DNA from: Candidatus Cloacimonadota bacterium
GTDB taxonomy: Bacteria > Cloacimonadota > Cloacimonadia > Cloacimonadales > TCS61
Assembly: GCA_030445745.1 (NCBI GenBank)
Contig: JASUTE010000005.1
Span: 68,528 to 132,527 of the forward strand
DNA length: 64,000 bases
Direction of reading: 5' to 3'
Shown here: positions 1-64,000 of the stretch, piece by piece
Position numbering within the stretch: the first letter of the stretch is position 1
Layout: each line of letters starts with the position of its first letter
The notes under the pieces: generated by a model
What the model saw: the letters and a program-made list of their open reading frames with translations, nothing else
Told to the model about the DNA's origin: nothing
The model's database searches: none
Position numbers and translations under genes: made by a program

Positions 1-402
1 AGTATGTGGGGCTCTACCCAGAAAATTGCAGAGGCAATCCATTCTGTTTTTGAAGACTTAAACTACAATACTTCCCTGCTAAATTTACGAACCAACCATA
101 TTTCCGATATTATGACGAAAGTTTTAACTGCAGAATATATCTGTGTAGGTTCGCCTACTTTGAACAGCAACATTTTGCCTACAGTAGCTGCTTTCCTAAC
201 ATATTTGAAAGGACTAGCGCCCAAAAACCGTAAAGGATTGGCTTTTGGTTCCTACGGATGGGGGGGGCAGAGTATAGGAATTGTGGAAAAAACTCTGCAG
301 GAATGTGGATTTGAAATTTTACCACAAATAAAAGCACAGTACGTGCCCAATGAAGCAAAATTAGAAGAAATCAAGGATAAATTGAAAAAAGAATTAAAAT
401 AA
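1..402 (+). CDS. Flavodiiron protein, C-terminal flavodoxin domain (cut by window edge)
   Basis: This is the last 133 residues of a flavodiiron (FprA-type) protein whose N-terminal part lies before the window. Flavodiiron proteins reduce oxygen to water, or nitric oxide to nitrous oxide, with electrons from rubredoxin. The visible part opens with SMWGSTQK, which matches the FMN phosphate-binding loop of the flavodoxin domain (usually T-M-W-G-S-T). Later segments VGSPTLN and FGSYGWGGQ match the other two FMN loops. The frame is open to base 1, so the missing part would be the beta-lactamase-like diiron domain. It is followed 12 nt later by ferritin, and the downstream rubredoxin and rubrerythrin support the family call. 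A free-standing flavodoxin is less likely because there is no start codon with a ribosome site at the edge. Confidence 0.85.
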   Translation, partial: SMWGSTQKIAEAIHSVFEDLNYNTSLLNLRTNHISDIMTKVLTAEYICVGSPTLNSNILPTVAAFLTYLKGLAPKNRKGLAFGSYGWGGQSIGIVEKTLQECGFEILPQIKAQYVPNEAKLEEIKDKLKKELK

Positions 403-414
403 CAGGAGGTTAAG

Positions 415-924
415 ATGATTTCAGAAAAATTACAAGATGCTATTAATGAGCAGATAAATCGTGAGTTATATTCAGGCTATCTGTATCTTTCCATGGCAGC
501 CTATTTCGATTCTATGAATCTACCAGGCTTTGCCAGTTTTATGAAAGTACAGCTAGAAGAAGAAAGATTTCATACTATGAAATTCTATGATTTCGTGAAT
601 GAAAGAGGTGGAAGAGTTGTTCTTAAAAAAATAGCTCAACCGCCAGTAGATTTTGATTCTCCAGTAGAGGTTTTCGAGCTATCTTTAAAACACGAGCAAT
701 CAGTAACAAAAATGATTAACGAACTTATGGACTTGGCTATCGCAGAAAACGACCATGCTGCCAAAAGTTTTTTAAATTGGTATGTAGATGAACAGGTAGA
801 AGAAGAAAATACGATGAATGGAATTGTAAACAAACTTAAAATGGTTGGTGGAAAAGGGCATGGTATGCTAATGATGGATAACGAATTGGCTACCAGAACT
901 TTTACTCCACCAAACGAAAATTAA
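415..924 (+). CDS. ftnA: Bacterial non-haem ferritin
   Basis: A 169-residue iron-storage ferritin that would form a 24-subunit shell, oxidise Fe(II) at a diiron centre and hold the mineral inside. The centre ligands are visible at the expected places: Glu17 in INREL, Glu50 and His53 in EEERFH, with further Glu/Gln in the third and fourth helices (KHEQS, VDEQVEEE). There is no haem-ligand Met of the bacterioferritin type. Length and C-terminus are normal. The start has a perfect AGGAGG six bases upstream. It lies inside the oxygen-defence operon, where it would keep iron away from peroxide chemistry. Confidence 0.93.
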   Translation: MISEKLQDAINEQINRELYSGYLYLSMAAYFDSMNLPGFASFMKVQLEEERFHTMKFYDFVNERGGRVVLKKIAQPPVDFDSPVEVFELSLKHEQSVTKMINELMDLAIAENDHAAKSFLNWYVDEQVEEENTMNGIVNKLKMVGGKGHGMLMMDNELATRTFTPPNEN

Positions 925-938
925 AAATGGAGGAAAAA

Positions 939-1319
939 ATGACTAAACTAAGACAGCTTTATTACTGTGAGATTTGTGGAAATGTAGTAGAAATAGCTAA
1001 CGAAGGGCAACCTTCACTAGTTTGCTGTGGAGAGCCAATGAATCTTTTGGAAGCTAAAACAGAAGATTCCAGCACAGAAAAACACGTACCCTATGTTGAA
1101 GAAACCGCAAATGGTGTTGTGGTGAAAATTGGCCAGAATGAATCTCATCCGATGACAGAAAAGCATCACATCAAATTTATCGAAGTACTTACCAAAGACA
1201 AAGTGTATCGAGCCGAACTTAAACCTGGGAATGAACCCAAAGCGGAATTCCCAGTTAAAAAAGAGGATATTGTAACTGCCAGAGAATGGTGCAACATTCA
1301 TGGCTTATGGAAAAGTTAG
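939..1319 (+). CDS. dfx: Desulfoferrodoxin / superoxide reductase
   Basis: Superoxide reductase that turns superoxide into hydrogen peroxide without making oxygen. It is a two-iron form. The N-terminal centre I has four cysteines, C10-x2-C13 and C29-C30. The catalytic centre II ligands are the histidines in EKHVPY and EKHHIKF and the Cys/His pair in CNIHGLW near the end. An ATG at 927 is also in frame, but the sequence TGGAGG that starts there is the ribosome-binding site for ATG 939, which gives the family-typical N-terminus. Electrons would come from the nearby rubredoxin, and the peroxide would go to the next genes (peroxiredoxin, rubrerythrin). Confidence 0.95.
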   Translation: MTKLRQLYYCEICGNVVEIANEGQPSLVCCGEPMNLLEAKTEDSSTEKHVPYVEETANGVVVKIGQNESHPMTEKHHIKFIEVLTKDKVYRAELKPGNEPKAEFPVKKEDIVTAREWCNIHGLWKS

Positions 1320-1332
1320 GGAGTAGATAAAG

Positions 1333-1980
1333 TTGGAAGAAAAATTCAATATGCCTCTTTTAGGCGATAAATTCCCTGAATTAAAGGTAAACACAACTCA
1401 TGGACCCAAAATCTTGCCTAAAGATTACGAAGGGAAATGGTTTGTACTATTCAGTCATCCCGGCGATTTTACTCCAGTTTGTACAACAGAATTCTATTCT
1501 TTCCAAAAACGCTATGAGCAATTCAAAGCAATGAATGTAGAACTTATTGGAATGTCGATCGATCAAGTTCATTCTCATATTAAATGGGTAGAATGGATCG
1601 AAGATAATTTAGGCGTAAAGATCGAATTTCCTATAATTGCAGCAACCGAACAAATAGCGCTTAAGCTGGGAATGCTGCATCCCGGGAAAGGTACAAATAC
1701 GGTGCGTGCTGTATTTGTAGTAGATCCCAAAGGAAAAACCAGACTGGTTCTATACTATCCCCAGGAAATCGGCAGAAATATGGGCGAGATTGTAAGAGCT
1801 GTTAAAGCTCTGAAAGTTGCCGATGAAAACGGTGTTGCGATACCGGCAGATTGGCCAAACAACGATCTGATAAAAGATAGAGTAATTTTGCCAACAGCTT
1901 CCAATATGAAAGATGCTGAAGCACGTAAAGGCAAAGAAGGTTGTTACGATTGGTGGTTCTGTCATAAAGAACTGAAATAA
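1333..1980 (+). CDS. Peroxiredoxin, Prx6-like (AhpC/TSA family)
   Basis: A thiol peroxidase of 215 residues. The peroxidatic cysteine is Cys50 in [10 protein letters not shown], and the conserved Arg follows in TNTVRAVF. The long C-terminal arm (DWPNN, then DWWFCHKE) is typical of the Prx6-like group found in anaerobes and archaea; the extra Cys residues near the end may be resolving. The start is uncertain. TTG at 1333 gives the reported frame, while ATG at 1351 would give a protein beginning MPLLGDKFP, which looks more like family members. The gene sits 13 nt after desulfoferrodoxin and would remove the peroxide that enzyme makes. Confidence 0.92.
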
Positions 1981-1990
1981 AATGTTGACT

Positions 1991-2030
1991 AATTGGCTTG
2001 TCTATTCAAATATAGCCAGGCCAATTATTT
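1991..2030 (+). terminator. Long hairpin between peroxiredoxin and rubrerythrin genes
   Basis: AATTGGCTTG (1991-2000) pairs with CAGGCCAATT (2017-2026) over ten base pairs with one G-T, and the loop can add a CTAT/ATAG stem. A short T-rich stretch follows. It may be a partial terminator or an mRNA processing or stability element that sets the ratio of the two neighbours. The T-run is weak, so full termination is doubtful. Confidence 0.5.
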
Positions 2031-2046
2031 TAATATGGAGGTAAAA

Positions 2047-2634
2047 ATGGAATTTAAAAATTCAAAAACAGCAGAAAATCTCATGAAAGCATTCGCAGGT
2101 GAATCGCAGGCTAGAATGAGATATAGTTATTATGCTTCTGTGGCGCGCAAAGAAGGTTTCCGCCAGATAGAAGCAATTTTTAATGAAACTGCTGGCAATG
2201 AAAAAGAACATGCCAAGCTTTTTATGAAACAACTAATAAAAAACGGTATAAACAAAGAAGCTGCTGTAATTAACGATGCTGCCTATCCAGTTTGCTACGA
2301 TGATACCTTAAGTAATTTGCAATGCGCAGCTGATGGCGAAAAGGAAGAGTGGACTGGATTATATCCTACTTTTGCCAAGAAGGCCGAGGAAGAGGGTTAT
2401 CCCGAAGTGGCAAAAACTTTCCGTTTAGTTGCAGAAGTGGAAAAACGCCACGAAGCACGCTATCGTAAATTATGGAAAAATGTAAAAGAACATACTGTAT
2501 TCAAAAAGAATGATAAAGTGTATTGGAAGTGCCGCAATTGTGGTCATATAGTTTACAATATAGAGGCACCGGAAGTATGTCCAGTTTGCGCTCATCCCAG
2601 AGATTATTTTGAAGTTTGGAAAGAAACATATTAA
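2047..2634 (+). CDS. rbr: Rubrerythrin
   Basis: A 195-residue peroxidase of anaerobes that reduces hydrogen peroxide to water. The N-terminal four-helix domain carries the diiron ligands in [19 protein letters not shown] and VEKRHEARY. The C-terminal rubredoxin-like domain has the Fe(SCys)4 site as CRNCGH and CPVCAHP. A frame open from 1993 exists, but ATG 2047 has a perfect GGAGGT four bases upstream and gives the normal N-terminus ([12 protein letters not shown]), so that start is used. It is immediately followed by its likely electron donor, rubredoxin. Confidence 0.95.
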
Positions 2635-2648
2635 AAAGGAGGGAAATT

Positions 2649-2789
2649 ATGCAAAAATATCGTTGCGACGCCTGTGGTTATATCTATGACCCCGCTGAAA
2701 ACAATAATGTAGCATTCGAAGATTTACCAGATGATTGGGTATGTCCAGAATGCGGTGTAGGGAAAGACCTTTTTAGCCCTATCGATTAG
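2649..2789 (+). CDS. Rubredoxin (46 residues)
   Basis: A short electron-transfer protein. The frame from ATG 2649 to TAG 2789 encodes 46 residues starting [15 protein letters not shown] and containing [13 protein letters not shown], the two CxxCG knuckles that bind one iron. GGAGGG lies five bases before the ATG. It would pass electrons to the flavodiiron protein, desulfoferrodoxin and rubrerythrin encoded just upstream. Rubredoxins are usually 45-54 residues, so it is full length. Confidence 0.95.
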
Positions 2790-2791
2790 CG

Positions 2792-2835
2792 ATAAGTGTG
2801 GATACCATCTGTTGGTGGTATCCACCTTATTTTTT
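2792..2835 (+). terminator. Intrinsic terminator after rubredoxin
   Basis: GTGGATACC (2798-2806) and GGTATCCAC (2817-2825) form a nine-pair stem, which ATAAG/CTTAT extends below a one-base bulge; a run of T follows. The next gene has its own ribosome site close behind, so readthrough into it is possible. Confidence 0.75.
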
Positions 2836-2848
2836 ATAAGGAGATAAA

Positions 2849-3304
2849 ATGAATGCGGACAAATTTAATGAAATTATAAATTTTGCTGTTGCCCGAGAAC
2901 GCGATGCTGTAGAATTCTATCAGGATCTACAAAAAAAAGCCAAATTCAAGGCGCAAAAAGAGATGCTAAAAGAATTGGAAAATATGGAGAAGGGACATAT
3001 CATTACCCTAAATAAATTACGCAAGAAGGGATTCGCTATAGTTTCCGAAAAAAAAGAAGTTCCTGACCTTAAAATAAGCAATTACATAGTAAATGTGGCA
3101 ACATCCGAAAATATGACCTATCAAGATATTCTTATAGTTGCCATGAAACGCGAAGAAGCTTCCAAAAATTTATACACAGACCTGGCAGCCAGATTGGAAA
3201 GTCGGGAAGCTCAGCAAGTATTCCAAAGATTAGCTCAGGAAGAAGCTAGCCATAAATTGAAGTTTGAAAAATTGTATGACGAACAAGTATTAAAAGATAA
3301 TTAA
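2849..3304 (+). CDS. Ferritin-like diiron protein (rubrerythrin-domain, no rubredoxin part)
   Basis: A 151-residue all-helical protein with two ferritin-like repeats: ARERDAVEFY and ENMEKGHI in the first half, and MKREEASKNLY and AQEEASHKLKF in the second. The spaced E...ExxH pattern is that of rubrerythrin-type diiron proteins, but there is no C-terminal rubredoxin domain. A role in peroxide or iron handling is inferred from the neighbours; the substrate is unknown. It starts 13 nt after the terminator hairpin with AAGGAG as ribosome site. A related but distinct protein lies at 41592. Confidence 0.75.
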   Translation: MNADKFNEIINFAVARERDAVEFYQDLQKKAKFKAQKEMLKELENMEKGHIITLNKLRKKGFAIVSEKKEVPDLKISNYIVNVATSENMTYQDILIVAMKREEASKNLYTDLAARLESREAQQVFQRLAQEEASHKLKFEKLYDEQVLKDN

Positions 3305-3313
3305 GAGGAGAAA

Positions 3314-4294
3314 ATGGTTGATCTGAGAACAAAATACATGGATTTGGAACTGAAAAACCCGATTATAATTGGTTCTAGCGGGTTAACTGATAATGTGGAT
3401 TCCATAAAACAGCTCGCTGCAAATGGAGCTGCTGCTGTGGTGCTAAAATCACTTTTCGAAGAACAGATTATGATGGAGATAGAAAAAAATCTGGGTGATT
3501 ACAATCCTTCTCATTCCCATACCGAAACAGAGGATTATCTTACCTATTTCGAGAAAAAACATCACCTGGAAAAATATCTGAATTTAATAAAAGATACTAA
3601 AAAAGCAGTTGATATTCCGATAATAGCCAGTGTGAATTGCCGCACTGCTTCCGAGTGGGTTAAATTTGCCAAAGAGATAGAAAAAGCTGGGGCAGATGGT
3701 TTGGAACTGAATATATTTATGCTGCCTTCAGATATGAAACAGGGAATAGATGAAAATGTCTATTTTAAAATTATTAAACAGGTTAGAATGCAGATAAAAA
3801 TACCTATCGCGGTTAAAATTGGCTATTACTTCAATAATTTGGCACAACACATTGTGCAACTTTCTCGTACAGATGTAAATGGCTTGGTTTTGTTCAACCG
3901 CACTTATAGCCCAGATGTGGATATAAATGCAGAGAAAATGATAGCCGGCGATTCTCTGAGTTGCGAACACGAGATTACGCATTCATTGCGCTGGATAGGT
4001 ATTGTTGCCGAAAACACGGATTGTTCTTTGGCAGCTTCAGGCGGTGTTCACAATGGCCAGGGCGTTATTAAAGAGCTGCTGGTTGGAGCCGATGCCGTTC
4101 AGATGGTTTCTGCACTCTACAAAAATTCACCAGCACTGATAAAAACTGTTTTGGCACAACTGCAAAATTGGATGGATAAAAATAACTACAGCTCAATCGC
4201 AGAATTTAAAGGTAAGTTAGCTCGAAAATCAATTGCCAATCCACAATTTTATGATAGAGTACAATTTATGAAATACCTGCAGGGGGAAGAATAA
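3314..4294 (+). CDS. Dihydroorotate dehydrogenase-like flavoprotein
   Basis: A 326-residue TIM-barrel protein related to PyrD. The N-terminal TKYMDLELKNPIIIGSSGLT and the C-terminal AASGGVHNG and GADAVQMVSALY segments resemble the FMN-binding parts of class 1 enzymes. At the position where true dihydroorotate dehydrogenases have N-x-S-C-P-N with the catalytic base, this protein reads LNIFMLPSD, with no Cys or Ser. Genes of this type are common in anaerobes as PyrD-like proteins and probably do not act in pyrimidine synthesis. No other pyr genes are nearby. It sits between the redox cluster and fhs with short spacing on both sides. Confidence 0.75.
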   Translation: MVDLRTKYMDLELKNPIIIGSSGLTDNVDSIKQLAANGAAAVVLKSLFEEQIMMEIEKNLGDYNPSHSHTETEDYLTYFEKKHHLEKYLNLIKDTKKAVDIPIIASVNCRTASEWVKFAKEIEKAGADGLELNIFMLPSDMKQGIDENVYFKIIKQVRMQIKIPIAVKIGYYFNNLAQHIVQLSRTDVNGLVLFNRTYSPDVDINAEKMIAGDSLSCEHEITHSLRWIGIVAENTDCSLAASGGVHNGQGVIKELLVGADAVQMVSALYKNSPALIKTVLAQLQNWMDKNNYSSIAEFKGKLARKSIANPQFYDRVQFMKYLQGEE

Positions 4295-4313
4295 GCGAAA
4301 GTGAGGAGAGTTT

Positions 4314-5984
4314 ATGTATTCCGATATCGAAATTGCGCAAAAGGCAGTTTTGAAACCTATCACGGAGATTGCAGAAACATTAGGTTTGAAAAAAGAAGAT
4401 CTGGATTTATATGGTGACTATAAAGCAAAAATTAAGTTTTCTTCCTTAAGAAAATTAGAAAACAATAAAACCGGTAAACTGATTTTAGTTTCTGCAATTA
4501 CACCTACCCCAGCCGGAGAGGGTAAGACTACCACTTCAATTGGCTTGGCCCAAGCTATGAATAAATTGGGGAAAAAAACCTCCGTAGCGATACGTGAGCC
4601 TTCTTTAGGACCTGTTTTTGGAATTAAGGGCGGCGCAGCTGGAGGCGGTTATTCTCAGGTTTTACCAATGGAAGATATCAATCTGCATTTTACCGGCGAT
4701 ATGCACGCTGTTACTGCTGCTAACAACAATTTAGCTGCACTAATCGATAATCATATTTACAACGGAAATAAGCTAAGAATAAATCCTCGCACTATTACCT
4801 GGCGCCGGGTGATGGATGTTAACGATCGGTCACTGCGCAACATTGTTATAGGATTGGGCGGTAAAAAGCAAGGAGTTCCTCGTGAAGATGGCTTCGATAT
4901 TACACCTGCTTCCGAAATTATGGCAATTTTGTGCCTTTCCAATAACCTGCATGAACTGAAGGAAAAAATTAGCAATATTACTGTAGGTTTTACTTACGAT
5001 AACGAAATTATTAAGGTTAGCGATCTTGGCTTCCAAGGTGCTATTGCAGCACTTTTGAAAGATGCTTTAAAACCGAATATAGTGCAAACTTTGGAAAATA
5101 CTCCCGCTTTTGTGCATGGAGGCCCCTTTGCTAATATTGCCCAGGGTACCAACAGTATTTTGGCTACTAAAACTGCTCTTAAACTTTCCGATTATGTGGT
5201 AACAGAAGCTGGTTTTGGTTTCGACCTTGGCGCTGAAAAGTTCTTCGATATTGTTTGTAAATATGGTAAGTTTTGTCCGCAAGCTGTGGTTTTGGTAGCC
5301 ACAGTAAGAGCTTTGAAACACCATGGTGGTGTAAAATTGCGTGATCTGGATAAACCCAACTTGGAAGCTGTTGAAAAAGGCTTAGCTAATTTAGGCAAGC
5401 ACTTAGACAGTATTAGAAAATTTGGAATGCGCTCGGTAGTAGCTATTAATAAATTTGCTTCCGATACCTCAGAAGAACTGGAATTAGTAGAAGAATACGC
5501 CAAACAAAATGGTTTTGATGCTGCTGTAGTAGATTTTTGGGCTAAAGGTGGCGAAGGTGGTTTGCAACTGGCAGAGAAGACAATTAAGCTTATAGAAGAT
5601 GGTAAATGCAACCTTAAACCGCTTTATAATTGGGAAAGTGGGGTAAAAGAGAAGATTGCAACCATTGCTAAAGAGATCTATGGTGCTGAAGCTATCGACT
5701 TTACTTCTCAGGCAAACAAAGATCTACGCCGAATCAAGAAATATGGCTTTGAGAAGCTTCCAATATGCATGGCAAAAACACAGAAGTCTCTTTCTGATAA
5801 CCCAAAATTACTAGGACGTCCCAAAGATTTTCTGGTTACTGTACGGCAGATAGTGGTTTCCTCCGGAGCTGGATTTATTATTCCCATAACTGGTAATATT
5901 TTACGCATGCCGGGGCTTCCTAAAAAACCTTCTGCGATGGATATTGATGTAGATGAAAATGGTAATATAAGTGGTCTTTTCTAA
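4314..5984 (+). CDS. fhs: Formate--tetrahydrofolate ligase
   Basis: A 556-residue enzyme joining formate and tetrahydrofolate with ATP to give 10-formyl-THF, the entry to folate one-carbon metabolism. The nucleotide loop is TPAGEGKTTTSIGL near residue 65, and the family blocks EPSLGPVFGIKGGAAGGGY and FTGDMHAVTAANN follow. Full length for the family. The start is ATG 4314 with GAGGAG upstream. In an anaerobe it may also run in reverse, making ATP and formate during amino-acid breakdown. It is 13 nt upstream of the nqr genes, so the two may be co-transcribed. Confidence 0.97.
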   Translation: MYSDIEIAQKAVLKPITEIAETLGLKKEDLDLYGDYKAKIKFSSLRKLENNKTGKLILVSAITPTPAGEGKTTTSIGLAQAMNKLGKKTSVAIREPSLGPVFGIKGGAAGGGYSQVLPMEDINLHFTGDMHAVTAANNNLAALIDNHIYNGNKLRINPRTITWRRVMDVNDRSLRNIVIGLGGKKQGVPREDGFDITPASEIMAILCLSNNLHELKEKISNITVGFTYDNEIIKVSDLGFQGAIAALLKDALKPNIVQTLENTPAFVHGGPFANIAQGTNSILATKTALKLSDYVVTEAGFGFDLGAEKFFDIVCKYGKFCPQAVVLVATVRALKHHGGVKLRDLDKPNLEAVEKGLANLGKHLDSIRKFGMRSVVAINKFASDTSEELELVEEYAKQNGFDAAVVDFWAKGGEGGLQLAEKTIKLIEDGKCNLKPLYNWESGVKEKIATIAKEIYGAEAIDFTSQANKDLRRIKKYGFEKLPICMAKTQKSLSDNPKLLGRPKDFLVTVRQIVVSSGAGFIIPITGNILRMPGLPKKPSAMDIDVDENGNISGLF

Positions 5985-5997
5985 TCGGGGTATGTAA

Positions 5998-6909
5998 ATG
6001 AAATTTTTAAAACAGAAAAATATGAAGATGATGCTGTACGGGCTCAGTTTCTTGGTTTTATATGGAATTTTTCTATTCGGATGGCGTGTATTAGCTTTGG
6101 TAGTTACAGCGAATATTTTTGCCATTCTCACTGAATATTTGTTTGTACGCAACAAGAAAAACAACCGAGTTTCGATGGCGGCAATGGTTACAGCTACTTT
6201 GCTGGCACTTTCAGTGCCACCTACCTTACCTTTTTGGATGATAGCCGTGGGTGCCATTGTGGCCATTACATTTGGCAAGATGGTTTTTGGTGGTTTCGGC
6301 TTGAATATGTTCAATCCGGCGATGGTAGGCAGAACTTTTATTTATGTAGCATTTGTCAATGCGATGACGGTTAACTGGCTGCAGCCGTTCACCAAGTTTC
6401 CGGGCGGGTTTTCGGTGTGGCAAAAAATAGGAAACTTAACCAGTGCCACACCCATGATCCATTTTCGTGATACTGGCGAGTTAACCGAGCTGAGCCGTTT
6501 GTTTTTCGGGCTTATTCCCGGAAGTGTGGGTGAGACCTCGGCTTTTCTTATTATTTTAATTGGCATCTACCTTATTTGGACCAAAACCGCCAAATGGCAA
6601 CCCATGCTGGCTACTTTGCTCAGTTTCTCTGTTTTTACGCTTATTTTCTATGGTACTAATCCGCTTCCTTTAATCTTTAGTGGCGGGCTGATGTTCGGAA
6701 TCGTATTCATCACTACCGATCCGGTATCTATGCCCAAAAACAAAACGGCAATTTGGGTGTATGGTTTCCTAATAGGTTTCCTAACAGTCCTAATCCGTAA
6801 ATATTCTCTGTTTGTGGAAGGATTTATGTTTGCTATTATTATCACCAATTCATTTATGCCGATTATCGAGATCGCTATTACCAAACTACAGAAGAAGAAA
6901 AGGAGTTAG
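5998..6909 (+). CDS. nqrB: Na+-translocating NADH dehydrogenase-type subunit B (NqrB/RnfD family)
   Basis: A 303-residue membrane protein of the NqrB/RnfD family with about eight to ten hydrophobic segments. The covalent FMN site is visible as SATP with Thr151, and FNPAMVGR and FITTDPVSMP are family signatures. Typical NqrB is about 400 residues; this one lacks most of the N-terminal extension and starts almost at the first membrane helix, so it is RnfD-like in size. The gene order B-C-D-E-F and the NqrF at the end identify the complex as Nqr-like rather than Rnf. No nqrA, rnfB or rnfC is in the window. Start by ATG at 5998 after GGGGTATGTA, a weak ribosome site. Confidence 0.85.
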   Translation: MKFLKQKNMKMMLYGLSFLVLYGIFLFGWRVLALVVTANIFAILTEYLFVRNKKNNRVSMAAMVTATLLALSVPPTLPFWMIAVGAIVAITFGKMVFGGFGLNMFNPAMVGRTFIYVAFVNAMTVNWLQPFTKFPGGFSVWQKIGNLTSATPMIHFRDTGELTELSRLFFGLIPGSVGETSAFLIILIGIYLIWTKTAKWQPMLATLLSFSVFTLIFYGTNPLPLIFSGGLMFGIVFITTDPVSMPKNKTAIWVYGFLIGFLTVLIRKYSLFVEGFMFAIIITNSFMPIIEIAITKLQKKKRS

Positions 6910-6911
6910 CT

Positions 6912-7538
6912 GTGACCCAGGAAAAAAAAAGATTCAGCGATACCAGATTTTATCCCATCTTCTTCATGATAATTGTATCTGTGATCTTTGTGGGGATTTT
7001 AGCCACTTTTTATGAATTAACTGCGCCTAGAGTGAAGGCTTACCAACAAGAAAGTAACCAAAAAATAATACTTGGTTTATTTGGACTGCCAACCCAGGCT
7101 CCGCAGCAAGCTTTCGATAAATTTATTGAAGAAAAACAGCAAGATGATATTGTTTATTATGAAGCAATTCAGCAAAATCGGCTTTTGGGTTTTGCCTTTC
7201 CTATTCGGGGGAAGGGACTGTGGGGAACTATAGATGCTGTGGTAGCCGTCTCGCCAGATTTTACAAAAATTATCGCTTTCGATGTAATAAAACAGAATGA
7301 AACACCAGGTTTGGGTGGTCGTATAACCGAAAAGAAGTTCAAAAATCAATTCCAAAATAAGGATTTATTACAGAATAATGAATTAGTGAAATACAATCTG
7401 GTAGCAGAAGATGCAGTTGAAGATAAATATGAAATAAGCCAGATAACCGGCGCTACCTTATCCAGCAGAGCCGTGGTTAATATGCTTTATAATGAATTAA
7501 AAGATATTAAAGAAAGTTTAGGTGTTTCTTATGAGTAA
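6912..7538 (+). CDS. nqrC: Na+-translocating NADH dehydrogenase-type subunit C (NqrC/RnfG family)
   Basis: A 208-residue protein with one N-terminal membrane helix (about residues 15-35) and a periplasmic domain. The covalent FMN motif is TGATLSS, with Thr182 as the expected flavin-bearing residue. The segments GKGLWGTID and ETPGLGGRI are conserved in the family. It starts with GTG at 6912 after AGGAG. It requires the ApbE flavin transferase, which is not in this window. It overlaps the next gene by eight bases. Confidence 0.9.
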   Translation: MTQEKKRFSDTRFYPIFFMIIVSVIFVGILATFYELTAPRVKAYQQESNQKIILGLFGLPTQAPQQAFDKFIEEKQQDDIVYYEAIQQNRLLGFAFPIRGKGLWGTIDAVVAVSPDFTKIIAFDVIKQNETPGLGGRITEKKFKNQFQNKDLLQNNELVKYNLVAEDAVEDKYEISQITGATLSSRAVVNMLYNELKDIKESLGVSYE

Positions 7539-8127
7539 ACGAGAAATATTCATGAACAGCGCTTTTACCGAAAATTCAGTTTGGAAGCAAATATTGGGAA
7601 TTTGTTCGGCACTGGCCATAACCAACCTGGTGCGAAACAGTTTGGTGATGGGTTTGGGCGTTATTTTTACTTTGGCTTTATCTAGTCTTACAGTTTCGCT
7701 TATCCGCAGCTATATTCCCAAAAGAATACGTATGATGGTGCAAACCCTCATCATCGCTTCCTATGTAATCATCGTCGATCTATTTTTAAAAGCTTTTATG
7801 CCGGAGATAAGCAAAGCTTTGGGGCCCTATGTGGGGCTTATCATCACCAACTGCATCATTATGGGAAGGTTGGAAGCTTTCGCTGGTAAAAATAGCCCGA
7901 TCGATAGCATGATAGATGGAATTGGTACTGGAGTAGGCTATAGCCTGGTGCTTATCATCATCTCGTTTGTACGCGAGCTGTTTGGCTTTGGCACCCTGTT
8001 TGGTTTCCAAATTTTGGGAGATTGGTGGACAAAATGGTCGATAATGGTAATGGCACCCAGTGCCTTTTTTATGTTAGCAATTTTAATTTGGATAATCAAA
8101 GGTCCCTTGAGTGCTAAGAAAGGATAG
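7531..8127 (+). CDS. nqrD: Na+-translocating NADH dehydrogenase-type subunit D (NqrD/RnfE family)
   Basis: A membrane subunit of 198 residues with about six helices. The conserved cysteines in ICSALAITN and TNCIIMGR correspond to those that hold the buried iron centre between NqrD and NqrE. SPIDSMIDGIGTGVGY and FVRELFGFGTLFG are family signatures. The frame is open from 7522, but ATG 7531 has AGGTG at a good distance and is preferred; it overlaps the nqrC stop. Confidence 0.9.
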   Translation: MSKREIFMNSAFTENSVWKQILGICSALAITNLVRNSLVMGLGVIFTLALSSLTVSLIRSYIPKRIRMMVQTLIIASYVIIVDLFLKAFMPEISKALGPYVGLIITNCIIMGRLEAFAGKNSPIDSMIDGIGTGVGYSLVLIIISFVRELFGFGTLFGFQILGDWWTKWSIMVMAPSAFFMLAILIWIIKGPLSAKKG

Positions 8128-8135
8128 GAGTTAGT

Positions 8136-8723
8136 ATGGAATTGAATCCGTTCGTTATTTTCATTGCTGCAATTTTCACCAGTAATATTCTGCTGACAAA
8201 TTTTCTGGGAATGTGTTCCTTTCTCTCTGTATCCAAAGAGATAGAATCTTCATTGGGGCTGGGGTTTGCTGTTGTTTTCGTGATGACCTTTACCTCGGCA
8301 ATCAACTATGCTGTTTATCATTATATTTTGGTGCCTTTGGATATAGTTTATCTGCAATACATCATCTTTATAATTGTTATTGCAGCATTTGTTCAGCTTA
8401 CTGAAATGGTGATCGAGCGTTTTTCGCCGGTGCTCTATTATTCTTTGGGAATATTTTTACCACTTATAACGGTTAACTGTGCTATTTTAGGTATTTCTTT
8501 GTTCATGGTCATTCGTGAATACAATTTTGTGCAATCAGTTGCTTTTGGAGCTGGTGGAGGTTTGGGCTGGTTGCTGGCAATTTTAGCTTTAGCAGGCATA
8601 CGAGCCAAGGTGAATTATAAATTTGTGCCTACCGGCTTACAAGGAGCTGGTTTAAGCTTAATAATAACCGGTCTGATGGCTTTAGGGTTTATTGGATTTT
8701 CCGGAATCGTAGTGATTCAATAG
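8136..8723 (+). CDS. nqrE: Na+-translocating NADH dehydrogenase-type subunit E (NqrE/RnfA family)
   Basis: A 195-residue membrane subunit with about six helices, partner of NqrD. FLGMCSFLSVS and ITVNCAILG carry the two conserved cysteines of the membrane iron centre. The C-terminal half (GLGWLLAILALAGIR, then GLMALGFIGFSG) matches NqrE more closely than RnfA. It begins eight bases after nqrD with AGGAGTT upstream. Confidence 0.92.
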   Translation: MELNPFVIFIAAIFTSNILLTNFLGMCSFLSVSKEIESSLGLGFAVVFVMTFTSAINYAVYHYILVPLDIVYLQYIIFIIVIAAFVQLTEMVIERFSPVLYYSLGIFLPLITVNCAILGISLFMVIREYNFVQSVAFGAGGGLGWLLAILALAGIRAKVNYKFVPTGLQGAGLSLIITGLMALGFIGFSGIVVIQ

Positions 8724-8738
8724 TAAAGGTAAAAGAAT

Positions 8739-9839
8739 ATGATAATTACGATAGCAAACACTGTTATAATTGTGAGTGGCATTTCTGGTTTCTTAGCGTT
8801 TTTACTGGTGTTAGCCGAAAAATTCTTTGCTAATTATGGCGAATGCAAGATAGATATTAACGGGAAAAAAGAACTGGTAATAGAAGGTGGGAGTTCTTTA
8901 CTAGCTAGTTTGAACGAGAATAAAATATTTTTAGCATCTGCTTGTGGTGGTCGTGGTAGTTGTGGTTTTTGTAAATGTACTGTAAAAAGCGGTGGAGGCC
9001 CGCTGCTACCAACCGAGAAACCATTTTTGAATTCACAGGAAATAAATAAGGGTGTAAGATTAGCCTGCCAGATAAAAGTTAAGGAAGATCTTCAGATAGA
9101 AATTCCTGAAGAAATTTTTAATATTCGCAAATTTAAAGCTGAGGTTAGCCAAATAAGAAATTTTACCTACGATATCAAAGAATTAACTTTGAAGTTGATA
9201 GAGCCAAATGAAATAGATTTTAAAGCTGGGCAGTATGTGCAGTTGGAAGCGCCACCTTATGAAAAAAGCAAGCACAGTGTAACTCGGGCTTACTCAATAG
9301 CCAGCAGTCCGCTCCACAAAGATTATATTCAGCTCATTATTCGTCGTGTTCCCGATGGTATTTGCACTACATATATTTTCGATTATTTGCAGCAGGGCGA
9401 TAATATCAATTTCACTGGACCTTTCGGCGATTTCATCATTCGGGACACCCAATCTGATATGTTATTCGTGGCTGGAGGTTCCGGTAAAGCTCCTATAAAA
9501 TCTATGTTGGAATATTTACAGAACCAGGGCAGTAAGCGCCGAATGATTTATATGTTCGGAGCTCGTACTAAAGACGATCTTTACTTAACAGAAGAATTTA
9601 GGGAATTGGAAGAAAAATTGGCCGATTTTACTTACGTTCCAGTTCTTTCTAAGCCCAAAGAGGGTACAGACTGGCAAGGAAAAACTGGTTACATTCCGCC
9701 CTATTTTCCTGAGTATATAAAAGATCCCCAAAATACTGAAGCTTATCTATGCGGTAGCCCCGGTATGATTGCCGCAGTAAAGAAAGGGTTGTTGGAAAAT
9801 GGTGTTAGCGAAGATAAAATTTATTACGACAGCTTTTAA
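8739..9839 (+). CDS. nqrF: Na+-translocating NADH dehydrogenase-type subunit F (NADH-oxidising)
   Basis: A 366-residue input module of the complex. It has one N-terminal membrane helix (about residues 5-27), a plant-type 2Fe-2S domain with Cys69, Cys75, Cys78 and Cys110, and an FAD/NADH domain with RAYSIASSP (flavin) and GGSGKAPIKSM plus YLCGSPGM (nucleotide). It is somewhat shorter than the 407-residue Vibrio protein, though the cluster cysteines align within one residue. The presence of NqrF and absence of RnfB/RnfC shows electrons enter from NADH. Since nqrA is missing here, where electrons leave is open. Confidence 0.92.
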   Translation: MIITIANTVIIVSGISGFLAFLLVLAEKFFANYGECKIDINGKKELVIEGGSSLLASLNENKIFLASACGGRGSCGFCKCTVKSGGGPLLPTEKPFLNSQEINKGVRLACQIKVKEDLQIEIPEEIFNIRKFKAEVSQIRNFTYDIKELTLKLIEPNEIDFKAGQYVQLEAPPYEKSKHSVTRAYSIASSPLHKDYIQLIIRRVPDGICTTYIFDYLQQGDNINFTGPFGDFIIRDTQSDMLFVAGGSGKAPIKSMLEYLQNQGSKRRMIYMFGARTKDDLYLTEEFRELEEKLADFTYVPVLSKPKEGTDWQGKTGYIPPYFPEYIKDPQNTEAYLCGSPGMIAAVKKGLLENGVSEDKIYYDSF

Positions 9840-9851
9840 CAGAGGTGAATT

Positions 9852-10304
9852 ATGAAGGAAACTCCCCAGGAAAAAAAAATACATGAAAATATGAAAGCTG
9901 GTGTTCTTACCATGCACGGTTTTTTGGGTGATGATGATAGACACTTTCATGAAATTATCGCAGAAGATAAGGCCGCTTTGGAAAAGCTTGGGCTTTCCTG
10001 CTATCAAATTGCCGATAAACTTCAACAAATTACCGATAAAGCTTATAATAGTTACCAGGATAGCATTTTGTTGGATGATAAACTCTTGGTTTCCTATAAC
10101 AGTGTACGAGGCAAAACAATTTGTCCTTTCGGCCATCCTGGCGGCTACCCCAAAGGTGAAATAAAATTAAAGAATTTGGAAAATGGAAGAACTATCGTCT
10201 GGACACCTTTAAATATTCATATGATCAGAGAGCACTGTTTTTTCGAAGGAGAAGGTTCCAAACACAGATTGGATCCACAAATTATCAAAAAAACTCTTTT
10301 CTGA
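9852..10304 (+). CDS. Conserved-looking protein of unknown function after nqrF
   Basis: I do not recognise this 150-residue protein. It is soluble, with no signal peptide or membrane segment. It contains a striking TICPFGHPGGYPKGE stretch and a His-rich start (MHGFLGDDDRHFHEI), so metal or cofactor binding is imaginable. The start ATG has AGGTG upstream and lies 12 nt after nqrF, so it is very likely part of that operon; a role in assembly or regulation of the complex is only inferred from position. Confidence 0.6.
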   Translation: MKETPQEKKIHENMKAGVLTMHGFLGDDDRHFHEIIAEDKAALEKLGLSCYQIADKLQQITDKAYNSYQDSILLDDKLLVSYNSVRGKTICPFGHPGGYPKGEIKLKNLENGRTIVWTPLNIHMIREHCFFEGEGSKHRLDPQIIKKTLF

Positions 10305-10310
10305 AGATAG

Positions 10311-11462
10311 ATGAATAGAATATTTTTTATTATTATCTTATTTTTATGGGGCGAGATAAGTGGCCAAACCTTAAATGAAAAGATAGAAAAATTAGACGAA
10401 ATACGTTCCGAACTAAATAAAAAAATTGAAGAGATAGAACAAACTGAGCAACAAAAACAAGAGACAACCCAAAATTTGCAAGAATATCTTGCCCAGAAAC
10501 ATACAATTGAAGCTAAAATAGAAAATTTAGAAAAAATAAAGAAAAATGCTAAATCGGAATATGAATCGACCACGAATAGATTGAGTGATACTCGCAAAAC
10601 ACTTCTAGCAACTCAAAATTATGCCGATGTGGTGAACATGGTGTGCCAGGAAGAATTCAACATACTTTTTAAACTGCACTTCAAAAGTGTTCTTTATCCC
10701 GAAAATATTTCCGACTGCAAATTACTAGCTTATATGCTAAACGAATCTTTAAAAGAGAGCAGCCAAGTGAATAAGGAACTCAACAATTTACTCAGTGCCA
10801 AACAGCGCTTGGAAAGAAAGAAAAAAAAGGATGAAAAATATTATCTGGATGTGCGCTGGAGTGAAATAGTGAATAAAAAAAAAGATAAGAAATATACAAA
10901 AATGGTGAAGGATTTAGAAAATAACTTAGCGCAAATTGAAAAAGAACATAAACAGATGCTGCAGGTAAAAGCTCAGTTGGAAAAAGAAGCCAAATCCTTA
11001 GATGAATTGATAAGCAAATTGCAGTCGGAAATATTACAAGAAGATTATAGCTTTCAATTCTCTACAGAAAAACTGATTTGGCCTCTTACAGGTAAAATAT
11101 TAAGAGATTTTGGTGAACAAAAGAGTAGTGATTATAACGTAACTGTTTTTAATAATGGCATAGATATTGGTGCTAATCGAGGTAGCCAGGTAAAAGTAGT
11201 AGAAGATGGGGTAGTGGTCTTTGCAGAGCGTCATGGTGGTTCAGGAAAGCTTGTTATCGTTAATCATCGTAATGGTTTTTACACCTTGTATGGACACAAT
11301 AGTGTGCTTATGGTTTCCAAAGGAGAAGAAGTATTTAAAGGACAAACAATTGCACTTTCGGGGGCTACAGGTACAGCAGCACAACCTTGCTTGCATTTCG
11401 AGATAAGAAAAAAGGGGAAGCCAGTAGATCCACTGGAATTTTTGGATGAAAATAATAAATAA
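10311..11462 (+). CDS. EnvC-like murein hydrolase activator (M23 fold, degenerate active site)
   Basis: A 383-residue exported protein. It has a signal peptide (about residues 1-19), then some 230 residues of charged coiled coil, then a LytM/M23 domain from about residue 270. The zinc ligands of active M23 peptidases are partly lost. The first motif reads NNGIDIG where H-x-G-x-D is expected, and the last reads CLHFEIR where HLHFEIR is expected. This resembles EnvC of E. coli, which activates amidases during cell division and does not cut murein itself. The gene overlaps the next by 17 bases. Confidence 0.85.
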   Translation: MNRIFFIIILFLWGEISGQTLNEKIEKLDEIRSELNKKIEEIEQTEQQKQETTQNLQEYLAQKHTIEAKIENLEKIKKNAKSEYESTTNRLSDTRKTLLATQNYADVVNMVCQEEFNILFKLHFKSVLYPENISDCKLLAYMLNESLKESSQVNKELNNLLSAKQRLERKKKKDEKYYLDVRWSEIVNKKKDKKYTKMVKDLENNLAQIEKEHKQMLQVKAQLEKEAKSLDELISKLQSEILQEDYSFQFSTEKLIWPLTGKILRDFGEQKSSDYNVTVFNNGIDIGANRGSQVKVVEDGVVVFAERHGGSGKLVIVNHRNGFYTLYGHNSVLMVSKGEEVFKGQTIALSGATGTAAQPCLHFEIRKKGKPVDPLEFLDENNK

Positions 11463-12507
11463 AACTGGCAAATTAGAAAATTTCGTAAAAAATCACTGGC
11501 AACCCAATATGGTTTTCCTACACGATACCGGTAGTATGTATGGGATAGGTTGCGCTGCCTTCCAAAAAGATGCAGTTGCTAAAATAGACAGACTGAAACA
11601 ACGGGGTCAGCGCAAACATTATTTGGTGCTTTTTCCTAAAATAGAGTGGCTGAGTAGATATGGAATAATTTATCCAAACATTCTTCAACGCCTTTTCAGG
11701 CAGTTTTGGCCTGGTAATCTCACTATCCTATTATCCGATAAGAAAAAATATTTTTCTCACCTTACTTTTAGCAATAAAATCGGAATACGTATTCCGGAAA
11801 GTAAACTTCTACGCGATTTTATTTCCTACATTGAAGAACCAATTGTAAGTACCAGTATAAACGTAAGTGGCGAAGCACCACTTAAAGATTTAAAGCAGAT
11901 AATAAAAGAGAAAGGTAGCTGGTTCGATTTTGGGATCTCAGACAAAAGTAAAGTATTAGCACAACCCTCTACAATTATTGATTTTGTAGGTGGAGAACTT
12001 AAGCTGATTCGTGCTGGTAGTATCAATTTCGATTTGATAGAACAAAGCCTAAAAAAACCACTTATCTTGTTTGTATGCACTGGCAACATTTGTCGTAGCC
12101 CTATGGCTGAATATTATACGCGCAATCTAATAGAACAAAGGGGACTAAATTATCGAGTAGCTTCAGCTGGATTTATGGCTTCCGGTTATCCTATTTCCGA
12201 ATCTGCTTTTAAAGTTTTAAGAGAAAATGGCATAGATGCAGCACACCATGTGTCTTCTGTTCTAAATAGGAAGCTGGTGGAAGAAAGCAATTTAATTATT
12301 ACTATGACCTTACGTCAGAAGCGCGATCTTTTAAGTTTGTACCCAAATAGTTATAATAAAACCTTTACATTTTCGGAATTTTGTGATTTTGCCTCGGATA
12401 TAGAAGATCCCTATGGTTTGGAAATTGAATATTACCGCGGTGCGTTTGAGATGATAAAAACAAGAGCGCTGGTATTATTAGAAAAATTGGAAGCAGAGGT
12501 GGAATGA
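11446..12507 (+). CDS. Fusion: Sua5/YrdC-type domain + low-molecular-weight phosphotyrosine phosphatase
   Basis: A 353-residue two-domain protein. Residues 1 to about 195 match the Sua5/YciO/YrdC fold (TGSMYGIGC, FWPGNLTILL, KIGIRIPES, STSINVSGEAP), which makes threonylcarbamoyl-AMP for the t6A base of tRNA. From about residue 205 a low-molecular-weight phosphatase follows with the P-loop C211TGNICR217S and the acid loop EDPYG. The P-loop has Ile after Asn, as in tyrosine phosphatases; the arginine phosphatase YwlE has Thr there. The classic Sua5 N-terminal KRP motif is shortened to NKTGKLENF, so synthase activity is not certain. It overlaps the genes on both sides. Confidence 0.85.
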   Translation: MKIINKTGKLENFVKNHWQPNMVFLHDTGSMYGIGCAAFQKDAVAKIDRLKQRGQRKHYLVLFPKIEWLSRYGIIYPNILQRLFRQFWPGNLTILLSDKKKYFSHLTFSNKIGIRIPESKLLRDFISYIEEPIVSTSINVSGEAPLKDLKQIIKEKGSWFDFGISDKSKVLAQPSTIIDFVGGELKLIRAGSINFDLIEQSLKKPLILFVCTGNICRSPMAEYYTRNLIEQRGLNYRVASAGFMASGYPISESAFKVLRENGIDAAHHVSSVLNRKLVEESNLIITMTLRQKRDLLSLYPNSYNKTFTFSEFCDFASDIEDPYGLEIEYYRGAFEMIKTRALVLLEKLEAEVE

Positions 12508-13643
12508 TGGAATATAATTTGCTAAAATTCAGAAGATTTCTGCATCAGCATCCCGAGCTTTCTGGCAAAGAAGCTCACACAGCACAAAATATTGTGGAAA
12601 CACTGGAATTTTTCTCACCAAGTAAAATTATAACCAATTTAGGTGGACACGGCGTAGCAGCAATTTTTAAAACTGGAACAACTGGACCTACTGTATTGCT
12701 ACGAGCAGAATTGGATGCGCTTCCTATAGAAGAGCTGAACGATTTTGCTTATAAAAGCAGGGAAGAGGGGATTTCCCATAAATGTGGACATGATGGGCAT
12801 ATGACAATTTTGGTGGGAGTGGCAGCCAAGCTGGCACAAAATATAAATAAACTCAAAGGTAGAATTATTTTGCTTTTCCAGCCCGCAGAAGAAACCGCTG
12901 AAGGTGCCAAGAAAGTAATAGAAGACTTAGAAATAAAAGGAATTGTACCAGATTACGTTTTTGCACTTCATAATTTACCTGGTTATCCCTTGGGACAAAT
13001 GATTCTACGTAAAAACGTCTTTGCTTCAGCTTCTCAAGGATTTATAACCCGATTTAAAGGTAAAACTTCCCATGCTGGCCACCCAGAAAATGGCAGCAAC
13101 CCCGTACTAGCTATGACAGCACTGATAAATTCACTACTAGCCTTGCCGCAGCTGCATACTTCTTTCAACGATTCTGCCTTAGCTACCATTGTTCATGCAA
13201 AATTGGGCGAAATAGCATTTGGTACTTCGCCAGCCGAAGCTGAAGTAATGGCGACTTTTAGAACTCATTCCGATAAAGTTATGCAGCAACTTAGCCAGCG
13301 GGCAGTTGAGATAACAGAAGGCCTGGCCGCAACCTATAATCTGAAATTTATAGTGGACTGGGTGGAAAAATTTCCTGCTACAAAAAATAATGATGATTGT
13401 GTAGATATTTTGGAAGAAGTTGCCCAAAAACTTGATATAGACTATATTTATCGTTCTCAGCCTTTTCCCTGGTCGGAAGATTTTGCCTACTTTACCCAAA
13501 AATACAAAGGTGCTTTCTTTGGAATAGGTGCTGGTGAAAAGCATCCGCAACTGCATGATGAATTCTACGATTTTGCAGATGAGATAACAGAGGTTTGTGT
13601 AGAAATTTTCCTAGAAATTATAAATAAGATTCTGAAGGTGTGA
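12504..13643 (+). CDS. M20-family amidohydrolase (hippurate / N-acyl-amino-acid hydrolase type)
   Basis: A 379-residue metallo-amidohydrolase that removes acyl groups from amino acids or cuts aminoacyl amides. It begins with LLKFRRFLHQHPELSGKE, typical of the AbgB/HipO branch. The metal ligands are visible in HKCGHDGHM, in the Glu pair of FQPAEETAEG and in FALHNLP; the last ligand His is in GAGEKHPQLHDEFYDF. The dimerisation domain is complete. No signal peptide. It overlaps the previous stop by four bases (ATGATGG, so either of two Met codons may start) and the following racemase start. Confidence 0.9.
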   Translation: MMEYNLLKFRRFLHQHPELSGKEAHTAQNIVETLEFFSPSKIITNLGGHGVAAIFKTGTTGPTVLLRAELDALPIEELNDFAYKSREEGISHKCGHDGHMTILVGVAAKLAQNINKLKGRIILLFQPAEETAEGAKKVIEDLEIKGIVPDYVFALHNLPGYPLGQMILRKNVFASASQGFITRFKGKTSHAGHPENGSNPVLAMTALINSLLALPQLHTSFNDSALATIVHAKLGEIAFGTSPAEAEVMATFRTHSDKVMQQLSQRAVEITEGLAATYNLKFIVDWVEKFPATKNNDDCVDILEEVAQKLDIDYIYRSQPFPWSEDFAYFTQKYKGAFFGIGAGEKHPQLHDEFYDFADEITEVCVEIFLEIINKILKV

Positions 13644-13645
13644 AA

Positions 13646-14806
13646 ATGTTGAATACTTCCTACATTACATTGAATAAAAGAGCTTTAAAGCAAAATATTC
13701 GTTATTTAAAAAAACGTATTGGTAAAGATGTGAAATTTACTTCTGTAATAAAAGGAAATGCCTATGGACACGGCATAGAGAAATTTCTACCTATGGCGGA
13801 ATCTTGTGGAGTAGATTATTTTGCTGTTTTCGATTCCTATGAAGCTGCCAGAGCGCTTTCGGTAAAATCGGAAAAATCTCAGCTGATGATAATGGGAGCT
13901 ATAGATAATGAAGATTTGCCGTGGGCAATAGAGAACAATATCTCGTTCTACGTCTTCGACCTAAACAGGCTGAAAAAAGCAATAGCAGCAGCAAAATATA
14001 TAAATAAACCAGCCCGCATTCATATAGAATTGGAAACAGGTTTAAACAGAACTGGCTTTGAACGGGACTTACTGCCACAGGTTGCAAAGATTATAAACGA
14101 AAATAGAAAAGATGTAGAGATAGAAGGAGTTTGTACTCATTATGCAGGAGCTGAAAGTGTAGCAAATTATCTGCGAATTCAAAACCAGAAAGAAAAATTT
14201 GATACTAGCAGTAGTTTTTTGAAATCAAAGAAAATAGTACCACATTACTATCATACAGCTTGTTCGGCAGCAGCGCTTATTTATCCAGAAACTCAGATGG
14301 ATATGGTACGTATTGGAATTGCTCATTATGGTTTCTGGCCCAGCGAAGAAACTAAAATGTACAACCTACTTTCCGACAACCGGGATTTTACCCGAGATCC
14401 ACTGCATTCAGTTTTAGAGTGGAAAACCAAGATCATGAGTTTAAAAAAAGTGAAACAGGGCGATTTTATTAGCTATGGCAATTCCTTTCTGGCTTCCAAA
14501 AATAAGTTAATAGCTGGCATACCAATTGGTTATTATCATGGCTATAGACGCAGTTTAAGCAATGTGGGGCATGTGCTAATAAAAGGAAGAAAAGCTCAGG
14601 TGGTTGGTTATGTTAATATGAATATGTTTTTAGTAGATGTAACCAATATAAAAGATGTAAAAGTTGGTGATGAAGTGATCTTGATTGGGAAACAGGGAAA
14701 GCAACGAATATCGGTAGCATCTTTTTCCGAACTTACCAATTTTTTAAACTATGAACTATTATCGCGATTACCAATACAAATTCCACGCTATATTAAGGAA
14801 AAATGA
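13646..14806 (+). CDS. Alanine-racemase-like PLP enzyme
   Basis: A 386-residue fold-type III racemase. The PLP lysine is Lys36 in SVIKGNAYGHG, and the second catalytic Tyr lies in ISYGNSF. Two usually invariant acidic positions differ: GYYHGYRR replaces GYADGYxR, and VNMNMFLVD replaces VSMDMxxVD. It could still supply D-alanine for the wall, or it may be a racemase for another amino acid. A GTG at 13640 overlaps the upstream stop, but GAAGG is better placed for ATG 13646. It forms a unit with the upstream amidohydrolase. Confidence 0.8.
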   Translation: MLNTSYITLNKRALKQNIRYLKKRIGKDVKFTSVIKGNAYGHGIEKFLPMAESCGVDYFAVFDSYEAARALSVKSEKSQLMIMGAIDNEDLPWAIENNISFYVFDLNRLKKAIAAAKYINKPARIHIELETGLNRTGFERDLLPQVAKIINENRKDVEIEGVCTHYAGAESVANYLRIQNQKEKFDTSSSFLKSKKIVPHYYHTACSAAALIYPETQMDMVRIGIAHYGFWPSEETKMYNLLSDNRDFTRDPLHSVLEWKTKIMSLKKVKQGDFISYGNSFLASKNKLIAGIPIGYYHGYRRSLSNVGHVLIKGRKAQVVGYVNMNMFLVDVTNIKDVKVGDEVILIGKQGKQRISVASFSELTNFLNYELLSRLPIQIPRYIKEK

Positions 14807-15299
14807 CTACCCAAAGAGCGGTGAAATACAAGTATAGGAAATTTAAAAAGCATTGGAAGAACTAAGTATAACAAAGTGTAATGGCAACGGTGCTTATTTA
14901 CCTGCTGCTTTCCATTTTACACCTCCAGCATTTGGTAAATGTGGCTTCTATAGGTGCTTCGGCTTTTATTGTTTTTGCTATGCCCAAATCATTAACATCT
15001 AAAGAGAAAAATCTGGTGGCCGTCATGTTAGCGGCATCATTGTGGGAGCTCTGTTGGCAATTCTTTTGGCCAACTGCAAAATTACAGCGATTCGGCTTGT
15101 GATCATGGCGCTTTCCGTGGGAATCACAATGTTCATTATGGTGGTGGTGGATGTAGAGCATCCGCCGGCATGCGGTACAGCTTTGGGGATTGTCGTAGAT
15201 GGCTTTTCCAGTGAACTGGCGCTGGCTGTTGTCTTAAGCAGTTTATTGCTGGCTGCAGCTCACTATTTTTTCAAGCCCTATATGAAAAACTTGGTTTGA
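14803..15299 (+). pseudogene. HPP-family membrane protein, inactivated by two stops and a frameshift
   Basis: Remains of an HPP-domain integral membrane protein, a family mostly without known function and linked in some members to nitrite transport. The ATG at 14803 overlaps the racemase stop, and the first 20 codons (to KKHWKN) read well. In-frame TAA codons follow at 14863 and 14869. The same frame then resumes with QSVMATVLIYLL and ASIGASAFIVFA. Near 15016-15019 one base is missing, and the next frame continues with GRHVSGIIVGALLA and the diagnostic DVEHPPACGTAL to 15299. Three separate lesions make a sequencing error unlikely and point to a real but recent pseudogene. Confidence 0.85.
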
Positions 15300-16625
15300 T
15301 CAGTTATTTATCTTGGCCATCAGCTGGCCAATGTGTTTTATTTTTATTAGGTTAGAACGTTGAAGGCTAACTTTATCGGAAATGACAATTTTTTTGTAGC
15401 CCAATCTTACAGCTTCTTTAATACGCATTTGTATCTGAGAAACAGGCCGAATTTCGCCATTTAAGCCAACTTCGCCTATAAAGATCATATCAGCGGGTAG
15501 GGGTTGGTCGTTAAAACTCGAGATCACAGCAGCTACAGCAGCTAAATCTAAGGCTGGCTCCACTACTTTAATGCCACCCGCCAAATTAAGAAATACATCG
15601 TTATTGCGTAGGTTCAGCGAAAGGTTTTTTTCGATAACTGCCAGCAGTAACGCTAATTTTCTTCTATCGAAACCAAGGGTTACTCTTTGTGAAGTACCAT
15701 AATTAGCAGGTGATATTAATCCTTGAACCTCTACCAGAAAAACGCGGCTTCCTTCTATCGTGGCACCTACAGCAGTTCCAATTCGATTATCTGTTTTATT
15801 AATAAATATACGAGAGGGATCAGCTACTTCGACCAAACCTTTACTTTGCATTTCGAAAATTCCGATCTCGTTGGTAGAACCAAACCGATTCTTGGTAGCT
15901 CTTAAAATTTTAAATTGATTCTGGCTCTCACCTTCAAAATAGAGCACTGTATCTACCATATGTTCTATTATTTTAGGACCAGCAACTGCTCCTTGTTTGG
16001 TTACATGTCCAATTAAAAATGTCGGAATTCCAGTTTTTTTGGCCAGACGAACCAAGAGAGAGGTAATCTCGCGCAATTGAGAAATACTACCAGCTGGAGA
16101 ATCTAAATTTTCCGTAAAAATCGACTGGATAGAATCTACTACAATAAGTTGCGGTTCAAATTTAGCAATAGCTTGCAAACATGCTTCAATTTGGGTTGTG
16201 CATAAAAGGTAGAGTTCTTCAGAAGTACATCCCAGCCGATCGCAACGGAGCTTTATCTGCTGTGTACTCTCTTCACCCGAGATATACAAAATTTTTTGTT
16301 TTTTATTAGCTAATTTATCTGCTAGCTGCAGCATCAGGGTAGATTTTCCAATACCCGGTTCGCCTCCTATCAACACAACCATGCCTGGAATGATGCCGCC
16401 ACCCAGGCTGCCATCCAGTTCATTTATTCCAGTAAGTATTCGCTTGCGGGCTTTGGTTTGTATTGAGGTTATCGATTGCGGCTCTGCTTCCTCTATAGCA
16501 ATTTTGCTCTTTTTCTTTTTCCCCACAATCCGACTGACCTCTTTTAAAGAATCCCAAGCTCCACATACTGGACATTTACCCTGCCAGCTATTAGTTTCTG
16601 CTCCACACTCTGTACAAACAAACAT
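15300..16625 (-). CDS. radA: DNA repair protein RadA
   Basis: A 441-residue RecA-like ATPase that helps branch migration in recombination. The N-terminal zinc finger is CTECG and CPVCGAW. Walker A is GGEPGIGKST near residue 90, the RadA signature KNRFG follows, and the Lon-protease-like C-terminal domain is present (LAGGIKVVEPALDLA). Full length. It is the last gene of the rimP operon in this organism, two bases after ribF, and ends one base from the pseudogene on the other strand. Confidence 0.97.
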   Translation of the reverse strand: MFVCTECGAETNSWQGKCPVCGAWDSLKEVSRIVGKKKKSKIAIEEAEPQSITSIQTKARKRILTGINELDGSLGGGIIPGMVVLIGGEPGIGKSTLMLQLADKLANKKQKILYISGEESTQQIKLRCDRLGCTSEELYLLCTTQIEACLQAIAKFEPQLIVVDSIQSIFTENLDSPAGSISQLREITSLLVRLAKKTGIPTFLIGHVTKQGAVAGPKIIEHMVDTVLYFEGESQNQFKILRATKNRFGSTNEIGIFEMQSKGLVEVADPSRIFINKTDNRIGTAVGATIEGSRVFLVEVQGLISPANYGTSQRVTLGFDRRKLALLLAVIEKNLSLNLRNNDVFLNLAGGIKVVEPALDLAAVAAVISSFNDQPLPADMIFIGEVGLNGEIRPVSQIQMRIKEAVRLGYKKIVISDKVSLQRSNLIKIKHIGQLMAKINN

Positions 16626-16627
16626 AG

Positions 16628-17557
16628 TTACTTCCTATTTTTATAAAAATTTTTGGTTGTTTCTACATCTTTTCCAATTTGTTTGATTAAAGCTTGTTTG
16701 CTACTAAAAGTAAATTCATCTCTTATTTTTTTGAGAAAATAAAGCTCTACATTACTATTGTAAAGATCTTCATTGAAATCTAAAATATAAGATTCAATAG
16801 ATTTAATACCATTTTTCTTTAACGTGGGACTATAACCAATATTGGTAGCGGCTGCAAAATTTTTGTCTTTAACTCTTATGTTACAAATATAAACTCCAAT
16901 AGCCGGGATGAGTTTATTTGGTTGAGCTGGTTTTAAATTAACTGTAGGATATCCCAGAGTTTTTCCTATTTTATGCCCGCTTACCACTTGGCCAACAATG
17001 CTGTAATTTCTACCCAGATAGCTTTTTACTTTCTGCATATTGCCTTCGCGTACCAAATCACGTATGATACTACTGCTAATGATACGATTATCTTGGCGAT
17101 ATGGTTCCACAATGTCGATTTTGTAATTATATTTGCAAGCAAGTTCCTTTAGAAGCTTGTAATCTCCTTTCCTATCTTTCCCGAAATGTGTATCATATCC
17201 AATTACCAGTTCTCGAGCACCTATTTCTTGCAAAATTATTTTTTTTAGGAATTTCTCTGGTTCCATTGCTGCCATTTCAGGGGTGAAATTTAAATACAAT
17301 ATGCAATCTATTCCCAAGTTATACAGAAGTTTTTCTTTAACTGCATTTTCAGTTAGCAGATAGGGAAAAGTTTTGCGGTGAATAGTTTCTAAAGGATGAT
17401 GATAGTAGGTTAGAACAACAGCTTCACCATTTTTTGCCCGCGCTGTTTTTACAAGTTTTTTAATTAACTTCTGATGACCTTTATGTACGCCATCGAAAGT
17501 TCCCATGGTAAGAACTGGATAGTTTAATTTACAAATTTGATTTTCTAAAAAAGTCAT
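16628..17557 (-). CDS. ribF: Bifunctional riboflavin kinase / FAD synthetase
   Basis: A 309-residue enzyme making FMN and then FAD. The N-terminal adenylyltransferase part has MGTFDGVHKGHQKL, and the C-terminal kinase part begins with HKIGKTLGYPTVNLKP and includes IGVYICNI and ATNIGYSPT. It overlaps the truB stop by four bases. It supplies flavin for the many flavoproteins in this window (NqrB, NqrC, NqrF, flavodiiron protein). Confidence 0.96.
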   Translation of the reverse strand: MTFLENQICKLNYPVLTMGTFDGVHKGHQKLIKKLVKTARAKNGEAVVLTYYHHPLETIHRKTFPYLLTENAVKEKLLYNLGIDCILYLNFTPEMAAMEPEKFLKKIILQEIGARELVIGYDTHFGKDRKGDYKLLKELACKYNYKIDIVEPYRQDNRIISSSIIRDLVREGNMQKVKSYLGRNYSIVGQVVSGHKIGKTLGYPTVNLKPAQPNKLIPAIGVYICNIRVKDKNFAAATNIGYSPTLKKNGIKSIESYILDFNEDLYNSNVELYFLKKIRDEFTFSSKQALIKQIGKDVETTKNFYKNRK

Positions 17558-18402
17558 ATTAGCACCAATTTAGGTTGTAGCTGGCAGCCTTCAATTTCAC
17601 CAAAGCCAATACATTTAGCATCTTTATTTAACATCATATAGAAGCCATCTGGGATCCCAGTCATATTTAGCTGTTGGCCGTTTTTATAGTAGGTTATTTT
17701 CGTATTATTCAAAGTTAATCTGGGAATATGAGGGAAGAATTTTTCCAATGGTTGCAGATAATTTTGCCAATTTTCGGAATTTAAATTTTCTAAAGGGATA
17801 GCTTGATGCACTGTTGTTTTTCCTATTTTAGTGCGCCTTATGTTAGTGGTAGTGGCACAGGTTCCCATTTGGGCAGCTATTTGCTGGCTTAAAACTCGCA
17901 CATAGGTACCTTTACTTACTAAAGTACGATAGCTTATAAACGGGAAATTTACCTCTGTATACTCGAATTCTAAAATTTTTATTGGGCGACTGGTAAGATG
18001 GAAATCCACATTCTTGCGGGCTAGCTGATAAGCTTTTTGGCCATTATATTTCAGTGCTGAAAAGCGCGGTGGTGTTTGTGTTTTGAAATTTTTTATTTCT
18101 TTTGCTGTTGGTAGCTTTTGCTGATATGGTTTTTCAGTAATAATAGCACCCTCTAAATCGCCTGTATCTGTTTCTATTCCCAATTGCATAGTAACCAGAT
18201 ATTCTTTTTCATCATTAAGAAAGAATTTTACCGTGCGAGTTGCTTTACCACTAAAAACTGGTAATAATCCGGTTGCTAAAGGATCCAACGTGCCAGCATG
18301 TCCCATTTTTTTTATTTTGGTTATTTTTCTTAACTTTTCAATAACTCCAAAAGAGGAAATTCCACTTGGTTTGTCGATCAGAAAAATACCAGACTGGCTC
18401 AT
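17554..18402 (-). CDS. truB: tRNA pseudouridine-55 synthase
   Basis: A 282-residue enzyme that makes the pseudouridine of the T-loop in all elongator tRNAs. The catalytic Asp is in GHAGTLDPLATGLL near residue 40. RFSALKYNGQKAYQLAR and SKGTYVRVLSQ are family blocks, and a short C-terminal PUA-like tail is present. The gene order nrnA-truB-ribF with one- to four-base overlaps is widespread in bacteria. Confidence 0.96.
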   Translation of the reverse strand: MSQSGIFLIDKPSGISSFGVIEKLRKITKIKKMGHAGTLDPLATGLLPVFSGKATRTVKFFLNDEKEYLVTMQLGIETDTGDLEGAIITEKPYQQKLPTAKEIKNFKTQTPPRFSALKYNGQKAYQLARKNVDFHLTSRPIKILEFEYTEVNFPFISYRTLVSKGTYVRVLSQQIAAQMGTCATTTNIRRTKIGKTTVHQAIPLENLNSENWQNYLQPLEKFFPHIPRLTLNNTKITYYKNGQQLNMTGIPDGFYMMLNKDAKCIGFGEIEGCQLQPKLVLI

Positions 18403-19376
18403 TATAACTGTTCCTTCAAATCCCTCAACAAAGTATCTCGTATTGTGTTAAGATCACCGTTCATATCACAACCGGAAGCTTTTTTATGACCACCTCCACC
18501 ATATTTAGTAGCTATCTTGTTAACATTTAAATGGTTAGAACGTAGGTGAACCTTATATTTATTTGGTTCTATTTCTTGCAGACGTACACTGGCAATGACT
18601 CCAGTGATACCTTTAACCCAACGACTCAATCCACCTGTGGCTTCTGCAGTAAGATTTAGGTTATCCAGCATTTTTTTGGTAGTATAGAAAAATAAAAATT
18701 TACCATCTTCATAAGTTTGTATGGTTGCTAAAGATTGGCCTATTAGTTTCATTTCATTTGCACTGTGGCTATGCAGAAACTTATTAGCTATTTCCCCGGG
18801 TACAAGCCCTAATCTCATTAACTCAGCACACATATCAAAGGTAGCTGCTGTAGTGTTTGCATTTATGAAATTATCCGTGTCGTTTAAAATCGTGGTGTAT
18901 AAACTATCAGCAACATATTTTTGGGAAGCTTTTGCAAGCTGTTTTATTCTTTCTTTGAACATATTGAACAAAATAGCACCAACTGAAGCCAGTTTTGTAT
19001 CGATGTAGGTGAAAGCTTCAGGGATAAGGTTCCCTTGGATGTGATGATCGATAGCAATAATTGCTTTGGCTTTTTTGGATAAGTGATCACAAATTCCTAA
19101 TCGGGAATGTTCATGGCAATCTAAAATTATTAGTAAATCAAACTGAAGATTTTTTTGGCAAATTTTTGTGCGGTTTTGGACATTGAGATAATCGTATTTT
19201 GAGGAACCCTTTCCTTCCAACATAATTTGCAGGTGTGGGAATAACTCTTGCAATGCCAATGCAGCTGCCAAACCATCGCCATCGGGTTCTACGTGGGTTA
19301 AAATAGCTGCTCGGGGAAATTTTTCAATAAGTTCTAAAAGCTTTATTTTACATTCATTTTCAGTTTTTATCAGCAT
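18402..19376 (-). CDS. nrnA: DHH/DHHA1 phosphoesterase, NrnA type
   Basis: A 324-residue enzyme (from ATG 19376) that degrades very short RNA (nanoRNA) and pAp. The metal motifs are VEPDGDGLAAAL, the DHH triad in IAIDHHIQGN, and the C-terminal substrate-binding KYGGGGHKKASG. A longer frame to 19448 exists but would overlap rbfA by 89 bases. ATG 19376 overlaps it by only 17 and has AGGAAG upstream, so it is preferred. Confidence 0.92.
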   Translation of the reverse strand: MLIKTENECKIKLLELIEKFPRAAILTHVEPDGDGLAAALALQELFPHLQIMLEGKGSSKYDYLNVQNRTKICQKNLQFDLLIILDCHEHSRLGICDHLSKKAKAIIAIDHHIQGNLIPEAFTYIDTKLASVGAILFNMFKERIKQLAKASQKYVADSLYTTILNDTDNFINANTTAATFDMCAELMRLGLVPGEIANKFLHSHSANEMKLIGQSLATIQTYEDGKFLFFYTTKKMLDNLNLTAEATGGLSRWVKGITGVIASVRLQEIEPNKYKVHLRSNHLNVNKIATKYGGGGHKKASGCDMNGDLNTIRDTLLRDLKEQL

Positions 19377-19728
19377 CTGTGTTTCTATCTTCCTGGTGTA
19401 TTTTAGCGAATATCTCTTCCAGTCTTTGAGCTTCCTTGGCTTTATCATCTGGCAAAAATTTCAGTTCAGGAATAATACGCATAAAATGTGCTTTTGCGAT
19501 GGAATCTTTGAATACACCTGAGCTTTTGGTGAGTAATTCCTGTAATTTATCATCATCGATATCGGTGAGATGAGTAAAATATACGCGAGCAAAGGAAAAA
19601 TCGGGGGAAAGACGTATATCGCTAATTGTAACCCATTGTAAACGGTCGTCGCGAATTGTGGATTGCAAAGTTGTATTCATGAGGCGCAAAAGTTCTTTTT
19701 CCATGCGTTTAATGCGAATTTTGGACAT
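19360..19728 (-). CDS. rbfA: Ribosome-binding factor A
   Basis: A 122-residue KH-fold protein needed for maturation of the small ribosomal subunit. It begins MSKIRIKRMEKELLRLM and contains RLSPDFSFARVYFT, a family signature. A frame start at 19740 is possible, but GGGAGGT lies just before ATG 19728, which is therefore chosen. It sits between infB and nrnA in the usual order. Confidence 0.95.
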   Translation of the reverse strand: MSKIRIKRMEKELLRLMNTTLQSTIRDDRLQWVTISDIRLSPDFSFARVYFTHLTDIDDDKLQELLTKSSGVFKDSIAKAHFMRIIPELKFLPDDKAKEAQRLEEIFAKIHQEDRNTDADKN

Positions 19729-19779
19729 AGTACCTCCCATGTTGGAAAAATTTTAAGGTGAATCATCACCCTCTAAGAT

Positions 19780-22158
19780 CTATATTTTTCTTTCTACTTC
19801 TATTATTGTGTAAGCTTCTATTATATCGCCCTCTTTAATATCGTTATAGTTTTCCAGGCCAATACCGCATTCACTACCGGCTTTTACCTCTTTTACATCA
19901 TCGTCATAATGTTTCAGCGAGGAGAGTTTACCTTCGTGAATCATGATATCGTTGCGATACAGTCGCATAAGGGCATCGTTGTGGATAACACCTTTTTCTA
20001 CTGAACAACCAGCAATAGTTCCAACTTTTTTGATTTTGAAGATCTGTTTTACCTTGGCAGTTCCCAGATATTTTTCCTTCAATTCCGGAGTCAGCATTCC
20101 CTGCAGAGCTTTTTGGATATCTTCGATAGCTTCATAGATAATTTGATATTGTTTTATATCCACATTTTCATTTTCAGCCATCTTCTTAGCAGAGTTGCTA
20201 GCGCGTACATGGAAGCCAATTATTATAGCATCGGAAGCGGCAGCCAGGGCTACATCAGCTTCGTTAATACCACCTACAGCTTTGCGAATTATATTTACCA
20301 TTACTTCATCAGTACTTAGTTTTTCAAATGAATCGCAAAGTGCTTCTACCGATCCATCTGTATCTGCCTTTACTATTAGTTTCAGTTCCGACATTTCTTT
20401 TTGTTTTATCTTCTGGAATAAATTATTCAAGTTAGTTTTACCGTGATATTTTTCTCGTTCTTCCCGTATATGCTTTCGTTCTGAACTAATCTGGCGTGCC
20501 ATCTTTTCGTTCTCTACCTTGTTTATAATATCACCAGCTTTGGGAACATCATTCAATCCATATAAAATTGCTACATCGGAAGGGCCGATCTTTTCCTTTT
20601 CATTACCGCGTTCATCCTCCATTTTCCTAATTTTACCATAGGTGGCTCCGCAGACTACATTATCTCCTTTTTCAAGATCACCTTCGGAAAGTAGAATAGT
20701 AGCCACAGTTCCCATCCGAGAATCTTTTTCACTCTCGATTACAGTTCCCTTACCAGGAATATCTACTGGGGCTTTCAATTCTTTCATTTCTGCTGCCAAA
20801 ATAATAAGTTCCAAGAGTTCTTCAATTCCTTCCCCAGTTTTAGCTGAACAGGTAGTCCAGGGAACATTTCCTCCGTAATTTTCTAAGTAGAGATTTTGTT
20901 TTAACAAATCGGCGATGGTTTTTTCGACATTGGCATCTTTCAGATCTATTTTGTTTATTGCCACAATAATAGGAACGCCAGCAGCACGGGCATGATCGAT
21001 GGCTTCCACGGTTTGTGGTTTCACACCTTCATTAGCCGCTACCACGATGATAGCTAAATCTGTTACATTGGCTCCGCGCGAACGCATAGCTGTAAAAGCT
21101 TCATGGCCAGGAGTATCTAAAAAAGTTATCTTGTTGCCATTGAAATCTACCTGATAGGCCCCTATATGTTGGGTAATGCCACCACTTTCACCCGCAATTA
21201 TATTGGTTTTACGAATGTAGTCTAATATGGAAGTTTTACCATGATCTACATGTCCCATTATGGTAACAACAGGAGGACGTTTTTCATAATCGGCAGCTTT
21301 TTTCTCTTTTTCGCTGGTTTCCACAATATCGCGGCCATATTCCGATTTAAATTCAACATCAAAATCAAATTCATCGCAGATCATCTCTAAGGAATCTCTA
21401 TCGAGTCGCTGATTAATGGTAACCATTTGGCCCATATTGAAGAAGGCAGCAATAATTTCCGTAACTGGAACATCCATCAATTTTGCTAATTCGCTAACTG
21501 AAGTAAACTCGTTTATCTGTAATTTGCCGTCTTTATTCTTATCACCTTGCTTATCAGATTTTTTATATTTTTTCTTCTTTTTAGGTTTTGCCAGAGTTTT
21601 CTTGATGTTTTTGCTAATTTCTGCTTCTTCAATTTCGGTAGGCTCGAATTTTTTCTTTCGTTTTTTGCCTTTGCCCCCGTGTTTTAACTTAGCTCTGGTA
21701 TGTTTGCTTTTTTCTTCGAAATCATCAAAATCTTTTTTATGTTTTTTAGCAGCTTTTTGGCGTTTATCGATCTTTTCTGGAGCTGGAGGAGGTGTGGGTA
21801 AATCTTTTTCGCGTTTAGGAGTAGATTTACTGCTTTTCTTCTTAGTTTTGCGAATCTCTTTTTCCTCGAAAACGGGAATATCTGCTTTAGTTTTGCCGCT
21901 TTCTTTTTTTGGTTTTGCTTTTTCAGGTTTCTTTTTGGAACTAAGAACAATACGCTCATGGTAACTTTTACGGTCTTGCTCACGTTTTTTCTCAGCATCT
22001 ACTTCCTGTTTAAATTTAGCTTTTATTTTTTCTACAACATCATCTTCTACGGGGCTCATGTGGCTTTTTACTTCCACCCCCATATCGGCTAGATGCTTTT
22101 TGAGTGCATGCGTAGAAATTTTTAGTTCTTTTGCTAATTGATGTACTCTTTTTGTCAT
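19780..22158 (-). CDS. infB: Translation initiation factor IF-2
   Basis: A 792-residue GTPase that brings initiator tRNA to the ribosome. It has an IF2N domain at the start ([16 protein letters not shown]) and a very Lys-rich linker of about 150 residues. A second IF2N-like segment ([13 protein letters not shown]) is followed by the G domain with [17 protein letters not shown] and NKIDL near residues 300-410, then the C-terminal domains. The low-complexity linker creates a long open frame on the other strand, which is only a shadow. Confidence 0.98.
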
Positions 22159-22490
22159 TATTCCTCCAGGTTAATAAGAAATTTCAGAATTCCGTCAGCA
22201 AAATTTTTATCATTCACAGAAATAATTCCGATTTCTCTTCGGTTTAAAATTCTGCCAAAATCCAGCTTGGTGCCAATTTCTCTAACAGTTAAATTGGTAG
22301 CACTGCTTATGTTTAGAAAGCCTTTACGGGAGCTATGACCCAGATCTTTTGCCAATAACAATAACGCAGCTTTACCGCTACGACAACTTCTTTCAACTGC
22401 ATCGTAGCCGAAGCTAAGTTTGCCAGCTTTGTTTGCTAGCTGCAAGAGACTTTCTAACTTTTTTTCCATTTTTTCTTCTTTCTTTGCCAT
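22158..22490 (-). CDS. ylxQ: L7Ae/L30e-family protein (YlxQ-like)
   Basis: A small kink-turn RNA-binding protein of about 110 residues. The core (LLQLANKAGKLSFGYDAVE, then KAALLLLAKDLG) matches the L7Ae-like proteins encoded between nusA and infB in many bacteria. The start is uncertain: frames run back to 22511, ATG 22490 gives MAKKEEK, and ATG 22469 gives MEKKLESLL, with no strong ribosome site for any. It overlaps ylxR upstream and infB downstream by one base. Confidence 0.85.
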   Translation of the reverse strand: MAKKEEKMEKKLESLLQLANKAGKLSFGYDAVERSCRSGKAALLLLAKDLGHSSRKGFLNISSATNLTVREIGTKLDFGRILNRREIGIISVNDKNFADGILKFLINLEE

Positions 22491-22684
22491 TGCTCTATTT
22501 TTTGTAAACACTTATTTGAAATACAAACATAAAATCCACGTCCAGACAACTTGTGTTTTAGGTCATAAACGACGCCGCTAGCTGTTTTACCAAACCGTAA
22601 CAGCTGTAGCTGCGGTTTTTTCTGACGGCATATTACACAAGTACGCATGGGAATATGCCCAGCTTTGGATTTTTGGTTCGGCAT
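22454..22684 (-). CDS. ylxR: YlxR-family RNA-binding protein
   Basis: A 76-residue basic protein of the YlxR (RnpM) family, reported in other bacteria to bind RNA and to influence RNase P. The signature RTCVICRQKKP with the CxxC pair and GRGFYVCISNKCL are visible. It directly abuts nusA, as in most genomes. Confidence 0.9.
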   Translation of the reverse strand: MPNQKSKAGHIPMRTCVICRQKKPQLQLLRFGKTASGVVYDLKHKLSGRGFYVCISNKCLQKIEQWQRKKKKWKKS

Positions 22685-23917
22685 TTAAAAATATTTTGCT
22701 GATTCTTTTAGTTTCTGTGCTGTTTTTTTGCCCAAGCCTTCCAAGTTGCACAACTCTTCCACTGTGGAAGAATAAATGTCTTGCACAGAGGTGTAGCCGT
22801 GTTCTTTTAGAATTTGGGCAATCTTGGGTGTTACTCCATCCAGATCGCTTACATGGCTAGTGATGCGGCGTTCTTCCGAAATCTTTTCTTCAAATTCAGG
22901 TTCTGTGAAGATATCCAATTTGTAATCGGTGAGCTTAGCTGCCAGCTTAACATTTTTGCCCTGCTTGCCAATTGCCAGATTTTTGTTTTCTTCACTCACT
23001 ATGATACGAGCAAAATTTCCTCGTTGAGCCAGGTATACTTTTTCTACCACGTCCATACCAATCGCATTAGCTATCAATTGTTCAGGGGAGCTATCCCAAG
23101 AAACAACATCGATAAGTTCACCATTTAGCTCTTTGCGAATTGATTCGATGCGAACCCCTTTGGGGCCTAAGCAGCTAGCTGTCGCATCCACATCGTTGCT
23201 AACAGCATGTACCGCCACTTTGGTACGTACGCCTGGTTCACGAACTATTTTTTTTATTTCTATGTCACCATTTTCAATTTCAGGGACTTCCATTTCAAAT
23301 AATTTTTTTACAAATTCTGGGCGAGTGCGCGACAGAATAACAATAACATCTTTACGGCGCTTACGAATATTTACTACATAAGCACGCACGATATCGCCAA
23401 CTTTAAAATATTCATCTTCGATCTGTTCTTCTACTGGTAGCAGAGCATCTGCATAGCCGATATCTACCAAAAGACCATTGTAGTCTACTTTCCTAACCTT
23501 ACCAGCCACAATTTGATTTTTCTGCTTTTCGTAGTCGAACATAATGCGGCTTTCTTCCAGGTGTTTTATACGCTCAAGAATAGCTTTACGAGCATTTTTT
23601 ATCACCTTTGGCTCAAATTCAAAAATAGGCATTTGGACTGCAATTTTATCGCCTAATTCAGCATCTTTATCATATCTTTTAGCTTCTTCCAGGTTTATTT
23701 CGCCGAGTTCGGTATCCTGTTCCACAACTATTTTTTTGAATTTTGCCAAAACTTTATTGGTATCGAAATCAGCAATAATTTCCAACTCATTTTCCGGGTT
23801 TAGTTTTTTAGAGATTGCTTGAAATAAACCTTCTCTGATTATCTTTTCCAATTCTTCTTTGTTAAGCTGTTTTAAATTGGCAAGCTCAGCCAATGAACTC
23901 ATCAAATTGGCGCTCAT
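22685..23917 (-). CDS. nusA: Transcription termination/antitermination protein NusA
   Basis: A 410-residue RNA-polymerase-binding factor. In order it has the N-terminal polymerase-binding domain, an S1 domain (about residues 130-200, GKVRKVDYNGLLVDIG), two KH domains (DATASCLGPKGVRIESI and SEENKNLAIGKQGKNVKLA) and a C-terminal helix-hairpin-helix (LEGLGKKTAQKLKE). The C-terminal part is shorter than in E. coli. In other bacteria NusA represses its own operon, and the hairpins before rimP fit that. Confidence 0.97.
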   Translation of the reverse strand: MSANLMSSLAELANLKQLNKEELEKIIREGLFQAISKKLNPENELEIIADFDTNKVLAKFKKIVVEQDTELGEINLEEAKRYDKDAELGDKIAVQMPIFEFEPKVIKNARKAILERIKHLEESRIMFDYEKQKNQIVAGKVRKVDYNGLLVDIGYADALLPVEEQIEDEYFKVGDIVRAYVVNIRKRRKDVIVILSRTRPEFVKKLFEMEVPEIENGDIEIKKIVREPGVRTKVAVHAVSNDVDATASCLGPKGVRIESIRKELNGELIDVVSWDSSPEQLIANAIGMDVVEKVYLAQRGNFARIIVSEENKNLAIGKQGKNVKLAAKLTDYKLDIFTEPEFEEKISEERRITSHVSDLDGVTPKIAQILKEHGYTSVQDIYSSTVEELCNLEGLGKKTAQKLKESAKYF

Positions 23918-23927
23918 CGCTTACTCC

Positions 23928-24386
23928 TTATTTTCTTTTCTTTTTTAATTCAAAATACGTTTTCGCTTTTTTAATATCGGAAAAGGGAATTATAAGTTCT
24001 TCCGTAAGAGTTTCTAACTTTATGTGTTTAGGAAGTACTTCCTTTAGTGTTCCCCTGATGTGAACATTTTTGTCCTGCTGGCTGTAGGTAAGTTTTATTT
24101 TTTCGTTTATAGCGCTTACATAGTGTTTCTTTAGCTTTAGTTCACGTTCCAAACCTGGAGACGAAACTTCCAAAAAATATCTTCCCGGAATCAGGTCCTC
24201 AGCATCCAGTTCCATATTAATAATACGGCTTACCTCTTGACATTCGGCTATAGTAACTCCATCTATTTTAGTGATATAAATAAGCACTATCTTCCCTTTG
24301 GAAGCATTTTTTAACTGCACATCGTACAGCGCTACTCCTACCTGCTGACAGGCATCATGAGCTAACTTTTCAATTTTTTCTAACAT
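23928..24386 (-). CDS. rimP: Ribosome maturation factor RimP
   Basis: A 152-residue protein needed for assembly of the small ribosomal subunit. It begins MLEKIEKLAHDACQQVGVALYDVQL and contains the typical DLIPGRYFLEVSSPGLERELK block. It is the first gene of the ten-gene minus-strand operon and is preceded by a hairpin-rich leader (24408-24470). Confidence 0.95.
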   Translation of the reverse strand: MLEKIEKLAHDACQQVGVALYDVQLKNASKGKIVLIYITKIDGVTIAECQEVSRIINMELDAEDLIPGRYFLEVSSPGLERELKLKKHYVSAINEKIKLTYSQQDKNVHIRGTLKEVLPKHIKLETLTEELIIPFSDIKKAKTYFELKKKRK

Positions 24387-24407
24387 AACACCATTCCTAT
24401 AATAATT

Positions 24408-24430
24408 GAACCACTGAAATCCAGTGGTTC
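24408..24430 (-). promoter_or_regulatory. Leader hairpin just upstream of rimP
   Basis: GAACCACTG and CAGTGGTTC form a perfect nine-pair stem with a five-base loop, ending 21 nt before the rimP ATG. It is close enough to affect ribosome access or mRNA decay. No T-run follows on the minus strand, so it is not a terminator. Confidence 0.6.
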
Positions 24431-24442
24431 GGGAAATTTATC

Positions 24443-24470
24443 AAAAAAAAACTGACCTGCAAATAGTCAG
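24443..24470 (-). terminator. Terminator-like hairpin in the rimP-nusA leader
   Basis: On the minus strand CTGAC and GTCAG form a short stem with a nine-base loop, directly followed by nine T (24451-24443). A TTGACA hexamer lies upstream at 24523-24518, so transcripts would meet this hairpin before rimP. It could act as an attenuator for autogenous control by NusA. The stem is short, so the call is tentative. Confidence 0.45.
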
Positions 24471-24607
24471 CATTCTTTTTACCGGCCTTTTTTCCAAAAA
24501 AAAATTATCGGTTAAACTGTCAAGCAGTTATTATTTCAAAAGATTATTATTTAAGAAGTTAGCGCTTTTTATTATTAGATTATTTACTGCCAGCTAAACA
24601 GTTAAGG

Positions 24608-24636
24608 TTGACAGCTTTGCGTTTTTTCCCATTTTT
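24608..24636 (+). promoter_or_regulatory. Candidate promoter of the nitrilase-family gene
   Basis: TTGACA at 24608-24613 is followed after 17 bases by ATTTTT at 24631-24636, with the ATG at 24661. The -35 element is perfect; the -10 is T-rich rather than TATAAT, a pattern repeated elsewhere in the window. Confidence 0.45.
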
Positions 24637-24660
24637 TCCAAAAACAATAAGAGGTGGGAT

Positions 24661-25455
24661 ATGAATTACAAAATTGGTATTTGCCAGTTTGAGCCTAAAC
24701 TATTGGATTTGGAATATAACCGTAACAAGATGCAAGAGATGGTAGATGGGGTACAGGCCGACCTCATTGTTTTCCCTGAATTAGCCACCAGCGGCTATGT
24801 TTTTAAAAATATGCAAGAAGTACGCTCGGTTTCGGAAAATTTTAAAACAGGCGAAACAGCTCAGATGCTCAAGAGATTAGCGAAAAAGAACAATTGCAGT
24901 TATGTGAGCGGTTACTGTGAACAGGAGGGTGATGATATCTATAATTCAGCCATGCTGATCAATCCGGATGGGCAGATGTACAACTATCGCAAACTGCATC
25001 TCTTCTACGAAGAAAAGTTGTGGTTCAAGCCCGGAAACCTGGGTTTTAAGGTAGTTTCAGCCAAAAAAGGTGTGCAGCTGGGAATGATGGTATGTTTCGA
25101 TTGGATCTTTCCGGAATCTGCCCGCACTTTGATGTTAAGAGGAGCTCAGGTTTTGGCACATCCTTCTAATTTGGTTTTGCCCTGGTGCCAGGAAGCTATG
25201 AAAACCCGTAGCTTGGAAAATCGTGTTTTTGCCGCTACCTGCAACCGCATTGGTATTGAAAAAAATGGTGATAAAAAACAGCATTTTACCGGTATGAGCC
25301 AAATTACCAATACTACCGGAAAAATATTGCAGCGCTTAGGCGAGGATGAGGAAAAACTCTATATTGCCGAGGTCGATATAGAAGAAGCAAATAACAAAGA
25401 TGTAAACGAATACAACAACATCATCAGCGATCGTCGCGCCGGCTTCTACGATTGA
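24661..25455 (+). CDS. Carbon-nitrogen hydrolase (nitrilase superfamily)
   Basis: A 264-residue cytoplasmic amidase. The Glu-Lys-Cys triad is visible as FPELATSGY, YRKLHLF and MVCFDWIFPE. The C-terminal SLENRVFAATCNRIG block is typical of the N-carbamoylputrescine-amidase/omega-amidase side of the superfamily. The substrate cannot be told from sequence. It has GAGGTGG upstream, stands alone on this strand, and its last ten bases overlap the convergent trmFO. Confidence 0.9.
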   Translation: MNYKIGICQFEPKLLDLEYNRNKMQEMVDGVQADLIVFPELATSGYVFKNMQEVRSVSENFKTGETAQMLKRLAKKNNCSYVSGYCEQEGDDIYNSAMLINPDGQMYNYRKLHLFYEEKLWFKPGNLGFKVVSAKKGVQLGMMVCFDWIFPESARTLMLRGAQVLAHPSNLVLPWCQEAMKTRSLENRVFAATCNRIGIEKNGDKKQHFTGMSQITNTTGKILQRLGEDEEKLYIAEVDIEEANNKDVNEYNNIISDRRAGFYD

Positions 25456-26756
25456 TCTAAAGCTGTTTTCAGCTCTGCTAAAGCTCTTGCGGCCATCTTC
25501 TGTTTTTTCAGTTTTTTGTTACTCTCGCGGTAGGGCAAAGGTGGTACCAACCCGAAATTTGCATTCATTGGTTGGAAATTGGAGCTGGGCTTTAGCAGAT
25601 GTTCCCATAAATTGCGACTGATAGTGGTGGTGGGCAACTTTTCTTTCTGCCAATTTTGAGTTAATATTTTGCTTACCAAAAGACCACTTAAGATAGATTC
25701 CACATAGCCTTCCAAGCCGCTTAATTGGCCGGCAACAAATATATTTGGTTTATTTTTCAAACTCAAATTTGGTTTTAAAATTTCGGGACTATTCAAAAAA
25801 GTATTGCGATGGATGGAACCATAACGCAGGAATTTGGCATTTTGCAATCCCGGGATTTTTTGCAGTACCTGCTTTTGCTGACCATATTTCAGCATGGTTT
25901 GGCAGCCTACCAGGTTATAAGCTGTTTTGGCCTGATTTTCTGCTCGCAACTGAATAACTGCATAAGGACGTCTGCCAGTGCGTGGATCCTGCAGCCCAAC
26001 CGGGCGCATAACCCCAAACCGAAGTGTATCTTTTCCACGCCGTGCCAGTTCCTCGATAGGAGTGCAATTTTCATAAAATTTGAAATCTAAATTTTGGAAA
26101 AATCTATTTTCGAACTCTTTGGCTTCGTGCTTTTCAGCATTATTCAAAGCTTCTACAAATTCATAATATTCTTCCTTGGAAAAAGGGCAGTTCAGATAAT
26201 CTGAGTTATCATCCTGATACCTGCTTTTGCTAAAAATTATATTTAGATCTAGGCTCTCAGTTTCCACGATGGGAGCAATAGCATCGAAAAAGTAGAGCTG
26301 CTGCTGGCCGATTGTTTTTTGCAAATTTGCTGTAAGTGCCATTGAAGTAAGCGGGCCACTGGCCAAAATGGTGAGCTCATCATCTAATTTGGTTACTTCC
26401 CGGCGAACCAGCTGAATATTGGGGTTTTCTTCTATCTGCTTGGTAACAGCAGCAGCAAAAGCGCTTCTGTTTATGGCTAGTGCATTTCCAGCTGGCACAC
26501 TATGCTTTTGAGCGATTGGTAGTAGTTTGCAGCCCATGTGTTGCATTTCTGCCTTCAAAAGGCCACTGGCTGTGGTCTGCAACTTCGATTTGAAGGAATT
26601 GCTGCAAACTACCTCAGCTAGTTTTTCGCTGCTATGGGCTTCGGTACACTGATGAGGTCGCATCTCGTACAGCGTTACCTTCCAATCTGAATCTGCTAGC
26701 TGCAGGGCAGCTTCACTACCAGCCAGACCACCACCAATTATTTTTATATTAGGCAT
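25446..26756 (-). CDS. trmFO: tRNA (uracil-54-C5)-methyltransferase, folate-dependent (TrmFO)
   Basis: A 436-residue flavoenzyme that makes ribothymidine-54 in tRNA with methylene-THF as carbon donor. The FAD loop is IIGGGLAGSEAALQLA at the N-terminus, the GidA-like block YEMRPHQCTEAHSSEKLAEVVCSNSF follows in pieces, and the C-terminal FVAGQLSGLEGYVES is typical. It depends on folate one-carbon units such as those entering through fhs. Confidence 0.96.
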   Translation of the reverse strand: MPNIKIIGGGLAGSEAALQLADSDWKVTLYEMRPHQCTEAHSSEKLAEVVCSNSFKSKLQTTASGLLKAEMQHMGCKLLPIAQKHSVPAGNALAINRSAFAAAVTKQIEENPNIQLVRREVTKLDDELTILASGPLTSMALTANLQKTIGQQQLYFFDAIAPIVETESLDLNIIFSKSRYQDDNSDYLNCPFSKEEYYEFVEALNNAEKHEAKEFENRFFQNLDFKFYENCTPIEELARRGKDTLRFGVMRPVGLQDPRTGRRPYAVIQLRAENQAKTAYNLVGCQTMLKYGQQKQVLQKIPGLQNAKFLRYGSIHRNTFLNSPEILKPNLSLKNKPNIFVAGQLSGLEGYVESILSGLLVSKILTQNWQKEKLPTTTISRNLWEHLLKPSSNFQPMNANFGLVPPLPYRESNKKLKKQKMAARALAELKTALDQS

Positions 26757-26922
26757 TGCTTTTTCCTTATTTTTCTACTAAAGTTTTGCATTAAGATATC
26801 TTTTTTCCAAGACTACAAAATAGAAAAGCATTTGGTATTTTAGCAGATATCTAAAATCCAACATTCTAAAGCCCATACCTTTGTCAACTATTTGGGTATA
26901 AATAAGGAAATTTGGCGAATTT

Positions 26923-27345
26923 TTAAATTATTTTGAAAGGAGTTAGTTTTAACTTGTCTAACTTTAATAGTTCCACGTGCTTGCGGATTCTTCCTTGGTG
27001 CCAGGCTGCTTGTATCTGGTCAAAGTTTTGCTGGAGTGTAGTAATTTGAGTTGGAATATCTTTACTGCTTGCTATTATGCAAGCAAATTTTTTGTTAATT
27101 CTTTTAATATTTGGCCCGAAAACTCTGGACACAGCGCAGGTTACATCTTTGCTTTGAAGCAGGTTAACTATGCCGCCAGCTTTTTTAGGATCAGCATGCT
27201 GTTCTTCCTCTTCTGTGGTATTTTCTATACTGGCAATCTGCCGGTAATCGTTTTGGGTGATTTTATAGATCTGGTAAAACTTGGCATCGCCAAAATGGCG
27301 GTTGATAAAATTCTTGTTATCATCGGTTGCAAAAGCGAATATCAA
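26923..27345 (-). CDS. NifX/NifB-type (dinitrogenase cofactor) domain protein
   Basis: A 140-residue protein of the NifX-like fold. The start (FATDDNKNFINRHFGDAKFYQIYKI, here in pieces) with the conserved HFGDA motif and the later NLLQSKDVTCAVSRVFGPN match this family of small metal-cluster or redox-associated proteins. No nitrogenase genes are present, so it is not for nitrogen fixation. The HFGDA-to-C-terminus length fits a stand-alone domain. It overlaps the VOC gene by four bases. Confidence 0.8.
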   Translation of the reverse strand: MIFAFATDDNKNFINRHFGDAKFYQIYKITQNDYRQIASIENTTEEEEQHADPKKAGGIVNLLQSKDVTCAVSRVFGPNIKRINKKFACIIASSKDIPTQITTLQQNFDQIQAAWHQGRIRKHVELLKLDKLKLTPFKII

Positions 27346-27716
27346 AGTTTTTCCTTCAATTCAAACAGGTTGCCATAGCCATCTTGCAAAAATATTAAAT
27401 CGGAATGCTGACGCTGTTTACGAATTACATGGTAACCCTTTTGCTGAGCGACGTGGCAAGTATATTCACGCTGAGGAACTTTCAAACAAATATGGCCAAA
27501 ATGTGGTTGTTTGCTATCACCGTTTACAAATAATTCCAACTTCAGGTAATCTTTTTGCATTAGGAAAGCAGATGCGTCTTTTTCCAAACCGAATATTTTT
27601 TGGCTAAGTTGTCTATTTATTTGGAATTCACGCACTATTTGAAAACCCAAAAGTTCTTTGTAGAAATTATCTATCTCTGATTTATCTGAAATATCTAAGC
27701 CGATGTGCTGTAGCAT
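27342..27716 (-). CDS. VOC-superfamily (glyoxalase-like) protein
   Basis: A 124-residue protein with the two beta-alpha-beta-beta-beta halves of the vicinal-oxygen-chelate fold: MLQHIGLDISD...FYKELLGFQIV at the start and HICLKVP...FLQDGYGNLFELKE at the end. Possible metal ligands are His4, the Glu of KLELF, the His of FGHICL and the Glu of LFELKE. The reaction is unknown. It lies in a four-gene minus-strand operon of metal- and sulfur-related small proteins. Confidence 0.8.
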   Translation of the reverse strand: MLQHIGLDISDKSEIDNFYKELLGFQIVREFQINRQLSQKIFGLEKDASAFLMQKDYLKLELFVNGDSKQPHFGHICLKVPQREYTCHVAQQKGYHVIRKQRQHSDLIFLQDGYGNLFELKEKL

Positions 27717-27731
27717 CTATCTCCTTTATGG

Positions 27732-27965
27732 TTATTTTAACATCTCTTCGCGCACCATAAGATTACCGCATTTGGGGCATTTTATATCAGTACATTTAGT
27801 TCCGCGCTGATGGGGAATAGTTGTGCGACATTTGGGGCAAACACAGTTGCCGCCGGGACCATAAGCACCTCCATTATTGCGGCCTTGGCCTCCTTGGTTA
27901 AAGTTTCTTCCCATTCCTCTGCCTTGTCCACCACCATGTGGACCGGTTCCATCTCTATTTGGCAT
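27732..27965 (-). CDS. Small Gly-rich zinc-ribbon protein (MPNRDGTGP type)
   Basis: A 77-residue protein. It begins with MPNRDGTGPHGGGQGRGMGR, the start seen in a family of small proteins (DUF5320-like) often encoded beside NifX-like and Mrp-like proteins in anaerobes. The C-terminal half has two CxxC pairs (CVCPKC and IKCPKCG), so it should bind zinc or iron. The 40-residue Gly/Asn linker is probably disordered. Its start overlaps the end of the upstream paralogue by 11 bases. Confidence 0.7.
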   Translation of the reverse strand: MPNRDGTGPHGGGQGRGMGRNFNQGGQGRNNGGAYGPGGNCVCPKCRTTIPHQRGTKCTDIKCPKCGNLMVREEMLK

Positions 27966-28236
27966 TTGTCTCCTCCTTTTTATCTTCCAAAATTTCGTAG
28001 TCTTTGCTTTCTATTACGGTGTGCTCTTGCTGCTCGATATTTTTCTTTTTGCTACCCAGTTTACGGAATATCTTGCGGGAAATGCTATCTGGTTTGCGCA
28101 GATCGTTTATGATAGCACCAACTAAGGGTGCTACAACGGTCTTCCAAAAAGAAAAATTTCTCCCGCCGCTATTTGTTGTATTATTTCTACGACGACGACC
28201 ATGACCACGCGGGCCAGTTCCATCTCTATTTGGCAT
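27955..28236 (-). CDS. Small MPNRDGTGP-type protein without zinc ribbon
   Basis: A 93-residue basic protein that shares the first nine residues with its downstream neighbour, then has an Arg-rich stretch (GHGRRRRNN), a hydrophobic stretch (WKTVVAPLVGAIINDL) and an acidic tail. It contains no cysteine. It is the first gene of the operon, preceded by AGGAGAG and by a promoter at 28283-28311. Function unknown. Confidence 0.65.
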   Translation of the reverse strand: MPNRDGTGPRGHGRRRRNNTTNSGGRNFSFWKTVVAPLVGAIINDLRKPDSISRKIFRKLGSKKKNIEQQEHTVIESKDYEILEDKKEETNAK

Positions 28237-28282
28237 CTTAACTCTCCTCGTTTAATTTAATAGTTTTGAACATATGTTAAAT

Positions 28283-28311
28283 AAAATAAGTTGACTGGGC
28301 GGGCTTGTCAA
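28283..28311 (-). promoter_or_regulatory. Candidate promoter of the MPNRDGTGP/VOC/NifX operon
   Basis: On the minus strand TTGACA (28311-28306) is followed after 17 bases by TATTTT (28288-28283). The first gene starts at 28236, leaving a leader of about 40 nt. The -35 is perfect and the -10 matches four of six. Confidence 0.55.
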
Positions 28312-28330
28312 ATATTTAATCTTAAAATTG

Positions 28331-28426
28331 TTAGAAAAAAAACCACTCTGTCTGATAGAGTGGCTTTTGGTGCTTTTTTTTCTTATTATCATAGTATTCA
28401 TCCATATCTAAATTAATTTGAGCCAT
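28331..28426 (-). CDS. Candidate 31-residue small protein downstream of the sigma factors
   Basis: An ATG at 28426 is preceded by GAGGAG at an ideal four-base distance, and the frame runs 31 codons to TAA at 28331. The peptide starts MAQINLDMDEYYDNKKKK, acidic then basic. The terminator stem at 28343-28363 lies inside the frame, and the last residues are Phe encoded by its T-run. The ribosome site argues for translation; the terminator overlap argues against. No homologue is known to me. Confidence 0.4.
   Translation of the reverse strand: MAQINLDMDEYYDNKKKKHQKPLYQTEWFFF
28335..28363 (-). terminator. Intrinsic terminator downstream of the sigma-factor pair
   Basis: CCACTCT and AGAGTGG (28343-28349, 28357-28363) form a seven-pair stem with a seven-base loop. 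Eight T follow on the minus strand (28342-28335) and a T-rich stretch on the plus strand, so it may work both ways. The same stem recurs at 31268-31290. Confidence 0.75.
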
Positions 28427-28525
28427 TATTCTCCTCTTTATTTTGATTTTTGCTTAACCCAAGTTAAGAAGAATGAATTTTGGCTCAATTATTTTTAACC
28501 ACTTTTTGGATGTTATCTTTCTGAA

Positions 28526-29500
28526 TTATGCTTCACTTTTATCTCGGCTATATATTACTTTTATTTCCCCTTTGCCGTTTATGAATTCCATAATTTCTTC
28601 TCTTTTCATTTTTAAGGTTCCATCTTTTTTGGTTTGCATTATTATGTCTTTGATTTCTTTATCAACTTGAAATTCTAATATCTTTTGAGGTGGTTGAGGA
28701 AATTGAATTATCTTAATAGCATTTTCATTATAGATTTCAAATTTTGTGATGAAACAAGAAAAAAAACCATCTAAATTGTAGTAGTTTACATAAAGTTCAT
28801 ACGTTTTATTATCTATCAATTTTATGCTATAATTTAATATTTTTTTTATATGAATATCTGGTATTTTCGAAGGTATTTCACATTCCCGGAAATATAGCTT
28901 CATCTTTTCTAAAGAATTTGTTTCTAAGGCATTTTTGAATTTTTTAATAAAGTTAATTAAATTTTCATGCAGTTTAGCACCAACAATAGCCCTAGAAGCT
29001 ATCATACCATGTTGTTTGTTATACTCAGCTCGTATTTCCCTTTTTAAGCGATAGAGGCGTTTACGTAAAGTGGAGTAACTAATCCCCTTTTTTATAGCTA
29101 CTTGGCGAAGTTTTCTACCTTCGGCAATATATTTCTGCAAAAGTTCTTTATCAGATTCTTTTAAATCAATATTGTTTTCTTCCAAAACCTCCGAGAGTGT
29201 TTTAATCTGTTTATCCTCTAAAAAAGTTTCAGTATAGATGTTCTCTATTTTGTTAAAATCTACCGGGTTATTCAAAACATCTCTTTTCTGTTTCTTAAGC
29301 AGGTCAATAGCAGCATTCTTGGTGACTTTCTGGATCCAGCTTCTTAACTTTTCAGAATCTATCTTAGCAGAGTTTAAATAGTATTTCATATATACTAATA
29401 CAAGAACATCTTCTTGGTCTTCTTGATTAGTTAGGTATTTTTTTAGTACTGGGATTGAATATCTCTTTATTTTGGAATATAATGTTTTATCTGCCTGCAT
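28526..29500 (-). CDS. ECF-type sigma factor with C-terminal extension (copy A)
   Basis: A 324-residue RNA polymerase sigma factor of the extracytoplasmic-function type. Region 2 is at about residues 15-75 (NQEDQEDVLVLVYMKYY, WIQKVTKNAAIDLLKKQKR). Region 4 with the helix-turn-helix is at about 110-160 (KLRQVAIKKGISYSTLRKRL). Some 150 further residues follow, beginning FIKKFKNALETNSLEKMKLY, which resemble in outline the NTF2/SnoaL-like tails of ECF41-type factors; this is a tentative comparison. No anti-sigma gene is adjacent, so the tail may regulate activity. It is paralogous to copy B, 17 nt upstream, and has no clear ribosome site of its own. Confidence 0.8.
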   Translation of the reverse strand: MQADKTLYSKIKRYSIPVLKKYLTNQEDQEDVLVLVYMKYYLNSAKIDSEKLRSWIQKVTKNAAIDLLKKQKRDVLNNPVDFNKIENIYTETFLEDKQIKTLSEVLEENNIDLKESDKELLQKYIAEGRKLRQVAIKKGISYSTLRKRLYRLKREIRAEYNKQHGMIASRAIVGAKLHENLINFIKKFKNALETNSLEKMKLYFRECEIPSKIPDIHIKKILNYSIKLIDNKTYELYVNYYNLDGFFSCFITKFEIYNENAIKIIQFPQPPQKILEFQVDKEIKDIIMQTKKDGTLKMKREEIMEFINGKGEIKVIYSRDKSEA

Positions 29501-29517
29501 AATAATGGATTTTCTGG

Positions 29518-30501
29518 CTATTCTTCACTTTTATCTTGGTTATATATTTCTTTCATTTTACCTTTGCCTTTAAGGAATTCCATAATTTCTTCTCTTTTCA
29601 TTTTTAAAGTTCCATCTTTTTGGGTTTGCATTATCGTTTCAATTATTGTCTTATCAAGATTTACTTTTATTATTTTTTGTGGTGGTTTGGGAAATTCAAC
29701 TATTTTTATAGAATTTTCATTATAGATTTCAAAAATCGTGATAAAACTCGAAAAAATTCCTTCTAAATTGAGATAATTAACAAATAATTTGTATTTTTTA
29801 TTATCAAGTAGTTTAATATCATAATCTAAAATTTCTTTTATTTTGATATCTGGAATTTTGTGAGATATTTCACATTCCCGGAAATATAGCTTCATCTTTT
29901 CTAAAGAATTTGTTTCTAAAGCATTTTTGAATTTTTTAAGAAAGTTTTGCAGATTTTCATGCAGTTTGGCCCCAACAATTAGGCGAGAAGCTATAATACC
30001 CTGCTGTTTATTGTATTCTGCCCTAATATCTGCTTTTAATCGATATATCCTTTTTTTTATTGCAGCAAAACTGGTACGGCGCCGATAAGCTAATTTTTTT
30101 ATTTTAAATCCGGATTTGATATACCTTTCCAATAGCTGGCGCTCTGGTTGCGAAATAATCTTGCTATAATCTTTCAATATATCATCTAATGACTTAACTT
30201 CTTGCTTCTTTTTATCTTTAGTAAGAAAACTTTCGGTGATTATGTTTTCGAGGTCATCAAAATTGAGAGTTTTTTGGGAAATTTGGTGTTTTTTAGATTT
30301 ATTATAATCTATACTGGCATTTTTAGCAACTGTGATTATCCAATTATTCAGGTTTTCTTTTTGTAGTTTGTCTTCATGCAAGTAATATTTAATTAATACT
30401 GTTTGAGCCAGGTCTTCTCTATCTTCCTGATTGCTAACATATTTACAAATAGTTCTGTAAGCTAAATTTTTAACCTTCTGGTATAATTTTTCTTCCTGCA
30501 T
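29518..30501 (-). CDS. ECF-type sigma factor with C-terminal extension (copy B)
   Basis: A 327-residue paralogue of copy A with the same layout: region 2 (NQEDREDLAQTVLIKYY, WIITVAKNASIDYNKSK), region 4 (KIKKLAYRRRTSFAAIKKRI) and the same C-terminal domain. N-terminal halves differ a lot, especially in the DNA-reading helix. The stretch around EYNKQxG...FRECEI and the final DGTLKMKREEIMEF are nearly identical, also at DNA level. The two factors may thus read different promoters but share a regulatory tail. It is the first gene of the pair, divergent from the secreted-peptide gene at 30799. AT-rich relative to the surroundings. Confidence 0.8.
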   Translation of the reverse strand: MQEEKLYQKVKNLAYRTICKYVSNQEDREDLAQTVLIKYYLHEDKLQKENLNNWIITVAKNASIDYNKSKKHQISQKTLNFDDLENIITESFLTKDKKKQEVKSLDDILKDYSKIISQPERQLLERYIKSGFKIKKLAYRRRTSFAAIKKRIYRLKADIRAEYNKQQGIIASRLIVGAKLHENLQNFLKKFKNALETNSLEKMKLYFRECEISHKIPDIKIKEILDYDIKLLDNKKYKLFVNYLNLEGIFSSFITIFEIYNENSIKIVEFPKPPQKIIKVNLDKTIIETIMQTQKDGTLKMKREEIMEFLKGKGKMKEIYNQDKSEE

Positions 30502-30563
30502 AAAAATATTCCTATATTAAACATTGGCTAATCATTTTAAAAGCAATCACTTAGTCCACTTTT

Positions 30564-30594
30564 CGTCCCCTTTCTACAAAAATATCGTATATAA
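30564..30594 (+). promoter_or_regulatory. Candidate ECF promoter, copy 1
   Basis: CGTCCCC (30564-30570), a 15-base spacer, then CGTATATA (30586-30593). The layout is that of an ECF sigma promoter and equals copy 2 in both elements and spacer length. An AGGAGG follows at 30602-30607, but no normal start codon lies behind it, so its product may be an RNA or a decayed gene. Confidence 0.6.
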
Positions 30595-30626
30595 CAGTAG
30601 AAGGAGGAACTAAAGATAAAAAATAG

Positions 30627-30728
30627 ATTGAATTATTATCGTCAATAAATATATCGTGGCTTGGTGATAGAAAGAGGGAAATTGTGCATTTTAAGGATGC
30701 TGTAATTGTAATTATTGTAAGCAGTTAA
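30627..30728 (+). pseudogene. Possible decayed copy of the secreted small-protein gene
   Basis: Between the two ECF-type promoters one frame without a start runs 33 codons to TAA 30728. It encodes ISWLGD near its middle and a valine/isoleucine-rich end (DAVIVIIV). The intact neighbour encodes ISWEEVGD followed by CIVVIGDDVYIV. The likeness is short, so this may be chance. Confidence 0.25.
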
Positions 30729-30737
30729 CTTAGAATT

Positions 30738-30770
30738 CGTCCCCTTTTTCAGTTTTGTTCGTATATATAA
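30738..30770 (+). promoter_or_regulatory. Candidate ECF promoter, copy 2 (secreted small protein)
   Basis: CGTCCCC (30738-30744), a 15-base spacer, then CGTATATA (30760-30767), 32 nt before the ATG at 30799 with an AGGAGG between. The match to copy 1 in both boxes and exact spacing is the evidence. The obvious candidate reader is one of the two divergent sigma factors. Confidence 0.65.
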
Positions 30771-30798
30771 GTGAAAGCAAAAATATTAGGAGGCTACG

Positions 30799-30996
30799 AT
30801 GAAAAAGTTTTTATTAGTTATTTTTTTAATCAGTGTATTGACCAGTGGATTATTTGCAGTTGAATCGAATATAGATACAAGTAAATTGGAAGAGATTAGC
30901 TGGGAAGAAGTAGGAGATAATGCTGTTATATATGAAGTTGGTGATGGTTATTGTATCGTTGTAATAGGTGATGATGTTTACATTGTTTTCGAATAG
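30799..30996 (+). CDS. Small exported acidic protein (65 residues), likely sigma-factor target
   Basis: The product has a clear signal peptide (MKKFLLVIFLISVLTSGLFA), with cleavage expected after about residue 20. This leaves a mature acidic peptide of some 45 residues with one Cys (GYCIVVIGDD). AGGAGG lies seven bases before the ATG. It is driven by the second ECF-type promoter. No known family recognised. Role could be a signal, stress or envelope peptide; this is inference from context. Confidence 0.65.
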   Translation: MKKFLLVIFLISVLTSGLFAVESNIDTSKLEEISWEEVGDNAVIYEVGDGYCIVVIGDDVYIVFE

Positions 30997-31006
30997 AGGA
31001 TAAATC

Positions 31007-31231
31007 ATGAAAGTTCGCGATGAGATCCGGAAAATGCTCTACGAAATGGAATTGGAGAATCCTGGAATATTGGATAGATATTCGGAAAAGGATATAAACA
31101 GGATACCGGAGATAAAAGCGATACTTGAACAGAAAAAATTCAAAAAAATAATAAATTTCAAAGTAGTTAGAAAAAATAAAAATGAACAATTGGAGTCTCT
31201 TAAGTCAATAAAGTTTAATTTTTTAATATAA
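31007..31231 (+). CDS. Small basic protein of unknown function (74 residues)
   Basis: A 74-residue cytoplasmic-looking protein that starts MKVRDEIRKMLYEME and turns Lys-rich in the second half. GAGGA lies six bases before the ATG, and it follows the secreted small protein by ten bases, so they form one transcript ended by the terminator at 31268. I recognise no family. Confidence 0.55.
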   Translation: MKVRDEIRKMLYEMELENPGILDRYSEKDINRIPEIKAILEQKKFKKIINFKVVRKNKNEQLESLKSIKFNFLI

Positions 31232-31267
31232 TTTCTCTCTAAATTCCTCTCTAAAACTAATAAAGTG

Positions 31268-31299
31268 GCCACTCTTGCCCGCAGAGTGGCTCTTTTTTT
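31268..31299 (+). terminator. Intrinsic terminator after the small-protein genes
   Basis: GCCACTCT and AGAGTGGC (31268-31275, 31283-31290) form an eight-pair stem with a seven-base loop, then TCTTTTTTTTT. The stem core equals that of the terminator at 28343, so the sigma/peptide block is bracketed by twin stems. Confidence 0.85.
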
Positions 31300-31351
31300 T
31301 TGACATAATTGCCAACTTAAAGAAAATAACAAAAAAGATTGGAGTTAGAAA

Positions 31352-31756
31352 ATGCAAAAATTAGGGAATCATAAAAATTATGATGTGGAAGAGTTAAATA
31401 ATATAGAAAACCAAGCTGATATCTTCGATATCTTCGAAAATCCGCACCCGGATATGGATTATGTGATTCGTTCTGAAACTGCAGAATTTACCGCTATTTG
31501 TCCAATAACAGGTCAGCCAGATTTTGGGAAAATCATCATTGAAACTACTCCTGATAAGTATTGTATTGAACTGAAATCTTTAAAGATGTATCTGTTATCG
31601 TTTAGAAACAGAGGTATTTTCCATGAAGCGGTAACTGGGAAAATTGCTAAAGATATTATCGATACCATTAAACCAAAATGGCTAAAAGTCACTGGGGAGT
31701 TTTCTGTAAGAGGTGGCATTTCCACTACTGTAGTTTTCGAGTATCCACAAAAGTAA
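31352..31756 (+). CDS. queF: NADPH-dependent 7-cyano-7-deazaguanine (preQ0) reductase
   Basis: A 134-residue tunnel-fold enzyme that reduces preQ0 to preQ1 in queuosine synthesis. The catalytic Cys is in TAICPITGQPDFG, the substrate Glu is in ELKSLKMYLLSFRN, and the QueF signature ends GIFHEAV. It is the short, single-domain type. A TTGACA sits just after the upstream terminator, but I see no preQ1 riboswitch. No other que genes are nearby. Confidence 0.95.
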   Translation: MQKLGNHKNYDVEELNNIENQADIFDIFENPHPDMDYVIRSETAEFTAICPITGQPDFGKIIIETTPDKYCIELKSLKMYLLSFRNRGIFHEAVTGKIAKDIIDTIKPKWLKVTGEFSVRGGISTTVVFEYPQK

Positions 31757-31765
31757 AATTTTGAA

Positions 31766-31842
31766 TGGTGTGCCCGAGAGGATTCGAACCCCCGACACCC
31801 AGAACCGGAATCTGGTGCTCTATCCAGCTGAGCTACGGGCAC
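31766..31842 (-). tRNA. tRNA-Arg (anticodon CCG)
   Basis: On the minus strand GTGCCCG at the 5' end pairs perfectly with CGGGCAC at the 3' end, followed by A and an encoded CCA. The anticodon arm is CCAGA-TTCCGGT-TCTGG, giving anticodon CCG for the CGG codon. The T-arm GGGTTCGAATCC loop is normal. The 77-base gene has a complete cloverleaf. Confidence 0.95.
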
Positions 31843-31962
31843 ACATAATGCCAAACTTATAACCTCCATTTTTTATGCAACTATTTTTTAATAACTTCTC
31901 AACTTGTTAATCTGATATTGACATATAAATTAGAGTTCCTTTTTTTGTTTAAAAGGTGGAAA

Positions 31963-32571
31963 ATGGATTTAGAACAAAAACGAAAATTTTTTATTATAGA
32001 AGAGAGGGAGCTGAATTTTCAGCAAATTTATGGAAATTCTGCCCCTATACATCTGGAAATAGGATGCGGTAAGGGTGAATTTTTAGCGATGAAATCCCGA
32101 GTGATATGGGATAAGAATTTTTTGGGAATAGAGGTAAAACCAAAAAGAATAAAAAGCACGCTAAAAAAGCTAGAACCACAGCACCACAGTAATGTTCGTC
32201 TTCTGCAAATGTTTGTTGATGCGCAATCCAGCCAAATTTTTCCGCCAAATTCCATCGAGATGATCTACATCAATCATCCTGATCCCTGGCCCAAAAGAAA
32301 GCATCATAAAAGAAGATTATTGCAAGATGAATTTATCGATATATTACACAGAATATTGGTTCCAGGTGGGATTTTACAGATAATTACAGACCATGTAGCT
32401 TATGCAGAATGGATAACGAAAAAATTCCTGTCCAGGTCAGATTTTCGTAGCAAATATGAAGGTGGTTATACCAAAATCCCCTTTGAAGGACATATTGTAA
32501 CTTATTTTGAAAAAATAAAAAGATTAGAAGGCAATGATCCGATTTTTATGAAATATAAAAAGGTAGGATAA
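31963..32571 (+). CDS. trmB: tRNA (guanine-46-N7)-methyltransferase
   Basis: A 202-residue SAM-dependent enzyme that makes m7G46 in tRNA. The SAM loop is LEIGCGKGEFL, and the family signature INHPDPWPKRKHHKRR with the catalytic Asp is complete. A frame is open from 31918, but ATG 31963 has AAGGTGG upstream and is chosen. TTGACA at 31918-31923 is a candidate -35 element. Confidence 0.95.
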   Translation: MDLEQKRKFFIIEERELNFQQIYGNSAPIHLEIGCGKGEFLAMKSRVIWDKNFLGIEVKPKRIKSTLKKLEPQHHSNVRLLQMFVDAQSSQIFPPNSIEMIYINHPDPWPKRKHHKRRLLQDEFIDILHRILVPGGILQIITDHVAYAEWITKKFLSRSDFRSKYEGGYTKIPFEGHIVTYFEKIKRLEGNDPIFMKYKKVG

Positions 32572-32572
32572 A

Positions 32573-33730
32573 GTGGATAAAAATAAATTACAGGAGATCT
32601 ATCAGAAAAATATTAAGATGATAGACGATAATTTTAGCCAATATGCCACTCATAACAATCGAGCATATCGCTTAAAAGCTGAAGATAATGATTATACCAG
32701 AACTCAGTTTGCTATCGATAGAGATCGCATTCTGTACAGCGGGGCTTATCGGCGCTATCAGGGTAAAACTCAGGTTTTTTCTTTTACGAATCTTTTCGAC
32801 GAAGAGATGAGCAATCGTAGTCTGCACACTACCTATGTTTCGCAGATCTCGCGCACAATTGGCAAAAACTTGCATCTGAATACCGAATTAATCGAAGCTA
32901 TAGCACTGGGTCACGATTTGGGGCATACACCTTTTGGTCATGATGGCGAAGTAGCACTTAGCAAAGTTTGTAAGCAGTATGGAATAGGTGCTTTTCATCA
33001 TAATATTGAAAGTATGCACATTGTGGATCATATTTCCAACCGGGGTAAAGGCCTGAATTTAACTTTTCAAGTACGAGACGGCATAATTTCGCACGATGGC
33101 GAAGTTCATAATGCCAAATTGATTCCTAAAGCAGATAAAACAGAAGCTGATATTCAAAATTATATTGAAAAAATGAAAAGTGGCCAAAAAGTGAGTTGGA
33201 TGCCTGCTACCTTGGAAGGCTGTGTTGTTAGAATCTCGGATACTATTGCTTATATTGGCCAGGATATAGAAGATGCTATCCGTTATAAAATTCTACAACG
33301 CCAAGATCTTCCCAAAGATTGTGTGGCTCATTTGGGCAACACCAATAGCCAAATTATCGATACCCTGGTGAAAAGTGTGGTACTTACCAGCTACAATAAA
33401 GACTATATCGCTTTCGACGAAGATACTTCCAATTATCTTCTGAAGCTAAAAAAATTCAACTATGATAATATTTATACAAATGCCAGTGTAAAAGAATCTA
33501 AGCGTATCATCAATCGCAGCACTGAAATTTTATTCAACCAGTATATGGAAGATATAGAAACACATAATTCTAACTCAAAAATATTTAAGCATTTCCTAAA
33601 CAAAAAAACACCGGAATATTGCCAAAAATTCAGCAATGCTGAAAAAGTGCGTGATTTTCTGGCTACTATGACCGATAGATATTTTAACGAAGAGGTGAAA
33701 CACTATCTGTTACCGGGTAGGTTCTTATAA
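32573..33730 (+). CDS. dgt: Deoxyguanosine triphosphate triphosphohydrolase-like HD protein
   Basis: A 385-residue HD-domain enzyme that splits dNTPs into nucleoside and triphosphate. The metal site is in ALGHDLGHTPFGHDGE near residue 110. An upstream DRDRILYSGAYRRYQGKTQVF block and FHHNIESM are typical of the dGTPase family. It starts with GTG at 32573, one base after the trmB stop, with AGGTAGG upstream. Confidence 0.92.
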   Translation: MDKNKLQEIYQKNIKMIDDNFSQYATHNNRAYRLKAEDNDYTRTQFAIDRDRILYSGAYRRYQGKTQVFSFTNLFDEEMSNRSLHTTYVSQISRTIGKNLHLNTELIEAIALGHDLGHTPFGHDGEVALSKVCKQYGIGAFHHNIESMHIVDHISNRGKGLNLTFQVRDGIISHDGEVHNAKLIPKADKTEADIQNYIEKMKSGQKVSWMPATLEGCVVRISDTIAYIGQDIEDAIRYKILQRQDLPKDCVAHLGNTNSQIIDTLVKSVVLTSYNKDYIAFDEDTSNYLLKLKKFNYDNIYTNASVKESKRIINRSTEILFNQYMEDIETHNSNSKIFKHFLNKKTPEYCQKFSNAEKVRDFLATMTDRYFNEEVKHYLLPGRFL

Positions 33731-33747
33731 AATTTTAAGGAGATAAG

Positions 33748-34858
33748 ATGGAATTGAATGATTTTTATAAGCAAACTGATGAGCTGATCGAGAGGATTCA
33801 AGAGATCAGGAGGTTACTTTGACCCGCAAGGGCTAGATAACCAAATTTCCCAACTGGATGAAAAGATGAAACAACCCGATTTTTGGGAAAATCCGCAGCA
33901 GGCTAAACTGATAACCAAAGAGGTGAGCTCGTTGCGCGAAAAAAAAACTGAATATAATAAAATTATCGATATCGAAGAGGAATTGGCAACCTATAAGTTA
34001 CTTTTGGCAGAAGAAGAAAGTGCCGAATTTTTGCAGGAAGCTTCCCGCAAATTAGCCGAGTACGAAAAATTTATAGATAAAGCTGAAACCCGTTTTTTAC
34101 TAAGCGATACAACAGACAACAATAGCGCTGTGCTCACTATTCATCCCGGAGCGGGCGGAACTGAATCTCAGGATTGGGCTGAAATGCTGTTTAGAATGTA
34201 CACTCGCTGGGCAGAAAAACAAAATTATTCCACCAAAATAATAGATTACCAACCCGGCGATGAAGCAGGAATAAAAAGCGTAACTATGGAAATAGATGGT
34301 GAATATGCTTTTGGCTATCTGAAATGTGAAATTGGCATTCATAGATTAGTGCGAATTTCACCATTTAATGCCCAGGGTAAAAGACAAACCTCATTTGCTT
34401 CGGTGTATGTGTATCCCATGGTGGAAGATGATATCGAAGTAGATATAAATCCTAAGGATATCAAAATTGATACATACCGAGCTAGTGGAGCTGGTGGGCA
34501 ACATGTAAATACCACAGATTCAGCAGTTCGCATTACTCATCTGCCCACGAATATTATTGTACAATGCCAGAACGAGCGTTCCCAAATAAAAAACCGCGAA
34601 ACAGCAATGAAGATTTTAAAAGCTCGTCTCTACCAGCATTATCAGGAACAAAAAGAGAAAGAACGTCAAAAGTTGGAAGATGATAAAACCGATATTGGCT
34701 GGGGCAATCAAATTCGTTCCTACGTTTTTCATCCCTACCAAATGGTAAAAGATCATCGTACCAATCACGAAACAGGTAATACTTCTGCAGTTATGGATGG
34801 TGATATTAATGAATTTATCTACACTTTTTTAAAATTTAAAGCCAAAAAGGAAAACTAA
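33748..34858 (+). CDS. prfB: Peptide chain release factor 2, with programmed +1 frameshift
   Basis: RF2 that ends translation at UGA and UAA. Codons 1-24 run in frame from ATG 33748 to CTT 33817-33819, then TGA 33820. Skipping the T at 33820 continues with GAC (DPQGLDNQ) in the frame that ends at 34858, about 370 residues. The stop-codon reader SPF (VRISPFNAQ) and the catalytic GGQ (GAGGQHVN) are visible. The frameshift makes RF2 regulate its own amount: if RF2 is short, ribosomes slip at CTT TGA. Confidence 0.96.
33808..33823 (+). promoter_or_regulatory. RF2 recoding site
   Basis: AGGAGG (33808-33813), then TTA, then the slippery CTTTGAC (33817-33823). An internal Shine-Dalgarno three bases before CTT-TGA-C is the classic RF2 +1 frameshift signal. 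Confidence 0.95.
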
Positions 34859-35592
34859 TGCAACTTGCAAAATTAAAAGAGCAGGTAAAACAGCAGCAGC
34901 TTCCCAACCATATCGCAATAATTATGGATGGGAATGGACGCTGGGCAAAAAAACATAAGTTCAAGCGCATTATGGGACACAAGAAAGGTGTGGAAACAGT
35001 TCGCAAAATTGTGGAAATTAGTGGCGAAATTGGTTTGAAATATCTCACACTCTATGCTTTTTCAACTGAAAATTGGCGACGTTCGAAAACTGAAGTAGAC
35101 TATTTGCTGAAACTTATAATCGAAACACTTGATAAGGAGATAGATGAATTAGTGGAGAAAAATGTAGTAATCAAATTCATCGGTACCGATAAAGGCCTGA
35201 GCCACAGTTATCGCGATAAGATAGAATCTACTTCCCAAAAATCCTGGCATAACGATGGATTGCACCTGAATGTGGCGATGAATTATGGGGGAAGACGGGA
35301 ATTGGTGGAAGCTGTTCAAAAAATTGGCCGCAAAGTGAAAAGTGGTGAAATAGAAGCTGCAGATATCGATGAAAAATTAATATCCGCTCATCTTTATACT
35401 GCAAACATGCCCGATCCGGACTTGCTTATTCGTACCAGCGGTGAATACAGGCTTTCCAACTTTTTAATTTGGCAAAGTGCCTATGCCGAACTTTGGTTTA
35501 CACCTGTACTTTGGCCAGATTTTACCCAAAAACATTTTCTGGAAGCTATTTGGGATTTCCAAAATCGTGAAAGAAGGTTTGGAGCTAGATAA
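34858..35592 (+). CDS. uppS: Isoprenyl transferase (undecaprenyl diphosphate synthase)
   Basis: A 244-residue cis-prenyltransferase that makes the C55 lipid carrier for wall and O-antigen synthesis. The signature IIMDGNGRWAKKHK with the catalytic Asp lies near residue 22, and LIRTSGEYRLSNFLIWQ and ELWFTPVLWPDF are family blocks. The start shares one base with the prfB stop. It is followed directly by cdsA, the usual pairing. Confidence 0.97.
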   Translation: MQLAKLKEQVKQQQLPNHIAIIMDGNGRWAKKHKFKRIMGHKKGVETVRKIVEISGEIGLKYLTLYAFSTENWRRSKTEVDYLLKLIIETLDKEIDELVEKNVVIKFIGTDKGLSHSYRDKIESTSQKSWHNDGLHLNVAMNYGGRRELVEAVQKIGRKVKSGEIEAADIDEKLISAHLYTANMPDPDLLIRTSGEYRLSNFLIWQSAYAELWFTPVLWPDFTQKHFLEAIWDFQNRERRFGAR

Positions 35593-36377
35593 TGGAAATA
35601 TTGAAACGAATTTTAGTTGCGGTTATCTTCATTCCTGTTTTACTACTGATCTTCTATTTAGGTGGTTGGTATCTTACGATATTGTTAGCGCTTATTTTAA
35701 CAGCCCAGTTGGTGGAATTGCGCCACATCTTTGCCAAGTTGGAAGCCCAGCCCAATTTTCTTATTGTTCCTTTAGGCTTGCTGTTTTATTTCGCCAATAT
35801 TTTGGCATCCAATCAGATTACCATAGCCGTTTTAGTTGCTTCTATCATCATTATGATGAGCATTGATCTGTTCTCACACCAATTACAAGGTGCGGTAAAA
35901 CGTATTAGTTTCAGTATATTCGCCCTTATCTATCTTTCTCTGTTTTTAGCGCTTACTTTCAAGCTTAGTTTGCTGGGAGATGATAAATATCTGCTGCTGG
36001 GTCTAATGGTTACTATTTGGGTAACAGACAGTGCTGCTTATTTTTTGGGAATGAGCTTCGGTAAGCATCGGAATATTTTTGCTGCCAGCCCGCAAAAATC
36101 TATTGAAGGCTTTATTTCTGGCATCATTGCAGCTTTTATTACTGCCTTTTTGTTGGGAATGCTCTTCGGCTACACAAACGTGCAGATTATCGCTATGGCA
36201 GTTGCTGCTGGTATATTTGGACAATTTGGTGATCTTTTTGAATCGATCTTGAAGCGTGACGCCGGTGTGAAAGATAGTTCCAACCTCTTACCAGGACATG
36301 GTGGTATTTTAGACAGGTTCGATAGCCTGCTTTTTGCGGCACCAGTTCTATATTTGTTGCTTAGCCTATTAAAATGA
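35592..36377 (+). CDS. cdsA: Phosphatidate cytidylyltransferase
   Basis: A 261-residue membrane enzyme that makes CDP-diacylglycerol from phosphatidate and CTP. It has about seven hydrophobic helices and the C-terminal signature SSNLLPGHGGILDRFDSL with the metal-binding Asp. Overlaps the uppS stop by one base. Confidence 0.96.
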   Translation: MEILKRILVAVIFIPVLLLIFYLGGWYLTILLALILTAQLVELRHIFAKLEAQPNFLIVPLGLLFYFANILASNQITIAVLVASIIIMMSIDLFSHQLQGAVKRISFSIFALIYLSLFLALTFKLSLLGDDKYLLLGLMVTIWVTDSAAYFLGMSFGKHRNIFAASPQKSIEGFISGIIAAFITAFLLGMLFGYTNVQIIAMAVAAGIFGQFGDLFESILKRDAGVKDSSNLLPGHGGILDRFDSLLFAAPVLYLLLSLLK

Positions 36378-36418
36378 TAGATTGTGAAACTTATTTAAAA
36401 TAATCACGGAGGTGTATT

Positions 36419-37441
36419 ATTAAAATTATTTTAATAACAGGTGGTGCTGGTTTTATCGGTTCCAATTTTATAGAATACTTTTTGAACAAGTACAATGACT
36501 ATAAGCTAATAAACTACGATAAACTTACCTATGCTGGGAATATTCAAAATTTAGCTACTGTAGAAGATAACGAAAATTATGTTTTCATTAAAGGTGATAT
36601 TTGTGATTCCAAGCAACTAAAAAATGTGTTTGAAGAGTTTAATCCCGAATTTGTAGTTAATTTTGCGGCAGAAACTCATGTGGATAGAAGTATTAAAGCT
36701 ACTGATGAATTTATTAAAACCAATATCGAAGGCACCCAAACCCTATTAGAAAAAGCCAGAGAGCACGAGATAAAAAAGTTGGTACATATCTCTACCGATG
36801 AAGTTTACGGTGCTGTAGGGCCTTCCCAACAGGTTGATGAAACCGGCCAGTTAGCTCCCAACAATCCTTATGCTGCTAGTAAAGCTGCAGCAGATATGTT
36901 GCTGCGCGCAGCTATGAAAACTTATCGGCAACCCATAAATATAGTGAGAAGTACAAACAATTATGGTCCCTATCAATTTCCCGAAAAATTCATTCCTCTG
37001 GTTATTTCTAATGCTATGCATCACAAAAAGATTCCTATTTACGGTTCCGGAAAAAATATGCGGGATTGGCTCTATGTATTAGATAATTGCCGAGCTATTG
37101 AGCTGGTATTGAACAATGCTTCACCTGGTGAGATTTATAATGTGAGCACGAACAATCTGATTTCCAACTTGGATTTAGCTAAGCAAATACTGGCAATAAT
37201 GGAAAAACCGGAGAAATATATCGAGTTTGTGGAAGATAGACCTGGTCATGACTTTTGTTATGCCATAGATTCTACAAAAATTAGGAAAGAACTGGGTTGG
37301 CAACCAAATATAGATTTTAAAATTGGTTTGCAGCAAACAGTGCAATGGTATTTGAATCATGAAGAGTGGCTGGATGATGTCAGTACAGGAAAATATTTGG
37401 ATAATTTGGAAAAAGTAAAACAGCAATATCCCGAGGTATAG
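36419..37441 (+). CDS. rfbB: dTDP-glucose 4,6-dehydratase, apparent ATT start codon
   Basis: A short-chain-dehydrogenase-type enzyme of about 340 residues that makes dTDP-4-keto-6-deoxyglucose for surface sugars. The NAD loop is TGGAGFIGSNF, the catalytic Asp/Glu pair is in HISTDEVYGA, and the Tyr-Lys motif is YAASKAAAD. The frame extends upstream of the first usual start (TTG 36482) through the whole NAD loop. Upstream in-frame codons between TAA 36401 and the loop are tca-cgg-agg-tgt-att-att-aaa, so only ATT 36416 or 36419 can initiate. ATT 36419 lies five bases after GGAGGT and gives the family-normal (M)KIILITGG. The rest of the dTDP-sugar pathway is not nearby. Confidence 0.85.
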   Translation: MKIILITGGAGFIGSNFIEYFLNKYNDYKLINYDKLTYAGNIQNLATVEDNENYVFIKGDICDSKQLKNVFEEFNPEFVVNFAAETHVDRSIKATDEFIKTNIEGTQTLLEKAREHEIKKLVHISTDEVYGAVGPSQQVDETGQLAPNNPYAASKAAADMLLRAAMKTYRQPINIVRSTNNYGPYQFPEKFIPLVISNAMHHKKIPIYGSGKNMRDWLYVLDNCRAIELVLNNASPGEIYNVSTNNLISNLDLAKQILAIMEKPEKYIEFVEDRPGHDFCYAIDSTKIRKELGWQPNIDFKIGLQQTVQWYLNHEEWLDDVSTGKYLDNLEKVKQQYPEV

Positions 37442-38893
37442 ATGAGAAGAAATTTAATATTTTTAATGATTTTATTTTTACTCACGGGTTGCGCTACTGT
37501 TGGGAATCTCAATTGGTTACCCCAAAACAAAAAATTGTTGCAGGAAAACAGTTTACAAAAACAGCAACTAGATAGTCTTAAAACTGAGCTTGCCGATTTA
37601 ACTCAAGTTATCGATTCCTTGTATTATGAAATTGAATACCAGCGATATACAGCCGATTCTTTACGCGAAGCTTTGGAAATAGCCAATAGCCGTGTAGCTG
37701 TGAACCAGCAGTTCGTTATTCCCGATTCTATTGAATTTGCTGGCAGAATCTTTCATTTACATAACGAACGTATCTATCATAAATTTGAAAAGATCTTTAA
37801 AAATGAGCTAAATTCTGCGCATCGTTTCATCCCACGTACTGGACGTTATTTCGCTCTTTTCGATTCTGTGTTTGCCCAGTATGAAGTACCTCTTGATGCC
37901 AAGTATTTGGCTATAGCTGAGAGCAGATTAAGCAGTCTGGCTTATTCGCGAGCTGGTGCTTCTGGTATATGGCAGTTTATGAAGAGTACGGCTGAGGGCT
38001 ATGGTATGAAGGTTAATTCCTATGTGGATGAACGCCGCAACGTGTACAAAGCCACCGAGGCAGCTGCTAAATTCCTTAAGAGTAATTATCAATTTTTACA
38101 AAGATATGGTGTGAATGATTGGCTGCTGGCCATGAGCGCTTATAACGCTGGGCCAGGTAACATTGCTAAGGTTATTCGTCAGCAAGGCGGCAAAGATTTC
38201 TTTGATCTTATGATGAAAGCAGATGAAACCAATAAATATGTTTGGAAAGCAGTTGCAGCTAAGCTTATAATTGAAAATGAAGAGGAAATATTTGGGAAGA
38301 AATTAGAGCGTCAACAACCATTAGATGAAATAGTGAGACAAGAACCAATAGAACTAAAAGGGTATCATAAAATTGATGATTGGGCCCAAGCTCAAGGTAC
38401 TTTTGTAGGTAAAATTTGGGAATTTAATCCCTGGATAAAAATCTACCAAAGGTCTAATGGCAAATATTCTTCCATAAATGATGTAGTTCTACCTCCTGGA
38501 AAATTTGAAATATTGGTTCCCATTGCAAGCAAGCAAGATAATGAAAAATTAGCTAAGATTCAGAAAAAATTGCTACAAGAAAATTCAGGTTATTTTACCT
38601 ATCATGTTGTAAAGAAGGGTGATAATCTTTATAATATTGCCAGAAAATATAAAACTTCAGTTAGCAAACTAAAAGAGCTTAATGGATTGCATTCCAATAT
38701 AATAATACCTGGTCAGAAACTAAAATTATTCGGTCAATCCAGCGAAAGTTACTATGTAGTGAAAAAAGGTGATTCAGTTAGCAAGATAGCTGATAAAGTG
38801 GGCACTAGCACAACTCACCTAATTAAAAAAAATAACCTTAAAAGCAAAAACGGGGTAGTAATGATCTATCCCGGCCAAAAATTGTATTTTTAG
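37442..38893 (+). CDS. MltD-like membrane-bound lytic transglycosylase with two LysM domains
   Basis: A 483-residue lipoprotein that cuts the glycan strands of peptidoglycan. A lipobox (FLLTGC) at about residue 18 ends the signal peptide. A short coiled coil follows, then the SLT domain with the catalytic Glu in AIAESRLSSLAYS and GASGIWQFM, plus AYNAGPGN. Two C-terminal LysM repeats begin YHVVKKGDNLYNIA and YYVVKKGDSVSKIA and bind the wall. The gene starts right at the rfbB stop. Confidence 0.93.
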   Translation: MRRNLIFLMILFLLTGCATVGNLNWLPQNKKLLQENSLQKQQLDSLKTELADLTQVIDSLYYEIEYQRYTADSLREALEIANSRVAVNQQFVIPDSIEFAGRIFHLHNERIYHKFEKIFKNELNSAHRFIPRTGRYFALFDSVFAQYEVPLDAKYLAIAESRLSSLAYSRAGASGIWQFMKSTAEGYGMKVNSYVDERRNVYKATEAAAKFLKSNYQFLQRYGVNDWLLAMSAYNAGPGNIAKVIRQQGGKDFFDLMMKADETNKYVWKAVAAKLIIENEEEIFGKKLERQQPLDEIVRQEPIELKGYHKIDDWAQAQGTFVGKIWEFNPWIKIYQRSNGKYSSINDVVLPPGKFEILVPIASKQDNEKLAKIQKKLLQENSGYFTYHVVKKGDNLYNIARKYKTSVSKLKELNGLHSNIIIPGQKLKLFGQSSESYYVVKKGDSVSKIADKVGTSTTHLIKKNNLKSKNGVVMIYPGQKLYF

Positions 38894-39340
38894 ATGAAAT
38901 TAATGACAAGGCGAATGCTGAAAACAGATCTGCCACAGGTTTTAGCAATTGAGCAACAACTATTTGCAGATCCTTGGCAAGCTGGAATGTTTACAGAAGA
39001 GATCGATAAGCATGAAGCATGGGTAGCGATAAATGAATTGAACCAGATAGTGGGGTATCTTACAGGATGGCTGGTGGCAGACGATTTTTCACTAAATAAT
39101 ATCGCTGTGGATAAATCTTTTCAAAGAAAGAAAATCGCCACTAAATTGCTAAAAGAAATTATTAAAAAGCTTAGAACCAGAAAGTGTAAAAATATTTTTT
39201 TGGTAGTAAGAGAGAGTAATTTGGCAGCAATTAGGCTTTACGAAAAGTTTCAATTTGTTATTATAGGCAAAAAAAAAGAATATTATCAGAAACCAGTTGA
39301 AGATGCCTTGGTTATGAAGTTGGAAATAGAGGAGAAATGA
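38894..39340 (+). CDS. rimI: GNAT N-acetyltransferase, RimI type
   Basis: A 148-residue acetyltransferase like RimI, which acetylates the N-terminus of ribosomal protein S18. The acetyl-CoA loop is FQRKKIATKLL, and VRESNLAAIRLYEKFQF is the characteristic C-terminal block. It abuts mltD and overlaps tmk by four bases. Confidence 0.85.
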   Translation: MKLMTRRMLKTDLPQVLAIEQQLFADPWQAGMFTEEIDKHEAWVAINELNQIVGYLTGWLVADDFSLNNIAVDKSFQRKKIATKLLKEIIKKLRTRKCKNIFLVVRESNLAAIRLYEKFQFVIIGKKKEYYQKPVEDALVMKLEIEEK

Positions 39341-39963
39341 AAGAAAAATTTATTACGTTTGAAGGTATAGAAGGCTCTGGAAAAACCAGCCAGGCTAAAT
39401 TGTTACAAGAATATTTTGAAAAGCAAGGTAAAGAGGTTTTGCTTACCCGTGAGCCGGGGGGACCTAAAATATCTGAACAAATCAGAAATATCCTGTTGAG
39501 TAATGCTAATAAAGAGATGTTGCCCGAAACAGAGATGCTGCTTTATATGGCCAGCCGTAGTCAGCACACTGGCGAATGGATAATTCCCATGTTGAAAAGA
39601 GGCAAAATAGTTATCTCAGATCGCTATTACGATTCTACTTGGGCTTATCAAGGGGTTGCGCGTAATTTGAATATGGATATAATACGTACCATTACTAAAT
39701 ATGCTACTTATGGCTTGGTGCCAGATATTACTATACTCATAGATTTACCGGCATCAATTGGCTTATCGCGAATAGCTAAGAAAGAAGCAGATCGCCTGGA
39801 AAATGAATCACTAGAATTTCATAAAAAAGTTCGAAAGGCATTTCTTGACATTGCCAAACAGGAAAATAATCGTTACATTGTGGTAGATGGAACTAAAAGT
39901 ATTCCCAAACTGCACAAAGAAATTATAGAAAAAATTAATGATAAGGAAGGTAGAAATGAATAA
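39337..39963 (+). CDS. tmk: Thymidylate kinase
   Basis: A 208-residue kinase that turns dTMP into dTDP. Walker A is FEGIEGSGKTSQAK, the substrate motif is LTREPGGP, and ISDRYYDSTWAYQG follows. Full length. Confidence 0.96.
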   Translation: MKEKFITFEGIEGSGKTSQAKLLQEYFEKQGKEVLLTREPGGPKISEQIRNILLSNANKEMLPETEMLLYMASRSQHTGEWIIPMLKRGKIVISDRYYDSTWAYQGVARNLNMDIIRTITKYATYGLVPDITILIDLPASIGLSRIAKKEADRLENESLEFHKKVRKAFLDIAKQENNRYIVVDGTKSIPKLHKEIIEKINDKEGRNE

Positions 39964-41599
39964 ATTATCAAAGATAATCTTGTCTGTAAGCCTTATTGGA
40001 TGGGCATTGGTTGGAATTCTATTCCTAAATTCTTCTACTGTGGTTGCCGAAAACGATGCCCAATCGTCCAATGTGTACAAACAAATGCGTCTTTTTAACG
40101 AAGTACTTTTCAAACTGCGTGATAATTACGTGGAAGAACTGGATATGCAAAGACTGATCGATGCTGCTATCGAAGGTATGTTAGATGAAACAGATCCTCA
40201 TACCAACTTTTTCACTCCTGATGAGTTCGAACAATTTAGTACCGATACCAAAGGCGAATTTGGCGGGTTAGGTATTACCATAAGCAAAAAAGGAGATTAC
40301 ATAACGGTTGTTTCTCCTATGGAAGGGACACCTGCTTACCGAGTTGGTATACTTTCTGGCGATAAGATAGCCAAAGTAGATGGAGAAAGTATGGTTGGTG
40401 TTAGTACTAATGAAGCGATAAAAAAGATGCGGGGTGAAAAAGGCACTAAAGTAGAGCTGGAAATTATTCGTCCCGGCGTGGAAGAACCTCTTAATTTTGA
40501 AATCGTAAGAGATATAATCAAAATAGATAGCGTGCCCTATTCTTTCAAATTGGACGACGGAATAGGCTATATCCGCATTCGCCAATTTAATGCTAACACC
40601 ACAGAAGAATTACGTTCCAGTTTAGATGAATTGGAAACAGCAGGTATTCGCGGTTTGGTAATAGATCTACGCTTCAATCCTGGTGGATTGCTGCGTGAAG
40701 CTGTGAATACTGTAAATGAATTTGTGGGTAAAAATAAATTGGTTGTGTTTACCAAAGGACGTATTCCTAGAGCAAACCAAGAATACTATACGCGCTACAA
40801 TCGTCAGCGTTCCGGTTATCCTATTGTTGTGCTTATAAACGAAGGTTCGGCTAGTGCTTCCGAAATTTTTGCCGGTTCTATGCAAGATTACGATAGAGCA
40901 TTGGTGGTGGGCAAAACTTCTTTTGGGAAAGGTTCAGTGCAAAATCTTATCCCACTTTCCGATGGCAATGCTATAAAAATAACAACAGCGAAGTACTATA
41001 TAAAATCGGGAAGGTGTATACATAAGGAATTAAACGATAAGCTCTTGAAAGATGAACGTTACCGCAATGGAGATTATTCCAAAGAAGAATTAGAAGAAAT
41101 GCGTCAAGAATTGGAAGAAAAGACACACAATAAAGTATTTTATACTGTTGGAGGTCGCAAAGTATATGGTGGTGGTGGCATTACACCAGATATCGAAATC
41201 GATAACGACCTACTAACCGATTTGGGCGTGGAATTACGTAGGAAAAACACATTTTTCAATTTCTCCGTAGAATATATGTTAGAAAATGAAGATACTGTGA
41301 CAGAAGATTTCGAAGCAGACCAGCAGCTTGTTCAAGATTTTCTGAAGTTCGCAGAGACTAAAGATATAAAATGTGAAGAAACAGCAGTGGATAGTTGCTA
41401 TAGCTGGATTCAAACAGAGCTTACCAGCAACATTATTGGCCGAAAATTTGGTGAAACAGCTAGCTATAAGATCTCACTGCGTGAAGATGACCAGCTTCAG
41501 GAAGCTTTAGACCTGTTCGATAAATACGATACTCTGCCAGAAATGTTCGACTATGCAGCAAAAATAAAAGAAAGCAAAAAGGAGGAGAAAGATGAATAA
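39956..41599 (+). CDS. ctpA: Carboxy-terminal processing peptidase (S41)
   Basis: A 547-residue exported serine protease. An N-terminal signal or anchor (IILSVSLIGWALVGILFL) is followed by the PDZ domain (about residues 90-170, GGLGITISKKGDYITVV). The S41 catalytic core has the Ser in GSASASEIFAG and the Lys in GKTSFGKGSVQ. The C-terminal 150 residues are a charged extension. ATG 39956 has AAGGAAGG upstream and overlaps tmk by eight bases; the ORF is also open from 39938. Probable role is processing or turnover of envelope proteins. Confidence 0.93.
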   Translation: MNKLSKIILSVSLIGWALVGILFLNSSTVVAENDAQSSNVYKQMRLFNEVLFKLRDNYVEELDMQRLIDAAIEGMLDETDPHTNFFTPDEFEQFSTDTKGEFGGLGITISKKGDYITVVSPMEGTPAYRVGILSGDKIAKVDGESMVGVSTNEAIKKMRGEKGTKVELEIIRPGVEEPLNFEIVRDIIKIDSVPYSFKLDDGIGYIRIRQFNANTTEELRSSLDELETAGIRGLVIDLRFNPGGLLREAVNTVNEFVGKNKLVVFTKGRIPRANQEYYTRYNRQRSGYPIVVLINEGSASASEIFAGSMQDYDRALVVGKTSFGKGSVQNLIPLSDGNAIKITTAKYYIKSGRCIHKELNDKLLKDERYRNGDYSKEELEEMRQELEEKTHNKVFYTVGGRKVYGGGGITPDIEIDNDLLTDLGVELRRKNTFFNFSVEYMLENEDTVTEDFEADQQLVQDFLKFAETKDIKCEETAVDSCYSWIQTELTSNIIGRKFGETASYKISLREDDQLQEALDLFDKYDTLPEMFDYAAKIKESKKEEKDE

Positions 41600-42095
41600 A
41601 CAAAAATTACTTGAGTCGATAAAAGGTGGCATCAAAGGCGAATTAGATAGCATTAATTTATATTCGCAAGCTTTAAAACATGCCGAAGGTTCTGCTGTTA
41701 AAGAGTTTTTGGAAAACAGAATAAAAGAAGAGCAGCAGCACTACAACTTTCTGCTGAATTACTATCGCGAAATAGAAGATGATCAGAAGTTATCTTCAAT
41801 TCCTACTGAACTTCAAAACAAAGAAAATGAGTATAGTCCTATTATAAGCGATGAATTTCTGAATAGAATAGCTTCTCAGCAAATTCTATTTTCTACATTT
41901 TCTACAGCTGCACTTTTGGAAAAGAATTCCATGGATTACTATAGAAAATGCGCTGAAGAAGTTGATGAACCTATTTTACAAGAATTTTATAAAAAATTGG
42001 TAGATTGGGAAGCTACTCATTACGAAGATGTAATTGACATTCAAAAACAAGCTGAAAAAGCTTACTGGCAAATGAATCGCTTCGAACCTTTCTAA
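41592..42095 (+). CDS. Ferritin-like / rubrerythrin-domain protein
   Basis: A 167-residue helical protein with the rubrerythrin-like four-helix pattern: GELDSINLYSQAL, KEEQQHYNFLL, LLEKNSMDYYRKCAEE and DWEATHYEDVIDI. The Glu and His placings fit a diiron site. It has no rubredoxin domain. It overlaps the ctpA stop by eight bases. Function unknown; a peroxide or iron role is inferred from the family. Confidence 0.75.
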   Translation: MNKQKLLESIKGGIKGELDSINLYSQALKHAEGSAVKEFLENRIKEEQQHYNFLLNYYREIEDDQKLSSIPTELQNKENEYSPIISDEFLNRIASQQILFSTFSTAALLEKNSMDYYRKCAEEVDEPILQEFYKKLVDWEATHYEDVIDIQKQAEKAYWQMNRFEPF

Positions 42096-42105
42096 ATTAA
42101 TTTAG

Positions 42106-42135
42106 AGCCCGGCTGCTTGCGGTCGGGCTTCTTTA
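42106..42135 (+). terminator. Terminator between ferritin-like gene and MATE gene
   Basis: AGCCCG (42106-42111) pairs with CGGGCT (42124-42129) with a GC-rich 12-base loop, followed by TCTTTATT. It lies between convergent genes and may serve the plus strand mainly. Confidence 0.65.
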
Positions 42136-43581
42136 TTGGTTAATTTTAGCTTTTTTCCATGTACCGCGACTGTAAACGAAAAAGGCTACTATCGTAGCAA
42201 TAACATTGCTTACCAACATCGACCACCACAATGAATCGTATGGATGTGCTGCTAAAGGTTGCGATAGTGGCGTTAAAATATTTTTCCAAAAATCAGTTTG
42301 GAATAAACCGAACTCCATTATTTTACCAGAAAGAATGTAAACTAAAGGAATGCGCAGCAGCCACAAACGGAAAATATTGATATACATCGTGGGTTTGGTA
42401 TGACCAGAACCGTTAAAAACACCAAACATAACAAACATCAAACCAAAAGTGCAGGAAGCAATCGACATCACTTTGAACATTCGCCTGCCAGCTTCTATAA
42501 CTGCAGCATCTTGAATGAAAATACTGGTAAGTGTACCGCCAAACAGAAATAACACTATACAGCCACATATCATAATCGGCATTACTAATTTCAATGCTAT
42601 CCCCACGCTATGTTCTGCTCTTTTTACTTTTTGGGCTCCTAAATTCTGTCCGATAACAGCAGCTAAACCATTGCTAATTCCCATTGCAGGCATCATGAAA
42701 AAACTCCTTATGCGCGAACCAATAGCATAAACAGAAATAACCATGGTTCCATAACTGTTTACAAATCCCTGCAGAAACAGAATCCCGAAACTGGTCATAG
42801 ATTGACCCAAAGAGGCTGGAATGCTTATGCTAAGGATTTTTTTCAATACTGGCGGATTGGGAATAATATGCTTCAATTTAGGAACAATTTGCGGTGATTT
42901 CTTAAACAGGAAATATATAGCTACTCCTGCACCTATAAATCTGGCAATCAAAGTAGCATAAGCTGCTCCTAAAATTTCCAATTTAGGTAAGAAACCGATT
43001 CCAAAGATCAACAGTGGATCTAAAATCACATTTATTAAAACCGAGACAAATTGAATTTTCATGGGTGATACAGTATCACCTAAACCATGTGAAAAACTTT
43101 GGTAGGAGATAAAAACAAACATAAACAGCATTCCAAACAAAATCACTGAAATATACTGCTTCGCTTCTACCAATATTACCTCTGGTGTATTTAATAATCT
43201 TAAAATATCATCTATAAAAATAAAACTAGCTGACAGAAAAATAGCTGCGAAAAGTGACATAATGATGATAAATTGGCCGACCACTTCTTTCATTTTTTCA
43301 TATTGATGAGCACCTTTGTATTGAGCCACCAAGGTAGTTCCGGCAATTACAAAACCAAACCCAAATGAAGTTAGGAAAAATATGAGTGGAAAAGTCATTC
43401 CGGCTACAGCTACTGCGTTTCGGGCTGAATCGCCTAATTTTCCTAACCAAAAAGCATCTGTTAAATTGTAGAATGTTTGAAAAAAGTTGGAAAGCATTAT
43501 CGGCAGTGACAGCTTAACCAAATTTTTTAAAATGTTACCGCTACTAAGATCGATGCCAGAGGTAGATTTTTTGGGGGGCAT
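42133..43581 (-). CDS. MATE-family multidrug/cation exporter
   Basis: A 482-residue membrane protein with twelve predicted helices in two similar halves. The start (LVKLSLPIMLSNFFQTFYNLTDAFWLGKLG, quoted here only as its pattern of a MATE first helix) and AMGISNGLAAVIGQNLGA in the second half are typical. It would export organic cations or drugs using a Na+ or H+ gradient, and the Nqr complex could provide Na+. The substrate is unknown. Confidence 0.92.
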   Translation of the reverse strand: MPPKKSTSGIDLSSGNILKNLVKLSLPIMLSNFFQTFYNLTDAFWLGKLGDSARNAVAVAGMTFPLIFFLTSFGFGFVIAGTTLVAQYKGAHQYEKMKEVVGQFIIIMSLFAAIFLSASFIFIDDILRLLNTPEVILVEAKQYISVILFGMLFMFVFISYQSFSHGLGDTVSPMKIQFVSVLINVILDPLLIFGIGFLPKLEILGAAYATLIARFIGAGVAIYFLFKKSPQIVPKLKHIIPNPPVLKKILSISIPASLGQSMTSFGILFLQGFVNSYGTMVISVYAIGSRIRSFFMMPAMGISNGLAAVIGQNLGAQKVKRAEHSVGIALKLVMPIMICGCIVLFLFGGTLTSIFIQDAAVIEAGRRMFKVMSIASCTFGLMFVMFGVFNGSGHTKPTMYINIFRLWLLRIPLVYILSGKIMEFGLFQTDFWKNILTPLSQPLAAHPYDSLWWSMLVSNVIATIVAFFVYSRGTWKKAKINQ

Positions 43582-43931
43582 TAGGGATATATCCTATTAA
43601 ACTCTTTCGATAAATTCAATAACAGTGGTAGGTGTGCCAAAAGACCATTAGCGCCTTCGTATTTCAGAAAAAGCCCATCAGAGAAGCGAAAGCAACAATC
43701 TTCACTCCAAAAATTACCTAAAAATTCAGCTAAAGATATCTTTATATTCTGCATTAAATATTCAGTATCTTGAAGTATTTTTGTTGCCAACTCTTCTTTG
43801 TCTGCCAGAGTTTTAAGAAGATCATTTTTTTCGATAAGAAATACCTGATATTCTGTTGTGGCGGCAGCGGAATTAGCAAATTTTGCTAAGGAATAAGACA
43901 CTGCTTGCCACCAGGGATTATTTGTGTTCAA
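43581..43931 (-). CDS. Unknown protein, 116 residues
   Basis: I do not recognise this protein. It has no signal peptide and contains a Cys pair (SEDCCFRF) and several aromatic residues. It overlaps the MATE start by one base and the upstream gene by four, so it belongs to the 45138-42133 operon. Function not assigned. Confidence 0.5.
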   Translation of the reverse strand: MNTNNPWWQAVSYSLAKFANSAAATTEYQVFLIEKNDLLKTLADKEELATKILQDTEYLMQNIKISLAEFLGNFWSEDCCFRFSDGLFLKYEGANGLLAHLPLLLNLSKEFNRIYP

Positions 43932-44248
43932 CTCAAATTCCGCCAGAAATTCCTCCCTTCTTTTATACCATTGGCTATCAATTTATTATCCTGGGGGAAA
44001 ACTTTAAAATTAGATTTTGAATTCTGAAAAATAAATTTGGTAGTTTGGTGCTCTTGCTTATAGCAGCTGGTTTGGCGTTCATTTCCAATTCTGTAAATTC
44101 GTTTAATTAATGTATCGGTTTTTATAACTTCATAATATGCTATCGCAGAAGGGTCTTGAACAGTTTCGTGATAACGGTAAACTTGGGAGCTGCTGGTCAA
44201 AATGCTAGTAAATATTATAGTTAGGAAAAGGACGCTTGTTTTTTTCAT
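43928..44248 (-). CDS. Unknown exported protein, 106 residues
   Basis: The start MKKTSVLFLTIIFTSILTSS is a signal peptide, leaving a mature chain of about 84 residues rich in Lys, Thr and aromatics, with one Cys. No family recognised. Overlaps both neighbours by four bases (ATGA), so it is translated with them. Confidence 0.5.
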   Translation of the reverse strand: MKKTSVLFLTIIFTSILTSSSQVYRYHETVQDPSAIAYYEVIKTDTLIKRIYRIGNERQTSCYKQEHQTTKFIFQNSKSNFKVFPQDNKLIANGIKEGRNFWRNLS

Positions 44249-45138
44249 TTTATTTCATATAGCTTGCTGACGGGAAGCAGAAAAATTTCCCTCTGTTCGT
44301 TAGTAATCATCAATGTTTCATTATTTTGGAAGCAAATAGCTTCACACTGTTTGGCTTTTATGGGCAACCAACTTATTTTTCCTTGGAAGTAGGAAGAATT
44401 TTCCTTTTTGAAAATCCAAACTGAATTATATGTTAAAACTGCCAGCTTACTACCATCATCATTAGCTTCAGCCGCTGTAACCATGCCACCGATATCAAAA
44501 GTTTCCAAAGGAATCAATTCACTTTGTTTCTGGGAAGTATCTACTTGATAAATGGTAGTGTAGGTGTCCTCACGATGTTTGCTAAGAACAAAAAGAGAAT
44601 CATTTGCCCAAAAAATCGCTTCGCAATCGAAATTTTTATTAGCAGCGGGAAATTTTTTCTGATTGGGATAGTTAACACGGTATTCTTTACAGGCAGTAGT
44701 GATTCCAGTAAATTCCGGGTAAGGATCTTTGACTTGATAGATAACCAAATCGCGGCGGGCATTGCCGTTGTTTCCCAAATCGGAAATATAAAGATTTCCC
44801 TCAGCATCTGTGGTCATATCTTCCCAGTCCACATTAGCAGCATTTGCTACAAAAATACCGCCTTCATTTTGGTTATACCACTCCGCCCGTAGAATTTCAC
44901 CCTGGCTGTTTACCGGGTAAATTTTGTTCAACGAACCAGAATCGTTCAGTGTCCAATACACATTATCCCAGAACCTGCTTTTCACAATTGCAGAAGATTC
45001 GTCTATTTCAGCAAAATCGAAAGTTGTATAAGCTGCTAAGTCAACTGTTTCTACTTGTGGTAAATCCACTTTTATAACGGATTGTGCCGATAATAAAATA
45101 GTTAGGAGAAGGAACGTAAGTAAAGCTATTTTTTTCAT
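44245..45138 (-). CDS. Exported beta-propeller-like protein
   Basis: A 297-residue exported protein. It has a signal peptide (residues 1-18) and repeated WTLNDSG, VDWEDMTTDAEGNLYISDLGNNGNAR and NFDCEAIFW-type segments. The pattern N-D-S-G...D-W-E-D...G-D/N-N-x-R is that of phytase/SdiA-regulated-like six-bladed propellers found in many Bacteroidetes-type genomes. It probably binds a ligand or hydrolyses an ester in the periplasm. The role is not known. Confidence 0.65.
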   Translation of the reverse strand: MKKIALLTFLLLTILLSAQSVIKVDLPQVETVDLAAYTTFDFAEIDESSAIVKSRFWDNVYWTLNDSGSLNKIYPVNSQGEILRAEWYNQNEGGIFVANAANVDWEDMTTDAEGNLYISDLGNNGNARRDLVIYQVKDPYPEFTGITTACKEYRVNYPNQKKFPAANKNFDCEAIFWANDSLFVLSKHREDTYTTIYQVDTSQKQSELIPLETFDIGGMVTAAEANDDGSKLAVLTYNSVWIFKKENSSYFQGKISWLPIKAKQCEAICFQNNETLMITNEQREIFLLPVSKLYEIK

Positions 45139-45151
45139 AAATTTCCCGCTT

Positions 45152-45496
45152 TTAGCAAGTTAAATGAAAAGCAGCGACAACTTGACTTTCTTTGGATATT
45201 CTATTAAATTCTTCCACTGTTTTACCAGTTTTGTGTGATATCAGCTTGATTTTGTTATCATCTAGCATCTTCTGGAAATTCGTATCGACCTTCATCAAAC
45301 CGTAATAGCCAGTACCAATTATTACTAATTCTGGTTTAACTTCCAGTAATGTAGGAATATCTTCTTTCTGCAAAAGATGTCCCTTTTGTCGCCACCAATT
45401 GTCTTGTATTTTTCCAGAGGGCCAAATTATCAGATCTTTAACAAATTCCTGGCCATTGATCTGCATTTTACCAAATGTATATTTCTCTATTTTCAT
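45152..45496 (-). CDS. Mth938-domain (DUF498) protein
   Basis: A 114-residue protein of the Mth938 fold: a start with YTFGKMQINGQEFVKDLIIWP, the central PELVIIGTGYYG and the KTVEEFNRI block. Related human protein NDUFAF3 helps respiratory complex assembly; bacterial roles are unknown. Its ATG overlaps the stop of the methyltransferase upstream, and base composition is like the host, unlike the restriction genes. Confidence 0.8.
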   Translation of the reverse strand: MKIEKYTFGKMQINGQEFVKDLIIWPSGKIQDNWWRQKGHLLQKEDIPTLLEVKPELVIIGTGYYGLMKVDTNFQKMLDDNKIKLISHKTGKTVEEFNRISKESQVVAAFHLTC

Positions 45497-46464
45497 TTCA
45501 GTGATTCAAAATATAATTGGCTATTATTTTTATTTATTACAAGTTGAAAATTCATATCTTTTGGCTTTATCAATTTTATTTCTTCTTTATCTATCAGCTT
45601 CCGGTCAGATGGAATATAGAAATATTTTTTTATGCTATCCCAATCCTTATTCCTCAAGGTTCTTATTTTGTTTAAATAGTAACTAACCCAATTATTTCCT
45701 ATTTTTGAATCAGGATTAGTTTTGCTTAACTTTTCTCTTGAGACTTCAACATATTTTTGATCTAATTCGAAACCAATATAGTTTCTACCAAGCCTTTTAG
45801 CAGCTATTGCTGTTGTACCTGTTCCCATAAATGGATCAAAAACAATGTCGTTTTCATCTGTACTCATTAAAACTAATCTTTCAAGAAGATGAATTGGAAG
45901 TTGGCATGGGTGTGGGTCTCTATTTTTATTATGCTTTATTCTATGTATATCTGTCCAAACATCAGAAACTAAAGGACCAAAAGGGTGTACTTTAGCTTTT
46001 TTACCTCCATAATCCTTTAAAAGGTAACCGGTTTTACGGTCTCTTTTGTGTGGATATCTGATTTCATTAAATTTTATTTTTTTCTCATCTTTGGCATAAA
46101 AAAGAATTCCATAATGGGCTGGTTGTAATGTTTTTCCCATTGGCGCTGTTGGAGCGTCCCAACTAATCCAATGTTTAAAAAATGCTATTTTATTCAGTAT
46201 AGCAGAAAAATAAGTTAACCATTTAGGTATATTATGAATATAAATAGAACCGGTAGGTTTTGTAACTCTAACCATTTCTGAAATCCATTTTTCACACCAT
46301 GAAATATAATCTTTAAATTCTAAAGAGTCTTTATAACTGTTATATTTCTTTTTTAAATTGAAGGGTGGATCGGCAAAGCTCATATCAACAAAATTATCTG
46401 GGATTCTTTTAAATAATTCTAGACAATCACCTTGAATAATGGAATTAATCGTATCTTTTTTCAT
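45493..46464 (-). CDS. DNA methyltransferase (beta-type, DPPF) of a restriction-modification system
   Basis: A 323-residue SAM-dependent DNA methylase. The catalytic motif FADPPFN is near residue 32 and the SAM motif FDPFMGTGTTAIAAKRLGR near residue 210, the order of beta-class enzymes. DPPF fits adenine-N6 or cytosine-N4 methylation. Overlaps the endonuclease gene by four bases. Confidence 0.9.
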   Translation of the reverse strand: MKKDTINSIIQGDCLELFKRIPDNFVDMSFADPPFNLKKKYNSYKDSLEFKDYISWCEKWISEMVRVTKPTGSIYIHNIPKWLTYFSAILNKIAFFKHWISWDAPTAPMGKTLQPAHYGILFYAKDEKKIKFNEIRYPHKRDRKTGYLLKDYGGKKAKVHPFGPLVSDVWTDIHRIKHNKNRDPHPCQLPIHLLERLVLMSTDENDIVFDPFMGTGTTAIAAKRLGRNYIGFELDQKYVEVSREKLSKTNPDSKIGNNWVSYYLNKIRTLRNKDWDSIKKYFYIPSDRKLIDKEEIKLIKPKDMNFQLVINKNNSQLYFESLK

Positions 46465-47432
46465 TTGTAGCTTTCTAATAATTTTTTAAATCTATCAATT
46501 TCATCTCCATGAAAGGTGAAAACATCTTCATAAGCGGTAACCATTCTATGTAAATCACCTTTGCGAACATACCATCCAATTCCATCGACAAAACCATAAA
46601 ATTTTGCTTTAGGATAATTTTGTTTAATCAGTCTATTAATTTGTAATTCTGTTTTTGATTTATCGCCTTGTCCTGAGGAAGTAGTAGCTAAAAAAGAGCA
46701 TTCAATAATAATTCTAGGATCATTTTTATCAGGTATAATAAAATCCATTGTTCTTTTACTATCATGGGCATTCGTTATCAATTCATTTAGATCACCTGAT
46801 TCATAATTTATATTTAGGTTATCTAATATTTGTCCAATTACAGTTTCTGGATTATTTTTCTTCTTTCCTGAATAGCTTCCTTTTTCTTTATACCTAATTA
46901 TTGTATCTATTAACTGATGAGTATCGAAAGTTAGTTTTCCAATACTTAGCTTTTTTAATTCAAACAGTGGTATTGTTTCTGATAAAATTCTTATAGAACT
47001 ACCTTCAAAGAAAAGATTAACAATTCCTTTACGGAAATATTTATTTCTTCGTACTAAATTATTTATTTTTGAGTCAGACCATTCCGTAATATTGACAATG
47101 TCAATTGTATCATCACACCATTTATCTTTAAGTGTTATCTCATTTAATTCTTTACAATTTATAATTCTGCTTAAAGTAATTAAGCGTTTAAATGACTCGT
47201 TAGAAAATCCAGTAAGTGCAAGTAATGCTCTTAAACCATTATCTTTTTTTTGTAGTAGATCTTCAAATATTTCTTTTTTCAGTCCGTTATTATCTATTTT
47301 ATTTTTTACATTCAGTAGTGTTTCTGTTAAAGAAATGATATAACCTTCATAATCTTCTTCAAATTTTGAATTGAAAAAATAAAATGTATTTTTTTGAACT
47401 ATCGTATTAACTTTTTCTTCTAGAGTTCTCAT
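46461..47432 (-). CDS. Probable type II restriction endonuclease
   Basis: A 323-residue protein between two methylase genes. The C-terminal half has TMDFIIPDKNDPRIIIECSF, then GQGDKSKTELQINRL and KFYGFVDGIGWY. The arrangement D...(E)-C/N-x-F...G-x-K...DGxGW recalls DpnII/MboI-like nucleases. The lysine of the PD-(D/E)xK site is not in its usual place. Very AT-rich, like its neighbours. The recognition site is unknown. Confidence 0.75.
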   Translation of the reverse strand: MRTLEEKVNTIVQKNTFYFFNSKFEEDYEGYIISLTETLLNVKNKIDNNGLKKEIFEDLLQKKDNGLRALLALTGFSNESFKRLITLSRIINCKELNEITLKDKWCDDTIDIVNITEWSDSKINNLVRRNKYFRKGIVNLFFEGSSIRILSETIPLFELKKLSIGKLTFDTHQLIDTIIRYKEKGSYSGKKKNNPETVIGQILDNLNINYESGDLNELITNAHDSKRTMDFIIPDKNDPRIIIECSFLATTSSGQGDKSKTELQINRLIKQNYPKAKFYGFVDGIGWYVRKGDLHRMVTAYEDVFTFHGDEIDRFKKLLESYK

Positions 47433-48664
47433 ATTTCCTTCCTAAAGAATAAGATGTTTTCTTCTTTCATTGTATTTCTCATACCTTTTATAGGTTTAAT
47501 AATATTTTTTTTTAATTTTAGATTATACTTACTACAAGATGCTATAATACTTGTTTCTAGCTTAATTCCTCCAGTTTGTTTGGTATTTGAACCAATTATC
47601 ATTACAAGAAATTTACCATTTTTAAGCACTCTGGAAATTTCTTTACAAACTTTATCCATTTCAATAAAATAATTTTCTAGCCTTTCTTTTTTGTTTCTTC
47701 CCATTAGACCTATCATTTTTTCTCTTAATTTGTTAATATTAACACCAAAATATTCCAAATGTGGCTTATCATTTTTAAGATAGTCGATGGCAAAAGAATA
47801 TGGTGGTGACGTAATTACTCCATCTACCGAACCATTATTTATTTTTAAATTAGTAGCGGTAGAATTATCTAAAATTTTAAGATTACCTAATTTGCTAGTA
47901 TTTTTTTTATTAAAATTTAAAACAGTTTCTACATATCTTTTAAGCACTTTTTTAAATAATTGTTTGTGGCTTGATTGTTTCACTCTTTTTGAATAACCTA
48001 AAGCGTCTAAGTATGCTAATAATACTAAATTATATATTTTCTCTTTCTTCACTAATTGTGCTTTTTTCAACATATCTGGATAAGAATTTGTAGATAAGAA
48101 ATAAAAGAACTCTTCAGTTTTATCTGTTATTTTGGATAACAGATTAATATCTAAATCTAGGCTTTCATATTTTACTTTAGTCATAAATTTACAGAAGGGG
48201 CTTAAATCAGCTGCATAAGAGTTTATTCCCATCAAACTTGCCTCAATGTTTGTTGTTCCACTACCACACATAGGGTCTAGTATAGTCTCTCTTTTTTTTA
48301 TTCCAATTATATTCATAATAGCTTTAATTAATTGTGGATGAAACTTACCTCTATAAGGAAATAATCCATGTGTAGCATATCCGGTTGAAAATTTTCCATT
48401 TTTAAAATAGTTATTAGTTAATTGTGATCTATTTTTATCATTTTCAATGAAGCTATTATAACATAGTTGAAAATGTTTAGTTTTTATATTTCCAATACTT
48501 TCAAAATAAGCACCTCTATTTATCAATTCTTTTCTTTTCAACATTTTAAATTCCAAATATGCAAGTCTTAGTTCAAACAATTCAGTTACTGAAGGTAAAA
48601 GAATTATATCCTTTTGAAATATTAGATTTTCAATGTCTTCTAGTTCAAAAAATGTTTTTTTCAT
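47429..48664 (-). CDS. DNA methyltransferase (SPPY, cytosine-N4 type) of a restriction-modification system
   Basis: A 411-residue methylase. The SAM motif ILDPMCGSGTTNIEAS is at about residue 130, and the catalytic TSPPYSFAIDYL follows near residue 285, SPPY being typical of cytosine-N4 methylases. ATG 48664 overlaps the hslU stop as TGATG; a GTG at 48667 is also in frame. No ribosome site is visible, so translation is probably coupled to hslU. Base composition drops sharply at this gene (one sampled line is below 20% GC). Confidence 0.88.
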   Translation of the reverse strand: MKKTFFELEDIENLIFQKDIILLPSVTELFELRLAYLEFKMLKRKELINRGAYFESIGNIKTKHFQLCYNSFIENDKNRSQLTNNYFKNGKFSTGYATHGLFPYRGKFHPQLIKAIMNIIGIKKRETILDPMCGSGTTNIEASLMGINSYAADLSPFCKFMTKVKYESLDLDINLLSKITDKTEEFFYFLSTNSYPDMLKKAQLVKKEKIYNLVLLAYLDALGYSKRVKQSSHKQLFKKVLKRYVETVLNFNKKNTSKLGNLKILDNSTATNLKINNGSVDGVITSPPYSFAIDYLKNDKPHLEYFGVNINKLREKMIGLMGRNKKERLENYFIEMDKVCKEISRVLKNGKFLVMIIGSNTKQTGGIKLETSIIASCSKYNLKLKKNIIKPIKGMRNTMKEENILFFRKEI

Positions 48665-50025
48665 CACAAAATATATTTGGAAAGGTCTTCGTCCTTGATA
48701 AGTTTGCGTAGTTTTTGGTTCACTATCTTCTTGGTTATAGTCACTCTTTTATATTTTTTAGTTGGCATTTCAAAAAGGTAGTCTTCCAGAAGTGCATTCA
48801 TAATGGTGTGTAGTCTACGAGCACCTATATCTTCCATTTTAGCATTGGCCTTAGCTGCGTAGTCGCTGATGGCATCAATAGCTTCTTCACGGAAAACTAA
48901 CTGAACATTCTCGGAGGCAAACATCGCTTTATATTGCTTGGTTAATGAGTTTTTTGGATAAACCAATATTTTTTTTAAATCTTCCTGAGATAAACTGTTA
49001 AGTTCCTGGCGGATGGGGAAGCGTCCTTGCAGTTCTGGTATCAGGTCGGAAGGTTTGCTAGTGCTAAAAGCACCTGCTGCAATAAACAAAATATGCGAGG
49101 TATTGATAATGCCATATTTAGTAGGAACATTCGAGCCTTCCACTATAGGCAGCAAGTCTCTTTGTACTCCACTGCGAGAAACATCTGCTGAACTGCGATT
49201 ATTTTCCATTGCTGCTATCTTGTCTATCTCATCAATAAAGATTATACCGTCATTTTCCACACGCTTTTTAGCTTCTATTCTCACCTTTTCTTTGTCTACT
49301 AAGCGGTTTGCTTCTACTTCAGTGAGATAGTCATAAGCTTCTTTTACTTTCATTTTCTTTTTCTTATCACCCTTGCGATTGAAAGGTAATAAACCTGAAA
49401 CAATATCGCCAATTTGCAGATCAATGGAAGCTGAATCAGAACCGCCCATGAATTCCAAATGTGGTTTGCCTGGTTTTTCTACAGAAACTTCTACTTCCCG
49501 ATCATCTAAGTTACCGCTATCGAAAAGGTTTTCCATTTTTTTTCGAATACGCTGGTAGCGGTCCTTACGAGTTTTGGCTTCTTCTTGAGTTTCATCTTTA
49601 GGAGCTGGTGGAGCTGGGTAAAGTATATCAATTAGCCTCTGTTTAGCATTGTGCCGAGCCTCAGTTTGCACATCTTGCATCATCTGTGTTTTTACCTGAT
49701 TCAAAGCTATATTCATCAGCTCGCGTATCATCGATTCCACATCGCGACCTACATAACCTACTTCAGTGAACTTGGAAGCTTCTACTTTAATAAATGGTGC
49801 ATTTGCCAAACGTGAGAGCCGTCGCGAAATCTCAGTTTTTCCTACTCCGGTGGGACCAATCAAGATGATATTGTTTGGCATTATCTCTTCACGTAGTTCA
49901 TTCTGCACATGTAAGCGGCGCCAGCGATTTCTAAGTGCTATAGCTACAGCCTTTTTGGCCTTATCCTGCCCGATTATATAATTATCTAATTCTTTTACTA
50001 TTTTAGAAGGAACTAAATCTTTCAT
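48664..50025 (-). CDS. hslU: ATP-dependent protease ATPase subunit HslU
   Basis: The AAA+ unfoldase of the HslUV protease, 453 residues from ATG 50025. Walker A is LIGPTGVGKTEISRRL near residue 50, Walker B is IIFIDEID, and the C-terminal EDLSKYIL docks into HslV. A longer frame to 50070 exists, but the 50025 start has AGAGGAAA upstream, gives the standard MKDLVPSKIV, and only two bases separate it from the hslV stop. Confidence 0.97.
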   Translation of the reverse strand: MKDLVPSKIVKELDNYIIGQDKAKKAVAIALRNRWRRLHVQNELREEIMPNNIILIGPTGVGKTEISRRLSRLANAPFIKVEASKFTEVGYVGRDVESMIRELMNIALNQVKTQMMQDVQTEARHNAKQRLIDILYPAPPAPKDETQEEAKTRKDRYQRIRKKMENLFDSGNLDDREVEVSVEKPGKPHLEFMGGSDSASIDLQIGDIVSGLLPFNRKGDKKKKMKVKEAYDYLTEVEANRLVDKEKVRIEAKKRVENDGIIFIDEIDKIAAMENNRSSADVSRSGVQRDLLPIVEGSNVPTKYGIINTSHILFIAAGAFSTSKPSDLIPELQGRFPIRQELNSLSQEDLKKILVYPKNSLTKQYKAMFASENVQLVFREEAIDAISDYAAKANAKMEDIGARRLHTIMNALLEDYLFEMPTKKYKRVTITKKIVNQKLRKLIKDEDLSKYIL

Positions 50026-50027
50026 TT

Positions 50028-50558
50028 TTAAATTTCCTCTGAAGTGATGTTTTCGTTTGTATAAATACAAATCTGCGCAGCGATCTTTAAGGATTCTACA
50101 GCGATTTCTTTTGGTTTAAGTTTAGTGTATTTGGAAAGTGCTCTGGCAGCGGCCAGCGCATAATTTCCACCTGAACCTATGGCTGCAATGCCATCATCCG
50201 GTTCCAATACATCGCCATTACCAGAAATAAGCAGTAGGGCATCCTGGTTAGCAACTAAGATCAATGCTTCCAGGCGGCGTAAAATTTTATCGCTACGCCA
50301 CTCTTTAGCTAGCTCTACCGCTGCTTTTTTTATATTGCCTTTGTATTCATTTAGTTTTTTCTCAAATTTTTCAAACAAGGTAAAAGCATCTGCTGTGGCA
50401 CCAGCAAAACCTGCTATAACCTGGTTGTTGTAGAGTTTTCTTATCTTTTGCGCAGTAGATTTTGCTACTGTGTTGCCCATGGTTACCTGGCCATCGCCAG
50501 CAATGGCTACATTTTTTCCGATCTTTATTCCTAAAATTGTAGTTGCATGCATCTCCAT
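50028..50558 (-). CDS. hslV: ATP-dependent protease peptidase subunit HslV
   Basis: A 176-residue proteasome-like peptidase. The catalytic Thr is in [11 protein letters not shown], so a five-residue N-terminal piece must be removed, as in CodW/ClpQ and Thermotoga forms. GDGQVTMGN and [13 protein letters not shown] are typical. A second Met three residues in could be the true start. Confidence 0.96.
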
Positions 50559-50561
50559 ATA

Positions 50562-52544
50562 CTAACCTTCTTCTTTTTTGGGTTTTTCTATCTCATCTTG
50601 AATACGTTTTTTTTCTTCTTTTTCAGCAACATCTATCTTCATCTGTTTAGCCATGTTATAGCGTTTTTCTACAGTTGCTTTCTCTTCACCTTCCACATGT
50701 TTAAGCACTATGCTATATATTTCATCAGCATCCAAGGTTTCTTTTGCTAAAAGTAATTCCGAAAGTTCATGCAAAATTTCAAGCCTAGTTTCCAATATTT
50801 GCTTAGCTTGTTTATAAGCTTCCAATACTATTTTATGTATTTCAGAATCTACTATCTCCGCAGTTTTCTCGCTCATACCTTCTTGCTGGTTTATTTCCTT
50901 GCCTAAGAATACCTGAGAGTTTTCTTTACCAATCATCATAGGGCCAATTTCAGAACTCATACCCCATTTGCAAACCATTTGTTTAGCCAGGTCGGTAGCC
51001 CGTTGAATATCGTTAGAAGCTCCGGTAGAGATATCTTTCAACACTATTTCTTCAGCTGCTCGGCCACCCATAAGCCCCACTATCGATTGTTCCAAGTAAG
51101 TTTTGGTATATTTGCTTTTATCTGTTTGCAAGAAATGAGTAGCTCCGCCAGTGAATCCCCTGGGAATAATAGTTACTTTGTGGATTGGTTCAGTTTTATC
51201 TAAGAAAACAGAGCACAAAACATGACCAATTTCGTGGATGGCAGTACTGCGCTTGTCTTCTTCAGTTATAACTCTGCTTTTGCGAGCTTTACCCAAAGTT
51301 ACTTTATCTTTTGCCTCTTCAAAATCGGCGTTTTCAATCTTTTTTTTGCTTCTTCTAGCTGCCAGAAGTGCTGCTTCATTAACTAGGTTAGCAAGATCGG
51401 CACCACTAAAGCCAGGAGTGCCGCGAGCTACCAATTGCAGACTCACATCTTTTGCCAATGGCAATTTTTTTGTGTGCACTTTTAGAATTTCAAACCTGCC
51501 TTTTATATCCGGCAAATCTACCACTACTTGGCGGTCGAAACGACCAGGACGAAGCAGCGCTGGGTCTAAAACATCGGGTCTGTTAGTGGCAGCAATAACT
51601 ATCACAGAATCATTGGGTTCAAAACCATCCATTTCTACCAAAAGCTGGTTCAAGGTTTGCTCACGCTCGTCATGTCCACCTCCCAAGCCGGCACCACGAT
51701 GACGTCCCACGGCATCTATCTCATCGATAAACAAGATGCAGGGAGCATTTTTCTTAGCATCTCGGAACATATTTCTTACTCTAGATGCGCCTACTCCTAC
51801 GAACATTTCCACAAAATCGGAACCACTTATATTGTAGAATGGTACTTTGGCTTCACCGGCTACAGCTTTGGCCAACAAGGTTTTACCTGTACCAGGTCTT
51901 CCCAGTAACATAACCCCACGAGGTATGCGACCACCTAAACTTTGAAATTTCTTAGGGGCTTTTAAAAATTCAATGATCTCCTCTAATTCCTCTTTAGCTT
52001 CATCTACACCTGCTACATCTTTAAAAGTAACATTGGTTTTACCGCCCATGAAAAGTCTGGCTGTATTTTTCCCAAAATTTAGGGCTTGATTAGCTCCACC
52101 ACGCATTCCGCGCATCATGAAAATCCAAAAACCTATGAAAATAAGGAAAGGTAAGAAATTCAAGAATATAGCTAAGAACTGCGAAGGTTTTTGAGAACTT
52201 ACATTTACTCCAGCATCTGTAAGCTGATTGGTAAAATCGGAATCTGGTTGAAAGGGTAGATAGGTTGTGTATTGCTGGCCATCTTCTGTTTTAAAACTAA
52301 CCTGCTTATCGCTTATTTGTGCCTCTTCAACTCTACCGCTTTTGTAAAGCTGCTGAAACTGACTAAAAGTTGCCTCTTTTACATTTCCCTGTCCTAAATT
52401 TGTAATTTGGAACATAACTATAACCAAGAGGATTATTACCAACCAGAAGGTAATGGTCTGAGAGCGCTTCATGCGAGGTGGTTTCTTGTTTTGGTTATTA
52501 TTATTTTGATTATTATTATTTTGGGGCTTTCTTGGGTTTTCCAT
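50562..52544 (-). CDS. ftsH: ATP-dependent zinc metalloprotease FtsH
   Basis: A 660-residue membrane protease. The Asn-rich N-terminus is followed by two membrane helices (about residues 28-48 and 128-148). The AAA domain has Walker A GRPGTGKT and Walker [11 protein letters not shown], the arginine-finger region [13 protein letters not shown], and the zinc site HEIGH with a downstream Asp. The Lys/Glu-rich C-terminal tail ends in KKEEG. In the order tilS-hpt-ftsH common to many bacteria. Confidence 0.98.
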
Positions 52545-53081
52545 CTATGTATAAATCTCCTTTTTTAAAATTCCTACGTAAGGTAAATTACGATATTTTT
52601 CAGCAAAATCTAATCCGTAACCTACCACAAATTCGTTTTCTATTTCATAACCAACATAGTCTAATTTTAAATCAATTTTATGAGCTTCGGGTTTGTCCAA
52701 GAGTGTGCAAATTTTCAACGAAGCTGGATTATGTTTTTGCAGATATTTAAAAATATAATCTAAAGTAAGGCCGGTGTCAACAATATCTTCCACAATTATC
52801 ACATCCTGGTTTACAATATCAACATCAATATCTTTACGAATTTTCACCACACCAGAAGATTGAGTGCTGTTGCCATAGCTAGAGATCGACATAAAATCTA
52901 TCTTCACAGGTACCGATATAGTGCGCATTAAATCGCTCAAAAAAACTACAGCTCCACGCAATATGCAGACCAGTATGGGGGTTTTGTCTTTATAATCTTG
53001 GGAAATTTGTTTCCCTAGTTTTTCTATTTTTTTCTGAATTGTTTTTTCATCTAACAATATTTTCTTTAAATCTTTTTCCAT
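52545..53081 (-). CDS. hpt: Hypoxanthine phosphoribosyltransferase
   Basis: A 178-residue purine-salvage enzyme that joins hypoxanthine or guanine to PRPP. The PRPP loop is VIIVEDIVDTGLTLDYI, and YVGYEIENEFVVGYGLDFAEKYRN is split over the C-terminal base-binding part. Full length. Abuts ftsH. Confidence 0.96.
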   Translation of the reverse strand: MEKDLKKILLDEKTIQKKIEKLGKQISQDYKDKTPILVCILRGAVVFLSDLMRTISVPVKIDFMSISSYGNSTQSSGVVKIRKDIDVDIVNQDVIIVEDIVDTGLTLDYIFKYLQKHNPASLKICTLLDKPEAHKIDLKLDYVGYEIENEFVVGYGLDFAEKYRNLPYVGILKKEIYT

Positions 53082-53082
53082 G

Positions 53083-54516
53083 CTATTTTTTTCTTATCCT
53101 TTCCGCTTTTCGGGTTTTTTTCCTGGAAATTTTTTCCAATTTTATCTTCAAGATATTATCTGTATTCTGGGTTATAGCCAATCTATCGTCTATACGATAA
53201 CCGCAAACCCATATAATTTTCTTATTATCACAGAACAAAACTACCTTATCTCTCTCAAATTTTGGGACTTTTTCGTCAATAAAAAAATCCTTTAATTTCT
53301 TGGAATGATGCATTCCCAGAGGTTTGAATCTGTCACCAGGTTGACGATGCCTAATCTTAAGCGGAAATTCAAGTTTGTCTAAATCTAAATATGCTGTATA
53401 TTTATCTTCGTATAAATATTTTGTTTTTGGCAGCTTTTTCAATTTTTTCATTATTATCCTATAATCTTCAAAACTGCTACGATTACGAATTCTGTCGATA
53501 TCTTTGCTGTTGTCTTTGTTATCGTATTCTAAAATTTGCTTATTAGCAAAAATTAGTTTATCATATTCTTTTAAGACTACAATATCATGAGGCAGATCTA
53601 CCTGTTTGCTGCCTTCTGAATCCAGAACTGCCTCTATTTCTTCAAAGTTGGAAGAATAAAAATCTTTATCAGTACCGGTAAAATTTTGGTAGGCTAGCCT
53701 GTAAAGATAGTAGCGTAAAGCAGAAAGAGTTTTCTGCAGAGTTTCAATGGAAAGCACCAGCTTGTCGTCTTTTTCGTGCAAAGTTGCCTTGTTTAAACTG
53801 CGGGCTGCCAGTTGCTGCATAATTTGGTCGGTTTCAGCAAAAATATTAGCTGTCTGGTAGAGTTTGTTCACAATATCGGCATTCAAGTTTTCTTCCAACC
53901 AGGGTAGTAGCACATTACGCAATTTATTACGTGTGTAAGTATTTTGTTGGTTTGTACTATCTTCGCGCCAGCTTATCTTTTGTTGCTTTAAGTAGGAAGT
54001 AATTTCGCTGCGTGAAAAGGGCAGAAGAGGATGAACTATCTCGCCGGTTTGTGGTTCAATTCCTTTTAGGCCTGTATAGCCAGATCCTCGAAAAAGGCGA
54101 AAGAGAATTGTTTCAGCTTGGTCTTTCCGATTATGTCCCAGAGCGATTTTATTCATTTTATATAGTTTTGCTACTTTTCGGAAAAATTTAAAACGAATTT
54201 CACGGGCATTATTTTCTACTCCACTGCTACTTTCCAAATCGCAATTTTCTACCACCAGTGATATATTTCTATGAAAACAAAACTGTTTTACGAATTCTTC
54301 ATCCTGTTGCGATTCCTCTGCGCGCAGATTGTAGTTTATGTGAACAGCTAGCAGATTGAGTTTGTAATGACTTTTCAGTTGCCATAAAGCAGTTAGCAAA
54401 GCTGTGGAATCGGCTCCACCGGAATAGCCAACCAAGATCTTATCACCATTTTTAAGCAAACCTTTGTCAAAAACAAATTCTTCGAACTTTCGTAGAAAAC
54501 TTTGTTTATTTCCCAT
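53083..54516 (-). CDS. tilS: tRNA(Ile)-lysidine synthase
   Basis: A 477-residue enzyme that adds lysine to C34 of tRNA-Ile. The PP-loop is VGYSGGADSTALLTALW near residue 28 of the chosen start. LRAEESQQDEEFV and ALGHNRKDQAET are conserved, and the C-terminal TilS_C domain (PLKIRHRQPGDRFKPLGM) is present. A TTG start at 54546 is open, but ATG 54516 has AGGCGG upstream and is preferred. Confidence 0.95.
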   Translation of the reverse strand: MGNKQSFLRKFEEFVFDKGLLKNGDKILVGYSGGADSTALLTALWQLKSHYKLNLLAVHINYNLRAEESQQDEEFVKQFCFHRNISLVVENCDLESSSGVENNAREIRFKFFRKVAKLYKMNKIALGHNRKDQAETILFRLFRGSGYTGLKGIEPQTGEIVHPLLPFSRSEITSYLKQQKISWREDSTNQQNTYTRNKLRNVLLPWLEENLNADIVNKLYQTANIFAETDQIMQQLAARSLNKATLHEKDDKLVLSIETLQKTLSALRYYLYRLAYQNFTGTDKDFYSSNFEEIEAVLDSEGSKQVDLPHDIVVLKEYDKLIFANKQILEYDNKDNSKDIDRIRNRSSFEDYRIIMKKLKKLPKTKYLYEDKYTAYLDLDKLEFPLKIRHRQPGDRFKPLGMHHSKKLKDFFIDEKVPKFERDKVVLFCDNKKIIWVCGYRIDDRLAITQNTDNILKIKLEKISRKKTRKAERIRKK

Positions 54517-54597
54517 CTCATAGCCGCCTATCTTCTTATAAAACAAAAATATTTTCTAACATTTTAAAAGTACGAAGTTTTGTGTCAAATAAAAAGC

Positions 54598-54626
54598 TTG
54601 TAATAAATACCGAATTTAAATATTTT
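54598..54626 (+). promoter_or_regulatory. Candidate iorAB promoter
   Basis: TTGTAA (54598-54603), 17 bases, then TATTTT (54621-54626), 36 nt before the ATG. The -10 hexamer is the same as at 28283. A divergent TTGACA for tilS lies at 54588-54583. Confidence 0.5.
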
Positions 54627-54662
54627 GCATAAAAAGAGATAAAAAACAAAAAGGAGAGATCC

Positions 54663-56261
54663 ATGAAGAAATTACTTTTGTTAGGAGATGAAGCTTTTGC
54701 TCAAGGAGCACTGGATTCTGGAATTTCTGGTGCTTTTGGCTATCCGGGCACACCCTCTACCGAGATTGTAGAGTATGTGCAGAGTAACCAGGAAGCAATC
54801 GAACGAGATGTAAAACGAGCTTGGTCAGCAAATGAAAAAACATCTATGGAAGAGGCATTGGGAATGTCTTTTGCTGGCAAACGTGCCATCGTTACCATGA
54901 AACATGTGGGTTTGAATGTAGCGGCCGATCCATTCATGAATTCAGCTATGGTAGGAGCTAATGGAGGTTTAATCGTAGCAGTAGCCGATGATCCTTCCAT
55001 GCACTCTTCCCAGAATGAACAGGATTCGCGGGTTTATGGTAAATTCGCTATGGTGCCTATTATGGAACCTGCCAATCAGCAAGAAGCTTACGAAATGCCT
55101 TTCAAAGCTTTCGAAATTTCCGAAAAATATGAAATCCCAGTTCTATTTAGAATAACCACCAGACTGGCTCATTCCCGTTCGGGAGTTACACGTAGAAAAA
55201 AATTACCTGAGAAAAAAGGGTCGATGCCTGAATATATGTATCAGTTCATGCTTTTGCCAGCTATAGCTCGTAAAAAATACAAAAAATTGCTGGAATTGCA
55301 GAAAGATCTGGAAAAAGAATCTGAAAACTCACCCTTCAACAAATATACCGATGGTGAAGATAAAAGCTTGGGAATAATAACTTGTGGATTGGGTTACAAC
55401 TATCTTATGGAAAACTTCAAAGATCTGAAAAAAACACATCCAGTATTAAAAATAGGACAATATCCTCTTCCCAGAAAACAAGTAGAGAAAATTACTTCCG
55501 AATGTGAAGAAATATTGGTTATAGAAGAAGGAATGCCGGTTGTGGAAGAGATGCTAAAAGGTTATTTAGAAAAGAAACCAAAAATTAAAGGTCGTTTGGA
55601 TGGCACTCTACCTCGAGATGGTGAATTGAATCCATCACTAGTAAGAAAAGCTCTGGGCTTAGCTTCCCCACAAGGTTATGAAATGCCTGAACTGGTAGCT
55701 AAACGTCCACCAGCACTTTGTGTAGGCTGTCCGCACCGTGATAGTTTCCAAGCATTGAACGAAGCAATGGAAAAATATGGTAAGGGACATGTATTTTCCG
55801 ATATAGGATGTTATACTCTTGGGTTCCAACCTCCTTTCAATGCTATAAATTCCTGTGTTGATATGGGAGCTTCTGTTTCGATGGCTGTGGGAGCTGCTAC
55901 TGCAGGATTTTTCCCCTCAATAGCTGTTATTGGCGATTCCACTTTTGGCCATTCTGGTATGACCGGCCTCTTGGATGCTGTAGATAAAAAAGCAAATGTA
56001 GTTATTATGATTTTAGATAACGATACAACCGCTATGACAGGTATGCAGGACTCCGTTGTAACCGGTAGAATAGAAAGTATTTGTGAGGGAATTGGTGTGA
56101 AAAAAGACCATATTAGAGTTATCAATCCACTGTCACGTCATCACGATGAAAACGTGAAGGTAATTAAAGAAGAGATAGCTTATGATGGGGTTTCTGTAAT
56201 TATTCCACGTCGTCCCTGTATTCAAGTTTATGCTAAAAGAAAAAGAGATAAGGAGATTTAA
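54663..56261 (+). CDS. iorA: Indolepyruvate:ferredoxin oxidoreductase alpha subunit, without ferredoxin domain
   Basis: A 532-residue TPP-dependent enzyme that turns aryl-pyruvates from amino-acid breakdown into acyl-CoA. The N-terminal part has FGYPGTPSTEIVEY and SANEKTSMEEALGMSFAG. The C-terminal TPP part has CVGCPHRDSFQ, FSDIGCYTLG and GDSTFGHSGMTGLLD with LDNDTTAMTG. Archaeal IorA has about 100 more residues with two 4Fe-4S clusters; here the chain stops at KRKRDKEI, with no CxxCxxC. AGGAG precedes the start. Two bases separate it from iorB. Confidence 0.93.
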   Translation: MKKLLLLGDEAFAQGALDSGISGAFGYPGTPSTEIVEYVQSNQEAIERDVKRAWSANEKTSMEEALGMSFAGKRAIVTMKHVGLNVAADPFMNSAMVGANGGLIVAVADDPSMHSSQNEQDSRVYGKFAMVPIMEPANQQEAYEMPFKAFEISEKYEIPVLFRITTRLAHSRSGVTRRKKLPEKKGSMPEYMYQFMLLPAIARKKYKKLLELQKDLEKESENSPFNKYTDGEDKSLGIITCGLGYNYLMENFKDLKKTHPVLKIGQYPLPRKQVEKITSECEEILVIEEGMPVVEEMLKGYLEKKPKIKGRLDGTLPRDGELNPSLVRKALGLASPQGYEMPELVAKRPPALCVGCPHRDSFQALNEAMEKYGKGHVFSDIGCYTLGFQPPFNAINSCVDMGASVSMAVGAATAGFFPSIAVIGDSTFGHSGMTGLLDAVDKKANVVIMILDNDTTAMTGMQDSVVTGRIESICEGIGVKKDHIRVINPLSRHHDENVKVIKEEIAYDGVSVIIPRRPCIQVYAKRKRDKEI

Positions 56262-56263
56262 GC

Positions 56264-56845
56264 ATGAAAAAAGATATAATTCTAGCTGGTGTAGGTGGTC
56301 AAGGAATCCTGTCTATTGCAACCATTATTGGTTATGCAGTTATCGAAAGCGGATATAATCTGAAACAGTCTGAAGTGCATGGAATGTCCCAGCGAGGCGG
56401 AGATGTGCAATCTCACCTGAGAATTTCCGATAATGAAATATATTCCGATCTTATTCCACTGGGAAACGCTGATATGATACTGGCAGTAGAGCCTATGGAA
56501 GCTCTGCGGTTTTTGCCATATCTGGCACCCGCTGGCTGGTTAATTACCAACACCAAAACTTTCGAAAACATCCCAGATTATCCCGAAAAAGACAAAATAA
56601 TCACAGAAATAGAACAGTTGAAAAACAAAGTTGCTTTAGATGCCGATGGCATAGCCAAAGAATTAGGAACGACTAAGGTGATGAATATGGTAATGTTAGG
56701 CGCTGCTTCTGAATTTCTGGAATTAGAATACAGCAAATTGGAAGAAGGAATAAAAAGCGTATTTGGCAGAAAAGGTGAGAAGATTGTGGAAACTAATCTG
56801 AAAGCCATGGCTGCTGGAAAAAAAATAGCTCAAGAAAAAAAATAA
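56264..56845 (+). CDS. iorB: Indolepyruvate:ferredoxin oxidoreductase beta subunit
   Basis: A 193-residue partner of IorA. The GVGGQGILSIATIIG start, the SEVHGMSQRGGDVQSHLRI block and the LAVEPMEALR segment are characteristic of the gamma-type domain. Together the two genes give peptide or amino-acid fermentation via aryl-acyl-CoA. Confidence 0.95.
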   Translation: MKKDIILAGVGGQGILSIATIIGYAVIESGYNLKQSEVHGMSQRGGDVQSHLRISDNEIYSDLIPLGNADMILAVEPMEALRFLPYLAPAGWLITNTKTFENIPDYPEKDKIITEIEQLKNKVALDADGIAKELGTTKVMNMVMLGAASEFLELEYSKLEEGIKSVFGRKGEKIVETNLKAMAAGKKIAQEKK

Positions 56846-56864
56846 ACGATTAATTTACCTAGAA

Positions 56865-56898
56865 AAGCCTGCTGCCCAGTGTAGCAGGCTTATTTTAT
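56865..56898 (+). terminator. Bidirectional terminator between iorB and the DUF1848 gene
   Basis: AAGCCTGCT (56865-56873) pairs perfectly with AGCAGGCTT (56883-56891), nine-base loop, then ATTTTAT. It sits between convergent genes. The minus-strand gene's stop codon lies at the stem edge. Confidence 0.8.
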
Positions 56899-57696
56899 AG
56901 CATAGCAATATTCGCAGGCAAACCTACATGTGTTGTAAGTTCCTATATCACGGCTTTGGGCACATAAACAGTTCTTTCTTTGTCCTGTATCTTTGGCTTT
57001 ACTGATTCTGCGGCCGCTTATATCTTCCACTAAATCACCATCAATGCAGCTTCCCTGTTTTATATTAGGAAGCCTATCGCAGCAGCTTTGAGCTTGGATG
57101 TGGTTTTCTGCGGCTAGCTGTTTTAAATGCTGCATAAAATCTGGTAAATCTTTCAATTCAAGCACATTTTTTAAAATTTTATAGTTTTTTAGTCGTTTAC
57201 GGGTTTTAGCATATTCATCGTAGAGACTTATGATAACTTTATTGGTATAACCTTTCAGACTTTTTGCAATTTTTTGGAAGCTACGCAGGTGAAAATCCAT
57301 ATCGGTTTGCTGGCTTATTATTATCGGGTCATAGCGCCAAATTATGCGTCTGCTTCCTACTAAACTACTAATTTTTTGAAACATTTCTACTCTTTTTGGA
57401 AGCGGAGGTAGTTGGTTCTCGAAAGTTTTATCGTAGGCATTTAATGTGAATAAAAAATAGAATGGATAACCCATTTTTTGTAGTTTTGGCAGGTGTGGCA
57501 ACAACGAGATGGGATATTTTGTCCAAAACACAAAGCAATCTACAGCTGCTAGGCTTAGCTGAATGCGATTTACCTGCTTAGGATTAAAAGGGTTGGCAAC
57601 TTCGCAGTAGCCTGCTTTTATTTGTTGCATAAACCATTCGCCAAAAAATGCAGGGATATCGCTACGGCGGCTGGCACTAATGATTTGAGATTTCAT
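56890..57696 (-). CDS. DUF1848 family protein (possible iron-sulfur protein)
   Basis: A 268-residue protein of a widespread but unstudied family. Conserved blocks visible are IISASRRSDIPAFFGEWF, VANPFNPKQV, VDCFVFWTKYP and IIWRYDPII. The C-terminus has three groups of cysteines, CCDR, CLCAQ and CRFACEYCYA. The last is C-x3-C-x2-C, the spacing of a radical-SAM cluster but at the wrong end of the chain. The TIM-barrel-like pattern suggests a radical-SAM relative with its cluster motif at the end. Function unknown. Confidence 0.75.
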   Translation of the reverse strand: MKSQIISASRRSDIPAFFGEWFMQQIKAGYCEVANPFNPKQVNRIQLSLAAVDCFVFWTKYPISLLPHLPKLQKMGYPFYFLFTLNAYDKTFENQLPPLPKRVEMFQKISSLVGSRRIIWRYDPIIISQQTDMDFHLRSFQKIAKSLKGYTNKVIISLYDEYAKTRKRLKNYKILKNVLELKDLPDFMQHLKQLAAENHIQAQSCCDRLPNIKQGSCIDGDLVEDISGRRISKAKDTGQRKNCLCAQSRDIGTYNTCRFACEYCYAIK

Positions 57697-57725
57697 AAAA
57701 AAAGGGGAGAGCTGGAACTCTCCCC
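57697..57725 (-). terminator. Terminator after the CoA-disulfide-reductase-like gene
   Basis: GGGGAGAG (57704-57711) and CTCTCCCC (57718-57725) form an eight-pair GC-rich stem with a six-base loop. On the minus strand seven T follow directly, ending at the next gene's ATG. Confidence 0.85.
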
Positions 57726-57732
57726 AGGTGGA

Positions 57733-59433
57733 TTATTTTTCGCGCTGGTAAGGCCAACCCAAAATGCCGCCTTCCATCACTTTTACATTTGTATATCCGT
57801 TGCCCTTCAGGCAGCAGGCTGCTTCGTAACCGCGCAGTGATATTTTGCAGTAAACTACAATAAGTGTGTTCTTCGCTTGCGGTAGTTTGTCCAAATTATC
57901 TCGAATAGCACCCAGTGGAATTAGTGTTTCGCCAATTCCCAGGCGCATTTGTTCATATTCGTTTGTGGTGCGTACATCTAAAATGTACATATCTTCATTG
58001 TTATCCAGTTTCTGTTTCACTTCTACCGAAGATATTCCGTCCATCCTTCCTAACCATTTGTTTTCCAAAACGTGGACGGCGGTAATAAAGTTTTCAATAG
58101 CTGGGGAGAAGGGGGGAGCATAGGGCAGATCCAGGTTCACCAGATCGGAAATATGCATTTTGGCATGTAAGGCCATAGCTGCTATTGCCAGCCGCTTGGA
58201 AACATCGCCTGTTCCTATAACCTGGACTCCCAATAAAGTTCCTGTACGTTTATCGGCAACCATCTTGATCCCGATCGGTTTAGCATCCATAAAGCCTGGC
58301 TTATCGGGTGCAAAATGAATAGCAGAGATAATGTTAGCGTAACCTTCCTGACGAGCTCGTTGTTCACTAAATCCGCTGCTGCCTACCGTGTAATCGAAAA
58401 CTTTGCAGATCCCAGTTAGCACAGCTCCTTCATAAGTCGCTTCGTTACCATTTATAACATTTTGGCCTACTACGCGTCCCTGCAGGTTAGCTGCATCTCC
58501 CATAGGCCAATGCGTTTTAACACGATTATGGCTTACCAGATCATGAATTTCTACACAATCTCCTGCTGCGTAAATATCAGGGTCGCTAGTTTGCATGAAT
58601 TTATTTACCTCTATACCACCAGTAACGCCTATGCGTAATCCAGCATCTTTCGCTAAAGAAATATTAGGTTTATTGCCAATAGAAACTACTGCCAGCTCAC
58701 AGTCTAAGATTTCATCGTTAGATAGTTTTACACCTGTCAGTTTGCCATCTTTTCCGATAAATTCATCTACTGAATGGCCAGTGTAGATATTAGCTCCGTG
58801 TTTTTTTACCTCTTTTTCTGTCAGTTTAGCCATTTCCCAATCCAAAAATGGTAGAATTTGGGGCAATTTTTCTACTACGGTTACCTTAATTCCAGCCAAC
58901 TGCAATGCTTCACATGTTTCTATTCCAATAAGTCCACCGCCAACTATTACAGCATTTTTTATCTTTTTTTCTACAGCCACTTTTTTCAAATAGTCCGCAT
59001 CTTCCATGCTTTGCAGAGTGCTTATACCTTCTAGCTCACTACCGGGCAAATTGGGAAAAATAGGCTTGGCACCGGTTGTAATTATCAGTTTATCATAATT
59101 ATATTCAGCGTTATCACAAGTCTTCAAATTTTTTACTGTTACTTTCTTGTTTTTGCGGTCTATCTTAGTGACTTCTGTGTTTACCACAGCTTTAATGTCT
59201 TTTACTTTTGAGAAGAAATTGCTATCTCGCGGAGTACCTGTGGGAGAGCTGATGAGTTTGTTGCGTTCATCGAATACACCGCCCACATAATAGGGATAAC
59301 CGCAGGAAGCCATACTGAGATATTTACCTTTTTGAATGATGGTTATTTCAGCGTTACAGTCCATACGGCGGGCTTTGGAAGCTGCTTTGGGGCCAGCAGC
59401 TGAACCACCGATAACTACTATTTTCTTTGCCAT
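57733..59433 (-). CDS. CoA-disulfide-reductase-type flavoprotein fused to rhodanese
   Basis: A 566-residue pyridine-nucleotide disulfide oxidoreductase. The FAD loop VVIGGSAAGPKAASKAR and the single redox Cys in LSMASCGYPYYVGG place it with CoA-disulfide/persulfide reductases. An NAD loop (VIVGGGLIGIETCEAL) and the dimer domain follow. From about residue 465 a rhodanese domain carries its Cys in VVYCKISLRGYEA. Such fusions reduce CoA persulfide or polysulfide with NAD(P)H, a sulfur-handling and peroxide-relief role. AGGAGGG precedes the ATG. Confidence 0.9.
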   Translation of the reverse strand: MAKKIVVIGGSAAGPKAASKARRMDCNAEITIIQKGKYLSMASCGYPYYVGGVFDERNKLISSPTGTPRDSNFFSKVKDIKAVVNTEVTKIDRKNKKVTVKNLKTCDNAEYNYDKLIITTGAKPIFPNLPGSELEGISTLQSMEDADYLKKVAVEKKIKNAVIVGGGLIGIETCEALQLAGIKVTVVEKLPQILPFLDWEMAKLTEKEVKKHGANIYTGHSVDEFIGKDGKLTGVKLSNDEILDCELAVVSIGNKPNISLAKDAGLRIGVTGGIEVNKFMQTSDPDIYAAGDCVEIHDLVSHNRVKTHWPMGDAANLQGRVVGQNVINGNEATYEGAVLTGICKVFDYTVGSSGFSEQRARQEGYANIISAIHFAPDKPGFMDAKPIGIKMVADKRTGTLLGVQVIGTGDVSKRLAIAAMALHAKMHISDLVNLDLPYAPPFSPAIENFITAVHVLENKWLGRMDGISSVEVKQKLDNNEDMYILDVRTTNEYEQMRLGIGETLIPLGAIRDNLDKLPQAKNTLIVVYCKISLRGYEAACCLKGNGYTNVKVMEGGILGWPYQREK

Positions 59434-59523
59434 TTTTCCCTCCTGTTTTTATTAAATTTAATTTTTCCCAAAAAATATCAAAATTTGCAGGTGTCAAGCA
59501 ATAGATTTGAGCATATGTGTAAA

Positions 59524-61380
59524 TTAAACTTTTTCCTGTAGCTCCAGCCATCTGGTTTCAGCTTCTTCCAATTCTTTTTGTAACTGTTGCTGTTGTTGTG
59601 ATATTTCAGAGAAATCGGAAGCTGAGAGTGTAGCTGCCTCAGTTTCTATTTTTATTTCCAAATTTTGCAATTGTTTTTCTAGTTCGGGAATCTGTTTTTC
59701 CAACTGCTCTAGTTCGCGTTTTTCATTGTAGCTAAGTTTTTGACTGCTGTGCATATTTTTCTGAATAACTTTTTTAGGTTCTTTGTCTTTTTCTTTCTTT
59801 TCTGCATCGCGATAACGTTTTACCAATAAATAATCTGAATAGTTACCAGGGAATTTTCGAATAGTTCTGCCTTCAAAAACGAAAAGGTGGTCAGTTACTC
59901 TATCCAAAAAATAACGATCATGGGAAACCACCAAAATGCAGCCACGAAAGGTATCCAGGTAATCTTCTAGAATTTCCAGGGTTTTTATATCCAGGTCGTT
60001 GGTAGGTTCATCCAAAATTATAAAATTGCTACCAAACATAAGTGAGCTAAGCAGGAAAAGTCGTTTTTTTTCTCCACCAGAAAGGCTGGAGAGCTTATTT
60101 TGCTGCATTTTTTTATCGAACAAGAATTTTTGTAACATCTCGGAAGCAGAATGCAGAGTGCCATCTTTAGTTCTAATATGTTCAGCTTTTTCCTTCACAA
60201 ATTCCAAAACAGATTGTTGCGGGTCAAAATTGTGCTTCTCCTGTTTGAAATAAGCAAATTTGGTATTTATTCCAACTTTTATGGAACCACTACTTGGCTC
60301 AATTTCACCTGTAATAATTTTCAAAAGCGTGGTTTTGCCACAACCATTTGGGCCCAATATTCCAATGCGCTCCTGTTTTTGGAAAATATGCGAAAAATCT
60401 TGGAAAAGTAGGTTGTTGTCGTACTTTTTGCTTACGTTTTTCAATTCCAAGATAGTTTTTCCCAGTCGTTTTTCGCGAAAATTTATATCCAGTTCCTTGT
60501 TTTCGGAAAGGTATGATTTATCCAGCAATTCTTTTACTCTGTCCAGGTGGTTTTTGGGTTTGGAAGTACGGGCTTTAGCGCCACGCTGTAGCCAGCGCAG
60601 TTCCTTTTGAAGTTGAGCTTTACGGCGAGTTTCTTTTCTTTGCAGATCTATCTGCTGCAGCTGTTTCTGTTTTATGTAGTCGGAATAATTTCCCTGGTAG
60701 AAATGAAAAACTCCCTGGTCAATTTCCATTATTCTTTGAGAAACAGCATCCAAAAAATAGCGGTCATGGGTAACAAAAATCGCACTGCCGTTGTAATTTA
60801 TTAAAAAATTTTGGAACCACTCGATGGTTTCTATATCCAAGTGATTTGTCGGTTCGTCCAACAAAAGTAGATCGGGACTGTTTACCAACACCCGAGCTAA
60901 GTCTAAACGTCTTTTTTGACCACCAGAGAGAGTTGCGATTTTCCTATGCAAGTCGGAAAAACCTAATTTGGTTAGTATACTTTTAGCCTTAACCTCTGTT
61001 TGCCAGATACTTTCAGCTTTTTCCAATAATTTTTTATTTTCATGTAGTTTACCTGTTGCTTCCAAATAATGATATTCTCGTAAAATTTCAAATTCGGGGT
61101 CGTTACTGTAATAGATGTGCTGGTAGATGGAATGCTGTGGATTTATATCTGGCTGCTGAGGAAGATAGCCAATTTTTAAATTGCTACGAAATACTATGCT
61201 ACCAGAATCTGGGTATTCCAATCCAGCTAACATTTTCAGAAATGTAGATTTACCGCAGCCATTTATGCCAATTAAACCGATCTTGTCCTGACTGTTTATG
61301 CCAAAGGTGGAATTTTCACTTATCACCTTATCGGGGAAGGCTTTCTGTAAATTTTCTATAGAAACTATATTTTTACTCAA
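59524..61380 (-). CDS. ABC-F family ATP-binding protein (Uup-like)
   Basis: A 618-residue soluble protein with two ABC domains and no membrane part. Walker A motifs are GINGCGKST and GPNGCGKTT; the signatures are LSGGQKRRLDLA and LSGGEKKRLFL; both DEPTNHLD/DEPTNDLD boxes are intact. The C-terminal coiled coil (KRELEQLEKQIPELEKQL) is the Uup-type DNA-binding tail. ABC-F proteins act on the ribosome or DNA rather than in transport. Confidence 0.92.
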   Translation of the reverse strand: MSKNIVSIENLQKAFPDKVISENSTFGINSQDKIGLIGINGCGKSTFLKMLAGLEYPDSGSIVFRSNLKIGYLPQQPDINPQHSIYQHIYYSNDPEFEILREYHYLEATGKLHENKKLLEKAESIWQTEVKAKSILTKLGFSDLHRKIATLSGGQKRRLDLARVLVNSPDLLLLDEPTNHLDIETIEWFQNFLINYNGSAIFVTHDRYFLDAVSQRIMEIDQGVFHFYQGNYSDYIKQKQLQQIDLQRKETRRKAQLQKELRWLQRGAKARTSKPKNHLDRVKELLDKSYLSENKELDINFREKRLGKTILELKNVSKKYDNNLLFQDFSHIFQKQERIGILGPNGCGKTTLLKIITGEIEPSSGSIKVGINTKFAYFKQEKHNFDPQQSVLEFVKEKAEHIRTKDGTLHSASEMLQKFLFDKKMQQNKLSSLSGGEKKRLFLLSSLMFGSNFIILDEPTNDLDIKTLEILEDYLDTFRGCILVVSHDRYFLDRVTDHLFVFEGRTIRKFPGNYSDYLLVKRYRDAEKKEKDKEPKKVIQKNMHSSQKLSYNEKRELEQLEKQIPELEKQLQNLEIKIETEAATLSASDFSEISQQQQQLQKELEEAETRWLELQEKV

Positions 61381-61500
61381 ATAACTGCTCCTGAAATTCT
61401 TTATGACGAAAATCTCTCATCTATTGTGCTTGTCAACTTGATAAATATGTTAGAAAGGATCTGTATAAGAAGCGATTATAAATAGAATTAACTTTTAATA

Positions 61501-61881
61501 TGAGAGGTTATAGTAATTTTGGATGAAGATAGCTTTTTGTGACAGCTTGGTCTCCTGAAAAGATTTGTGAAAGTGGGCGGAGAAATGGTTTCACTGGTAA
61601 AAGTAGAAGAGGAATTGAACAAATTACTGCTAGATGATGTTGTTTTCTGTGCGGTGGGTGTACCTAATTTTACCAAAGGAGCCGATATTGTGGCAGCTAT
61701 TACACCGGTGAATAGAGCACAAAAAAATAATGGAAAAGCTGAAGAAAGTTTTACTTACAATAGCTGTACCACGCAAATTTCAAGTTATTGAAGATATTCC
61801 AAAGATGGGAAGTGGTAAAGTAAGTTTCCGTAAAGTTGAGAAGATCTGTAGAACCTGGCAAAAAATGGAAAAGCTCAAAAA
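61501..61881 (+). pseudogene. Decayed C-terminus of an acyl-ACP/acyl-CoA synthetase (Aas-like)
   Basis: The plus strand encodes, in broken frames, the end of an AMP-forming acyl-ACP synthetase. DEDSFL is followed by TGA at 61540, then GLLKRFVKVGGEMVSLVKVEEEL, VVFCAVGVPNFTKGAD and AAITPVN. At the A-run 61720-61728 the frame changes, and LLTIAVPRKFQVIEDIPKMG and SGKVSFRKVE follow. No N-terminal part is seen upstream. The gene is therefore a truncated, stop- and frameshift-bearing relic. Its end runs into the convergent PAP2 gene. Confidence 0.85.
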
Positions 61882-62630
61882 TTATAGGCGAACCCGATTC
61901 TTTTCCAACCTAAACTAAATTTTATTTTTTGTTCTTTGCTATGTTGGCGGCAAATAAGGTAAGAAACTCCGCTGCCTACAACAGCACCTGTAACAACATC
62001 GCTGAGAAAATGATTGGCGGAAGCTACCCGTAACCCAGCACAAATAGAGGCAGTTCCAAATAAACCAGCAGCTAACAGAGGCTGAGCACCATTGAATTGA
62101 TAACTATAGAAATAACTATAGGTTGCCAGGGCAAAAACCGTGGAAGTATGATGCGAGAAAAATGATTGAGAAGCATCTTCTGTTTGTTTCATTTTTAAAG
62201 TTGTATCATCATCATAAACATAAGGTCGCCAGCGCTGAGAAAGAGTTTTACTCCAAGAAGCTATTGCCGATTGTGTTAAAATTATTTCACTAAGTACAAT
62301 TAGATTATCCCAAGTATATGGCTCATCGTAGCTATAGAACAAACTAGCTGCTAGATGACCAAAAACTATATAATCGCTTAAATTATCTAACTTGTTATCG
62401 TATTTTCTTACTACCCAGCGATCGAAAAAGGGGATGGAACTTTTTTGCATGTCATCGATATCGGAAACTGAGAGTTGCTCATAGAACTCATCGTTAGCCA
62501 GCTCGGCAGATTGTTGCAAAGCGGCTGTACTAACCAAATAGATGGATGATGTTACCTTATCTACCTGAAAAACCTGGGCAGCAAGAGAAAGACTGATTAT
62601 TGCAATTAAAAGTGTTGTGATTTTTTTCAT
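61875..62630 (-). CDS. Exported PAP2-family phosphatase
   Basis: A 251-residue protein with a signal peptide (about residues 1-18) and a type-2 phosphatidic acid phosphatase domain. The three motifs are KTLSQRWRP, SFFSHHTSTVFA (the usual PSGH becomes FFSHH) and RVASANHFLSDVVTGAVVG with the catalytic His. It could recycle lipid carrier phosphate or trim lipids in the envelope. Confidence 0.85.
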   Translation of the reverse strand: MKKITTLLIAIISLSLAAQVFQVDKVTSSIYLVSTAALQQSAELANDEFYEQLSVSDIDDMQKSSIPFFDRWVVRKYDNKLDNLSDYIVFGHLAASLFYSYDEPYTWDNLIVLSEIILTQSAIASWSKTLSQRWRPYVYDDDTTLKMKQTEDASQSFFSHHTSTVFALATYSYFYSYQFNGAQPLLAAGLFGTASICAGLRVASANHFLSDVVTGAVVGSGVSYLICRQHSKEQKIKFSLGWKRIGFAYNF

Positions 62631-62639
62631 AATAATAAA

Positions 62640-62668
62640 TCAACCTGCAGCATAAAGCCACAGGTTGA
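62640..62668 (-). terminator. Terminator after argF
   Basis: TCAACCTG (62640-62647) and CAGGTTGA (62661-62668) form an eight-pair stem; on the minus strand TTTATTATT follows. It lies between argF and the PAP2 gene. Confidence 0.55.
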
Positions 62669-62674
62669 TAAATT

Positions 62675-63676
62675 CTATTTTCCTAAAGTTGCAACCATAA
62701 CTGCTTTAATGGTGTGTAATCTATTTTCTGCTTCATCAAAAACTACCGATTGCGGTCCTTCAAATACTTCTTCGGTTACTTCCATTGAATCGAGTCCGAA
62801 TTTTTCTTTGATCTGTTTACCAACTGTGGTATCGGCATTGTGGAAAGATGGTAGGCAGTGCATGAACAGGCAGTTTGGATTACCGGTTTTATTCATTAAT
62901 TGTTGGTTTACCTGGTAAGGTTTTAGCAGCTGAATGCGCTGTTGCCATACTTCGTCTGCTTCACCCATGGAAACCCAAACATCTGTATAAATAACATCAG
63001 CGTTTCTTACACCTGCCTCGATGTTGTCGGTGACTGTTATTTTAGCGCCTGTTTCTTTAGCGATTTGCTGGCACTGTGCAATAAGTTTTGCATCTGGTTG
63101 AACTTCTTTGGGTGCCACGATCCTGAAATCCATTCCCATTTTAGCTCCACCAACCATAAGTGAATTGCCCATATTGTTGCGGCCATCACCCACGTAAACA
63201 AAAGTCATCTGGTTGTAGGGTTTGTTCAGGTGTTCTTTTGCTGTTAAGAAATCGGCTAAGATCTGGGTAGGGTGAAATTCGGTAGTAAGACCGTTCCAAA
63301 CAGGTACGCCAGCGTACTTGCCTAGTTCTTCTACTATTTCCTGGCCAAAGCCGCGATATTCGATGCCATCGTACATTCTGCCCAGCACACGAGCAGTATC
63401 TTTCATGGTTTCTTTGTGTCCCATCTGGCTGCCAGAAGGCCCCAGGTAGGTTACATGTGCGCCCTGATCGAGTGCAGCAATCTCGAAAGCACAACGGGTA
63501 CGAGTTGAACTTTTCTCGAAAATCAATGCTATGTTCTTACCAGCCAGCAATTGCTGTTCGGTGCCAGCGTATTTCGCTTTTTTCAAATCTTCTGCCAAAT
63601 TTAGTAAAAATAGCATCTCTTTGGGTGTAAAATCCAATAATTTCAGAAAATTGCGATTTTTAAGATTAAAAGCCAT
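62675..63676 (-). CDS. argF: Ornithine carbamoyltransferase
   Basis: A 333-residue enzyme joining carbamoyl phosphate and ornithine to give citrulline. The carbamoyl-phosphate loop is [12 protein letters not shown] near residue 55, and the ornithine loop is [11 protein letters not shown] near residue 270 (usually HCLPAFH). Full length. AAGGAG precedes the ATG. No other arg or arc genes are nearby, so synthesis or catabolic use cannot be told apart. Confidence 0.96.
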
Positions 63677-64000
63677 AATATGCTCCTTATGTTTAATTTA
63701 GTTTTAAGTCACAAAATTAGCTTTTAATATTTAGGCAAGGAAAAAGTGGTGAACTCACTCCAGCCTTCGCGCAAACTCAATTGTAGTTTTCTCTTACTAC
63801 GCAAGAGGAAAACTTATGAGGTTCGAGGAGAAAATCCTCACTCCAGCCCTATGGAATCGGCAAAGCCGGCAGCAAAGCTGCATTCCACTGGGCCAGCCCT
63901 ATGGAATCGGCAAAGTCAGTCATCCTCACCCCAGCCCTCTTCCTCTGTCGATAGAGAGGGAGCATGGTCTTATTTTAGTAATGTAGGGACATGTTTATAC
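63677..64000. other. Non-coding stretch at the right edge (324 bases)
   Basis: No gene is supported here. It holds the argF leader (63677 to about 63740), an imperfect hairpin at 63787-63811 (TTTTCTCTT against AAGAGGAAAA), the repeat array at 63754-63938, and an imperfect palindrome around 63938-63962. The window then ends. Confidence 0.6.
63754..63938. repeat. Intergenic repeat array with a three-way-junction palindrome
   Basis: The segment CTCACYCCAGCC occurs three times (63754, 63837, 63925). A 23-base unit starting CCAGCCCTATGG occurs at 63843-63865 and 63893-63915, a 50-base period. Within the first copy 63853-63886 folds completely as GGAAT, hairpin CGGC-AAA-GCCG, hairpin GCAGC-AAA-GCTGC, ATTCC; the second copy stops after the first half. 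The block is GC-rich against its surroundings and codes for nothing I can see. It looks like a dispersed intergenic element. Confidence 0.75.

Follow-up and report, generated by a model that had tools for sequence, protein, structure and literature searches.

The window, a 64,000-nucleotide stretch of DNA from a Candidatus Cloacimonadota bacterium, contains two ECF sigma factor genes that form a conserved unit with the gene for a 65-amino-acid exported protein. Sequence comparison, structural models, and analogy with known systems make it likely that these ECF41-like sigma factors are regulated by their own tails and control exported proteins. The neighboring small protein is very probably switched on by the sigma factor.

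Two ECF sigma factors with a fused NTF2-like domain

The genes sigA (positions 28526–29500, minus strand; 324 amino acids) and sigB (29518–30501, minus strand; 327 amino acids) encode paralogs that are 57% identical at the protein level, in agreement with an initial annotation of the DNA that had proposed two paralogous sigma factors. Both products score above the cut-off of the Pfam model Sigma70_r2 (PF04542), sigB with 39.9 bits against a cut-off of 24, and the Pfam model of sigma region 4 falls below cut-off in both. The whole-family model TIGR02937 matches 34/34 family members, with sigB right at the 42.9-bit cut-off, and PF04542 is found in 28 of the 34 at E values up to 0.1. Region 2 and the whole-family model together place both genes among the ECF sigma factors. 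The initial annotation had noted that the block lacks an anti-sigma gene, and a reading of the open reading frames (ORFs) listed for the block and directly next to it agrees. Likewise, reading of the ORFs that adjoin the sigma genes, both here and in relatives, revealed no membrane anti-sigma gene.

Residues 169–283 of sigB (29653–29997, minus strand) are predicted to form an NTF2-like domain of the SnoaL type. An AlphaFold2 model built from 19 sequences has a mean pLDDT of 70, with residues 181–270 at 72–86 per ten-residue block, and predicts a helix and, after it, an antiparallel sheet of five strands. VIA-align superimposes the model on many NTF2-like chains with Z scores of 8–10 and deviations of 2.6–3.5 Å over ~95 residues. 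The predicted fold is thus of the kind found in the C-terminal extensions of ECF41 and ECF56. Searches with family sequences gave no Pfam match to the C-terminal domain, and its assignment to a known sequence family was rejected because neither Pfam nor PDB returned a sequence match. The domain is followed by a helical tail (residues 284–327; 29521–29652, minus strand) that is modeled with low confidence and in which family alignments reveal a conserved G...EE(I/L)..(I/L) motif. The earlier suggestion that the sigma factors are controlled by their own tails gains from this analysis insofar as the fold predicted by the model is that of ECF41.

The corresponding domain of sigA (28661–29005, minus strand) is nearly homogenized with that of sigB. 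Third-position identity between the two genes is 0.52–0.88 across residues 180–304, and third positions in the core are saturated (identity 0.24–0.40). A sigma pair in another genome, G068, displays the opposite pattern, with third-position identity of 0.72–0.88 in the core and 0.20–0.44 in the domain. In both pairs, identity breaks near the junction between region 4 and the domain. These opposite patterns suggest that core and domain recombine or undergo conversion as separate modules, in opposite ways in the two genomes. With their diverged cores and homogenized domains, the sigma factors of the window probably answer one signal. We infer that the window has two promoter-readers with one shared input, and G068 one promoter-reader with two inputs.

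A small exported protein is conserved beside the sigma genes

The 65-amino-acid protein (30799–30996, plus strand) begins with an n-region, a hydrophobic stretch, and a cleavage-like site (SGLFA|VE) that together constitute a signal peptide. Its mature part of 45 residues contains 12 acidic and 1 basic residues, and its predicted fold, a signal helix followed by a three-strand β meander, is modeled with low confidence. The profile of the small-protein family recovers it from the window genome with an E value of 6e-17. Nothing credible was found in Pfam or PDB, and membership in a known family was rejected; among 18 small proteins, none gave a Pfam match to a type IX C-terminal sorting domain. 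The 74-amino-acid ORF that follows (31007–31231, plus strand) is possibly co-transcribed. It was rejected as part of the system because a search of 124 genomes gave no credible relative (best E value 0.006). The arrangement described initially, in which the sigma genes face away from the 65-residue protein and a 74-residue companion, stands in its layout, and the 65-residue protein is conserved, but the companion is an orphan. The conserved unit is limited to the sigma genes and the 65-amino-acid gene.

We searched 124 genomes of Candidatus Cloacimonadota for relatives of this unit. With sigB as query, relatives of ~330 amino acids were found in 42 of the genomes, and a profile of the C-terminal domain identified 108 copies in 72. 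All named relatives, Tenebribacter and Celaenobacter included, are Candidatus Cloacimonadota. A scan of GTDB species contigs returned 17 loci, all from Cloacimonadota; because the scan was based on two short peptide patterns and failed to recover known members, it does not establish that the family is restricted to the phylum. The small proteins of relatives are exported, 61–100 amino acids in length, adjoin a sigma gene, and end in Y.I(I/V).(I/V)DG..Y(I/V)(I/V). Their profile returned 38 strong hits across the phylum, and 31 of these lie within 2 kb of a match to the sigma domain (27 divergent from the sigma gene and 4 on the same strand). Three of the other seven are at contig ends (G069:C407, G066:C182, and G094:C76), three adjoin sigma fragments that are truncated or partial (G063:C8, G096:C59, and G094:C120), and one is 3.3 kb from a sigma gene. 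Apart from those at contig ends, every strong copy in this search was linked to a sigma gene; because the profile was built from sigma-linked loci, its sensitivity for distant copies elsewhere is limited. The sigma/small-protein unit is thus conserved in Candidatus Cloacimonadota: the small gene is kept beside the sigma gene in relatives, which removes one ground on which the initial annotation could have been refuted. A more divergent sigma family (f2; ~365 amino acids) is encoded upstream of, and on the same strand as, a shorter-tailed partner; no small protein was detected with many of its members.

Small proteins are only ~30% identical to one another. Pairwise dN/dS of their genes is 0.14–0.29 in four pairs; a fifth pair is too similar to be informative. 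In one clade, an ORF of 23–24 amino acids that lacks a signal peptide (for example, MKKLYEDQKYFIIIIDGEIYIIKK) lies 3′ of the small gene. Another clade has leaderless versions of 31–36 amino acids, two of them behind their own promoter copies. At several loci these leaderless ORFs carry the same hairpin as the small protein, and their dN/dS of 0.03–0.18 indicates that they, like the small gene, are under purifying selection in relatives. No such mini ORF is detectable in the window, where the region between the two promoters described below scores no better than shuffled sequence and holds no conserved ORF. The idea that 30594–30737 holds a degenerate copy of this gene was rejected (nucleotide alignment score 24 against a shuffled mean of 29.3; best profile E value 0.03).

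Promoters and terminators

Two identical, bipartite promoters of the form TTCGTCCCC-N16-GTATATA lie between the sigma genes and the small gene, as had been noted from the sequence, and the gapped motif is absent from 100 shuffles of the window. The distal copy spans 30562–30593 (motif at 30564) and the proximal copy, which belongs to the small-protein gene and has the same position in relatives, spans 30736–30767 (motif at 30738); both are exact matches on the plus strand. In G085, the closest relative, CGTCCCC sites likewise occur twice in tandem. The entire 2.04-Mb genome contains three exact sites, two of them in the block, and none with one or two mismatches; at three mismatches the motif reaches background, with 5 matches genome-wide against 16 for a reversed control. 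The motif is therefore not one that is common across the genome without a link to these genes. The third exact site is located ~50 bp before a gene for a 238-amino-acid lipoprotein with a glycine-rich, hydrophobic C-terminus. The unit is thus less self-contained than first described, given this site and the additional sites that precede type IX secretion cargo in relatives.

The stem CCACTCT...AGAGTGG occurs in the window at 28343–28363 and 31269–31289 only, so that terminators with the same stem do bracket the block as originally proposed. The left one is bidirectional (minus-strand z −4.8) and is also predicted to serve as terminator of the minus-strand sigma genes. The right one (31267–31291, plus strand; z −2.7) follows the 74-amino-acid ORF.

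Alignment of the promoters of relatives on the −35 element revealed (C/T)GTC(A/C)C(A/C), a spacer of exactly 16 nucleotides, and GATA, GACT, CATA, GTAT, or GTCT joined to TATA-rich sequence. One clade has (C/T)GTCACA with the 16-nucleotide spacer and the clade of the window has CGTCCCC. Core, spacer, and −10 element were found together in 17 of 47 regions upstream of small genes and in 0 of 259 control upstream regions (p = 8e-16), counts that include related loci, which are not independent events. A spacer length of 16 forms a clear peak among the small-gene upstream regions, and promoters are as a rule positioned 50–60 nucleotides before the gene start. The type of −35 element tracks the sigma tree, requiring 4 changes compared with 14.4 when labels are shuffled. 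In other sigma clades the −35 element differs and is less certain, and one clade has an extended, near-palindromic −35 part (GTGGTGTCGTCACAC).

An extended pattern, GTGGTGTYGTCACA-N-TATA, was searched in the 124 genomes and had no match in reversed controls. Seven of its sites lie apart from a sigma gene, and five of the seven stand before genes whose products have type IX sorting ends. The relatives tested encode many proteins of this kind (at least 96–150 among the matches listed), and the chance of 5 or more of 7, ~2e-4, was therefore calculated at an assumed base rate of 10%.

Discussion

The initial annotation had proposed that no described system has this exact make-up. ECF41 sigma factors (e.g., Ecf41Bli and SigJ of M. 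tuberculosis), however, possess a fused SnoaL/NTF2-like C-terminal domain, lack an anti-sigma gene, and act on an adjacent target gene through the promoter TGTCACA-n16-CGTC (PMC3426412, PMC8999054). The Cloacimonadota sigma factors appear to follow the same plan of region 2, region 4, NTF2-like domain, and short tail without an anti-sigma gene, and their promoters partly resemble that of ECF41, in the −35 core and the 16-nucleotide spacer but differ in the −10 element. The WLPEP linker motif that ECF41 carries between sigma2 and sigma4 is absent, and neither WLPE nor LPEP occurs in any of 34 family members. Moreover, the partner in ECF41 is a COE decarboxylase, oxidoreductase, or epimerase, whereas the conserved neighbor in Cloacimonadota is a small exported protein with no Pfam match to these enzymes. 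Because the linker motif is absent and the neighboring gene belongs to a different family, we classify the Cloacimonadota sequences as an ECF41-like group rather than ECF41; they could belong to an existing numbered ECF group. Further departures from ECF41 are the extra tail, the leaderless twins, and predicted targets that include exported proteins and type IX cargo. The exported partner family, the 23–36-amino-acid leaderless twins, the extra promoters before type IX cargo, and the mosaicism of core and domain are new features.

In the model that we favor, the NTF2-like domain would set sigma activity by sensing something cytoplasmic. The active sigma factor would recognize (C/T)GTC(A/C)C(A/C)-N16-(G/C)(A/T)..TAT, a consensus based on conservation, and switch on the neighboring, usually divergent gene for the small exported protein. 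The lipoprotein gene would be switched on as well in the window genome, as would large type IX secretion cargo in some relatives. If the motif were instead an activator or repressor site to which the sigma genes are merely linked, its near-palindromic extension in one clade would be accounted for. This is very improbable given the fixed distance to an AT-rich −10 element, the usual placement before the gene start, the agreement of −35 type with the sigma tree, and the resemblance to the −35 element of ECF41 (PMC3426412).

The role of the exported protein admits several explanations. NTF2-like domains often bind small ligands, and we give a little less than an even chance to a system in which the sigma factor senses an unrelated small molecule through this domain and the exported protein is simply an end product, with a surface, envelope, or antagonistic function. 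The neighboring gene of ECF41 acts solely as a target and has no signaling role (PMC3426412); the leaderless twins, and a near-obligatory pairing of sigma factor and small protein despite varied cargo, would be left unexplained. Both would fit a feedback in which the small protein before its export, or its leaderless twin, binds and tunes the NTF2-like domain, so that the sigma factor reports how well export runs. This feedback is tentative and on balance unlikely, and it adds to the tail-regulated, ECF41-like reading without contradicting it. It agrees with the small protein almost always adjoining a sigma gene, the low dN/dS of the twins that share its hairpin at several loci, the exported nature of the targets, and the evolution of the domain as a separate module, but fits poorly with the missing mini ORF in the window and the low identity among small proteins. 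We likewise hold it doubtful that exported mini-protein and cytoplasmic twins are both ligands of the domain and that the sigma factor is an anti-sigma-free secretion monitor. Should they be, the sigma factor would monitor export from within and adjust the production of exported proteins, type IX cargo among them, to the capacity for secretion. If the small protein were a secreted signal between cells, perceived by the sigma factor following re-import or through another receptor, its short length, its export, its presence once per sigma factor, and its variability between lineages would be in keeping. We consider this improbable, since conservation of the family points to a folded unit of three strands and not to a short peptide released by processing, and no neighboring ORF stood out as an exporter, protease, or importer.

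We found nothing relevant in the literature on sigma factors of Cloacimonadota or Cloacimonetes and no earlier account of this family, and gene regulation is almost unstudied in this phylum, in which the family is widespread (72/124 genomes). With a well-defined promoter, a regulon small enough to count, and a partner protein that goes with it, what ECF-fused NTF2/SnoaL domains sense can be tested directly, and the leaderless twins and module swapping point to where the input of the domain may be sought.

Two other systems bear comparison. ECF56 SigG1 of Streptomyces joins a sigma core to a SnoaL_2 extension and also has a neighboring partner gene, that of RsfG, a co-transcribed anti-sigma factor (PMC7730460). 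In contrast, the Cloacimonadota partner has a signal peptide and is usually divergent. The PorXY-SigP/PorA system of Porphyromonas gingivalis is similar by description in that it, too, has a small exported protein, PorA, which influences the sigma pathway, along with a CheY-like regulator and an ECF sigma factor tied to type IX secretion (PMC7712824). SigP, however, acts on the type IX machinery and not on its cargo, and its activation runs through a kinase and PorX, unlike what we propose for Cloacimonadota, and PorA has a type IX sorting domain that the Cloacimonadota small protein lacks. We found no CheY-like regulator in the window; in relatives, a gene for such a regulator often lies 3′ of the small gene.

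Leaders and genes beside the small exported protein

In several clades (loci L088, L058, L060, L065, L069, L072 and L085), the ribosome-binding site of the small gene, which encodes the exported partner of the sigma factor, is enclosed by a stable hairpin (L088:4990-5045, z = -6.9; L058:2290-2340, z = -3.0). This placement suggests translational control or an attenuator at the small gene in these clades. The small-gene leader in the window is without structure.

A recurring gene order runs from the small exported protein through a 109-131-residue exported protein, which carries acidic and proline residues at its end, to a protein of 720-750 residues whose sorting end is type IX-like (L058:2700-5401, L085:5286-7941 and L122:661-3242). 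In genome G041 (L127:1-8649), sigma and the small gene are present twice, ~7.5 kb apart; the small proteins of both copies are identical (69 residues), and a gene for a 1552-residue secreted protein lies between the two copies.

Sigma paralogs and promoters

The two sigma paralogs of the window (28526-30501) are mosaics in which the C-terminal domain is common to both and the core has diverged, whereas the pair in G068 (L074:4280-6483) shows the opposite, a common core and diverged domains.

The lipoprotein encoded downstream of the third promoter (L200:1221-1937) has a single clear partial relative, in G081. Its C-terminus is hydrophobic and rich in glycine (GGAAGGGAGWITGPIVGAAASYVYDYF) and looks bacteriocin-like.

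In G085 (L056:3732-3768), the -35 element GTCCCCTCTG could pair with the ribosome-binding site CAGGAGGGGAC in the same transcript region, which is probably a coincidence. Just beyond the block in the window, a tRNA-like gene, identified by reading only, directly follows queF (31774-31847, minus strand).
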